Virus record (IMG/VR): IMGVR_UViG_3300043811_000051
Span: 1 to 36,682 of that record
Reading direction: 5' to 3' (one strand)
From: a virus
DNA length: 36,682 bases
Part shown: positions 1 through 36,682 of the stretch, one piece after another
Layout of the letters: every line of letters begins with the position of its first letter
Numbering within the stretch: position 1 is the stretch's first letter
Notes under the pieces: generated by a model
Seen by the model: only the letters and a program-made list of their open reading frames with translations
The model's database searches: none
What the model was told of the DNA's origin: nothing
Translations under genes and position numbers: made by a program

Positions 1-259
1 GCTCGAATCCTGTCAATTAAAATCAGAAAAACTTCAGTTATTAATAAGTGAACAAAATAATTCTATTGATAAATTATCTGATGATTCAAAGTTGGAAGTG
101 CAAAAAATAAAAGATAATCAAATGAGATACAATAATGAATATCTTGAGGAAATGAATGCGCTTAATCCGACATTTAATGAGGTGGTGCCATCTGATTGCA
201 ATGCAGCCATTAAATGGGGTATCGATAAAGCTAAGGAAATAACAAATGATAATACATGA
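1..259 (+). CDS. inner-membrane spanin (Rz-like), 3' part
   Basis: This is the C-terminal 85 residues of an i-spanin-like protein, read from base 2 to the TGA at 257-259. It is a charged, Lys/Glu-rich helical stretch of the kind that forms the periplasmic coiled coil of Rz proteins. The first base of the window completes a codon left unfinished at the right end (36594-36682). Joining the two gives one 115-residue protein with a single N-terminal membrane helix followed by this periplasmic domain. The end overlaps the start of the lipoprotein gene at 246, the nested or overlapping arrangement typical of Rz/Rz1 pairs. The family assignment rests on topology and position, because spanins are poorly conserved in sequence. 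Confidence 0.75.
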   Translation, partial: LESCQLKSEKLQLLISEQNNSIDKLSDDSKLEVQKIKDNQMRYNNEYLEEMNALNPTFNEVVPSDCNAAIKWGIDKAKEITNDNT

Positions 260-560
260 TTTTTTATTAAAGCATAGAGTAACAATTAGGAATTCTATTT
301 ATTACGCAATAATCTTTGTTGCAATTATGTTGGCTCTTTTATTAATTAGTTGTAATAAAATTCAGGATCAGCCACTGGTGATAGAAAAGCCTATTGCTAT
401 TAATCTGCCTAAACCCATAGTCCCTAAATTATCACCACTTCCTATTAGTGAATTAAGCGATTACTCAGAGCCACCCGAGGTTATTAAAGCTTATGTTGAA
501 ACAGTTTATATTCAACAAAAATATATCAAAATATTGAATGCTATTCTATCTGATTATTAA
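246..560 (+). CDS. outer-membrane spanin lipoprotein (Rz1-like)
   Basis: A 104-residue protein with an N-terminal hydrophobic segment (about residues 18-35) ending in a lipobox, Leu-Ile-Ser-Cys, with the lipidated Cys at residue 36. Behind it lies a proline-rich stretch (residues 43-78), as in Rz1-type o-spanins. It starts 14 bases inside the end of the i-spanin gene, out of frame. The expected role is to pair with the i-spanin across the periplasm and fuse the inner and outer membranes in the last step of lysis. The segment before the hydrophobic core is long for a signal peptide (about 17 residues), so an internal start is possible, although no internal Met precedes the core. Confidence 0.75.
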   Translation: MIIHDFLLKHRVTIRNSIYYAIIFVAIMLALLLISCNKIQDQPLVIEKPIAINLPKPIVPKLSPLPISELSDYSEPPEVIKAYVETVYIQQKYIKILNAILSDY

Positions 561-563
561 TGC

Positions 564-734
564 TCACTTGTAATAAGTGTGGAATCTTTTCTCATAAATA
601 TCAAACATAATGGATAATATTTCTGCTGCATCATCAGGTTTGTTTTTATCAATTTTATTTCTTGTCATTATAATTAAAAAAGCAACTTGATCAATGAGCT
701 GGTTAATCGAAGTTCTCTTAAAATAAGTTATCAA
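564..734 (-). CDS. hypothetical 56-aa protein, TTG start
   Basis: Minus-strand reading frame of 57 codons between the o-spanin stop and the tRNA. It uses a TTG start at 734; a shorter ATG version (34 residues) begins in the middle. The encoded sequence has ordinary protein composition, with a hydrophobic first half (Leu-Ile-Asp-Gln-Val-Ala-Phe-Leu-Ile-Ile) and a helical, charged second half ending in Tyr-Tyr-Lys. The Shine-Dalgarno sequence is weak. It would be the most distal gene of the leftward operon, downstream of the tRNA. I do not recognise a family, and the call rests on coding character and on filling an otherwise empty gap. Confidence 0.4.
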   Translation of the reverse strand: MITYFKRTSINQLIDQVAFLIIMTRNKIDKNKPDDAAEILSIMFDIYEKRFHTYYK

Positions 735-811
735 TTCTCAAATTTTATTCTTATTCTAAAAAATGTTAACAGTTATAGCATTCGGAGTTAGATTTAGTTC
801 TTACCAAAAAG

Positions 812-885
812 AACGTGATACTGGAATCGAACCAGTGACACCTTATTTAACATATAAGTGCTCTAACCAGTTGAGCTAATCACGA
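812..885 (-). tRNA. tRNA-Asn (anticodon GTT)
   Basis: The minus strand folds into a full cloverleaf. The acceptor stem has six of seven pairs (first pair T-T), followed by T8 and A9. The D stem is GCTC/GAGC, the anticodon stem CTTAT/ATAAG with loop ATGTTAA, so bases 34-36 are GTT (Asn). The variable loop has five bases, and the T arm is ACTGG-TTCGATT-CCAGT. The 3' CCA is not encoded and the terminal pair is mismatched. The D and T arms resemble bacterial tRNA-Asn. A phage-borne tRNA for AAC/AAU codons fits the Asn-rich fibre and capsid proteins encoded here, but that link is inference. Confidence 0.9.
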
Positions 886-921
886 AAAGTTTGCTGCCAT
901 GCTGTACAACATGTACGGTTT

Positions 922-945
922 AAGGCACCGAGCGAGCCTTTTCTC
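922..945 (+). terminator. possible rightward terminator
   Basis: A short hairpin, AAGGC (922-926) and GCCTT (936-940), is followed by TTCTC. It could end the late rightward transcript after the spanin genes and the antisense side of the tRNA. The stem is only five pairs and the U-tract is interrupted, so this is a weak call. The 561-971 stretch otherwise holds only the short ORF and the tRNA, both on the minus strand. Confidence 0.2.
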
Positions 946-971
946 ATTCGCCTCAAGTTGCTTTAAGAATT

Positions 972-1274
972 TTAATCTCTTTTGTAGTTATTTAATACAT
1001 ATTCATCAAGCGTTATTTCGCAATTCCAATTTGCTTGTTGTATTTTGGCATCTATCATACGCAAACATTTGGCATAGTAGTCATATTCTTCCGTAATTTG
1101 ACTAGCTGTCACCTTTGGAACTTGAGCTACAATATCGTCTAGATCATCAGTGACTTTCTGACGTCGTGCTTTTACTTCCCAGCAGTTATTCACATTAATT
1201 TGATGCAATTGTTTTACTTTCGCATCAAGTTCTTTGCGTCGCAATAATGCTTCCGCTAATTTAATATTTTTCAC
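972..1274 (-). CDS. DIP1984/septicolysin-family-like protein
   Basis: A 100-residue, mostly helical protein starting at a GTG that overlaps the TAG of the upstream gene by one base; GGAG lies eight bases before it. The N-terminus (Lys-Leu-Ala-Glu-Ala-Leu-Leu-Arg-Arg-Lys-Glu-Leu) and the middle helix matching Asp-Asp-Leu-Asp-Asp-Ile-Val resemble the DIP1984 (DUF6847) family, sometimes annotated as septicolysin. Those proteins are usually longer, about 150 residues, so this would be a short version. No catalytic residues are evident and I would not infer toxin activity. It belongs to the leftward cluster with the two genes upstream. Confidence 0.6.
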   Translation of the reverse strand: MKNIKLAEALLRRKELDAKVKQLHQINVNNCWEVKARRQKVTDDLDDIVAQVPKVTASQITEEYDYYAKCLRMIDAKIQQANWNCEITLDEYVLNNYKRD

Positions 1275-1426
1275 TATTTTTTCTCCTTTTTATTTTTACT
1301 TTTCTTACTTTTTCCTGCTTTATTTAGCGAAATAGCTATTGCCTGCTTTCTTGGCTTGCCAGCTGCTATTTCAGTTCTAATATTTTCACTTACTACTTTA
1401 TTTGATTTGCCTGGTAATAACGGCAT
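1274..1426 (-). CDS. small basic protein, 50 aa
   Basis: Starts at an ATG seven bases after AAGGAG. The first 36 residues, including Gly-Lys-Pro-Arg-Lys-Gln-Ala-Ile-Ala-Ile, follow a pattern I associate with small proteins common in phages and some bacteria (Pro-Leu-x-x-Gly-x-Ser-x-Lys-x-[IV]). The tail is almost pure Lys/Ser/Asn. The strong positive charge suggests nucleic-acid binding, but no function is known to me. Its stop overlaps the GTG start of the next gene, so the two are probably translationally coupled. Confidence 0.75.
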   Translation of the reverse strand: MPLLPGKSNKVVSENIRTEIAAGKPRKQAIAISLNKAGKSKKSKNKKEKK

Positions 1427-1437
1427 ATTAATTCTCC

Positions 1438-4128
1438 TTATGTTTCTATTTCCGGTCTATATTCTTTTGAATTCATCCCAAATGTCCACGATACCGCATC
1501 AGATGCCTTTGTTATGCTAGGAGGAACTCTCAAAAAATATTCTTTAAATATTCCATCTGGCTCAGGCGTGCTATTAATGACCTTTACCATTACTAGAGGC
1601 TCATCATTATTAATTTCTTTTCTATAAAGCTTGCCTAAATTATCTTCGTGAATCAACTTGGCATTTGAGTTTATTAAATATTTTTCTTGACCATAAAAAT
1701 CAATCATCACTCGTTTTATTTCCAAATTTGATTCTTCATCTATTTTTTCAACTGTTATTTTTTCTGGATTCTCTATAATCCATTCTTTTAATCTAACGCC
1801 ATTTACTGCATATATTTTCCAACCATCTGGATATTGAACAGCGGGTCCAGTTAAACAATGTAACCTTCCTTGTTCATTTGTATTTAAAATGCAAGGACGC
1901 TCAGATACCCAGCATATATTCTCATGAGGTAAAAACCAGCCCGCATTTTTTGCTAATTCTATTAAGCCATTAACTTTCTTTGTTTCTTCAATTAATCCAC
2001 ATTCAATCTTAAAAAAATCATAAAATGCCAGCCAATTTGCATCATGTTGACCATATCCAGAATCCGCCACAGAAGTCTTCACAGAATCCGCCACAGAATC
2101 CCTCACAGAACCACTCACAGCCTGCCCCACAGAATCCCACACAGAATCCCACACAGAATTCTTCACAGACTTCACCACGGAATCCGCCACAGACTTCTCC
2201 ACAGAATCCCTCACAGACTCCCACACAGAATCCGCCACAGCCTGCTCCACAGAATCTGCCACAGAATCCCTCACAGCCTGCTCCACAGAATCTGCCACAG
2301 AATCCCTCACAGACTTCACCACAGAAGCCCACACAGAATCCACCACAGACTTCACCACAGAATCCCTCACAGAATCCCACACAGCCTGCCCCACAGAATC
2401 CCTCACAGAATCCCTCACAGAATCCGCCACAGCCTGCCCCACAGACTCCCACACAGAATCCGCCACAGCCTGCTCCACAGAATCTGCCACAGAATCCCTC
2501 ACAGACTTCACCACAGAAGCCCACACAGAATCCACCACAGACTTCACCACAGAATCCCTCACAGAATCCCACACAGGACCACCCACAGCAGCCCTCACAG
2601 AATCCCCCACAGAATCCCACACAGGACCACCCACAGCAGCCCTCACAGAATCCCTCACAGACTCCCTCACAGAATCCGCCACAGAATCCACCATAGAAGT
2701 CCCCACAGAACCACTTACAGGGGCACTCACAGAATCCGCCACAGAAATCCTCACATAATGCCCCACAGAATCCCCCACAGCATTCCTCACAGAATCCGCC
2801 ACAGACTTCTCCACAGAATCCACCACAGAAGCCCACACAGAATCCACCACAGACTTCACCACAGAATCCCTCACAGAATCCCACACAGGACCACCCACAG
2901 CAGCCCTCACAGAATCCCCCACAGAATCCCACACAGAATCCCTCACGGACTTCACCACAGAATCCCCCACAGAATCACTCACAGAATCACTCACAGACTT
3001 CACCACAGAATCCCTCACAGACTCCCTCACAGACTTCTCCACAGAATCCCACACAGAAGCCTCCACAGAATCCCCCACAGCAGCCCACACAGAAGTCCTC
3101 ACAGAATCATTCACAGAATCCCACACAGAAGCCTCCACAGAATCCCACACAGAAGCCCCCACAGAATCCCTCACAGACTTCTCCACAGAATCCCACACAG
3201 AATCCCTCACAGACTCCCTCACAGAATCCACCACAGAATCCCTCACAGCATTCGCCACAGAAATCACCACAGAATCCCTCGCAGAATCCCTCACAGAATC
3301 CCACACAGAATCCCTCACAGCATTCGCCACAGAATCCCTCACAGAATCCGCCACAGACTTCACCACAGAATCCCTCGCAGAATCCCTCACAGAATCCCCC
3401 ACAGCAGCCCTCACAGAATCCGCCACAGACTTCCCCACAGAATCCCCCACAGCATTCCTCACAGAATCCGCCACAGACTTCTCCACAGAATCCACCACAG
3501 AATCCCACACAGAATCCCACACAGAATTCTTCACAGACTTCACCACGGAATCCGCCACAGACTTCTCCACAGAATCCACCACAGAAGCCCACACAGAATT
3601 CCTCATAGAATCCGTCACAGAAGCCCACACAGAATCCGTCACAGAAGCCGCCACAGAATCCCACACAGACTTCTCCACAGACTTCCTCACAGAAGTCCTC
3701 ACAGACTCCCTCACAGAATCCCCCACAGACTTCCTCACAGAAGTCCTCACAGAATCCAACACAGAATCCCTCACAGACTTCACCACAGACTCCCTCACAG
3801 ACTTCTCCACAGACTCCCACACAGAAGCCTCCACAGAATCCCCCACAGAATTCCACACAGAATCCATCACAGAAGTACCAAAAATTTTCATTAATTCTTT
3901 ATCTAAAATAAGAGCTCTTACTAATCCTTGTGACATAGGAGATCCACACCAAACTATTTTTTTTGGCGGTTTTAATCCCGCTAGTATATAAGATTCATTA
4001 ATTGCTTTTTCTGCTTCTATTCTATTAGCAGGATCAATACATAGTCCAATATTAGTCCATTTTTCTACATATTCCGGAAATTTATCTTTTTGAAATTGCG
4101 TTAATTCGGTTATTTTAATCTGCGACAT
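1438..4128 (-). CDS. DUF6745-type protein with giant tetrapeptide-repeat insert
   Basis: An 896-residue protein in three parts. Residues 1-85 match the N-terminus I associate with DUF6745 proteins (Lys-Trp-x-x-Ile-Gly-Leu, Ala-Gly-Leu-x-Pro-Pro, Ile-Val-Trp-Cys-x-Ser-Pro). Residues about 86-692 are roughly 150 tandem four-residue units x-Ser-Val-x, where the first position is mostly Asp, Lys, Glu or Ala and the last Arg, Trp, Gly, Val, Ala or Glu. Residues 693-896 are the conserved C-terminal domain beginning Gly-Gln-His-Asp-Ala-Asn-Trp-Leu-Ala-Phe-Tyr, with Asn-Ser-Thr-Pro-Glu-Pro-Asp-Gly near the end. The start at 4128 is chosen because GGGAGG lies upstream; an in-frame ATG at 4182 would run far into the neighbour. 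Function is unknown. Shorter arrays of this kind occur in the family as I recall it, but this one fills two thirds of the protein. Confidence 0.85.
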   Translation of the reverse strand: MSQIKITELTQFQKDKFPEYVEKWTNIGLCIDPANRIEAEKAINESYILAGLKPPKKIVWCGSPMSQGLVRALILDKELMKIFGTSVMDSVWNSVGDSVEASVWESVEKSVRESVVKSVRDSVLDSVRTSVRKSVGDSVRESVRTSVRKSVEKSVWDSVAASVTDSVWASVTDSMRNSVWASVVDSVEKSVADSVVKSVKNSVWDSVWDSVVDSVEKSVADSVRNAVGDSVGKSVADSVRAAVGDSVRDSARDSVVKSVADSVRDSVANAVRDSVWDSVRDSARDSVVISVANAVRDSVVDSVRESVRDSVWDSVEKSVRDSVGASVWDSVEASVWDSVNDSVRTSVWAAVGDSVEASVWDSVEKSVRESVRDSVVKSVSDSVSDSVGDSVVKSVRDSVWDSVGDSVRAAVGGPVWDSVRDSVVKSVVDSVWASVVDSVEKSVADSVRNAVGDSVGHYVRISVADSVSAPVSGSVGTSMVDSVADSVRESVRDSVRAAVGGPVWDSVGDSVRAAVGGPVWDSVRDSVVKSVVDSVWASVVKSVRDSVADSVEQAVADSVWESVGQAVADSVRDSVRDSVGQAVWDSVRDSVVKSVVDSVWASVVKSVRDSVADSVEQAVRDSVADSVEQAVADSVWESVRDSVEKSVADSVVKSVKNSVWDSVWDSVGQAVSGSVRDSVADSVKTSVADSGYGQHDANWLAFYDFFKIECGLIEETKKVNGLIELAKNAGWFLPHENICWVSERPCILNTNEQGRLHCLTGPAVQYPDGWKIYAVNGVRLKEWIIENPEKITVEKIDEESNLEIKRVMIDFYGQEKYLINSNAKLIHEDNLGKLYRKEINNDEPLVMVKVINSTPEPDGIFKEYFLRVPPSITKASDAVSWTFGMNSKEYRPEIET
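2053..3864 (-). repeat. 12-bp tandem repeat tract, about 150 copies, in frame
   Basis: On the plus strand the unit reads ACAGAATCCCTC with variation; on the coding strand it is four codons, x-TCT-GTG-x. The TCT-GTG pair is almost invariant, while the flanking codons vary (GAT/AAG/GAG/GCC/AAC before; AGG/TGG/GGG/GTG/GCG/GAG after). Because 12 is a multiple of three and the unit lacks stops, long open frames appear in several other frames; these are artefacts. Larger blocks are also duplicated: 2272-2384 and 2464-2576 look identical over 113 bp, and much of the block recurs near 2825-2890. This points to repeated unequal exchange or slippage. The tract is visibly more GC-rich than its surroundings. 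Confidence 0.95.
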
Positions 4129-4423
4129 ATTGAATCCTCCCAGGAGTATAAAATCTTTGTCGAATAACTTCATAATTACCAATAGGTAGAATTATTTTTG
4201 AATGCTCTTCATGAACTAACGTAGATTCTTTCTTAACAATAAGGAAGAATTTTCCTGTTTTTTTGTCAGTTAAAAATAAAACATTCTTTGAATGGATGGC
4301 ATGCGCATGGCCCGTAGCTTCCCCATATGCTAAAACAATTCTATTCTCTTCTGTTTTTGCGTCTGATAAATCATCCGGCAATTTATCTATCTTTCTTATT
4401 AAAATATCACCCTGTCTATACAT
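4115..4423 (-). CDS. conserved partner of DUF6745 gene, 102 aa
   Basis: Conserved small protein beginning Met-Tyr-Arg-Gln-Gly-Asp-Ile-Leu. It carries Tyr-Gly-Glu-Ala-Thr-Gly-His-Ala-His-Ala (about residues 33-42) and His-Glu-Glu-His-Ser-Lys-Ile-x-Leu-Pro-x-Gly-x-Tyr (about 71-84), then Val-Ile-Arg-Gln-Arg-x-Tyr-Thr-Pro. The His-rich pairs look like a metal or active site in a small beta fold. From memory this family is found beside DUF6745 genes in bacteria and phages, and here it overlaps that gene by 14 bases, so coupled expression is likely. Function is unknown. Its own ATG sits within the overlap with the upstream gene, preceded by GGAG. Confidence 0.8.
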   Translation of the reverse strand: MYRQGDILIRKIDKLPDDLSDAKTEENRIVLAYGEATGHAHAIHSKNVLFLTDKKTGKFFLIVKKESTLVHEEHSKIILPIGNYEVIRQRFYTPGRIQYVAD

Positions 4424-4670
4424 CGATATTCTCCTTTAGTTCTTCTTTTTTTAATTCAAATTTGCTTTCAATAACTTTTAACCTAGCGTCAAACCGATTC
4501 AGGTTAATTTCCATTGCTCTATTAATCTCATTAATTATATTTTTTGTAAAATCAGTGAGCGATGATTTAATAGTATTAATTTCATTTAAAGAGTGCTCTT
4601 TAAATTTATCAATATCCTTTTCAATATCATTAATGATAAACTTCTTAATACTCTCAGTTATTTTAAACAT
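4416..4670 (-). CDS. coiled-coil protein, 84 aa
   Basis: Almost entirely charged helix, rich in Lys, Glu, Asn and Ile with heptad-like spacing; a coiled coil is the only structural feature evident. AAAGGAG stands about nine bases before the ATG, and the stop overlaps the next gene's start by eight bases, placing it in the same operon as the DUF6745 pair. No family recognised. It may be an oligomerising partner of its neighbours, but nothing in the sequence proves that. Confidence 0.7.
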   Translation of the reverse strand: MFKITESIKKFIINDIEKDIDKFKEHSLNEINTIKSSLTDFTKNIINEINRAMEINLNRFDARLKVIESKFELKKEELKENIDV

Positions 4671-4684
4671 CTTGTTTGTCTCCT

Positions 4685-5560
4685 TTAAGTTAAGTATTTA
4701 CGTATCTCTATATTATGCTTTTCAGCAGCTTTTAACATGCACGATGATAGGTGATTAAACTCTTTATCAGGTTGAATATAAGTTACATTAATGCGGCTCA
4801 TATTATCTTGCCAGAATCGCAATAAATTTCGCTCATAATCTAAATCATTATAATTCCTAATACCTCTAATCACCGTAACGTCATAATTTATAGATTGTAT
4901 ATAATCAGTTAATAGACCTGGATGTATTGTTATTTGCCTATAATTCAATTCATTGGGTAAAAAAAAGTTTCTAGAGTCTTTTTCAGGATTAAGGCAATAT
5001 GCAATTATTACTTTATCAAAAATTCTCTCTGCTTTTTCCAATATATTTAGATGTCCTTTGTGAAATGGGTCAAAAGTACCTGGATAAATAGCAATTTTCG
5101 GAATTTTATGTTCTACATATTGGGCTAATTCCATATATTGGTATTCTTTAAATATGGCATCTTCATAATCTATTTGATATCCAAAATCTTCTTTTAAGAT
5201 ACTTCTATCTGCCGCTTGAAATATCTCAGAATGTTTGTTTCTTCCATTTCCTGAGATAGTATCTTCAATAATATTGATTATGTATTCTCCATAATTGAAG
5301 TTAATTGGACATTTTTCTTTAAAGAAAGTAATTGATTTTAATTCATTATCGTTTCTACGTGGGTCATACACAATGTCGTGAAAAATTGCTGATAAAAACA
5401 ATATATCATTACCCAGCATATCAATTTCTCTAAAATAATTCAAAATGTTAATTATATGATTCAAATTATGATAAAATCTCCATGGTTCATAATATTTATC
5501 CAATATTATTGGATTAAAACCTAGATCCTTTAACCTTTGTTCTATATGTTCTTTTAACAT
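4685..5560 (-). CDS. HD-type phosphohydrolase fused to CoaD-like adenylyltransferase
   Basis: A 291-residue two-domain protein. Residues 1-150 match the predicted metal-dependent HD family COG4339: Glu-Pro-x-Arg-x-Tyr-His-Asn-Leu-x-His (25-35), Phe-His-Asp-x-Val-Tyr-Asp-Pro (60-67) with Asn-Asp-Asn-Glu, and Ala-Ala-Asp-Arg-Ser (116-120). Residues 155-291 match phosphopantetheine adenylyltransferase: Tyr-Pro-Gly-Thr-Phe-Asp-Pro, then His-Lys-Gly-His (167-170, the HxGH nucleotidyltransferase signature), Val-Ile-Arg-Gly-Ile-Arg, and a Leu-Ser-Ser near the end where CoaD has Ile-Ser-Ser. The likely chemistry is adenylyl transfer plus hydrolysis of a phosphorylated nucleotide, but the substrates are unknown; it could act on CoA, NAD or a related metabolite. 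The ATG at 5560 is preferred over a TTG at 5566 because GGGAGG lies eight bases upstream. Confidence 0.85.
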   Translation of the reverse strand: MLKEHIEQRLKDLGFNPIILDKYYEPWRFYHNLNHIINILNYFREIDMLGNDILFLSAIFHDIVYDPRRNDNELKSITFFKEKCPINFNYGEYIINIIEDTISGNGRNKHSEIFQAADRSILKEDFGYQIDYEDAIFKEYQYMELAQYVEHKIPKIAIYPGTFDPFHKGHLNILEKAERIFDKVIIAYCLNPEKDSRNFFLPNELNYRQITIHPGLLTDYIQSINYDVTVIRGIRNYNDLDYERNLLRFWQDNMSRINVTYIQPDKEFNHLSSCMLKAAEKHNIEIRKYLT

Positions 5561-5772
5561 CCGCAAAACCTCCCTTTTGGTACTTCTGCATCAACTGGTA
5601 TTTCTGGAATTTCATCTTGCTCTTTATGTGATTTTTTTAAATTACCAGAAGTCATAAATGCAATATCGGATATCACTGGTGTTCCGGCAGCAACTACTTT
5701 TATTTTTCTTACGGTTATTTTTTCATCAGTAAATTTTTCATTACTTCTTTTTAACTCATCAATTATTCTCAT
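5554..5772 (-). CDS. hypothetical protein, 72 aa, C-terminal Cys motif
   Basis: Small protein with a basic N-terminus, a proline/acid-rich middle and the ending Arg-Phe-Cys-Gly-Cys. A GGGG stretch precedes the ATG, and the stop overlaps the HD-CoaD start by seven bases. No family recognised. A Cys-Gly-Gly-Cys ending also occurs in the gene at 14608, so a metal-binding or redox tail is possible. Confidence 0.6.
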   Translation of the reverse strand: MRIIDELKRSNEKFTDEKITVRKIKVVAAGTPVISDIAFMTSGNLKKSHKEQDEIPEIPVDAEVPKGRFCGC

Positions 5773-5790
5773 ATGATTTTTTCCCCAAAA

Positions 5791-6168
5791 TTAAATATTG
5801 GCAATTTCTATATTATCTACACCGTCATTATTGTATTTGACAGAATCCACACTTATTAATACTTTTGCTATAATATTAAAAGATAACTTTTCGTAATTGT
5901 CTTTAAAATATTTTGATGATTTAATAGATCCTTCAATATAGAGCCTGCATCCTTTTTTCACTATTTTTTGAGCTATTAGCGCTAATTTGCTAAAGCATAC
6001 TATATTATGCCATTCAGTATCTTCTATTAGCTGCCCTGTGTTTTTGTCTTTGTATTTATTACCAGTAGCCAAGCTAAAGCGAGCTGTAATTAAACCGCTA
6101 TTATCGTGAATAATAGGATCTTTGCCTGCAAAACCTATTAACAATACTTTATTGAGTCCTAATGCCAT
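5791..6168 (-). CDS. ssb: single-stranded DNA-binding protein
   Basis: A 125-residue OB-fold protein of the bacterial SSB family. It starts with Leu-Asn-Lys-Val-x-Leu-Ile-Gly and has Ala-Arg-Phe-Ser-Leu-Ala-Thr, Thr-Glu-Trp-His-Asn-Ile-Val and Gly-x-Arg-Leu-Tyr-Ile-Glu-Gly in the usual order. It would coat single strands during replication and recombination. It is shorter than host SSB (about 170 residues) and lacks both the glycine-rich linker and the acidic Asp-Asp-x-x-Phe tip that recruits host partners; it ends Ile-Glu-Ile-Ala-Asn-Ile. The gene overlaps the membrane-protein gene upstream by 20 bases and lies in the same leftward block as the annealing-protein gene. Confidence 0.93.
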   Translation of the reverse strand: MALGLNKVLLIGFAGKDPIIHDNSGLITARFSLATGNKYKDKNTGQLIEDTEWHNIVCFSKLALIAQKIVKKGCRLYIEGSIKSSKYFKDNYEKLSFNIIAKVLISVDSVKYNNDGVDNIEIANI

Positions 6169-6379
6169 ATCTTTCCTCTTTTGCTTTTTTAATCATATCT
6201 TTGAGTTGTTTTGAGAACAAGGCTGGATTATCAACCTGATCTTTTAATTTATCAAAATGAATTACTAGCATAGATGCTGCTAAACCATAAGCCAATTTTT
6301 CTGCTTTCTTAATTCTAATAAATAAATTTATTAAAATAACAAAGTTTAGGGCTATCAAAATTAAAATAAATATCATCAT
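6149..6379 (-). CDS. small single-span membrane protein, 76 aa
   Basis: One strong N-terminal transmembrane helix (residues 2-22, Ile/Leu/Phe rich) followed by a basic, helical cytoplasmic-type tail with many Lys. Two adjacent ATGs follow GGGG; the first, at 6379, overlaps the stop of the 32-residue gene upstream as ATGA. No family recognised. Together with that upstream gene it makes a pair of small membrane proteins between the annealing-protein and SSB genes. Confidence 0.65.
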   Translation of the reverse strand: MMIFILILIALNFVILINLFIRIKKAEKLAYGLAASMLVIHFDKLKDQVDNPALFSKQLKDMIKKAKEERYGIRTQ

Positions 6380-6474
6380 TTGTTCCCCATCTTTTTTATG
6401 ATATATAGAATTAAAGCAATAATAATTCCTAGGTCTATTGTCATAACCAAAAGAATAAGATTTGTATCAGTCAT
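6376..6474 (-). CDS. membrane miniprotein, 32 aa
   Basis: ATG seven bases after GGAG, which itself lies in the last codons of the gene upstream. The product is nearly all transmembrane helix (residues 5-26, Leu/Ile/Val rich) with a Lys-Lys-Met-Gly-Asn-Lys end. Its TGA overlaps the next ATG. The good ribosome site and tight packing argue that it is real; function is unknown. Confidence 0.6.
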   Translation of the reverse strand: MTDTNLILLVMTIDLGIIIALILYIIKKMGNK

Positions 6475-6477
6475 TTT

Positions 6478-7332
6478 TTACACTCCTTCGCCAGGGTGAT
6501 TAGGATCAAATCCACCCAAAGTTTGATTTGGCTCCAAGTTTCCTAATTTATCGAAATCATTTACCCATTCTTTATTTTCTTTTACAATATTTTTTTCTAA
6601 TTCTAGCTTACGAATATCTTTTAATTTAATTATTTCATTTTTGAATTTTGGATAATGTATTAATGCTTTTGTGAAAGAATCTTTCAATGATTCCAGGGTT
6701 GTGCTTTCATCGAATTTAGTTTTAATTTCATTTTCCAGAAAAGCCACATCTACTTCCGTTATCTCCGGATCATTTAAAAGTTCTTTGGGCAATCCTTTTT
6801 TATTCAATTCCGGAATGGTTTCCAATTCACTTTCATCTAGGATGCCCAGACCTCCAAGGCTCAGCGTAACCCTTCTCTTAGCTTTAGTCTCAGCTTTCAT
6901 AACAGCATTAGCATAGGAATCTCCGCGTAATCCTTTTACACTTACAGCGCCTGTTGATACATCCTCGCGACCATCTCGCGCCCTAGCATAGGCAGTGGCT
7001 GAATATACTTCATCACCTATTAATTTTCCTTCTAATTTGGTAATGCTTATTCCATGAATCTTTCTTAATTGTTCGGTACAATCTTTTCTAGCATATAAAA
7101 CTTTTTTTCCTTGTAATATGAGATATTCAAATGGTTTTGTTAATGGATTTAAGCCCAGAGTTTCGCACAGTTTTGTTTGATACAATAATAATTGATCAGT
7201 ATTAAGTTTGCTTAAATCTCCATCAATAAGAACTTTCTTTAATATATCATTATCTAGCTTGTAATCTGGCTCTGGTACTCCTTTTTCTTTATCATAAATA
7301 ATAATAGATTGTTCATTAATATCTTTTTTCAT
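6478..7332 (-). CDS. predicted RecT/Red-beta-like single-strand annealing protein
   Basis: A 284-residue protein. The core at about residues 50-165 has Cys-Glu-Thr-Leu-Gly-Leu-Asn-Pro-Leu-Thr-Lys-Pro, a lysine-rich strand, Val-Ser-Thr-Gly-Ala-Val, and Ala-Asn-Ala-Val-Met-Lys-Ala-Glu-Thr-Lys-Ala-Lys-Arg-Arg. This matches a phage family I associate with the RecT/Red-beta group (Gly-Leu-Asn-Pro near the start, repeated Ala-Glu-Thr-Lys-Ala-Lys-Arg near the end). The expected role is annealing complementary single strands during phage recombination, working with the SSB encoded downstream. The C-terminal 100 residues are helical and variable. No exonuclease gene adjoins it; the nuclease at 9902 is the only nuclease candidate nearby. 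Confidence 0.65.
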   Translation of the reverse strand: MKKDINEQSIIIYDKEKGVPEPDYKLDNDILKKVLIDGDLSKLNTDQLLLYQTKLCETLGLNPLTKPFEYLILQGKKVLYARKDCTEQLRKIHGISITKLEGKLIGDEVYSATAYARARDGREDVSTGAVSVKGLRGDSYANAVMKAETKAKRRVTLSLGGLGILDESELETIPELNKKGLPKELLNDPEITEVDVAFLENEIKTKFDESTTLESLKDSFTKALIHYPKFKNEIIKLKDIRKLELEKNIVKENKEWVNDFDKLGNLEPNQTLGGFDPNHPGEGV

Positions 7333-7357
7333 AAAATATCCCCTGTTTTAAATTAAA

Positions 7358-7570
7358 TTATTCCTTATAATCACGTAAACTTTCTTCTAATCTATTTAAT
7401 TCCCCTTGTTCTACAATTTCAGACCTTACTATATTTATGGCGCTCTTAGCTTCAATCCCTATCCTAACTTGACCTTTCAATAGTCCATATATCTTTATTT
7501 TTGCCACTAATCCATTGCCTGCATCAATATAAAATGACTCTTGTTCTTTGCGATTTAAAACTAATGACAT
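7358..7570 (-). CDS. csrA: CsrA-family translational regulator
   Basis: A 70-residue homologue of carbon storage regulator CsrA/RsmA. It has Leu-Val-Leu-Asn-Arg-Lys at the N-terminus, Gly-Gln-Val-Arg-Ile-Gly-Ile-Glu-Ala in strand 4, and Ile-Val-Arg-Ser-Glu-Ile where CsrA has Val-His-Arg-Glu-Glu-Ile. The Arg equivalent to the RNA-contacting Arg44 is thus kept. CsrA dimers bind GGA in hairpin loops of mRNA leaders and block or stabilise the message. A phage copy could redirect host metabolism or time phage translation, since most phage ribosome sites here contain GGA. It has GGAG upstream and is followed directly by the annealing-protein gene. Confidence 0.88.
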   Translation of the reverse strand: MSLVLNRKEQESFYIDAGNGLVAKIKIYGLLKGQVRIGIEAKSAINIVRSEIVEQGELNRLEESLRDYKE

Positions 7571-7589
7571 CGTCTTCTCCGTGAAGTTA

Positions 7590-7766
7590 TTATAGAGGCA
7601 TTATCTGCACTTCCATCGTTTTTAAAAAATCATTGTAACAACGAATACACGATTTAAAGCTTTCTCTTCCTGTGTTATAATCTTTATGGCTTGCAACCTC
7701 ATAATATTTTAATTCCTTATGTATGTTACAAAATGCCTTCATTCTTTTTGAATCTTCTTCAGTCAT
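7590..7766 (-). CDS. zinc-ribbon-like protein, 58 aa
   Basis: ATG nine bases after AAAGGAG. The sequence contains Cys-x2-His near residue 13 and Cys-x2-Cys near residue 40, a likely treble-clef or zinc-ribbon site. The spacing and layout resemble the two repeats of the gene at 14142. Function is unknown; DNA or RNA binding is a reasonable guess. It lies between the CsrA gene and the 125-residue protein gene and would share their transcript. Confidence 0.65.
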   Translation of the reverse strand: MTEEDSKRMKAFCNIHKELKYYEVASHKDYNTGRESFKSCIRCYNDFLKTMEVQIMPL

Positions 7767-7799
7767 GAATTAATCTCCTTTAAAATTTATGCATCCTCA

Positions 7800-8177
7800 T
7801 CAAACTCCCCTTCTATCTTCATAATGTTTCACTTCGCTGTATTCGCATGGACGATAGTATTCTGATACTTCAAGAGCAGTTGGTTCTTCGCGATGATTTT
7901 CACTATATTTTTTGTAGTCTTCTTTATTTTCTACAATATTTTGCATAATCCGTCGTACTCCCTCTACGCAGTCAATGGGGAAATCTTCGGATAAATTATC
8001 ACCTCCCTCAGATATGGCCATCGCAACTTCCTCTATCAGCTCTTCATGACTTACATAGTCAGTGAGATATAGCTTTATGCATTGCGCGCTTTCTCTCCAT
8101 CCTAAATCTTTCCAGGTAGTATGTCCGCTCTCTATTAGCTCAGATAAATAATCAATCAGGTTGAGTTTATTATTCAC
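7800..8177 (-). CDS. hypothetical acidic protein, 125 aa
   Basis: Starts at a GTG with AAGGAG upstream. The protein is helical and acidic (many Glu and Asp) with a Tyr/Arg-rich C-terminus. No family recognised. It is the first gene after the promoter at 8221-8249, so it should be among the earliest products of the leftward operon, where phages often encode host-takeover or anti-defence proteins. That is positional inference only. Confidence 0.65.
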   Translation of the reverse strand: MNNKLNLIDYLSELIESGHTTWKDLGWRESAQCIKLYLTDYVSHEELIEEVAMAISEGGDNLSEDFPIDCVEGVRRIMQNIVENKEDYKKYSENHREEPTALEVSEYYRPCEYSEVKHYEDRRGV

Positions 8178-8220
8178 TTTTTCTCCTTTTCATTCATCAA
8201 AAATAATCAATCTCAATTTC

Positions 8221-8249
8221 ACTATATACACCAAAAATGTAATTGTCAA
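8221..8249 (-). promoter_or_regulatory. leftward promoter with operator-like palindrome
   Basis: On the minus strand a perfect -35 TTGACA (8249-8244), 17-base spacer and -10 TATAGT (8226-8221). The spacer holds TACATTTTTGGTGTA (8241-8227), nearly the same as the 15-mer in the promoter at 10690. The TGA stop of the HTH gene lies inside TTGACA. It should drive the gene at 8177 and the genes beyond it. A repressor bound to the palindrome would block polymerase directly. Confidence 0.75.
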
Positions 8250-8494
8250 CTATTAAAAATATCTGGTCTCAAATCTCTCATTTTTATTTTTCCAGCGCTA
8301 AGCTTGGAAATCTTATTAACATGCTTTACAGGAATAGCATGCGTTCCGCTAATCCAGTTAGAAATGTTTTGAGGTGAAATACAGAGTAAATTTGCCAATT
8401 TAACCTGATTTCCTACTATATCAATTACTTTCATTAGATTTTTTATGGCTAAATCATGATTGTAATTAATATATCTTATTACTTTATTATCCAT
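8246..8494 (-). CDS. Cro/YdaS-like helix-turn-helix regulator
   Basis: An 82-residue DNA-binding protein. The HTH is at about residues 28-55: Gly-Asn-Gln-Val-Lys-Leu-Ala, then Ile-Ser-Pro-Gln-Asn-Ile-Ser-Asn-Trp-Ile as recognition helix, followed by Ile-Pro-x-x-His-Val as in YdaS/Cro proteins, and ending Leu-Arg-Pro-Asp-Ile-Phe. TAGGAGG precedes the ATG. It lies alone between the divergent control region and the leftward promoter, which shares a palindrome with the rightward promoter at 10690, so it is the obvious candidate for binding those sites. No second (CI-type) repressor is visible. Confidence 0.85.
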   Translation of the reverse strand: MDNKVIRYINYNHDLAIKNLMKVIDIVGNQVKLANLLCISPQNISNWISGTHAIPVKHVNKISKLSAGKIKMRDLRPDIFNS

Positions 8495-8594
8495 AGATGT
8501 GCCTCCTATAGATTGCTAAGATTATAAAATACGGATATCATACTACACCAGTTCTGAACCTAAGTCTAGGCGTTCTAAAAACAAGGACTCTCTC
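8495..8594. promoter_or_regulatory. divergent control region
   Basis: Between the HTH gene and the O-like gene. Leftward, TATAAT on the minus strand (8526-8521) with a poor -35 could serve the HTH gene; GTGTAGTATG (minus, near 8548-8539) matches ten bases of the 10.7-kb promoter and may be an operator half-site. Rightward, TTGCTA (8513-8518), 17 bases and TATCAT (8536-8541) form a moderate promoter for replication. The perfect small palindrome GTTC-T-GAAC (8551-8559) and a second GTTC at 8572 are further possible operator elements. Confidence 0.5.
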
Positions 8595-9416
8595 ATGTCA
8601 AAATTTCCATTTATGCCATTTTATACTGCCGATTTTTTTAGAGATCAAAATGTCATATTAATGAATAACAGAGAGATAGGCTGCTATATGAAGTTAATCG
8701 CCCAATGCTGGGATCATGGTCACATTCCAGATGACATTGGACAAATTGCGAAGCTTTGCAATGAATCAAAAGAAGATATGGCACAGCTATGGCAGAGCAT
8801 GAAAATGTGTTTCAAAAAAGTGAAAAAAAGTGATGGCAAACTTATGAACACTCGCGTTTTTATGGAGCGTAAAAAATTGAACAACAGGGCAAAAGAGAGG
8901 TCAGAATCGGGTAAAAAGGGAGCAAAATCAAGATGGTACGACAAGAGAAAGAGCTATGGCTCAGCCATTGATTTGCCATTGGCTGAGCCAATGGCAAAAA
9001 ATGGCTATACATATTCATATTCAAATATAAAAAAAACTAAACCTATCGGTTTAGTAAAAAAAAGTTCGAAACGTGTTTCGAGCGAATTTCCTGATGACTT
9101 CAATTTGAACGGGGGTCATTTGCAGTTAGCGGCAGAATTTGGACATAACGCCGAGGAGGAATTCTCAAAGTTTCGTGACTGGGCAATGGCGCATGGGACC
9201 AAATACAAAAATTGGGACCATGCTTTTCGCAATTGGATTCGTAATGCAGAAAAATTCAAAACAGCAAACAAGGGGACTGGGTATGAAAGAAGAAAAACGG
9301 GGCGAGATTATATCTTTGAGGGAATGGACGGAAAGAGATGGTCGACCATCCCAGAAGGATACGAAGAAAAAACACTCGACGAATTATCAGAGCTGGAGAG
9401 AAATGGCATGGATTAA
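8595..9416 (+). CDS. replication initiation protein, lambda O-like, DUF1376 domain
   Basis: A 273-residue protein. The N-terminal 110 residues are a DUF1376/YdaU-type winged-helix domain (Phe-x-Pro-Phe-Tyr-x-x-Asp-Phe, then Gly-x-Tyr-x-x-Leu-Ile). A basic linker (Ser-Gly-Lys-Lys-Gly-Ala-Lys-Ser-Arg-Trp) follows, then a C-terminal replication-protein domain (about 160-230) with Phe-x-x-x-Asn-x-x-His-x-x-Leu-Ala and Asn-Trp-x-x-Ala-Phe-Arg-Asn-Trp-Ile. In such phages the product binds repeats inside its own gene and recruits the helicase loader encoded next. The palindrome cluster at 8956-9081 lies in the linker-coding part, as the lambda origin does in gene O. AAGGA precedes the ATG, and the end overlaps the P-like gene. 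Confidence 0.8.
   Translation: MSKFPFMPFYTADFFRDQNVILMNNREIGCYMKLIAQCWDHGHIPDDIGQIAKLCNESKEDMAQLWQSMKMCFKKVKKSDGKLMNTRVFMERKKLNNRAKERSESGKKGAKSRWYDKRKSYGSAIDLPLAEPMAKNGYTYSYSNIKKTKPIGLVKKSSKRVSSEFPDDFNLNGGHLQLAAEFGHNAEEEFSKFRDWAMAHGTKYKNWDHAFRNWIRNAEKFKTANKGTGYERRKTGRDYIFEGMDGKRWSTIPEGYEEKTLDELSELERNGMD
8956..9081. other. candidate replication origin inside the O-like gene
   Basis: A dense set of perfect palindromes in 126 bases. ATGGCT-C-AGCCAT (8956-8968); a 27-bp palindrome with 13-bp arms TTTGCCATTGGCT and AGCCAATGGCAAA around a single G (8972-8998); a half-site ATGGCT (9001-9006); an AT-only stretch near 9011-9036; ACTAAACC/GGTTTAGT around TATC (9036-9055); and TCGAAAC/GTTTCGA around GT (9066-9081). 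Palindromic iterons followed by an AT-rich block inside the initiator gene is the lambda ori plan. The functional call is inference from that layout. Confidence 0.6.
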
Positions 9417-9822
9417 AACACTTTTTGCAAAAATGGCAGCGATTTACGATAAGCGCTGGAGTGATAAATTCACCTCGAAGTACGATTGTGAAGTTGCAAT
9501 GGAAGAATGGTTTAATACGCTTCGAGAATTTAAAATTTCAATTATTATAAACGCAATTGATAGGTTAAAATGCTCTGGTAATGCCTATCCACCGAACCTG
9601 ATTGAATTTTACGAGTTATGCAAATCAGAAAGGGAAAAAGATAGAAAAAAATATTTTCGGGAAGAGCAAAGCAAGAATCGTTATGAACCGATTTCTTACA
9701 AAACAAGAAGAGCATTCCTGGATGCAGTTGACAAATGTTCTGAAAACGGTAGGCAAGATCTCTGCGACAAGCTCTGTGCATTACTTGCGCAAATCGAGGA
9801 AAAAGGAGCTTTAGTCGAATAA
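9403..9822 (+). CDS. lambda P-like helicase loader
   Basis: A 139-residue protein from the ATG at 9403, which overlaps the O-like gene by 14 bases and has GGAGAG just upstream. The pattern Leu-Phe-x-x-Met-x-x-x-Tyr-x-x-x-Trp, Trp-x-x-x-Leu, Asn-Ala-Ile-Asp-Arg-Leu, then Tyr-Pro-Pro-Asn-Leu-x-Glu-Phe-x-x-Leu-Cys matches the core of lambda P family proteins (PF06992). These load the host DnaB helicase at the phage origin. An upstream ATG at 9283 would give 179 residues but needs a 134-base overlap with a region that reads well in the O frame, so the shorter form is preferred. The C-terminal 50 residues are charged and variable. Confidence 0.7.
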   Translation: MAWIKTLFAKMAAIYDKRWSDKFTSKYDCEVAMEEWFNTLREFKISIIINAIDRLKCSGNAYPPNLIEFYELCKSEREKDRKKYFREEQSKNRYEPISYKTRRAFLDAVDKCSENGRQDLCDKLCALLAQIEEKGALVE

Positions 9823-9878
9823 ATTAGGTTACCCGCTACATAGGTATTGGTTTTATAATTATCTCGTGCGTATAAAAG

Positions 9879-9904
9879 AAATAGGGGCGTTTAATCCTAT
9901 TTTA
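9879..9904. terminator. bidirectional terminator between convergent genes
   Basis: AAATAGG (9879-9885) and CCTATTT (9896-9902) form a seven-pair stem around ten bases. T-rich runs follow in both directions (TTTT rightward, TTTCTTTT leftward). It sits exactly where the rightward O/P genes meet the leftward nuclease gene and overlaps the nuclease stop codon. Confidence 0.55.
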
Positions 9905-10222
9905 AAATTGGGTTTTAACCCCCTGAAGTCGCTGCGACATGACATATGCAATATTGTACAATTTTATTACATCCTCAGGAGAGTATATAATATGAATAGA
10001 TCCCTTCCAGCGTTCGTGAAAATTTTCTTCCATAAAGGTGAGTTTTTTTCTGGAAGGCGAGAGCTTTCCATTTTTAATTTCTACGAGGAAATTCAGGCCA
10101 AAAAGACCGAATACAGCATCTGTGAAACCGTGTTTTACCATGGAGGTAACAGCGACTGAAAAACCCATTTTTCTCGCTATTTTTATAATCTCATATTGAT
10201 TATTATCTACTTTGTAAACCAT
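9902..10222 (-). CDS. PD-(D/E)XK (VRR-NUC-like) nuclease
   Basis: A 106-residue compact nuclease. It begins Asp-Asn-Asn-Gln-Tyr-Glu-Ile, then Gly-Phe-Thr-Asp-Ala-Val-Phe-Gly (catalytic Asp), Phe-Leu-Val-Glu-Ile-Lys-Asn-Gly (the E-x-K pair), and Pro-Ser-Arg-Lys-Lys-Leu-Thr with Glu-x-x-Phe-His-x-x-Trp. This is the layout of small VRR-NUC and Holliday-junction-resolvase-like phage nucleases. It would cut branched or replicating phage DNA and may partner the annealing protein encoded at 6478. It is the only minus-strand gene right of 8.5 kb, convergent with O/P and divergent from the endolysin gene. No clear Shine-Dalgarno precedes the ATG. Confidence 0.78.
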   Translation of the reverse strand: MVYKVDNNQYEIIKIARKMGFSVAVTSMVKHGFTDAVFGLFGLNFLVEIKNGKLSPSRKKLTFMEENFHERWKGSIHIIYSPEDVIKLYNIAYVMSQRLQGVKTQF

Positions 10223-10252
10223 TACTTTTAACTTAAAAAAAGGATAAATTAT

Positions 10253-10693
10253 ATGACAATTCTCGATAAATTCCTAGAAATTGCAGAAAAAGAAATTGGT
10301 GTAAAAGAAGGAGAGAATGCTTCACGCATTATTGAATATAATGCTTATACAGAGCTTGATGCGCAAAATGATGAAATTCCATGGTGTTCAAGTTTCGCTA
10401 ATTTCGTTGTAGCGCAAGCAGGATTGGTCGGCACTAAATCAGCAGCGGCAAAAAGTTGGTTGAAATGGGGGAAGGAATTACAAGACCCAATTCCCGGTTG
10501 TATTGTTGTGATGAATCGCGGGAAAAATCCAGCATTAGGTCATGTAGGTTTTTATGTAAAAACTGAAAATGATGGATTGATTGTAATTTGCGGAGGTAAC
10601 CAGCATAACGAAGTCAATATCTCAAATTTTTTTCCGAACTCAATTTTATCATATCGTGCTCCAAATGCTTTTCTGAAAGAAGTAATCTATTGA
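10253..10693 (+). CDS. endolysin, TIGR02594/CHAP-like peptidoglycan hydrolase
   Basis: A 146-residue cysteine hydrolase of the TIGR02594 family. The nucleophile is likely Cys45 in Pro-Trp-Cys-Ser-Ser-Phe, the base His97 in Gly-His-Val-Gly-Phe-Tyr, and the third site lies in Gly-Gly-Asn-Gln near residue 120. It should cleave peptidoglycan at lysis. There is no signal peptide, so it needs the holin. It sits far from the holin and spanin genes, next to replication genes. GGAT stands eight bases before the ATG. Its TGA stop is part of the -35 box of the next promoter. Confidence 0.85.
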   Translation: MTILDKFLEIAEKEIGVKEGENASRIIEYNAYTELDAQNDEIPWCSSFANFVVAQAGLVGTKSAAAKSWLKWGKELQDPIPGCIVVMNRGKNPALGHVGFYVKTENDGLIVICGGNQHNEVNISNFFPNSILSYRAPNAFLKEVIY

Positions 10694-10718
10694 CAATACA
10701 CTTTTTGTGTAGTATGTT
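10690..10718 (+). promoter_or_regulatory. rightward promoter with operator palindrome
   Basis: Perfect -35 TTGACA (10690-10695), 17-base spacer and -10 TATGTT (10713-10718). The spacer contains TACAC-TTTTT-GTGTA (10697-10711), a perfect inverted repeat matching 13 of 15 bases of the leftward promoter's spacer. Predicted transcription starts near 10725, just ahead of a long hairpin. It should drive the genes from 10852 onward and be blocked by whatever protein binds the palindrome, most likely the HTH protein encoded at 8246. Confidence 0.8.
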
Positions 10719-10729
10719 TACTATTGTTA

Positions 10730-10790
10730 GGCGCCAGATAATTATGGTTGTTCCGTATTAATAATTGATTTCCATAACTAATTTGGCGCC
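10730..10790 (+). promoter_or_regulatory. long 5' leader hairpin
   Basis: The arms 10730-10747 and 10772-10790 both end in GGCGCC and pair over about 18 bases (GGCGCCA...TTATGG against CCATAA...TGGCGCC, with a few mismatches and one bulge) around a 24-base AT-rich loop. It would form at the very 5' end of the transcript from the promoter at 10690. It may stabilise the mRNA or present a binding site. There is no U-tract, so it is not an ordinary terminator. Confidence 0.6.
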
Positions 10791-10851
10791 GAGCTAAGTT
10801 TAATTTTATATATATTTGTTTAATGAAATTTGAGAAATATAGGAGAATACG

Positions 10852-11220
10852 ATGGAAGATAATAAGCAAAAAGAATATGAGGAAAAAATGAGTGCTCATA
10901 TGAATGAGTTTGTAAGTGAGTTTGTCAACGAATATGCAAAATATCACGACAAGATGATGGAAAATATTTTTTTCTTTATTGAAAAAAATGATGAATTATT
11001 TGATGATGCTGATCAATGCTGTAGGTTTCTTTTAAATTACTTATCATCTTTTCTGGCCAATATTTTATTGGGTAATCTTAGGTATGTTTCGGAGATAGCG
11101 AACGTAGAGATAGCTAAACATTTTTTTGTTCTGGTTCAAAAAAAAGTTGTTGCGAATATTCATGAAGCCTTTGGCTTGGAAAAAGTGGTTTCACGCAAAG
11201 GAAATAAAGATTTACATTAG
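10852..11220 (+). CDS. hypothetical helical protein, 122 aa
   Basis: First gene of the rightward operon after the promoter at 10690, with AGGAG before the ATG. The protein is mostly alpha-helical, with an acidic Met/Glu-rich first third and a more hydrophobic centre (Phe-Leu-Leu-Asn-Tyr-Leu-Ser-Ser-Phe-Leu-Ala-Asn). It shares a general layout with the next gene: acidic N-terminus, Phe-Val-x-x-Phe/Val-Val-type helices and a hydrophobic central helix. The two may be distant paralogues. No family recognised. Confidence 0.65.
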   Translation: MEDNKQKEYEEKMSAHMNEFVSEFVNEYAKYHDKMMENIFFFIEKNDELFDDADQCCRFLLNYLSSFLANILLGNLRYVSEIANVEIAKHFFVLVQKKVVANIHEAFGLEKVVSRKGNKDLH

Positions 11221-11231
11221 GATAATATCAC

Positions 11232-11570
11232 ATGACAAATGTTCTTGATGAGGAAAAAAATGAAGATTTGAAGGATTTTTACGAGAGAGTCACTGATGAT
11301 TTTGTGGAAAAAGTGATCGATGCTCAAAATAATCTATATATTGAGTTCAATAGAGCTAAATTACCACTTCTAAAGGTTAAGCATGTTTATTTGGCTCTGT
11401 TAACAACGGCTATGCATGTTTTAATTTTTAATTATGGTCTGGCAATGGGAAAAGATTTTGAGAATTCCGTGAAAACTATATCAAAAGCCATCCTTAAACA
11501 CGAAAAAAAAAATAAAAAGATGACTAGAGAATTACTGAAGAGTTTATGGAAAAAAGGATCGATGCATTAA
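11232..11570 (+). CDS. hypothetical helical protein, 112 aa
   Basis: AGGA precedes the ATG, 11 bases after the previous stop. The N-terminus is acidic, the centre hydrophobic (Val-Tyr-Leu-Ala-Leu-Leu-Thr-Thr-Ala-Met-His-Val-Leu-Ile-Phe) with Gly-Leu-Ala-Met-Gly, and the end strongly basic. Similar layout to the gene before it. Function is unknown; as an operon-proximal small protein it may act early, but this is position only. Confidence 0.65.
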   Translation: MTNVLDEEKNEDLKDFYERVTDDFVEKVIDAQNNLYIEFNRAKLPLLKVKHVYLALLTTAMHVLIFNYGLAMGKDFENSVKTISKAILKHEKKNKKMTRELLKSLWKKGSMH

Positions 11571-11587
11571 CTACTCTGGAGAAAAAC

Positions 11588-11965
11588 ATGGAATTTAAAT
11601 TCGCAATTGGTGATAGAGTCAAAGATAAGCCAACGGGTACTAAAGGAAGGATTATCGGTCTATGTTTAGATATAATCGGACTGGGCGAAAGCGAAAGAAT
11701 AAGTTATCAGATCCTACGGGATAATGAGAGTGGATTATTTCATAGAAATGAAAATGCCTTGATAAGGCTAATTAAAAAAAAGAAATATTTTGATGCGTTG
11801 GAAATGGTGAAAGCTTTGCAAAAAGGTAAAAAAGTCAGACTACGCCTTTCGCCAAAAGGAGAATTTGTAAAATTAGAAAATGGTAGGGTAGTTGATCAAA
11901 ATGGTGATCCATCCTGCATTAGTCTATTTCCCCTAGAGAGAGTCTGGGAAATTTTAGAGGATTGA
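11588..11965 (+). CDS. hypothetical protein with SH3/KOW-like N-terminus, 125 aa
   Basis: The start at 11588 is chosen because TGGAG lies seven bases upstream; an in-frame ATG at 11546 would overlap the previous gene. The N-terminus (Gly-Asp-Arg-Val-Lys-Asp-Lys-Pro-Thr-Gly-Thr-Lys-Gly) looks like a small beta-barrel of KOW/SH3 type. The second half reads Ala-Leu-Glu-Met-Val-Lys-Ala-Leu-Gln-x-Gly-Lys-Lys-Val-Arg, then short beta strands and a terminal Trp-Glu-Ile-Leu. That layout is reminiscent of DUF2829-type small phage domains, but I cannot confirm the relation. Confidence 0.6.
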   Translation: MEFKFAIGDRVKDKPTGTKGRIIGLCLDIIGLGESERISYQILRDNESGLFHRNENALIRLIKKKKYFDALEMVKALQKGKKVRLRLSPKGEFVKLENGRVVDQNGDPSCISLFPLERVWEILED

Positions 11966-12041
11966 GGAAAAGATAAGGTGACATTTTGGATGAACAAACA
12001 AAAGATGAAAATATTTAATGATATGTTAATATGATAGTCGT

Positions 12042-12063
12042 ATGTATTTGATTTTTAATACAT
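12042..12063. promoter_or_regulatory. inverted repeat upstream of His-rich gene
   Basis: ATGTATT (12042-12048) and AATACAT (12057-12063) form a perfect seven-base inverted repeat around TGATTTTT. It lies in the 145-base gap before the gene at 12111 and may be an operator. A TTGATT with a weak -10 about 16-17 bases on could be a promoter. Nothing else is evident in the gap. Confidence 0.35.
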
Positions 12064-12110
12064 GCGTGAGATAACGTAAAACAAACTTAACATAAAGAAG
12101 GAATATAACA

Positions 12111-12305
12111 ATGGCATTACGAAGTATAGCTGGAAAATATACCCCAGCAGAAAAAGCACCAAGTGGCAAAATGGGTGGTCATGAAAAGAAAATGAAACAT
12201 CACATGAAAGAAGCCCATCACCATCATAAAGAAGCTAAGCATCACGCCCATCATCTGGCTAAAGCTGCAAAGCACGGTCAAAGAGGGCATAAAAAAGGTA
12301 AATAA
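12111..12305 (+). CDS. His/Lys-rich basic miniprotein, 64 aa
   Basis: GAAGGA lies eight bases before the ATG. From residue 23 the product is a run of His, Lys, Ala and Gly with clusters such as His-His-Met-Lys, His-His-His-His and His-His-Ala-His-His; roughly a quarter of all residues are His and another quarter Lys. It could bind metal (Ni, Zn, Cu) or coat DNA or RNA like a small histone-type protein. The first 20 residues (Ala-Leu-Arg-Ser-Ile-Ala-Gly-Lys-Tyr) are more ordinary. No family recognised. Confidence 0.65.
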   Translation: MALRSIAGKYTPAEKAPSGKMGGHEKKMKHHMKEAHHHHKEAKHHAHHLAKAAKHGQRGHKKGK

Positions 12306-12417
12306 TGAGTATGTATAATCTGGCTATTAGGCTCCCTGTTTGACTCCCCGTCAACATAGTAATAATAGCTGGATTATTTATGGGAATGGTGGGTATTGCA
12401 GATTATGAGGAGAACAA

Positions 12418-12615
12418 ATGAAATCACGATGCAAGATTTGCAATGGCACAAGATTAGAGACTGGTATGGGTGGAATGCAAAAGACATGTTCTTTTTGTAA
12501 TGGCGACGGTTGGGTAGAAATAATCGATATTATTAAAAAAGCAGAATGTGCTGAAAATGGTAAAGCTGAAGTTGTGTATGGAAATAAAAAGAAAGGCAGG
12601 CAAGATCTACGATAA
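12418..12615 (+). CDS. DnaJ-type zinc-finger protein, 65 aa
   Basis: Two Cys-x2-Cys-x-Gly knuckles, Cys-Lys-Ile-Cys-Asn-Gly (residues 5-10) and Cys-Ser-Phe-Cys-Asn-Gly-Asp-Gly (24-31). This is the pattern of one zinc site of the DnaJ cysteine-rich domain. A helical tail follows, then a basic end. Zinc binding is very likely; the partner is unknown. GAGGAG precedes the ATG. Confidence 0.75.
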   Translation: MKSRCKICNGTRLETGMGGMQKTCSFCNGDGWVEIIDIIKKAECAENGKAEVVYGNKKKGRQDLR

Positions 12616-12638
12616 CAAACTTTCCGGAGGGTCATTAA

Positions 12639-12761
12639 ATGAAATCTAAATGCAGTAAGAAAGAGATGAAAAATGTGGCTGATAAAGAAGCTAAGAAGAT
12701 ATCTAAGAAAGATGTAAAAAAACACGAAGTGCAAATGCATAAAAAGTCCAAAAAGAAATAA
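12639..12761 (+). CDS. Lys-rich miniprotein, 40 aa
   Basis: The ribosome site GGAGG lies eight bases before the ATG. The product is nearly half lysine, with a pattern Lys-Ser-Lys-Cys-Ser-Lys-Lys-Glu-Met-Lys that I associate with small proteins seen near phage terminase genes. It probably binds nucleic acid. It ends seven bases before the small-terminase start. Confidence 0.65.
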   Translation: MKSKCSKKEMKNVADKEAKKISKKDVKKHEVQMHKKSKKK

Positions 12762-12768
12762 TGATTGA

Positions 12769-13251
12769 TTGGTGTCTCACTATAATTACAAAACAAAGTC
12801 TCGTTTAATAAAAGGATTGAAGCCTACGGGAAGGCAATTGCAGTTTGTTACTCATTATTTACGTCCAGGGCCAACCTATATGAATGCCACTCAATCAGCA
12901 ATTGCTATCGGTATTAAAGAAAATCATGCTAGACAGATGGGTTACCAATATTTGAGGAGAATAGCAGTGAAGAATCTCATAGCAACGCATTTAAATGCTA
13001 TCAAAGAAAATACAGTGGATACGTTTAAAGAGAATTTGGAATATGCTCGACATATTAGAAATGTATCTACCCCTTTAGAAGAAAAAGATCATACTAATAT
13101 GGATAAGGATGCATCCATTAAAGCCATGGATTTGATTAATAAGATGCAGGGTCATTATGCTCCAGAGAAAATGCAGGCATTAACTGTAACTGCTGATACA
13201 GACTTAACAGAGCTAGAAGATAAGATTAAAGAATTCGAGAAGGAGTTTTAA
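12769..13251 (+). CDS. terminase small subunit
   Basis: A 160-residue protein of the Terminase_2 type. It has Leu-x-Pro-x-x-x-Gln-x-x-Phe-Val-x-x-Tyr, Asn-Ala-Thr-Gln-Ser-Ala-Ile-Ala-Ile-Gly and Ala-Arg-Gln-Met-Gly-Tyr-Gln-Tyr-Leu, i.e. an N-terminal HTH that selects phage DNA for packaging, then an oligomerisation helix and an acidic C-terminus. It should act with the large subunit encoded at 15843. The start is uncertain: TTG at 12769 or GTG at 12772, both with weak ribosome sites. The two terminase genes are unusually far apart, separated by about 2.6 kb of small genes. Confidence 0.82.
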   Translation: MVSHYNYKTKSRLIKGLKPTGRQLQFVTHYLRPGPTYMNATQSAIAIGIKENHARQMGYQYLRRIAVKNLIATHLNAIKENTVDTFKENLEYARHIRNVSTPLEEKDHTNMDKDASIKAMDLINKMQGHYAPEKMQALTVTADTDLTELEDKIKEFEKEF

Positions 13252-13256
13252 TATTT

Positions 13257-13538
13257 ATGAAAAAATCAATTGATGGGCTCCCCAAATATATAAAATGCGG
13301 AGGGGTTAAAATACCCATTTTGATATCATATGACTGCGATAGAGAAAAATATTGTATTGCTTATAATAAATTTGGCTATAATTTAGTTTTTCCGATAGGT
13401 GGAATTTGTGGTGACTTAGATGAGTGTATCGAAAGAATGTCTAATTATCTTGAAGAGAGTCTGGAGTATAGGATGGATGTAGACATTGATAATTGTATTA
13501 GGTGCATGAATGACAAAAAGAGCAAAGGAAATGATTAA
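13257..13538 (+). CDS. hypothetical protein, 93 aa
   Basis: GGAG lies upstream and the gene starts six bases after the small-terminase stop. The first half is beta-rich, with an acidic, helical second half; five Cys are scattered through it (Cys-Gly-Gly, Asp-Cys-Asp, Cys-Gly-Asp and Cys-Ile-Arg-Cys near the end). No family recognised. Its TAA overlaps the next ATG (TAATG). Confidence 0.6.
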   Translation: MKKSIDGLPKYIKCGGVKIPILISYDCDREKYCIAYNKFGYNLVFPIGGICGDLDECIERMSNYLEESLEYRMDVDIDNCIRCMNDKKSKGND

Positions 13539-13786
13539 TGAACATAAATAAAAAAGGCGGAATAGATCCAAAAACCCCAGAAGAAACTCATAGGGCGAAG
13601 GAGGCTGACTTAATCACTCTTCCTCAAGAAATAAGAGGAACCAATTGTTTTAATTGTAGATTTATAAGACAAATGAATGGTCAGGCTGGTTTCTGTGTCC
13701 ATCCCAAAGTACAGCAATCTGTGAATGGAAGAATGTGTTGTGCTTTGTGGGATAGAGATGGAAGTATTAGACCATGGCAGAAATAA
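13538..13786 (+). CDS. four-Cys cluster protein (HiPIP- or zinc-like), 82 aa
   Basis: Residues 36-72 hold Asn-Cys-x2-Cys-Arg-Phe-Ile, then Gly-Phe-Cys-x-His-Pro, then Arg-Met-Cys-Cys-Ala-Leu-Trp-Asp. The five cysteines are spaced much as in small high-potential iron-sulfur proteins, although zinc binding is equally possible. Similar small proteins are, to my recollection, frequent in environmental phages. The start overlaps the previous stop and the end overlaps the next gene by 13 bases, so it lies in a tight operon. Confidence 0.65.
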   Translation: MNINKKGGIDPKTPEETHRAKEADLITLPQEIRGTNCFNCRFIRQMNGQAGFCVHPKVQQSVNGRMCCALWDRDGSIRPWQK

Positions 13787-13959
13787 AAATGAAGGCATCA
13801 ATTCCAGATATTTATTTTATAAAAAACGATAATATTAAAATGTTCTCAGCAAATGGAGTTCCCTATCCACTGGATGAATACTTGAGATTAACTGGAAAAC
13901 CTACAACTTCTGATATTGCTGAAGTTCTTAAAAGATGGGGAAGATTCCCGAAAAAGTAA
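13774..13959 (+). CDS. hypothetical protein, 61 aa
   Basis: Begins inside the end of the previous gene; GGAAG lies upstream. The product has a beta-type first half and a helical, basic end (Leu-Lys-Arg-Trp-Gly-Arg-Phe-Pro-Lys-Lys). No family recognised. Confidence 0.5.
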   Translation: MAEIKMKASIPDIYFIKNDNIKMFSANGVPYPLDEYLRLTGKPTTSDIAEVLKRWGRFPKK

Positions 13960-13998
13960 TAAAAAGCTCGATGATATGCTTGAGGATAAGAAATAACT

Positions 13999-14145
13999 AT
14001 GATGTTCAATATACTTCCTGCGATATGTGTTGTACTTATAATTACTTCATTAGTATTAGATCCAATATTACATCCAATAACCCCAAAAGAGATTCATAGG
14101 GAGAAGATGAAAGAATGTGTTTGTGTGATAGAGGATAAGGAATGA
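13999..14145 (+). CDS. short membrane-anchored protein, 48 aa
   Basis: ATG at 13999 after GGATAAG. One hydrophobic segment at residues 3-20 (Ile-Leu-Pro-Ala-Ile-Cys-Val-Val-Leu-Ile-Ile), then a charged tail with Cys-Val-Cys. Its TGA overlaps the next ATG. The start region (GATAAG, ACTATG, TACTTCCTGCG) is nearly repeated at the start of the next gene, suggesting a local duplication. Function is unknown. Confidence 0.5.
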   Translation: MMFNILPAICVVLIITSLVLDPILHPITPKEIHREKMKECVCVIEDKE

Positions 14146-14561
14146 CTATGCTGATCTCAAATGTACTTCCTGCGTCTAAATACTTCTGCAAAAAGCATGG
14201 TGTTATAGAAAATGAAGTTCAGTTCATATCAACTGATAAACATCCTAGAACTGCTTACTGCGTTGAATGCAAAACTGATTATGACTTTCAGGAATATACG
14301 CAATTCAAAGTCGAAGAATATGTAGAGCCAAAGACTGGAAGTGATGGTCAGCTTTCAACGACTCATGGAATGATTACATACTTCTGCAAAAAGCATGGGA
14401 TATTGGAAAAACATGAAATCTTTTCGACTGAAGACAATGAACCAAATCTTATTTATTGCATCAAGTGTTATGATGAACAATTCGAAGTCGAAGGTCTTAT
14501 ATTAACCAGTGAATTAACAGAAAAAATAAAGGAAGCAATGAGAAGCAAAAATAAGGAATGA
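14142..14561 (+). CDS. two-repeat zinc-ribbon protein, 139 aa
   Basis: Two copies of one motif, residues about 14-50 and 79-112: Tyr-Phe-Cys-Lys-Lys-His-Gly, about 25 residues, then Tyr-Cys-x2-Cys. Each copy supplies a Cys-x2-His and Cys-x2-Cys, a likely zinc site. The DNA for the first motif is identical over 20 bases (14181-14200 and 14379-14398), so the duplication is recent or constrained. The single-copy protein at 7590 has the same plan. The start may instead be ATG 14148, six bases on. Function is unknown. Confidence 0.7.
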   Translation: MTMLISNVLPASKYFCKKHGVIENEVQFISTDKHPRTAYCVECKTDYDFQEYTQFKVEEYVEPKTGSDGQLSTTHGMITYFCKKHGILEKHEIFSTEDNEPNLIYCIKCYDEQFEVEGLILTSELTEKIKEAMRSKNKE

Positions 14562-14607
14562 TGATATTTGAAGAGTGTAAAGAACTATTATAAAAAGGAC
14601 TAATGAG

Positions 14608-14883
14608 ATGAAAGAAGATAGGCCGCATCACCGTAAATTACAATCATCTAATGGTTTTAAGATGATTAATGGTCAGTTAAGATTCTTTTCTTATGTAGAA
14701 AGAACAGAGCCTGTTGTTAGTGATGCTAAAGAAGTAGAAACTAAAAAAGTTAGATTTGATGACCAAAAAGAGCTTGTTGAATATGATAAAAAGCTCTTTG
14801 AGGTATCTAAAAAAAATATTGAATTAGAGAATGAAGTACAAATTAGAGCTAGTAGTGAATCTTTGTGTGGTGGATGCCTCTAA
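14608..14883 (+). CDS. hypothetical protein, 91 aa, CGGC tail
   Basis: AAAGGA lies before the ATG. The N-terminus is basic with His-His, the middle is acidic coiled coil, and the end is Leu-Cys-Gly-Gly-Cys-Leu, a possible redox or metal motif. A stretch coding Lys-Glu-Leu-Val-Glu-Tyr-Asp-Lys-Lys (14765-14796) recurs in the next gene. No family recognised. Confidence 0.55.
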   Translation: MKEDRPHHRKLQSSNGFKMINGQLRFFSYVERTEPVVSDAKEVETKKVRFDDQKELVEYDKKLFEVSKKNIELENEVQIRASSESLCGGCL

Positions 14884-15071
14884 TGAATAAAGTAAACATT
14901 GCATGCCAATGGCTTAAAATTAATCGTAATCGTAAAAAGTTGGGTGCCTATAAAGATGAAGATAAGGGAAAGGAGCTTGTTAAATATGATAAAAAGCCTC
15001 GAAATAAATTGGCGAATGATATCGAAATGAAGCAATGGTTCATAACAAATGATACTGAAAAAGGATATTAA
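14883..15071 (+). CDS. chimeric small ORF made of neighbour copies, 62 aa
   Basis: Begins at the TAATG overlap with the previous gene. Residues about 28-39 copy the Lys-Glu-Leu-Val-x-Tyr-Asp-Lys-Lys of the gene before it, and the last 20 residues carry Ile-Glu-Met-Lys-Gln-Trp-Phe-Ile-Thr-Asn-Asp-Thr, found again in the gene at 15389. The underlying DNA is nearly identical (14969-15000 with 14765-14796; 15019-15056 with 15498-15535, one mismatch). It looks like the scar of local recombination. Whether it is expressed is unclear. Confidence 0.45.
   Translation: MNKVNIACQWLKINRNRKKLGAYKDEDKGKELVKYDKKPRNKLANDIEMKQWFITNDTEKGY
15019..15056 (+). repeat. 38-bp direct repeat, copy 1 of 2
   Basis: Matches 15498-15535 with a single G/A difference. 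It encodes Ile-Glu-Met-Lys-Gln-Trp-Phe-Ile-Thr-Asn-Asp-Thr in both places. The second copy lies in the more complete gene and is probably the parent. Confidence 0.9.
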
Positions 15072-15073
15072 TT

Positions 15074-15328
15074 ATGTTTATTAAATTTAGTGGTATTTGG
15101 TTGAATGACGACTATATAGGTGCAATATGGCCTTATTTTAATTCACATCCAGATAAATTGGGGAATGATTATTATATTGCTATTAGATTTTCAGACAATC
15201 TTGCTGCTAGTCCTGTGGGTGAAATTCCAGATTTGTATGAATCATATAAATCTGGAAAAGAAAGAAATGAACGATTAGTAAATATATTAAAGGAATTGAA
15301 ATGGGGCGCTACAGGGGATGAATTGTAA
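15074..15328 (+). CDS. hypothetical protein, 84 aa
   Basis: Starts two bases after the previous stop, with AAAGGA upstream. The first half is beta-rich and aromatic (Phe-Ser-Gly-Ile-Trp-Leu, Ile-Trp-Pro-Tyr-Phe), then a basic helix. The stop overlaps the next ATG. No family recognised. Confidence 0.6.
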   Translation: MFIKFSGIWLNDDYIGAIWPYFNSHPDKLGNDYYIAIRFSDNLAASPVGEIPDLYESYKSGKERNERLVNILKELKWGATGDEL

Positions 15329-15429
15329 TGAAACTAGAAAATTTGGAAACTTTAAGAATAAATATGATTAATTTGGATACTAAAGTAAATGAAAATCTGG
15401 CGAAGCCCACAATTGATTCCAAAGAATAA
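15328..15429 (+). CDS. possible miniprotein, 33 aa
   Basis: Open frame from the ATG that overlaps the previous stop to TAA at 15427. Helical and charged (Leu-Glu-Asn-Leu-Glu-Thr-Leu-Arg-Ile). It runs 41 bases into the next gene in another frame. It may be a real leader peptide that couples translation, or chance. Confidence 0.3.
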   Translation: MKLENLETLRINMINLDTKVNENLAKPTIDSKE

Positions 15430-15667
15430 TGATTATGCATTAGGCTATTTGCATAGCAATGCGAATAATTCAAGGTTTTATGACATTGTTCATTTCAATA
15501 TCGAAATGAAACAATGGTTCATAACAAATGATACTTTATTAATAGGCGAAGAATATGAATTGATAGCATGGTGTTATTTGCCTAATCCACCGGAGATTGT
15601 TACTGATGTAGCTATTATCAATGGAGTATTTGGTAAAATTGAAAGGATATTAGAAAAAAATGATTGA
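15389..15667 (+). CDS. DUF551-like protein, 92 aa
   Basis: The pattern Trp-x-x-x-Pro-x-Leu-Ile-Pro near the N-terminus, a strand with Asn-Asp-Tyr-Ala-Leu-Gly, a central Trp-Phe-Ile, and Ile-Ala-Trp-Cys-Tyr-Leu-Pro-Asn-Pro-Pro-Glu resembles the small DUF551 fold common in phages. It contains the second copy of the 38-bp repeat. The ribosome site is poor, so it may depend on the short frame upstream. Function is unknown. Confidence 0.5.
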   Translation: MKIWRSPQLIPKNNDYALGYLHSNANNSRFYDIVHFNIEMKQWFITNDTLLIGEEYELIAWCYLPNPPEIVTDVAIINGVFGKIERILEKND

Positions 15668-15678
15668 TGAATAAGGCC

Positions 15679-15834
15679 ATAGCCCCCTATTTTCTATAGA
15701 ACAAGAAGTAGGGAGCTATTATCAGATCGGCATTAATAAAGTGGATCCAACCACTCCCTTTAATGTCGATTAACAAAACCCGGTCAGGGACTAGCGTGTT
15801 ACTAGACTTATAATAATCACACTAAATTAAGTCT
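15679..15834 (+). promoter_or_regulatory. three consecutive hairpins before the large terminase gene
   Basis: In the 175-base gap: hairpin 1, ATAGC and CCCTA (15679-15689) with TAGGG and GCTAT (15709-15719); hairpin 2, arms 15726-15744 and 15751-15770 with inner GTGG/CCAC; hairpin 3, AGACTTA (15804-15810) with TAAGTCT (15828-15834). None has a U-tract. They may shape the terminase mRNA, or mark a structured RNA or packaging site. Confidence 0.45.
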
Positions 15835-15842
15835 GAGTCAAT

Positions 15843-17405
15843 ATGCCAACTGATGAAAATAATATCTTGATTGAGTTAAAAGCCAAGCTTTGGGGCTCTC
15901 TGCTATTATTTACACAGGTTTTTTTTAAAGAAAGAACAGGGCGAGAGTTCAGATTAAGTCATCCGGTATCACAAGAATCTCATTTCATTACTATTTGTCG
16001 TCAATTAACCCGTCTTTTCCGATTGGAAACAAAACGATTAATAATAAATGTCCCACCTGGATTTGCTAAAAGCGAGCTCTGCATTCATTTCATAGCTTGG
16101 GCAATGTCACGTTATCCTGATTGCAATTTCATGTACATTTCTTATTCAAAAAATCTAGCCGCTAAGCATACCTACACTATAAAAAGATTGATGGAATTAC
16201 CTCTCTATAAAAGAATATTCGGAGTCGAATTAGCAAAGGATAGTAAAGCTAAAGATAATTTTAGGACTACTGCTGGAGGCTCTGTTATGGCATTTGGAAG
16301 TGGTGGGTCAATTGGTGGTCAAGATGCGGGTTTACCGCACCTGGATAGATTCTCTGGTATTCCAATTTATGATGACCCCCATAATATTGAAGATGTTCAT
16401 AGCGATGTAATGAGGGAAAAAACAATAAATAATTATAATGAGAGTGTGAAAGCTCGTGTCATACGCTCAGGATCAAATGTTGGGATGTTGGTTGTTGGTC
16501 AACGATTGCGAGAGGAGGATCTATCCGATTATTTGGAGCAAGGAAAAGATGGAAGTGTGTGGGATATCGTGAAGTTACCAGGGCGCGATGAGCATGGAAA
16601 TATCCTGTATCCCGAGCTTCATACAAAAGAAACATTAGACCGCGAACAGGAATTCAATCCTTATTTTTATTTTTCTCAGATCCAACAGCAGCCCCAGCCG
16701 GCTGGCGGAAGTGTTTTTAAACCAGAATGGTTTTATTGTACTGATTATGAACCAAAAATTATTGATACCTTTATAACGGCAGATACCGCCGAAACTGAAA
16801 AAAATTATAATGACGCCACTGTTTTTAGTTTTTGGGGTACTTATTATGTCCAAAGAGATGGGATCGAAACCGATATTCTCGGTTTACACTGGATAGACTG
16901 CTTAGAAATCAGGATAGATCCCAAAGATCTAATGAATGAATTTTTGTCATTTTATACGTTATGCATGAGTCACAAAATAAAACCTAGGCAGGCAGTTATT
17001 GAGGGTAAGTCGACCGGAACAACTCTACTGAGTGTATTAAAGTCTATGCAGGGTTTGAGGGTGACAAATGTCAATACTTCCAATATATCTCCGTCTCAAT
17101 CTTTCTCTAATAAAACTGTTCGGTTCTTGCAATGCCAGCCTTATGTTGCCGAACAATTGATATCATTGCCACAATACGGAAAGCACACAAAAATGTGCAT
17201 TGAGCATTGCAAAAAGATAACAGCAAATGACACTCACCGATTTGACGACATTGCAGATACGATGTGTTTTGCAATAAGAGCTGCATTGATTGATCAATCC
17301 ATAACCAGAAGAATAAATACTCAAAATAATGAGAATAAATCAAAAATAATCATGTCTGGATTCAAAAATATGGAAAATTACAAAAAAAGGAAGCATATTA
17401 TGTAA
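15843..17405 (+). CDS. terminase large subunit
   Basis: A 520-residue packaging motor. The ATPase Walker A is Pro-Pro-Gly-Phe-Ala-Lys-Ser (residues 71-77), and the probable Walker B is Ile-Pro-Ile-Tyr-Asp-Asp-Pro near 178. Gly-Ser-Ile-x-Gly-Gln-Asp-Ala-Gly lies between them. The C-terminal RNase H-like nuclease begins at Ile-Thr-Ala-Asp-Thr-Ala near 306, with further acids at Ile-Glu-Gly-Lys-Ser-Thr-Gly and Phe-Asp-Asp-Ile-Ala-Asp. It cuts concatemers and pumps DNA into the prohead through the portal. Length is normal. The ribosome site before the ATG is weak. Confidence 0.93.
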   Translation: MPTDENNILIELKAKLWGSLLLFTQVFFKERTGREFRLSHPVSQESHFITICRQLTRLFRLETKRLIINVPPGFAKSELCIHFIAWAMSRYPDCNFMYISYSKNLAAKHTYTIKRLMELPLYKRIFGVELAKDSKAKDNFRTTAGGSVMAFGSGGSIGGQDAGLPHLDRFSGIPIYDDPHNIEDVHSDVMREKTINNYNESVKARVIRSGSNVGMLVVGQRLREEDLSDYLEQGKDGSVWDIVKLPGRDEHGNILYPELHTKETLDREQEFNPYFYFSQIQQQPQPAGGSVFKPEWFYCTDYEPKIIDTFITADTAETEKNYNDATVFSFWGTYYVQRDGIETDILGLHWIDCLEIRIDPKDLMNEFLSFYTLCMSHKIKPRQAVIEGKSTGTTLLSVLKSMQGLRVTNVNTSNISPSQSFSNKTVRFLQCQPYVAEQLISLPQYGKHTKMCIEHCKKITANDTHRFDDIADTMCFAIRAALIDQSITRRINTQNNENKSKIIMSGFKNMENYKKRKHIM

Positions 17406-17475
17406 AAATTAGTATGTTTGTGTTCTATTATGTATAATAAACCCAAATTTTAATCCATTTTTGGGATAAATTTTC

Positions 17476-19581
17476 ATGGTTGCCGAAAAAATACAAAAAG
17501 AGCATAAGCGCATCAAGGATAATATAGATGCTTTCAGACAGTATTTTAGACCGAATTATGTTCGCTATAGCGAATTCTTTAAATTTGTTTGCGACACCAA
17601 TTTATCTGACACCGAAAAATCCACTCTAGATGCTATCAATAAACCTCCATTGGAATTTAATTTTCTAGAAGCTTATATCTCTAGATTAAGAGGTGAGTTC
17701 AGTAAACAAGAGCCATCGATCGAAATATTTCCAGATTATGATACGCCGATTGATTTAGATACATTAAAAATACTAGAAGGTCATTTTAAACACATTCTTT
17801 ATGAAGCTAACAAAGAGTCATTCGAATATAGGATCTATACTGATTTGTTGATAGGTGGATTTAGTGCCATAAAAATGATTATCGATTATCCACATAACAG
17901 AGCGTTTAATCAGGTCATAAAAATGGAGCGTTGCTTTGATCCAACTTTAGTCGGATTTGACGTAATGGCAAATTCAACTCATAAGGGTGATGGTCAATTT
18001 AGTTTCGAATTATTCCCTTATACATTAGAAAGATTTAAGAGAGACTATCCTCACGTAAAAATTGACGATATAAGGTATCAACGTAACTTGAGTGGTTACA
18101 ATTGGGCTTACAGAAATAGTAAAGAGAGATTTATTTTGGTTGCAGAATATTTCGAGAAAGTCCATAAAAGAAGCAGAATTGTGCAGCTTGCGAATGGTCA
18201 GGTTATGGCCAAGGATGAATATAACGATCTGTTAAAAATGTGGGAAGAGGCTGGTATGATTCCGCAACCTCCTCAAATTATTAATTCTAGGATGACAGAT
18301 GTTGAGTCAATCGAGCGTTATGTATTAATAGAAAATGAAATCATTGAGCATGAGACAACTAATTATTCGATGTTGCCCCATATTTTTGTGGATGGTAATT
18401 CCGTTTTAATCAGAGATAATGTCGATGCGTCCGTTAGTCAGTTAACTCGTCCTTACGTATACCATGCAAGAGGTATCCAAAAATTAAAGAATTTTGCGGG
18501 ACAAACTTTAGCTAATGAATTAGAAAATTTAATTCAGTCTAAGATAATGATCGCTGAGGAGGCACTTCCTGAGAATGAAGATTACCTGAAGGCTTATACT
18601 AACCCGCAAATAGCATCTGTTTTCGTGCACAAAGCGTTTAAAGACGAAAATCCAGATATGCCAATTCCCACGCCGTCGGCTGTTCCGAGAGTTCCAGCCC
18701 CTCCTGAAATTATGAATACTTTTGCTGTATCTGATCAAACAGTGCAAACCATCTTGGGATCTTATGATGCCTCTCTCGGAATAAACGATAATCAATTATC
18801 TGGTGTTGCTATTGTTGAAGGTGCTACACAATCAAATTCTGCTGCAATGCCTTATGTTGTAGGATTTTTACAAGGTTTGAATAGATCATGTCAGTGGGCA
18901 GTCAATCATTTGCCAAAAATTTGTCAGACACCAAGAACTATTCCAATTGTCCAAATGGACGGCAAAAAAGGATATGTCAGAGTTAATGACCATGGAACAC
19001 CTCGCCTAGAATATTCTGATAATGCATTGCAGGTCAGGGTAGATCCTGGCGTTAATTTTTCTGTGCAAAAAAATAAGGCTCTTCAACAGATAATAGGCTT
19101 ATCTCAAGCAATGCCCATATTCTCGCAATTTATGAATACCAAGGGCTTGCTGGTATTACTTGATAATCTAGAGATTAAAGGTGTAGATCAATTGAAAGTT
19201 ATGGCGGAAGAATTTAGTAAAGAAATGCAGCAGCAAGCAGCTATGCAGGCTCAAATGGCTGAACAAAATAATCCGTTAAAGTTAAAAGCTCAAAATGATG
19301 AGAAAAAGATTATGTTGGAAGCTCATAAACAAGAAGCTGAAATGGCAGCTCAGGCGGCGAAAGTTGGTATTGATCAACAACGAGCTGATACCGAAAGACT
19401 GGAAGTTATGTTAAAGGCAGGAGATGCGCATGCAGATAGACTAATTCAAAAAGAAAAGCATGATACCGAGAACTATCACTCAGCTACGGAATTAGCAATC
19501 AAAGCAGCTAGTGAGCATGTAAAACATGCTACTGAGCTCAAAAAATTAGAACATGAAATATTGAGACATACAGGTGAATAA
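17476..19581 (+). CDS. portal protein, P22 gp1-like
   Basis: A 701-residue protein, close to the 725 of P22 gp1. It begins with Phe-Arg-Gln-Tyr-Phe-Arg-Pro and has Ile-Asn-Lys-Pro-Pro-Leu-Glu-Phe-Asn and Glu-Asn-Glu-Ile-Ile-Glu in the core. From residue 575 a long Gln/Ala/Lys-rich helix (Met-Gln-Gln-Gln-Ala-Ala-Met-Gln-Ala) corresponds to the helical barrel of P22-type portals. It forms the dodecameric ring through which DNA enters and leaves. It follows the large terminase and precedes the scaffold and coat genes, as in P22. Confidence 0.88.
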   Translation: MVAEKIQKEHKRIKDNIDAFRQYFRPNYVRYSEFFKFVCDTNLSDTEKSTLDAINKPPLEFNFLEAYISRLRGEFSKQEPSIEIFPDYDTPIDLDTLKILEGHFKHILYEANKESFEYRIYTDLLIGGFSAIKMIIDYPHNRAFNQVIKMERCFDPTLVGFDVMANSTHKGDGQFSFELFPYTLERFKRDYPHVKIDDIRYQRNLSGYNWAYRNSKERFILVAEYFEKVHKRSRIVQLANGQVMAKDEYNDLLKMWEEAGMIPQPPQIINSRMTDVESIERYVLIENEIIEHETTNYSMLPHIFVDGNSVLIRDNVDASVSQLTRPYVYHARGIQKLKNFAGQTLANELENLIQSKIMIAEEALPENEDYLKAYTNPQIASVFVHKAFKDENPDMPIPTPSAVPRVPAPPEIMNTFAVSDQTVQTILGSYDASLGINDNQLSGVAIVEGATQSNSAAMPYVVGFLQGLNRSCQWAVNHLPKICQTPRTIPIVQMDGKKGYVRVNDHGTPRLEYSDNALQVRVDPGVNFSVQKNKALQQIIGLSQAMPIFSQFMNTKGLLVLLDNLEIKGVDQLKVMAEEFSKEMQQQAAMQAQMAEQNNPLKLKAQNDEKKIMLEAHKQEAEMAAQAAKVGIDQQRADTERLEVMLKAGDAHADRLIQKEKHDTENYHSATELAIKAASEHVKHATELKKLEHEILRHTGE

Positions 19582-19583
19582 AA

Positions 19584-19745
19584 ATGGCGCTACAAAAAGA
19601 ATTTAAAGAAGTCATCAATGATTTCAGGTATAACCGCGAAAGACGCAAAGAAGAAATCAAGCGCGATCTACAGGAGGTAGCCGCCAAAGTTCGTCAGAAA
19701 GAATTTGAAAGAAAATATATGGATATGAAAAAAAGGGGGAGATAA
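19584..19745 (+). CDS. charged miniprotein, 53 aa
   Basis: Starts two bases after the portal stop. Almost all charged helix (Arg, Lys, Glu), e.g. Arg-Arg-Lys-Glu-Glu-Ile-Lys-Arg. The ribosome site would be the AGGTGA overlapping the portal stop. No family recognised; probably a small accessory of head assembly by position. Confidence 0.55.
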   Translation: MALQKEFKEVINDFRYNRERRKEEIKRDLQEVAAKVRQKEFERKYMDMKKRGR

Positions 19746-19750
19746 GTATC

Positions 19751-19954
19751 ATGGCAACAAGAACTGAACAAGCGGGTCATAAATGGATCCAAGGCGCCAT
19801 TAAGCATCCTGGTGCATTGCATAAAGCTCTCCATGTGCCAAAAGGAAAGAAAATACCTGAGAGTAAGCTCGACAAAGCAGCTCATAGTTCCAGCGTAACT
19901 ATGCGTGAAAGAGCAAATGCGGCTAAGACACTTAAAAAAATGCGCCATAAATAA
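19751..19954 (+). CDS. small basic head-cluster protein, 67 aa
   Basis: The pattern Lys-Trp-Ile-Gln-x-Ala-Ile-Lys-x-Pro-Gly-Ala-Leu-His-Lys-x-Leu-x-Val-Pro-x-Gly-Lys is one I recognise from small proteins beside portal and capsid genes of many phages. It ends with Ala-Lys-Thr-Leu-Lys-Lys-Met. Function is not established. Strong positive charge suggests contact with DNA or the scaffold. GGGGGAGA lies upstream. Confidence 0.7.
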   Translation: MATRTEQAGHKWIQGAIKHPGALHKALHVPKGKKIPESKLDKAAHSSSVTMRERANAAKTLKKMRHK

Positions 19955-19959
19955 AAAAT

Positions 19960-19987
19960 TTGCAATTTAAAATATAGCGATTATAAT
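19960..19987 (+). promoter_or_regulatory. promoter before scaffold and coat genes
   Basis: TTGCAA (19960-19965), 16-base spacer and perfect -10 TATAAT (19982-19987). It would give the scaffold and coat genes their own strong transcript, starting near 19994. Confidence 0.6.
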
Positions 19988-20017
19988 TTAATCTATATTT
20001 AATCTATGGGGATTTGG

Positions 20018-20105
20018 AATAACTATAGATTCGGTGCTCTCGCCGTTATTGAGGCTTTACCCTGCTACGGGGTCACACATAGCCATTACCAATGGTGACC
20101 ATTGG
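20018..20105 (+). promoter_or_regulatory. structured leader with perfect inverted repeats
   Basis: AATAAC (20018-20023) pairs with GTTATT (20045-20050) with an inner CGGTG/CGCC stem. ACCC and GGGT pair at about 20059-20073. CCAATGG-TGA-CCATTGG (20089-20105) is a perfect seven-base inverted repeat. They lie between the promoter at 19960 and the scaffold start at 20146, so they would fold in the leader RNA; the last could equally be a protein site on DNA. Confidence 0.45.
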
Positions 20106-20145
20106 AGTCCTTGGCGAAGGTCAATCGTCCGGAAGAGGTTTGAAA

Positions 20146-20886
20146 ATGACAGATGGTCAATTAACTGGTTCTGAAGATCAGGTATTAACCACGTCTCAAG
20201 AGGAACAAATGATTCCTCAGAGCAAGGTGGGAAAAATCGCTAAGGGTGCGAAAGAGGAAGGATATGCCAAAGGTTATCAGGCTGCTATGGCAGAATTAAA
20301 TAATCAACAGCAATCCCAGTCAGCGCAACAGGTACCTCAGCAGCAGTATCAGCCCCCGGGTTTGCAGCAGAGCATGGGCGGAGTTCCGCAGTTCACGCCA
20401 GAAATGGAAGAACAAATGCGGAGAATCGTTAACGAGCAAACTGCTGAAATGCGAAGGGATGATCTAGGAAGACAAATCCATAATGACTTTATGTCTAAGA
20501 TGGATGCAGCTTCGGCAAAATACTCTGATTTTAAGGACGTAGTGGGACCACTAGAGAAGGATATCAGCGCCAATCCAGAGGTTATGGCTAAATTAGTCAT
20601 CATGATCAATGGAATGGATAATGCTGGTGACATTATGTACGACTTAGCCAAAAACCCGCATAAAGTGGGTACATTGGTTACTTTGTCTCATACAGCTCCT
20701 AATCTAGCGCAATCCCAGTTAGCGGCGCTTTCGGCTTCAATTAAGAATAATCATGATGCTCAAAGCCAAGTTACAAATGTTAATGAACCTGTAGGTCAGC
20801 TCAAGCCATCTCCAGCCAAAGGCGCGGATAGTGGCTCAATGTCAGCAAAAGATCTCAAAAAGATGGATTACTTACGAAAATGGTAA
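20146..20886 (+). CDS. capsid scaffolding protein
   Basis: A 246-residue, helical, Gln-rich protein without hydrophobic core, placed between portal and coat as P22 gp8 is (303 residues). The C-terminus Ser-Ala-Lys-Asp-Leu-Lys-Lys-Met-Asp-Tyr-Leu-Arg-Lys-Trp is a basic helix like the coat-binding end of P22 scaffold. The middle (Gln-Gln-Gln-Ser-Gln-Ser-Ala-Gln-Gln) is low complexity. The ATG at 20146 follows GGAAGAGG; an in-frame ATG at 20092 lies inside the leader hairpin and is not favoured. The protein should guide coat assembly and then leave the prohead. Confidence 0.78.
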   Translation: MTDGQLTGSEDQVLTTSQEEQMIPQSKVGKIAKGAKEEGYAKGYQAAMAELNNQQQSQSAQQVPQQQYQPPGLQQSMGGVPQFTPEMEEQMRRIVNEQTAEMRRDDLGRQIHNDFMSKMDAASAKYSDFKDVVGPLEKDISANPEVMAKLVIMINGMDNAGDIMYDLAKNPHKVGTLVTLSHTAPNLAQSQLAALSASIKNNHDAQSQVTNVNEPVGQLKPSPAKGADSGSMSAKDLKKMDYLRKW

Positions 20887-20942
20887 TCTGATCAAGTAGA
20901 GGGGCCATTATCTCTGAATAAAAAATAATTTGGAGATTTAAG

Positions 20943-22253
20943 ATGGCAATTCTACCTAATAACGTCCTGCAACAGGTGCAAACCTATCAACGTTCAGGAT
21001 TAGCATTTCTCGATAACATGTTTTGTGCGATTTCTCTTGCTAATAAGAAATTTAAAGATTTTGAAACTTTGATTGGCAACTTAGGTAATACAGTTACTTT
21101 TGATTTGCCTCCTCGCTATTCGACACTTGCGAGCTTGGTTGCTCAATTCCAGCAATCACAGCAACGTGTTCAACCTTTAACTGTTGACCAGCCCATTTCT
21201 ACTTCTTATGCATTTAGTGCTGAGCAGTTTATTTTTAACGTCGAACATTACATGGATATGTTCGGTAAAGCTGCGATGAAAGAAATTGGTACTGCTATTG
21301 AATCCAATGTTCTGTTAAACAATTGTTCTTCTGTCCCTGTATTAGTAAATGAAGTTCCGAGCGGTGCTTTACATACTGAATCGGGTCCTTACCGTTTTTA
21401 TGGAGATGGAGTAACACCAATTAATTCTTATGGGCAGCTAGCTACTATGTTGGCTTTTTTTCGTAATTATGGCGCAGCTTCTCATTCTACTCATTCCATT
21501 TTAAGTGATATCGCAGTCCCATCGATTGTTAATACCGGATTAAATCAATTCGCATTAGATCGAAACGATGATATTGCGCTTTCCTGGAAATTAGGAATGT
21601 TCTCTAATTGTGAATTTTATCAATCAAACTTGCTGCCTATTTTTGTTGCAGGAGACGTTGGTAATAATGCTCAAACATTAACTGTTGTAAGTACTAATGA
21701 TCCGACTGGTGCGAATATTACTCAGATCACATTTAGTGGCGCTACCGGCAGTGATGCTAACGCGATATTCTCAGGCGACTTATTTCAATTTCAAGATAAC
21801 GTGAGCGGTCAACCCAATCTTCGTTATTTGACATTCGTTGGACATGTTGCTTCATCTAATCCTGTCCAGATTCGCGCTACTGCGCCTGCTGCTGCTACTT
21901 CCGGTGGTCAAGTGACTGTAAATATTTTCCCGGCACTTTGTTCGCAAGCTGGAAATCAAAATCAAAACATTCTTTATAATATCGTTGCCGGTATGCAGGT
22001 TAAGGCGTTACCGACTCGAAAAACGGGTGTTACCTGGTCTGGCGATGCGCTCTTTTTGGCTATGCCTCAACTACCTGATCAATCACCTTTTGCAACGGCT
22101 GCTGAAGCTGATCCGGACTTGGGTATGTCTATTCGCTTCACTCATGGAGCATTATTTGGACAAAATCAGATGGGATTCATCAATGATGCAATTTGGGGAT
22201 CTACTATGGTTCCTGAGTACTCAATGCAGCTCGCATTCCCATTAACTCAATAA
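20943..22253 (+). CDS. major capsid protein, P22 gp5-like
   Basis: A 436-residue protein against 430 for P22 coat. It starts with a helical N-arm and has Gly-Asn-Thr-Val-Thr-Phe-Asp-Leu-Pro-Pro and an Ala-Met-Lys-Glu-Ile-Gly-Thr-Ala-Ile-Glu helix (the spine helix of the HK97 fold). A beta-rich insert at about residues 235-335 (Val-Gly-Asn-Asn-Ala-Gln-Thr-Leu-Thr-Val-Val) could be the I-domain-like insertion of P22-type coats. TTTGGAG lies before the ATG. Preceded by the scaffold gene. Confidence 0.88.
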   Translation: MAILPNNVLQQVQTYQRSGLAFLDNMFCAISLANKKFKDFETLIGNLGNTVTFDLPPRYSTLASLVAQFQQSQQRVQPLTVDQPISTSYAFSAEQFIFNVEHYMDMFGKAAMKEIGTAIESNVLLNNCSSVPVLVNEVPSGALHTESGPYRFYGDGVTPINSYGQLATMLAFFRNYGAASHSTHSILSDIAVPSIVNTGLNQFALDRNDDIALSWKLGMFSNCEFYQSNLLPIFVAGDVGNNAQTLTVVSTNDPTGANITQITFSGATGSDANAIFSGDLFQFQDNVSGQPNLRYLTFVGHVASSNPVQIRATAPAAATSGGQVTVNIFPALCSQAGNQNQNILYNIVAGMQVKALPTRKTGVTWSGDALFLAMPQLPDQSPFATAAEADPDLGMSIRFTHGALFGQNQMGFINDAIWGSTMVPEYSMQLAFPLTQ

Positions 22254-22271
22254 TTGTGAGGATAGTTAATT

Positions 22272-23018
22272 ATGGCAAATCAATATGAACAAATAGTCAA
22301 TGATGGTTTACTTTATATTAATGAGTTGAATCTAAGTTGGCTCAGTAATACCACGGCTTCATTGGCCGCTGGTCAAGCGCGCGACACAACTAATGTGTTC
22401 GATATTATTCTCCCATCTTCAGTAACGCTTAACATTGCTGTAAATGGTGTGAATGGATTGGATACCGGAACAGTTGCAGCAACTACTTTCTATTATGTGC
22501 ATCTTATTTTAGATCCCACTAATAGAAATCCGGTTGGCGCACTCATTTCTAAATCTTTGACTGCACCAACTTTACCGGCAGGATATGGTTACTTTAAGCA
22601 TGTCGGAAATCTTGCGACTGATGGCTCATCACATATTAGATTGTTCTATCAACACGGAAATGGTGTTGATCGTCGCTATGAATATGACGCTGCTATATCT
22701 GTTGTTTCTGCTGGAGCTGCTACAAGCTTAACTCAGATCAACTTAAGTAATTATGTACCGACAAAATCAGTTATTAATGTATTAGCTTCTTATGCTTATA
22801 CACCTGCGGCTGCATCACATACTTTATCTATTGTGCCAACTTCAACAAGCTCTACTACCCCAGCTCAGCAAACTGGACAAGTAGCGGCCGTTGTTATTGA
22901 TGGTGAAGTATCATTGATGAGTCAGGAGGTAACTGGTGCACCTAGTATCTATTATTTAGTAAGTAGTGGATCTGATGCCGTAACTATCTACGTTAAAGGT
23001 TATATAGATAGCATGTAA
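22272..23018 (+). CDS. virion structural protein, 248 aa
   Basis: Beta-rich and Ser/Thr/Ala/Val-rich, like many decoration or tail-surface proteins. It lies directly after the coat gene with GTGAGGA upstream. The C-terminal half (Val-Ala-Ala-Val-Val-Ile-Asp-Gly-Glu) looks like a jelly-roll strand set. It may decorate the capsid. I do not recognise a specific family. Confidence 0.65.
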   Translation: MANQYEQIVNDGLLYINELNLSWLSNTTASLAAGQARDTTNVFDIILPSSVTLNIAVNGVNGLDTGTVAATTFYYVHLILDPTNRNPVGALISKSLTAPTLPAGYGYFKHVGNLATDGSSHIRLFYQHGNGVDRRYEYDAAISVVSAGAATSLTQINLSNYVPTKSVINVLASYAYTPAAASHTLSIVPTSTSSTTPAQQTGQVAAVVIDGEVSLMSQEVTGAPSIYYLVSSGSDAVTIYVKGYIDSM

Positions 23019-23027
23019 TCAGAGATG

Positions 23028-23053
23028 AAGGGGTTACAAAATGTAGCCCCTTT
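23028..23053 (+). terminator. hairpin after coat and decoration genes
   Basis: AAGGGGTTAC (23028-23037) pairs with GTAGCCCCTT (23043-23052) with one wobble, around AAAAT. Only TTT follows, so it may be a partial terminator or an mRNA 3' stabiliser that keeps coat expression above that of the tail genes downstream. Confidence 0.5.
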
Positions 23054-23071
23054 GAATAAGGCAGGCTATGA

Positions 23072-23782
23072 ATGGCATATACTGTAAATCAGCTCATAAC
23101 CAATGCGTATTATCTTTCGCAGATAGTTTCTCGTGACTTGGATCAGCCCACGGGAAATCAAATTACGCTTGGGCTTAATTTATTGAATGCCTTACTCTCA
23201 TTTAAGACATCTGATGGAAAATTGGTCCCTTATTATCAATTGCAATCCTATACATTAACTGCCGGTATTGAACAGTATTTTTATCCCAATTTAATTTGGG
23301 TTGAATCCATTACGTTTAATATAGGTCCTATTCGTTATTCGATGATGAATCTTGATAGAAAAAAATATTTTGGATCTTCCCGTATCGATAATTTAGAAAC
23401 ACTTCCTTTTAGCTATCGCACAGAAAGGACACTAAATGGAACAAACATTTATTATTATTTCATTCCTGCTGATAATTACCCTATACACATTATGGGTAAA
23501 TACTCCTTAACCAATGTGACTAATTTAGCATTGGATTTAGAAACTATTTACGATGATTTCTATATCGAATATTTGCGATATGGTTTAGGAGAGATGATTT
23601 GTAATGATTATGGTGTAGATTTCTTGCCCCAAAATGCATTAAAGCTAAAACAATATGAGCACCGACTAAGATCTACTAATACTCCGGATCTCACAATATG
23701 CAAACAAACTACGTTTACATCACAACCTGGAATTAATTACGGTGATATAAATATTGGTAAGGGATGGAGGCCAAACGCATGA
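23072..23782 (+). CDS. head-to-tail adaptor, P22 gp4-like
   Basis: A 236-residue protein. The opening Val-Asn-Gln-Leu-Ile-Thr-Asn-Ala-Tyr, then Gly-Leu-Asn-Leu-Leu-Asn-Ala-Leu-Leu, then a beta domain with Pro-Asn-Leu-Ile-Trp-Val-Glu, resembles the P22 gp4 adaptor family that forms the ring under the portal. It is longer than P22 gp4 (166 residues). Position after coat and before the gp10-like gene fits. Its last codon overlaps the next start as ATGA. Confidence 0.75.
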   Translation: MAYTVNQLITNAYYLSQIVSRDLDQPTGNQITLGLNLLNALLSFKTSDGKLVPYYQLQSYTLTAGIEQYFYPNLIWVESITFNIGPIRYSMMNLDRKKYFGSSRIDNLETLPFSYRTERTLNGTNIYYYFIPADNYPIHIMGKYSLTNVTNLALDLETIYDDFYIEYLRYGLGEMICNDYGVDFLPQNALKLKQYEHRLRSTNTPDLTICKQTTFTSQPGINYGDINIGKGWRPNA

Positions 23783-25227
23783 GTATGATTCCTTCATCGT
23801 CACGCACAAAACAAATTCCTCTCAATATGGTTGGGTCTTCTGTCTTTGGTCAATATCCAAAAATTTCCACCGAAGAAACTACTAACATGTATATTTCTGA
23901 TGGGTTCTTAGTTCCTTATCCTGGATATTTTTCTCTTTTTGCGGTTGGAACGGGATTGACTCGCGGAATATATTACTCAACAAGGGCAAATTCTACATTT
24001 GTTGTTGTCGGTGGATCAGCTTTTATTATACAAAATAACGTAGCAAGATTTATAGGATCGATGGGTTTAAATGCTGGTTTTGTGCAAATTGATGAAGATA
24101 TAGTTGGAAATGTTGTTTTCTGTGAAATAAATTTTATTTTGAGCTTCTACAATTATAACACATTAGTTTTTGGCAGGGTGGCGACATCTTTCACACCTAC
24201 ATGGGTTTGTTATATTAACCAACGATTTTTATGCACAATTTTTCGTTCCTCCCAGTGGATTGCTTCTGATGTTACGCAGCCTGGAGTTATTAATTTCACA
24301 TATCCTGGACCTTTAGTTGGCCAACTTGCCACAGCAGCAGATACGGCTACCGCAATAGTGAGATATCCCGGTAGAGGTAATGCATTTCTAATTCTCGGTA
24401 AATTCACTTCTGAATTATGGTATGACGTAGGAGCTCCCGTTTTTCCTTTTCAAAAAAATATAAATTCATCTTATGCTTTTGGTATTCTAGATGCTAGAAC
24501 CCTCTCTAGCATAGATAATTTTATCGCATTCGTTGCTTTAAATAATTACTCTAATGTTGTCATCATGGCGACAGATGGAAATGAAATTAAAAAAATATCA
24601 ATTGACGGATTAAATTTCATAGTTGATCTATTCACTTCAAATGCTTGGGGCAATATTTTTAGAGTGTCCGGACATACATTTTATCAATTAAATTGGCCAG
24701 ACAGTAACTACAGTATTGTTTACGATTTTACGACAGGAAAATTTTTTAATTTGACAGATCCCAACGGAAATATGTACCCGGTTGCTAAATCAGTACTCCC
24801 GTATGCTAATCAACCCACAGTTGAACCCACAGCTTTTAATTCTATATTTATTACTTTCAACGACAATGTTATTTACACATTAAGTGAAATATTTTACACA
24901 GGGAATGGAGCCACGCTTCCGCGCAGCAGAACTCTGGCGAACATTCGATTACCTGATGCATCACGTTTCGTATTGAATAGTGTTTCCTTTGCTATGGAGC
25001 AAGGAATAAATCAAGTTCCTGGCAATGTTCAGTTATTTGTATCGAAAGATGGTGGATATACGTATAGCGCAAATGCAATCACTAGAAATTTGCAACCTCA
25101 AGGAAGTATTGCTAATAGAGTTCCATTCTGGAATTTAGGGTCTTCTAATGATTTTGTTTTGAATTTTAATTTTACTGCACCAGGTCGTTTTGTGATAGGT
25201 GATGGTGTTGCGAGTATATACCAATGA
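23779..25227 (+). CDS. tail hub / DNA stabilization protein, P22 gp10-like
   Basis: A 482-residue protein compared with 472 for P22 gp10. The opening Gln-Tyr-Pro-Lys-Ile-Ser-Thr-Glu-Glu-Thr-Thr-Asn-Met-Tyr and Tyr-Pro-Gly-Tyr are typical of this family, which folds as a beta-propeller. It should plug the head and bind the spike or fibre ring. The start at 23779 is preferred over an ATG at 23764 because TGGAGG lies eight bases before it and the ATGA overlap with the adaptor gene is standard. Confidence 0.8.
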   Translation: MSMIPSSSRTKQIPLNMVGSSVFGQYPKISTEETTNMYISDGFLVPYPGYFSLFAVGTGLTRGIYYSTRANSTFVVVGGSAFIIQNNVARFIGSMGLNAGFVQIDEDIVGNVVFCEINFILSFYNYNTLVFGRVATSFTPTWVCYINQRFLCTIFRSSQWIASDVTQPGVINFTYPGPLVGQLATAADTATAIVRYPGRGNAFLILGKFTSELWYDVGAPVFPFQKNINSSYAFGILDARTLSSIDNFIAFVALNNYSNVVIMATDGNEIKKISIDGLNFIVDLFTSNAWGNIFRVSGHTFYQLNWPDSNYSIVYDFTTGKFFNLTDPNGNMYPVAKSVLPYANQPTVEPTAFNSIFITFNDNVIYTLSEIFYTGNGATLPRSRTLANIRLPDASRFVLNSVSFAMEQGINQVPGNVQLFVSKDGGYTYSANAITRNLQPQGSIANRVPFWNLGSSNDFVLNFNFTAPGRFVIGDGVASIYQ

Positions 25228-25544
25228 ACATACCCATTTATCCATACCTAGACATGATAGAAGTGAAAGACCCAGACACTAATAAGTTTTTGTCATCAAA
25301 ATTGGTATTCGGGTGGGAACAGTTTTTTAATCAGTTACAAACGCAGATGCAAGATAACTTATCAAATGATGGATATGTACTGCCACCAAGATCTAATGGA
25401 GATATTAGTAATTTAGCTGCTTATATAGCTCAGCAGATTGCTGCTGGTAATCCTGAATATTTTGAGGATTGTAGATTGTTATATAACAATGATACTAATC
25501 AAATCATAGCAATTAAAAAAGGCGTAATAAACGTTATAGGTTAG
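25224..25544 (+). CDS. hypothetical tail protein, 106 aa
   Basis: Overlaps the previous gene by ATGA. It stands where P22 has the tail needle gene 26 but is much shorter (gp26 has 233 residues) and has no long coiled coil. It contains Trp-Glu-Gln-Phe-Phe-Asn-Gln-Leu and a Pro-Pro-Arg-Ser-Asn-Gly turn. It may be a needle replacement or small tail cap. No family recognised. Confidence 0.6.
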   Translation: MNIPIYPYLDMIEVKDPDTNKFLSSKLVFGWEQFFNQLQTQMQDNLSNDGYVLPPRSNGDISNLAAYIAQQIAAGNPEYFEDCRLLYNNDTNQIIAIKKGVINVIG

Positions 25545-25551
25545 GTGAAAT

Positions 25552-26208
25552 ATGAGAAGTGATAATCAGTTTGGTATGCCAACTTCATCAGTTGGATTTG
25601 ACTACGGAAAATTAAGAAATGCTTTGGGATCTAATGCGTCTGGATTTGGTGCGTTAATACCAGCTCTATTTGGTGGCGGCAGAAATCCTATGGATGCAGG
25701 AATGCCTTATATGCAGCAGATAGGTCAATTATATAGTCCCTACATGCAGCAAGGAAACATGGCGAACAATATGGCGATGGGTCAATACGGAAGATTAGTT
25801 AATAATCCTGGTGATTTGTACAAACAATTAGGAGCTGGATATTCAGCGTCTCCTGGTTATCAATTCCAAAAGCAGCAAGCGACAGACGCAGCCGCTAATG
25901 CAGCAGCAGCAGGAGGCATGGCAGGAACTCCTTATCATCAAATGGAATTATCAAAATATATTACTGGTCTTGCTAATCAAGATTACAACAATTATATGGA
26001 TCGAATGTTGGGAATGTATGGGATGGGATTGGGTGGTTATGGAAACATGGGTCAAATGGGATTTAATGCAGCAAATCAATACGGAACCAATATGCAAAAT
26101 ATGGGGCAAATGGCTATGGAAGGTCAACGGTATAACAATCAGCGGAATCAAGGGTTGTTTGGCTCACTAGGAAATCTATTTAGTGGATTATTCGGCGGAC
26201 TATTTTAG
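25552..26208 (+). CDS. DNA ejection protein, P22 gp7-like
   Basis: A 218-residue protein (P22 gp7 has 229), rich in Gly, Met, Gln, Asn and Tyr. The segment Ala-Ala-Asn-Ala-Ala-Ala-Ala-Gly-Gly-Met-Ala-Gly-Thr-Pro and Leu-Ala-Asn-Gln-Asp-Tyr-Asn-Asn-Tyr matches a family of phage ejection proteins with a similar core. It ends in a Gly/Phe-rich, membrane-active looking tail (Leu-Phe-Ser-Gly-Leu-Phe-Gly-Gly-Leu-Phe). Expected to travel with the DNA and help form the conduit through the envelope. Confidence 0.72.
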   Translation: MRSDNQFGMPTSSVGFDYGKLRNALGSNASGFGALIPALFGGGRNPMDAGMPYMQQIGQLYSPYMQQGNMANNMAMGQYGRLVNNPGDLYKQLGAGYSASPGYQFQKQQATDAAANAAAAGGMAGTPYHQMELSKYITGLANQDYNNYMDRMLGMYGMGLGGYGNMGQMGFNAANQYGTNMQNMGQMAMEGQRYNNQRNQGLFGSLGNLFSGLFGGLF

Positions 26209-26221
26209 TAGGTAAATAATT

Positions 26222-27361
26222 ATGGTTTATCCAATGAATGTTAATTTCGGAAGTCCTTTTCAAGGCGCTACCGACATTGCAAATCTAATAGGTAAATACG
26301 GCGAGAATCGGGCACTAGCTGCGAAGCTTCCTTATATCGGACCTACTGCGCAAGCAGAAATGCAGTTAGCGCAACAACGAATACCTTACATGCAAGCACA
26401 GACACAAGGTATGAATTTGCAGAACCAATATTATCCGCAGGATATTATGTCGCAAATTGGTACTCGCAATGCACAATCTGCATTGAATAATATGTATGTG
26501 AATAAACCCGGATATCTAGCGGGCGGTGATGTTGCGCAGATTCAAGCACTAGCTGATATGGCTAGAAATCCTAATGCTTTAAATCAGTTAAGTAACAATC
26601 CTAACCCATTAATACAGTCCTATATTAGGAACATGCAAAACAAAATGGAATTTGGTCCTGCATCTGGTATGGGTGTTGGTGGAAGAGAGCAAATGAATTT
26701 TCAGAATTTAGTTGCTAAAGATAATCCTCAATTACAAAACGATCCAAATAAAATTTATGAAGCTACTAATACACTGATGAGCGGCGGAGAAACATTGCCT
26801 GATGGAACCAAGTTGAATTTTTCACCGTTAACAAAACAATCATTAGACAGAATGGTTAGGCATGGAAGCGATGCTCCTACGAGAAACAAAATAATATTAG
26901 CAAGGCAAGCCGATGCTGAATTAAATGTTATGACGAAATCTGTTAATGATATTTTCTCTAAACACGGTGGAACTTCTTATTTCGGAGTGCTGCCTCAACA
27001 AATAACCAATCAGTTTTCCTCCTCTGAGAGAGATCAAAAGGCATTAGGAAAATTAATAGCGGCAGGAGCAATCAATTATGAAATGGCTCAACTTAGAAAC
27101 AGGGTAGCTGGAGGAGAGCCAGGAATAGGGGCAACGCAAATATTAATGAAAGAATCCGGGAATATGCTTAGCAGTCACTATCCAAATCTAACTGTAACCG
27201 CCAGAAATGAAGCGCAAAACGAAATAAACAGAATCATAGGTCAAGGATTAAGAGCTAGAGAAAAAGTAGGTGTTTCGCCTTCTCAATTATTACCAGGCAT
27301 GCATAAAGAGTCTGAATCAACTCAAGAAAATAAAGTGAGTGATCCATGGGGTATTAGATAA
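26222..27361 (+). CDS. DNA ejection protein, gp20-position
   Basis: A 379-residue, helical, Gln/Asn/Met-rich protein with Leu-Ala-Gln-Gln-Arg-Ile-Pro-Tyr-Met-Gln-Ala-Gln near the start. It stands between the gp7-like and the large ejection-protein gene, exactly where P22 has gene 20. The composition and lack of membrane helices fit an internal head protein released at infection. Its last base is shared with the next ATG. Sequence similarity to gp20 is not visible by eye. Confidence 0.6.
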   Translation: MVYPMNVNFGSPFQGATDIANLIGKYGENRALAAKLPYIGPTAQAEMQLAQQRIPYMQAQTQGMNLQNQYYPQDIMSQIGTRNAQSALNNMYVNKPGYLAGGDVAQIQALADMARNPNALNQLSNNPNPLIQSYIRNMQNKMEFGPASGMGVGGREQMNFQNLVAKDNPQLQNDPNKIYEATNTLMSGGETLPDGTKLNFSPLTKQSLDRMVRHGSDAPTRNKIILARQADAELNVMTKSVNDIFSKHGGTSYFGVLPQQITNQFSSSERDQKALGKLIAAGAINYEMAQLRNRVAGGEPGIGATQILMKESGNMLSSHYPNLTVTARNEAQNEINRIIGQGLRAREKVGVSPSQLLPGMHKESESTQENKVSDPWGIR

Positions 27362-28815
27362 TGTTTAATATGCAGCAGTTTCGACAACAATATCCTCAAT
27401 ATAATGATATGTCAGATCAGCAATTGGCTGATACATTTCATTCTAAATATTATTCTGATATTCCTAAAAATGAGTTCTATCAAAAGATTGGTTTCTCTCC
27501 AGAGTCTAGGATGCATTCTGCATTATCTACATTAGGTCAAATACCAGGTTCATTGGCCGTTGGGGGATACCAAGCATTGCAGAATATTGCCAATACTCCG
27601 CACAATTTAGTATCTAATTTATTTGGGCAGCAGGCGGCATCACCAATTCCGCATTGGAATGTTCCGACTGAAGAATTAAGACAATATTTTGGCGCTAATA
27701 AACCTGGGATGACCAGAGATATTTCAGAGTTTATTGGGCAAGGATTACCAGCATTGGCAATGGGTCCGATGGGTCCAGTTGCAGGAGGCGCTTTGTATGG
27801 AGCAACGCAATCTGAAAATCCCTATCTGGGAGGATTGCTGGGAGCCGTGGGAGGAAAAGCATTAAATGCAATACCCGGGGCTTACCAAGCAGCAAAATCT
27901 TATCTATCGCCAAAGGTTCAATCACAGGAGTTTTTAAGCAAATTAAGTGGTGGCCTAGATGTAGATCAAAGTAAAAAATATGTTGCTAATTTAATAAGAG
28001 ATACTGCTAATTCAAAATCACAAATGGCAAAACAACAATATTCTTTTTTGGATATGCCAGAAGTCGGAGGACAGCAGATTTATAAATCATCTCCTTATTA
28101 TGGAGCAATGAAAGGTGGATTTAATAAAGAAGGTAGTAAATTTCTTAAAATGGAAAGTGAATTAAACGATATGCTCAAGGGTGATCTAAAAGATAAATTT
28201 ACAGCATTCATGGAAAATCCAACAGCATTGAAGGCGCACAGATTGCAAAGTGATTTAGCTAAAAAAGCATATGCAATCAACCCAAAATCTTCTTCTACTG
28301 ATGCTGAATTAAGAAATACCTTGATTAAATCAAGGGAAGCGCTATCTTCCGATCTCCAGTCTCATTTAGATTCTTCTAGTCCTCAACTAGGTAATGCATA
28401 TAGAAATGCTACAAATTTCTATAAGAATGAAGTTAGTCCTTATTTGGAAAATAGAAAAATAAAAGATATTTTAGATCCTAAAACTATGGCTTATAAAGAC
28501 CTGGTTAATTTGTTTAGTAAATCTAATAAAAAGATGTCGGCTATAGCTGATGATCTTGGTCAAGACGTGAAAGATAAAATTATCGCAGAATATTTATCGA
28601 GTAAATCAACTAGGGCTAATCCATCAAAATTATTAGAAGGATATGATGAGTTAAAGAATAAAGGATTGTCTTCATTTTTGCGTCCAGGAATAAAAGATGA
28701 AATAGAAGAATTATCAAAATCTGCAACTAAAAGAAAAGTTGCCGCTGGTGCTGCGGGAGCTCTTGGAGCAGCGGCATTAGGAAAAGAAGCATATAACTTA
28801 TTCGGAGGGCATTAA
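27361..28815 (+). CDS. DNA ejection protein, gp16-position
   Basis: A 484-residue protein. The N-terminus Phe-Arg-Gln-Gln-Tyr-Pro-Gln-Tyr-Asn-Asp-Met-Ser-Asp-Gln-Gln-Leu-Ala-Asp is a short domain widespread in phage internal and tape-type proteins. Glycine-rich hydrophobic stretches at about 122-170 (Gly-Pro-Met-Gly-Pro-Val-Ala-Gly-Gly-Ala) and at the very C-terminus (Ala-Ala-Gly-Ala-Ala-Gly-Ala-Leu-Gly) could insert in membranes. The middle is helical. In P22 the third ejection protein is gp16 (609 residues). No lytic-transglycosylase catalytic motif is evident. Confidence 0.65.
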   Translation: MFNMQQFRQQYPQYNDMSDQQLADTFHSKYYSDIPKNEFYQKIGFSPESRMHSALSTLGQIPGSLAVGGYQALQNIANTPHNLVSNLFGQQAASPIPHWNVPTEELRQYFGANKPGMTRDISEFIGQGLPALAMGPMGPVAGGALYGATQSENPYLGGLLGAVGGKALNAIPGAYQAAKSYLSPKVQSQEFLSKLSGGLDVDQSKKYVANLIRDTANSKSQMAKQQYSFLDMPEVGGQQIYKSSPYYGAMKGGFNKEGSKFLKMESELNDMLKGDLKDKFTAFMENPTALKAHRLQSDLAKKAYAINPKSSSTDAELRNTLIKSREALSSDLQSHLDSSSPQLGNAYRNATNFYKNEVSPYLENRKIKDILDPKTMAYKDLVNLFSKSNKKMSAIADDLGQDVKDKIIAEYLSSKSTRANPSKLLEGYDELKNKGLSSFLRPGIKDEIEELSKSATKRKVAAGAAGALGAAALGKEAYNLFGGH

Positions 28816-28816
28816 A

Positions 28817-29479
28817 ATGTCGGTAATAGACCCGCGATTTATACCCATTCCTCCGATGCAAAGTTACTTTGTTGATAAGGCATCTGCGTTAGCTCTATCT
28901 TCAGGAACTGTTACTTTTTATGAGGATACGAATAGAATTAGTTTGAAACCTGTTTATCAAATTACAGGATCCCCTGGGTCTTACACATTTGTTGCTTTGC
29001 CTAATCCATTGATACTGAGCGGTATTGGGACGTTCGTGGATAATTCCGGAGCTAATATCCAACCCTATTATTTTCCTTATCAGGGAACGCCGAGTAGTAG
29101 CACAGGTCAAGTAGATCTGTACTTTGTAAGTGTTGCGAATTCTGGTTCTATGTTTCAATTTTCATTAATGGCTCAACCTTATTTGTCTAGCTTAAATGCA
29201 CCTTATATGAATTCAGCGATTATTAATTTTGGTTCTACTCCAGTTAGTAAAGGAATATTTACAATTATAGATAGCGGAGTAAGCGTAGGAGATCAAATTA
29301 TTGCTCAAGTTGTTTATACGGGGGTGGGAGGAAAATCACAGGATGAATGTGAATTTGATTCAATAGATTTGCAATGTTTGGCTGGCACGGGTCAATTCAG
29401 TGTATTAGCTAAACCCAATTCAGGTAATCCAGTTTCGTTAGTATCTGGATCTTTTCAAATAAATTATGTAGTGAGTTAA
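28817..29479 (+). CDS. tail-fibre/tailspike attachment protein, 220 aa
   Basis: The pattern Ser-Gly-Thr-Val-Thr-Phe-Tyr-Glu-Asp-Thr-Asn-Arg-x-x-Leu-Lys-Pro-Val-Tyr-Gln and Leu-Pro-Asn-Pro-Leu is the start of many phage spike and fibre proteins, the part that docks to the tail. Here it is a free 220-residue protein followed by an Ig-like beta domain, suggesting an adaptor to which separate fibres attach. It begins one base after the ejection-protein stop. Confidence 0.68.
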   Translation: MSVIDPRFIPIPPMQSYFVDKASALALSSGTVTFYEDTNRISLKPVYQITGSPGSYTFVALPNPLILSGIGTFVDNSGANIQPYYFPYQGTPSSSTGQVDLYFVSVANSGSMFQFSLMAQPYLSSLNAPYMNSAIINFGSTPVSKGIFTIIDSGVSVGDQIIAQVVYTGVGGKSQDECEFDSIDLQCLAGTGQFSVLAKPNSGNPVSLVSGSFQINYVVS

Positions 29480-29489
29480 GGAGAAAAAA

Positions 29490-30098
29490 ATGGCAATTAT
29501 TCAATCTGGTTCCGGAACAACCCCTCTAAATGTGGATTTAAATAGCAATGCTGCGCATATTACTTCATATGGTATTGATGGGACACTGTCAACAAATATT
29601 GGAAAACAAACGTATTGTGCGGCCTCTGCGGCTTTTAGCCCACCAGCCACTCCTACGGATTGTTTCACCATCACGGGAGGAGTTGGAAAGACTACTCGTA
29701 TTTTAAGAGTGGGAATTTCTACCACTCAAACTACGGCAGGAATTAATAGCTGGTTTTTAGTTAAGCGTTCCACTCCTGATAGTGGCGGAACATCAACGAT
29801 CATCAATGCAGTTCCATGTGATTCTAATAATGGATCTGCTGTATCAACCGTTCTTTCTTATACTGGAAATCCTAGTACAGGAACATCACTGGGAAATGTA
29901 TGGGCGGGTGATTTGACTTCTCCTGCGCCAGCAACCGCTAGTGCTTCAAATCCTGCATTCATTATTGATTTTTTAGATTCTTATGGACAGCCATTAGTTC
30001 TACGTGGAACAGCGCAGGTTATTGCTTGGAATTTTGCTGGTGCTTCATTACCAAGCGGATTATCAGTTATTGCATTTGTCCAATGGACAGAAGAATAG
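29490..30098 (+). CDS. virion surface protein, 202 aa
   Basis: All-beta, Ser/Thr/Gly/Ala-rich protein with AAGGAG upstream. The end, Gly-Leu-Ser-Val-Ile-Ala-Phe-Val-Gln-Trp-Thr-Glu-Glu, is like the last strand of a jelly-roll. Probably a fibre component or decoration protein in the tail module. No family recognised with certainty. Confidence 0.6.
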   Translation: MAIIQSGSGTTPLNVDLNSNAAHITSYGIDGTLSTNIGKQTYCAASAAFSPPATPTDCFTITGGVGKTTRILRVGISTTQTTAGINSWFLVKRSTPDSGGTSTIINAVPCDSNNGSAVSTVLSYTGNPSTGTSLGNVWAGDLTSPAPATASASNPAFIIDFLDSYGQPLVLRGTAQVIAWNFAGASLPSGLSVIAFVQWTEE

Positions 30099-30109
30099 GA
30101 GACATAAAA

Positions 30110-30463
30110 ATGAGTACACCTTTTGACATGGGACGAGATATTAACGGTTTTAATGCATTTGCCCCTATTTATAGCGATACCGTTTATCAAACTACATTAT
30201 CAGCAAATATTGAGCAACATTTTACAGTTCCTGGATCTAAAATAGGACAATTTCAAAATTATATTGCTGTTTTTTCATTTGATCCGGGATTGAGGATTTT
30301 TTTCGCTAACAATGTAATGGCAGTAATACCAGGTATTTTATTTGCTGCTGGGCCGGGGGAATTAAATCCTACAACGCGTTATGTTAAGGCAGGTGATATT
30401 TTGAGTTTTATAACTCCTGATACGACAGCGTATGTAACGGTAGCGCTATATGTTATTCAGTAA
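30110..30463 (+). CDS. virion-associated beta protein, 117 aa
   Basis: ATG at 30110 follows AGGAGA; a longer in-frame start at 30026 lies inside the previous gene and is rejected. The product is a short beta sandwich by composition, with Phe-Thr-Val-Pro-Gly-Ser and Tyr-Val-Lys-Ala-Gly-Asp-Ile-Leu, typical of phage head or tail decoration domains. Function is unknown. Confidence 0.6.
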   Translation: MSTPFDMGRDINGFNAFAPIYSDTVYQTTLSANIEQHFTVPGSKIGQFQNYIAVFSFDPGLRIFFANNVMAVIPGILFAAGPGELNPTTRYVKAGDILSFITPDTTAYVTVALYVIQ

Positions 30464-30716
30464 TGGAAGATTGGGACAATTAATACAGATAATGAGGAGA
30501 AGTCCTTTTGTTGAGGAATTTGATTTTCCTGGTCAGCCGATTCCTCCGCCTGTTCCGTGCTTTTTGGTAGATCAGGCAGGTGATTTCATTATTACTATGG
30601 CAGATAACAGTAATGTTCTAGTTCATTGTGAACAGGAAACATCGCAAGTAATAGATTATTTAGGCAATAGAGTTATTACGTATAACGATATGAGCGTTCA
30701 AGCAATACATCCTTAG
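30450..30716 (+). CDS. small tail-module protein, 88 aa
   Basis: Contains Arg-Arg-Ser-Pro-Phe-Val-Glu-Glu-Phe-Asp-Phe-Pro-Gly-Gln-Pro, a proline-rich turn (Pro-Ile-Pro-Pro-Pro-Val-Pro) and a beta-type second half. The start is uncertain: ATG 30450 within the previous gene, or ATG 30492, neither with a good ribosome site. Translational coupling to the previous gene is likely. No family recognised. Confidence 0.55.
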   Translation: MLFSNGRLGQLIQIMRRSPFVEEFDFPGQPIPPPVPCFLVDQAGDFIITMADNSNVLVHCEQETSQVIDYLGNRVITYNDMSVQAIHP

Positions 30717-30728
30717 TGAGGAAAGAAA

Positions 30729-31907
30729 ATGGCAAATAAGTATTTAAATCAATTCCCAGCTAAAATAGCGCCAGTTCTTGCGGATATTATTTATGTGGGT
30801 GATTCTGCTAATGGCTTCACCGAAGTTAAATCTACATTTGGCCAATTTGTTACTAATAATAATGTTTTGTTATTTTCAGGATCATTAATTAGTGGTGATA
30901 TAGGAATTTTTAATGGATCAAATCAAATTGTAGATTCTGCTGTCAATATTGATGGGAGTACGAATGTCACAAATGTAAGATCGATTACTTTGCTGCAAGA
31001 TCCTACGACAAATTTGCAAGTTGCAACTAAACAATATGCAGATACTAAATTGGCAATCTCTCAGGACTTAGGAGATTTGTCGAGCGCTCCAGCTGCGCGA
31101 ACAAATTTAGGTTTAGGCACGGCCGCAACAAAAGTGGCATCTAATAATTCAGAGCCTAATTTGGCATCGATTATAGGCACTATAACGCCAGGTGATGTTG
31201 TTATATTTGCTGATTCAAAAGGAACTATAACTGATGGTGGATCAACTTCTATATTTTTAAAAGTAGTGAATAATTTAGATGATGTCGAGTCACCTGCCAC
31301 TTCATTTAATAATATATCTCCTACCTCCACACAAGGAGATATTATTATTTATTCTGGTGGAACTAATAATAGATTGCCAATAGGTGCAACTAATCAAGTA
31401 TTATCTGTAAATGCTGGATTACCAGCATGGAGAGATATTGGTTCAGTCACAAGTTTTTCTGATAATGCAATTTTTACAAGTAATTCCCAATTAACATTAA
31501 GCACTTCGCCTCAAAATTTGCCGGCTGGAGTTTTATACTCTAGCTCTCCCGGCTCAACTTGGTCAACGTTTGGTGATAATACTGGGATGGTTTGTGGACA
31601 TGCGGGAGGCTATTGGTGTGTTGCGCAGATACCCACCTTGGCATCAGGTGTTGCAGGAGGACAAACATGGTTTTATATAACCGTAAATAACATTAGGCAA
31701 AGTCCGCTATTTCCGCTAGCTAATTTAGGAAATTCTTCGTCTAATTTTGTTGTTATTACCACGGCAACTTATGGCCTGTTGGCTTTAAATGCAAATGATA
31801 TTGTCAGAATTGTAGGTATCACGGCAGGCTCTTTAAATCCTCTTTCAACTTATTACAACCCAGGCGTTAGTGATGGCTTAGTCATTAATTTTATACGCTT
31901 AACATAA
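30729..31907 (+). CDS. tail fibre protein 1, 392 aa
   Basis: TGAGGAAAG precedes the ATG. The N-terminal 40 residues, with Asp-Ile-Ile-Tyr-Val-Gly-Asp-Ser and Phe-Thr-Glu-Val-Lys, are a docking module shared with the next gene. Further on, Asp-Leu-Gly-Asp-Leu-Ser-Ser-Ala-Pro-Ala-Ala-Arg-Thr-Asn-Leu-Gly-Leu-Gly is the short repeat common in phage tail fibres. The C-terminal part is beta-rich and ends in a globular-looking domain, possibly the receptor-binding tip. Confidence 0.7.
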   Translation: MANKYLNQFPAKIAPVLADIIYVGDSANGFTEVKSTFGQFVTNNNVLLFSGSLISGDIGIFNGSNQIVDSAVNIDGSTNVTNVRSITLLQDPTTNLQVATKQYADTKLAISQDLGDLSSAPAARTNLGLGTAATKVASNNSEPNLASIIGTITPGDVVIFADSKGTITDGGSTSIFLKVVNNLDDVESPATSFNNISPTSTQGDIIIYSGGTNNRLPIGATNQVLSVNAGLPAWRDIGSVTSFSDNAIFTSNSQLTLSTSPQNLPAGVLYSSSPGSTWSTFGDNTGMVCGHAGGYWCVAQIPTLASGVAGGQTWFYITVNNIRQSPLFPLANLGNSSSNFVVITTATYGLLALNANDIVRIVGITAGSLNPLSTYYNPGVSDGLVINFIRLT

Positions 31908-31924
31908 ACCAAGGAGAAAATAAA

Positions 31925-34900
31925 ATGGCTGGTGATATTCGATTAGTTCAATTTAATCCAAAGTCTTCTCCTGTTGGTACTGACATAGTTTATATGGGAG
32001 ATTCATCTACTTCTTTTGATGAGGTCAAAGTTACCCTGAGCAGCATTGGAACTTATCTTATGGAAAATTCCGCTACTCAATTACAGACAATATATGTTTC
32101 TACGAAGGGCAATGATAGTATTGGTACCGGAACAATAGTAAATCCTTTCGCATCACGCGCAGCTGCTATTTCTCATATTGGCAGTAATGCAACTGCAACA
32201 AACCCATTTGTAATTGTTTATGATCCGGGTTCCTATACTTTTTCTACTTTTAATCTTGAGCCATTTATTTATGATTTTGCGTATACTTCTAATACAGTTC
32301 TTATTACGGTTACGGGTGGATTTGTTACTTTAGATCAAACAGCTTTTTCTGGAGTTGTTAATGCAAAATCAGGAGTTAACAACATTAATTTTGTTGGTGG
32401 TACAGGAATAGATATTCTAACATCATCAATGACAGGAAGCGCAGCTTTTACAATTATATTTGGTGGAGTAAATGCGGGTGGAGCTAATTTTATAAATAGT
32501 TCTTCTTTTTCTGGAAGGATGACCATTACACTGAGAAATAATACATTTACTGGCACTACATTTAATGGTGTTAATACAATCAGTTCACTGGGTGGGAATC
32601 AGTATAGCACCGTAGCATTAAGATCAGATCAAGCGTCAACAACAGGAACCTTCGAAAATGATGATAAATTTGGTTCTCTCTCTATTAATGATGGAGGTAG
32701 TAGTAATAATTTAACAGCATCTTTCACTACATCTAATCCTCCTAGTAGCGTATCAATTACAAATTCCGGAACAGCTATTGTTAATATTTCTTTTGATTCA
32801 TTAACTTATATAGTTCCTACTATTACAGGATCTCCAATCATTAACATTCTTCCTCAAGTATTTAAAACAAACAATAATACTATTGATGATGGAGGCGGAG
32901 GAGCAACGATTGCAGCTGTTGGAACATCTACAGTAAATATAGGAAATAGTACGGGGCCATCAACAACGAATATTGATGGCTCTGTAAATATAAATACGAC
33001 TGGATCAGGTATAACCATGCTTGGAGCTTCCACATTTTTAGGTACGATAAATCAATCTCTAGCTAGTGGAAATGTCAAGTTTATTCAAACAGCGGTCACT
33101 ACTGGTAATGAACCAATAATTTTTATGCAAGTTTCTCGTACTGGATTAACAGCAGTTCAAAATGGGGATAGATTGGGCCAATTTGATTTTGAAGGATATG
33201 ATGGAACACAATATGTATCTGCAGGGCAAATATTTGCAAGTGTGGATGGTACAGTAGGAACAAATCAGGTTCCAGGAAGATTAGATTTTTATTTGGCAAA
33301 TAGTAGCGGAACATTAACAAATTATTTAAATATACATGCAAGTGGACAAGTCTCAACTATGAATAATACTGTTGATGATGGAAATGGTGGCTTTTCGTTT
33401 GCAACATCTGGATCAAGCACTGGAACTATAGGAGGAGGAACTTATAGCGGAATTATGAATATAGGAAATGTTTCAGCACCTAATGTTGGTTCACTATCTT
33501 CAAATCACGGTCTTTTAACATATGATGGGCATGCCCCATATGCTGTTGGGACGGTAAGTACTAGTGGTTCATCTACAACAATAACTGGATCTGGCACGAC
33601 ATTCACATCAGCGATGACCGGTGGTGTCCTATTTGTTACCTCGGGTGCAAATATTGGAACGAGTGTCGGCGTTACATTTGTTTCTACAACATCACTAACT
33701 GCAGACCAGTCGGTGACAATAGCTGCAGGATCAAGTTTTAAACTTTATTATGGGGCCATTCAATTAAGTCCAACTACTTATAATTTTGGAACTGGCGCAA
33801 CTGTTTCTAGCATTAATATTGGAACGAATGCTTTTACTGGAACTATAACATTAGGAAATAGCACAGGGCCATCGATTATCAATACCAGTGGAAATATGAC
33901 AGGGAATATTTATGTAAATAATGGTTCTTCTAATAGAAATGTCGGTATAACCATGAGTTCATTACCTGCTTTGGCTGGTGGTAATGATTGCGTATTTATG
34001 GGATATAGAGCTTTAAATGCTCTCACAAGTGGAACTCAACATACAGCTTTAGGTTATGATGCACTATTTCAGGCAACTAGTGGTAATGCTAATACGGCTG
34101 TTGGTTTCTCTGCTGGTTCTTCTATTACTACAGGCTCTGCAAATGTTTGTATTGGAGCACAAGCGGATGTTAATTCAAATACAGCGAGTAATAGAATTGT
34201 AATAGGTGATACCACCACAGGTACTAATGATAACCAATGTATTATTGGTAATGGTTCTATAACATCAATCATAAATACGGGAGCAGGTACGTGTGCATTA
34301 GGAACTACAGCAAATGCTTTTAGTTCTTTAGTTTTAGGTACATCTTCAAGTAGTACAATTGTAATTAATCCTGCTTCTGTAGCATCTGCTAGAACTTATA
34401 CATTACAAGATTCCGGTACAAATTCTGATATTGTTACGAATACTTATAGTGGTGTTATTGATTTTAATACAGTTGGTGCTATTACCATTGGTGATCAAAC
34501 TAATACGACAGGATTAACTTTAAATACCAATACATCTTCCACTTTAACTATTGGTCCAGTTTCTTCTTCGATTGCTATTGGAAATACCACAGGTGCTCTT
34601 ACTGCGACAACAGTTGCAATAAATACAGGAAATCATGCAGGAACTGTAACTATAGGGCATTCCAATACCGCTCTTATTTTAGTTTCAAACCCTAATCTTG
34701 TCGGCGGATCTAATCAATTATCTTTTCAGCCTGGAGGATCTGGAAATTCTATTACATTTACTGCAGCTAATCCCGCATCAAATAGAACTTATACAATTCC
34801 AGATGCTCTAGCAAATTCAAATATGGTTTTATCAAGTCAAAGTTCTGTTACGCAATTAACTAGCATATCGACCGGAGTTACAATTACAGGACCAACAGGA

Positions 34901-35155
34901 AATATTACAACAGTAAGTTTAAGTACGGTTGCCTCTACAACGGCTGGTACTTTCACAGTTACCAATACTTTTTATACGTCGAGTAGCCAAGTAATAAATG
35001 TTCAAGCAAGTTATGGTGGTGCAACTACCGGTACCCCTTATGCTTTTGTAAGCGCTATTAATTCAGGATCTAATACTTTCAACATCACTGTTAGAAATAT
35101 AGATACTTCCGCCGCTCTGAACGGAACACTAATTATTAGCATGATTATTTGTTAA
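31925..35155 (+). CDS. large tail fibre protein, 1076 aa
   Basis: Begins with the same docking module as the previous gene (Asp-Ile-Val-Tyr-Met-Gly-Asp-Ser, then Phe-Asp-Glu-Val-Lys). The body is Ser/Thr/Asn/Gly-rich and repetitive: Ile-Gly-Asn-Ser-Thr-Gly-Pro recurs, as do Asn-Asn-Thr-[IV]-Asp-Asp-Gly and YadA-head-like units (Thr-Ala-Leu-Gly-Tyr-Asp-Ala-Leu, Thr-Ala-Val-Gly-Phe-Ser-Ala-Gly) near 690-760. This implies a long trimeric beta-structured shaft. The last 110 residues form a separate beta domain that may bind receptor. No intramolecular chaperone peptidase (S74) is seen at the end. Confidence 0.78.
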   Translation: MAGDIRLVQFNPKSSPVGTDIVYMGDSSTSFDEVKVTLSSIGTYLMENSATQLQTIYVSTKGNDSIGTGTIVNPFASRAAAISHIGSNATATNPFVIVYDPGSYTFSTFNLEPFIYDFAYTSNTVLITVTGGFVTLDQTAFSGVVNAKSGVNNINFVGGTGIDILTSSMTGSAAFTIIFGGVNAGGANFINSSSFSGRMTITLRNNTFTGTTFNGVNTISSLGGNQYSTVALRSDQASTTGTFENDDKFGSLSINDGGSSNNLTASFTTSNPPSSVSITNSGTAIVNISFDSLTYIVPTITGSPIINILPQVFKTNNNTIDDGGGGATIAAVGTSTVNIGNSTGPSTTNIDGSVNINTTGSGITMLGASTFLGTINQSLASGNVKFIQTAVTTGNEPIIFMQVSRTGLTAVQNGDRLGQFDFEGYDGTQYVSAGQIFASVDGTVGTNQVPGRLDFYLANSSGTLTNYLNIHASGQVSTMNNTVDDGNGGFSFATSGSSTGTIGGGTYSGIMNIGNVSAPNVGSLSSNHGLLTYDGHAPYAVGTVSTSGSSTTITGSGTTFTSAMTGGVLFVTSGANIGTSVGVTFVSTTSLTADQSVTIAAGSSFKLYYGAIQLSPTTYNFGTGATVSSINIGTNAFTGTITLGNSTGPSIINTSGNMTGNIYVNNGSSNRNVGITMSSLPALAGGNDCVFMGYRALNALTSGTQHTALGYDALFQATSGNANTAVGFSAGSSITTGSANVCIGAQADVNSNTASNRIVIGDTTTGTNDNQCIIGNGSITSIINTGAGTCALGTTANAFSSLVLGTSSSSTIVINPASVASARTYTLQDSGTNSDIVTNTYSGVIDFNTVGAITIGDQTNTTGLTLNTNTSSTLTIGPVSSSIAIGNTTGALTATTVAINTGNHAGTVTIGHSNTALILVSNPNLVGGSNQLSFQPGGSGNSITFTAANPASNRTYTIPDALANSNMVLSSQSSVTQLTSISTGVTITGPTGNITTVSLSTVASTTAGTFTVTNTFYTSSSQVINVQASYGGATTGTPYAFVSAINSGSNTFNITVRNIDTSAALNGTLIISMIIC

Positions 35156-35190
35156 ATAATTTAAATTAAAATAAAATAGGAGATATAAAA

Positions 35191-36306
35191 ATGGCGATTC
35201 AAAGTATTAATGTCAATACAACTGGTTTAGTGGATGTTGATCCAAGACGTGTTGAAATTAAATGTACAGATTCATTATCAACTATTACTACAGCTGGGTA
35301 TTTGAATCCAGTAAATGCGCAAGGATTTACGATTAAGCAAACGGACCAGGTGGTGATTGCTTATACAGGAGGAAGTGGTTCTACTTACACGGTCGAGACG
35401 TTTGGTGTATCCATAGCGTCTTCCACGGGTATAATTACACTAACTCCTAGCGAAGGTGGTGTTATTGGAACTCCAACAGTTGGTGATTTTGCTGTATTTG
35501 CAAATGCCATGGGTGGTATTCAAGATCTAGGGTATTTACCATCCAATGCAGCAAAAACAAATGTTGTTATGGCAACAGGTCCAGTGACTGTTGGAAATAT
35601 TTCTACTTATACTGATACAGCCGGTACTATCGGTCAGAATGCAGCAACTGCTATTAATGGTGGAAATATTCAAGCCGGTCTCTCAGGTACAGCAGGTACA
35701 TTGATTTCCTATCCTTCTACTGCAAGTAAAGGATCTTTGATTGTTGCTGGTGTTGCAAATACTGGAAATACAAATACAACCATCAGTAATGCTGCAATGG
35801 CTCAGGCTAGTGTGATATCTATACCTGATCCAGGTATTGCTACTGCAAATTTTGCTTTAAACAATGTTGGCATTACTAATACTGTTCAAATTACTTTGAA
35901 TCTTGCTTCTATCACGGGAATGTATGCAACACCAGTTCAGTTAATTGCTGCTATTGCAAATAATTCAATCTTCATCACTTCTTTGCAGGCAAATTATATT
36001 GGCGGATCTGCGGCATTTACGTCAGGAGGAATCATAGTAGTTCAATATGGTAATAGTGCTCATGGTGCTGGAACAACGGCAACTAGTGGCGCCTCTATTT
36101 CTGGCGCAGGGTTTTTGACAGGTGGAACAACTAATCAATATTTAACAGTAACTGGTATTAATAATTCCGCATCTGGAACTGGCGCAAACTCAAGTGGTGT
36201 CATAAATACAGGAATTTTCATTAGTAATCAGACTGCGGCTTTTGCAACAGGAACTGGCGGATCAATGATTATTACTGTTAGTTATGTTGCAGTTCCAATG
36301 TCGTAA
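35191..36306 (+). CDS. virion/tail structural protein, 371 aa
   Basis: AGGAG lies nine bases before the ATG. Residues 1-120 form a beta domain with Asn-Pro-Val-Asn-Ala-Gln-Gly-Phe-Thr-Ile and Asp-Gln-Val-Val-Ile-Ala-Tyr, a pattern I know from phage virion proteins. Residues 150-371 are Gly/Ala/Thr/Asn-rich, beta type. It stands at the end of the fibre cluster, directly before the holin gene. Function is unclear; fibre or decoration component. Confidence 0.65.
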   Translation: MAIQSINVNTTGLVDVDPRRVEIKCTDSLSTITTAGYLNPVNAQGFTIKQTDQVVIAYTGGSGSTYTVETFGVSIASSTGIITLTPSEGGVIGTPTVGDFAVFANAMGGIQDLGYLPSNAAKTNVVMATGPVTVGNISTYTDTAGTIGQNAATAINGGNIQAGLSGTAGTLISYPSTASKGSLIVAGVANTGNTNTTISNAAMAQASVISIPDPGIATANFALNNVGITNTVQITLNLASITGMYATPVQLIAAIANNSIFITSLQANYIGGSAAFTSGGIIVVQYGNSAHGAGTTATSGASISGAGFLTGGTTNQYLTVTGINNSASGTGANSSGVINTGIFISNQTAAFATGTGGSMIITVSYVAVPMS

Positions 36307-36307
36307 T

Positions 36308-36601
36308 ATGTTTAAAAAAATATTTAAAGATTGTTTTACAGGAAAAGATAACAAAACTTATGACTTTATAAGGGTTATAGGATTTATTGTCATTATTTTT
36401 TATCTTTTCCTCGCTTTTTGTGATATTTTTATAACACGTAATCAACTGGATTTCATTTCTTTTGCTATGGGGTTTGGTACTATCATTACTACGTTGGCTA
36501 CTAGTCTATGGGTAAAAAAATCTACGGAGCCAGAACCAGATCAGAATAAACATGATTCAATAGATAAATATAAAGCAGAGGACAATAAAAAAGATGTTTA
36601 A
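36308..36601 (+). CDS. holin-like protein, 97 aa
   Basis: Two hydrophobic helices (about residues 22-42 and 49-66) separated by Ile-Thr-Arg-Asn, with a basic N-terminus and a charged C-terminal tail. This is the shape of a class II holin. The opening Asp-Cys-Phe-Thr-Gly-Lys-Asp-Asn-Lys-Thr-Tyr-Asp resembles small phage membrane proteins seen in lysis cassettes. It is followed by the spanin pair, with the i-spanin start overlapping its end by eight bases. The ATG at 36308 lacks a clear ribosome site; an in-frame ATG at 36284 lies within the previous gene. Confidence 0.65.
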   Translation: MFKKIFKDCFTGKDNKTYDFIRVIGFIVIIFYLFLAFCDIFITRNQLDFISFAMGFGTIITTLATSLWVKKSTEPEPDQNKHDSIDKYKAEDNKKDV

Positions 36602-36682
36602 TGGGTTAACTCATACGATAGTTATCATAGTGATTTTTATTTTATTTATGTGTGGAATATTTACTTTTCTATATATAAAGCA
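36594..36682 (+). CDS. inner-membrane spanin (Rz-like), 5' part
   Basis: The first 29 codons plus two bases of the i-spanin. A single transmembrane helix (residues about 8-28, Ile/Val/Phe rich) lies near the N-terminus. The frame continues exactly at base 1 of the window: the final CA plus the initial G gives CAG (Gln), followed by the 3' part at 2-259. The gene overlaps the holin gene by eight bases. Confidence 0.75.
   Translation, partial: MFNGLTHTIVIIVIFILFMCGIFTFLYIK

Follow-up and report, generated by a model that had tools for sequence, protein, structure and literature searches.

A 151-unit array in a phage DUF6745 protein

Why does one phage protein consist for two thirds of its length of a single four-residue motif, repeated about 150 times? 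The question is raised by a 36.7-kb window, positions 1 to 36,682 of IMG/VR virus record IMGVR_UViG_3300043811_000051, in which terminase, portal, and major head protein genes lie on one side and the repeat protein gene sits with a small partner gene in a minus-strand run (Table 1). The start of the repeat protein gene lies within the partner gene, the overlap recorded in the first-pass annotation, and is preceded by a GGAGG motif. The nucleotidyltransferase-like gene of the same run encodes 293 residues, of which the N-terminal part is HD-phosphohydrolase-like and the C-terminal part cytidylyltransferase-like.

Table 1. Coordinates of the DUF6745 gene, its parts, and nearby features in the window
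Feature	Position	Strand	Remarks
tRNA-Asn (GTT)	811-885	-	near the left end of the window
DUF6745 protein gene, 896 aa	1438-4128	-	N-domain aa 1-84, array aa 85-688, C-domain aa ~684-896
C-domain, PF20530 (DUF6745)	1438..2079	-	Pfam E 1.9e-61, aa 684-896
Tetrapeptide array, 151 x 12-bp units, x-Ser-Val-x	2065..3876	-	conservative in-frame count
113-bp exact duplicate	2272-2384 / 2464-2576	-	offset 192 bp = 16 units
116-bp exact duplicate	2509-2624 / 2821-2936	-	offset 26 units
N-domain, ~84 aa, W-x-x-I-G...IVWCGSP	3877..4128	-	conserved, beyond the Pfam model
Partner gene, 102 aa	4115-4423	-	14-bp overlap with the DUF6745 gene
Nucleotidyltransferase-like gene	4685-5566	-	between the single-strand binding protein gene and the DUF6745 cassette
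Single-strand binding protein gene	5791-6168	-	same minus-strand run as the DUF6745 gene

The reading frame is free of stop codons, and the array occupies 604 of its 896 residues (67%), as expected from the earlier estimate of about 150 in-frame 12-bp units filling two thirds of the protein. Tandem Repeats Finder reported a period of 12 with 151.4 copies (2058-3874). Both ends had been taken for DUF6745 domains. This holds for the C-domain, which scores 207.4 bits against a gathering cutoff of 27; the N-terminal ~80 residues fall outside the Pfam model and are common to most relatives having complete genes. The Ser-Val pair had been called almost invariant, which is true of valine (147 of 151 units) but less so of the serine position, where Ser is found in 131 of 151 units and about 13% have Ala (15) or Pro (4), with Tyr in one.

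In the window array, codon 1 is drawn from GAT, AAG, GCT, AAT, GAG, ACT, CAG, and GGT and codon 4 from AGG, TGG, GTG, GGG, GCG, and GAG, with essentially one codon per residue at both positions. All 41 arginines are encoded by AGG, a codon used for 15% of arginines in the sampled window genes. Per-nucleotide heterozygosity is high at nt 1 to 3 and 10 to 11 and only 0.01 to 0.04 over nt 5 to 9. The 113-bp duplication noticed earlier is exact, and a longer one of 116 bp is also present. When the units were shuffled, the longest repeat was 42 bp on average and 57 bp at most, so the block duplications are real. The period of exactly four residues shows in the hydrophobic moment, which over the whole array reaches 1.71 at 90 degrees per residue but only 0.07 at 100 degrees; it matches neither the coiled-coil heptad (3.5, about 100 degrees) nor the pentapeptide period of 5 residues. 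An open frame on the plus strand (2044-3894, 616 aa) is a by-product of the stop-free 12-bp unit, since reverse or other frames are also open in the arrays of L003, L004, L005, and L008. Profile matches of the array to ClfA, SdrC, GvpQ, and plasmid-stability proteins were discarded as low-complexity matches.

Distribution and composition of the arrays

Scans of viral and genome contigs and of phage and plasmid records yielded about 60 array-bearing loci, viral and MAG. The array is a family-wide trait and not the oddity of one virus. Complete arrays in relatives have 7 to 62 units, in agreement with the length variation proposed for the window, whose 151 units are the most found and whose residue set is wider than those of the relatives. 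The typical unit in relatives is [Asp/Ala]-[Ser or Gln]-Val-[Arg/Trp/Gly]. Depending on the lineage, the core pair is Ser-Val, Gln-Val, Ala-Val, Ser-Leu, or Gln-Leu, written as TCTGTG, TCCGTG, AGCGTC, TCGGTC, AGTGTC, GCGGTG, AGCCTC, CAGCTC, or CAAGTC. Inside one array this codon pair is essentially fixed; across lineages it differs, while the residue sets stay alike. Two arrays with fixed central codons use other alphabets, namely, [Ser/Arg]-Gln-Leu-[Tyr/Asp/Val/Ser] in L093 (2227-3612) and Ser-Ser-Leu-[Arg/Asp/Tyr/His/Gly] in L140 (around 3001-3639).

In the pooled arrays, position 1 is Asp in 469 and Ala in 435 cases, and position 4 is Arg in 324, Gly in 309, and Trp in 256. The two positions are mutually independent, and adjacent units only slightly avoid identity (p 0.01 to 0.04). 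No order code was seen in the unit sequences of the pooled arrays, whose order is near random. Among the first 47 arrays, 29 encode arginine by AGR and 18 by CGN, and none by both. The later L110 array is an exception, having AGG (8) as well as CGG (5).

The contig end falls within the array in 19 of the 51 DUF6745 loci, including L002, L003, L020, L027, L032, L035, L036, L046, L047, L049, L058, and others, which marks the array as a systematic break point of short-read assembly. In nature, arrays may exceed the assembled ones in length. The assembled arrays are moreover a biased sample, as assembly favors heterogeneous arrays and could thereby inflate apparent diversity; short arrays and arrays from isolate genomes show the same pattern of variation as those of assembled contigs.

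Variation at the codon level

Across the 1062 units of the 47 other arrays, codon deviations were counted against the commonest codon of each array. Codon 1 showed 409 nonsynonymous and no synonymous deviations, codon 4 showed 590 and 2, respectively, and the central codons deviated 69 times altogether, which bears out the proposal that variation is held to two residues per unit. Within arrays, mean heterozygosity reaches 0.42 at nt 2 and 0.61 at nt 10, whereas no other position exceeds 0.084 and synonymous third positions lie at 0.03 to 0.04. The usual outcome is Asp/Ala through nt 2 and Arg/Trp/Gly through nt 10. The piN/piS values are 0.299/0.060 for the window array and 0.146/0.031 for 42 others, a ratio of about 5, with piN exceeding piS in 40 of the 42.

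Each array is thus homogenized in its nucleotides around a central codon pair peculiar to its lineage, while its edge residues stay mixed in an order close to random. Synonymous changes would suffice if the breaking of perfect repeats were the only need; their absence suggests strong homogenization together with upkeep of the mixture at the protein level.

Array turnover between near-identical phages

Four Mycobacterium abscessus prophage records (L011, which is prophiGD102-1, L136, L137, and L138) differ by 0 or 1 nt over the 645 nt that follow the array, and in the three whose gene is complete, the 240 nt ahead of the array are identical. The unit counts of the four arrays are 46, 19, 62, and at least 20, respectively, and the unit orders differ. 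In global unit alignments of these arrays, 2, 3, 9, and 1 of 100 shuffles scored as well, so that the scores are at or slightly above those of shuffled controls. The L011 and L138 arrays have common blocks separated by unit gaps. Over the 143 units of the M. abscessus arrays, 10 of the 12 nucleotide positions are invariant. A second pair, L028 and L030, has 2 differences in the 261-nt N-domain and 32 in the 624-nt C-domain, and the unit orders show no likeness beyond that of shuffled arrays. Array turnover is far faster than that of the flanking domains, as seen in the arrays of relatives, the array of the window being without a close relative.

Assembly artefact is unlikely as a general explanation, because prophages in isolate genomes show the pattern and the longest exact repeat in the L011 array is 75 nt; for the GD strains, paired Illumina reads of 300 bases were used, supplemented in some by Nanopore (PMC8092301). 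The window array, taken by itself, could still be such an artefact. Two Nocardia farcinica NCTC11134 records, L015 and L098, have 4.9 kb in common at 99.9% identity, but the 15-kb plasmid record has a frameshift in the array, which probably reflects sequencing indels or a duplicated assembly. Because both records come from one strain and have the same array, they are uninformative on turnover.

The partner gene and the cassette

The partner, whose short sequence carries GExTGHxH and HxEH motifs, had been described as conserved, and its open reading frame indeed adjoins the DUF6745 gene in all 32 complete loci, on the upstream side in 20 and on the downstream side in 12. The partner model (pLDDT 86) is all-beta, with conserved GHxH and HxEH. 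It may be a cupin-like metalloprotein, with a double-stranded beta-helix and an HxH...H metal site, but the best PDB match had a Z of 3.5, and neither Foldseek nor a second aligner gave a convincing solved relative. For the DUF6745 protein (L030 model), the same two aligners gave no PDB match (best Z, 3.9), and profile searches of PDB sequences returned no relative for either protein.

Cellular and phage DUF6745 members alike have the partner gene as a neighbor. In Deinococcus, Methylobacterium, and Streptomyces, the pair is found beside STM4011-STM4015 genes (radical SAM, hydrolase, LRR), for instance, in L013 (4045-9520), L016 (3041-8363), and L012 (1-4588). The cellular members seen have a helical segment or leucine-rich repeats instead of the phage array; in Deinococcus, Methylobacterium, and a planctomycete, the leucine-rich repeats precede the C-domain, where phages have the array. 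The segment ahead of the C-domain can thus be exchanged for another, and this suggests a role in recognition. In 16 relatives of prophiGD102-1, the downstream gene was matched but the DUF6745 gene was not, so the cassette looks dispensable to the phages.

A surface, anti-defense, or host-interaction role had been suggested for the two genes. Our searches gave this no direct backing, as the PADLOC 2023 library yielded no defense-model match, a lack that leaves room for a defense protein, and the PDB no relative. A host-interaction or counter-defense role would nonetheless fit a dispensable phage cassette. In the literature searched, no paper names DUF6745 or prints SVRDSV, and there is nothing on such tetrapeptide arrays.

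Interpretation of the array

With moderate confidence, we read the array as a hypervariable recognition segment that is shuffled unit by unit and kept diverse by selection in a phage accessory cassette. This two-gene cassette of tailed phages would combine a small, predicted all-beta partner with a DUF6745 protein in which two constant folded domains enclose the array of 12-bp, four-residue units. Whole units are probably gained, lost, and exchanged by unequal recombination or slippage. Selection on the protein would maintain the mixture at the two edge positions, because neutral homogenization would have erased it, as it has synonymous variation. Less certainly, the array may serve as a multivalent, length-tolerant recognition segment, with its specificity re-dealt by reshuffling, and may correspond in position to the leucine-rich repeats that certain cellular DUF6745 proteins carry; we draw this likeness to a sensor from evolutionary pattern and position. 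The partner and the C-domain could be the constant effector or assembly part.

An unlikely but tenable alternative is a neutral, length-tolerant linker, to which slippage adds and from which it removes units, a spacer being sufficient and the edge mixture being tolerated noise. Length looks unconstrained, from about 4 units (L060) to 151, and unit order looks random. The AlphaFold2 model of L030 is also compatible with a linker: both end domains are confident, while the array has a pLDDT below 50, which likewise lends nothing to the earlier idea of an unusual array fold, nor to a binding surface. Noise, however, would be expected at synonymous sites too, yet these are nearly invariant. The same residue choices also recur under different codons (Arg by AGG or CGG), and every unit is in frame.

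Rather doubtful is a self-assembling or sticker-and-spacer scaffold, in which Val, Trp, Arg, and Asp repeats would form a fibre or condensate kept soluble by the mixed edge residues, as in low-complexity or silk-like repeats. The strict hydrophobic period of four residues (90 degrees), the mixed charges and about 4% Trp of the window array, and the tolerance of length would suit such a scaffold, but the family-wide limit to few residues is tighter than solubility demands.

There is a slim chance that the recognition segment proposed above is a combinatorial polymer in which the string of residue pairs, like a written code, sets binding. Each unit would then present one out of about six residue pairs (Arg, Trp, or Gly with Asp or Ala next), or one out of a larger set in the window, and fast unit shuffling would re-deal unit order and number. 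If so, this would be a virus-borne, recombination-driven diversity system built on a four-residue unit.

It is very improbable that a dedicated mutator, retroelement-like or other, re-randomizes nt 2 and nt 10. The outcome resembles a degenerate oligonucleotide, in that 10 of 12 positions are unchanged and two are near-maximally variable between near-identical prophages. No reverse transcriptase, however, was found in any of 30 phage records, including the window, some of which may be fragments. The single Arg codon type per array in the first 47, L110 being the exception, makes the alphabets look founder-limited, and the common blocks of L011 and L138, with unit gaps between them, likewise speak against a mutator. 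A link to phage annealing recombinases was rejected as a general rule, with ERF in only 4 of the 30 records. That the DNA repeat itself is functional, as a binding or recombination site with the protein as a by-product, can hardly be right: nucleotide homogeneity within each array is strong, but the central DNA differs freely by lineage (TCTGTG, AGCGTC, TCGGTC, CAGCTC, CAAGTC, and others) with residue type kept, and the reading frame and flanking domains are always intact.

Comparison with known repeat systems

The recognition segment favored here resembles a known evolutionary logic, that of the Podospora NLR repeats. The WD40 repeats of the fungal NLRs het-d and het-e show high internal conservation and concerted evolution, with few hypervariable positions under diversifying selection and allelic changes in repeat number and order (PMC12222747). 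Like these HIC repeats, the phage arrays are near-identical within a gene and differ between lineages, have few hypervariable positions (nt 2 and nt 10) with a nonsynonymous excess, and, in relatives of the window (the M. abscessus prophages and L028 versus L030), are polymorphic in number and order. They differ in that the unit is four residues and not a WD40 blade and in that they belong to a phage protein without an NTPase domain; the NLR architecture (NTPase plus WD40, TPR, or ANK) is absent, Pfam giving only DUF6745 and low-complexity matches.

Fast-evolving repeats that stay uniform apart from a few variable sites characterize the recognition systems of fungi and bacteria. Here the pattern is found at the smallest possible scale, 4 residues or 12 bp, in a dispensable cassette across many phages. 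Near-identical prophages differing only in the array offer a clean natural experiment for host range, superinfection, and defense. They also carry a warning, as short-read assemblies break at, or conceal, array variation.

The targets of diversity-generating retroelements (DGRs) vary at fixed positions of an otherwise constant sequence (PMC10907252). The phage array is similar in effect only. Each of its variable positions uses two or three of the four bases (nt 2, A/C or A/G only; nt 10, three bases), unlike adenine-directed randomization to all bases, and the lack of a reverse transcriptase in the 30 phage records, including the window, led us to rule out a DGR.

TAL-effector repeats are about 34 residues long and have two variable residues per repeat. 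The phage arrays share with them a constant repeat and two adjacent variable residues (x4-x1 over the unit boundary), but the unit has four residues and there is no sequence relation. Pentapeptide repeats are similarly short, but the array has a period of 4 and lacks the A(D/N)LXX motif. Leucine-rich repeats fill the corresponding segment in some DUF6745 proteins, whereas the window protein has no LRR motif.

The fold does not depend on the array, because DUF6745 relatives without it exist, as in L006 (6341-7456), L010 (4091-5173), and L014 (3446-4516); they belong to phages, including Microcystis phage MaMV, and to a Nostoc plasmid. The Mycolicibacterium plasmid pCBMA213_1 (L101, 1267-3588) apparently has two tandem DUF6745-like units and no array. 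A BFVD search matched DUF6745 proteins from Microcystis phage LMM01 and from uncultured phages.
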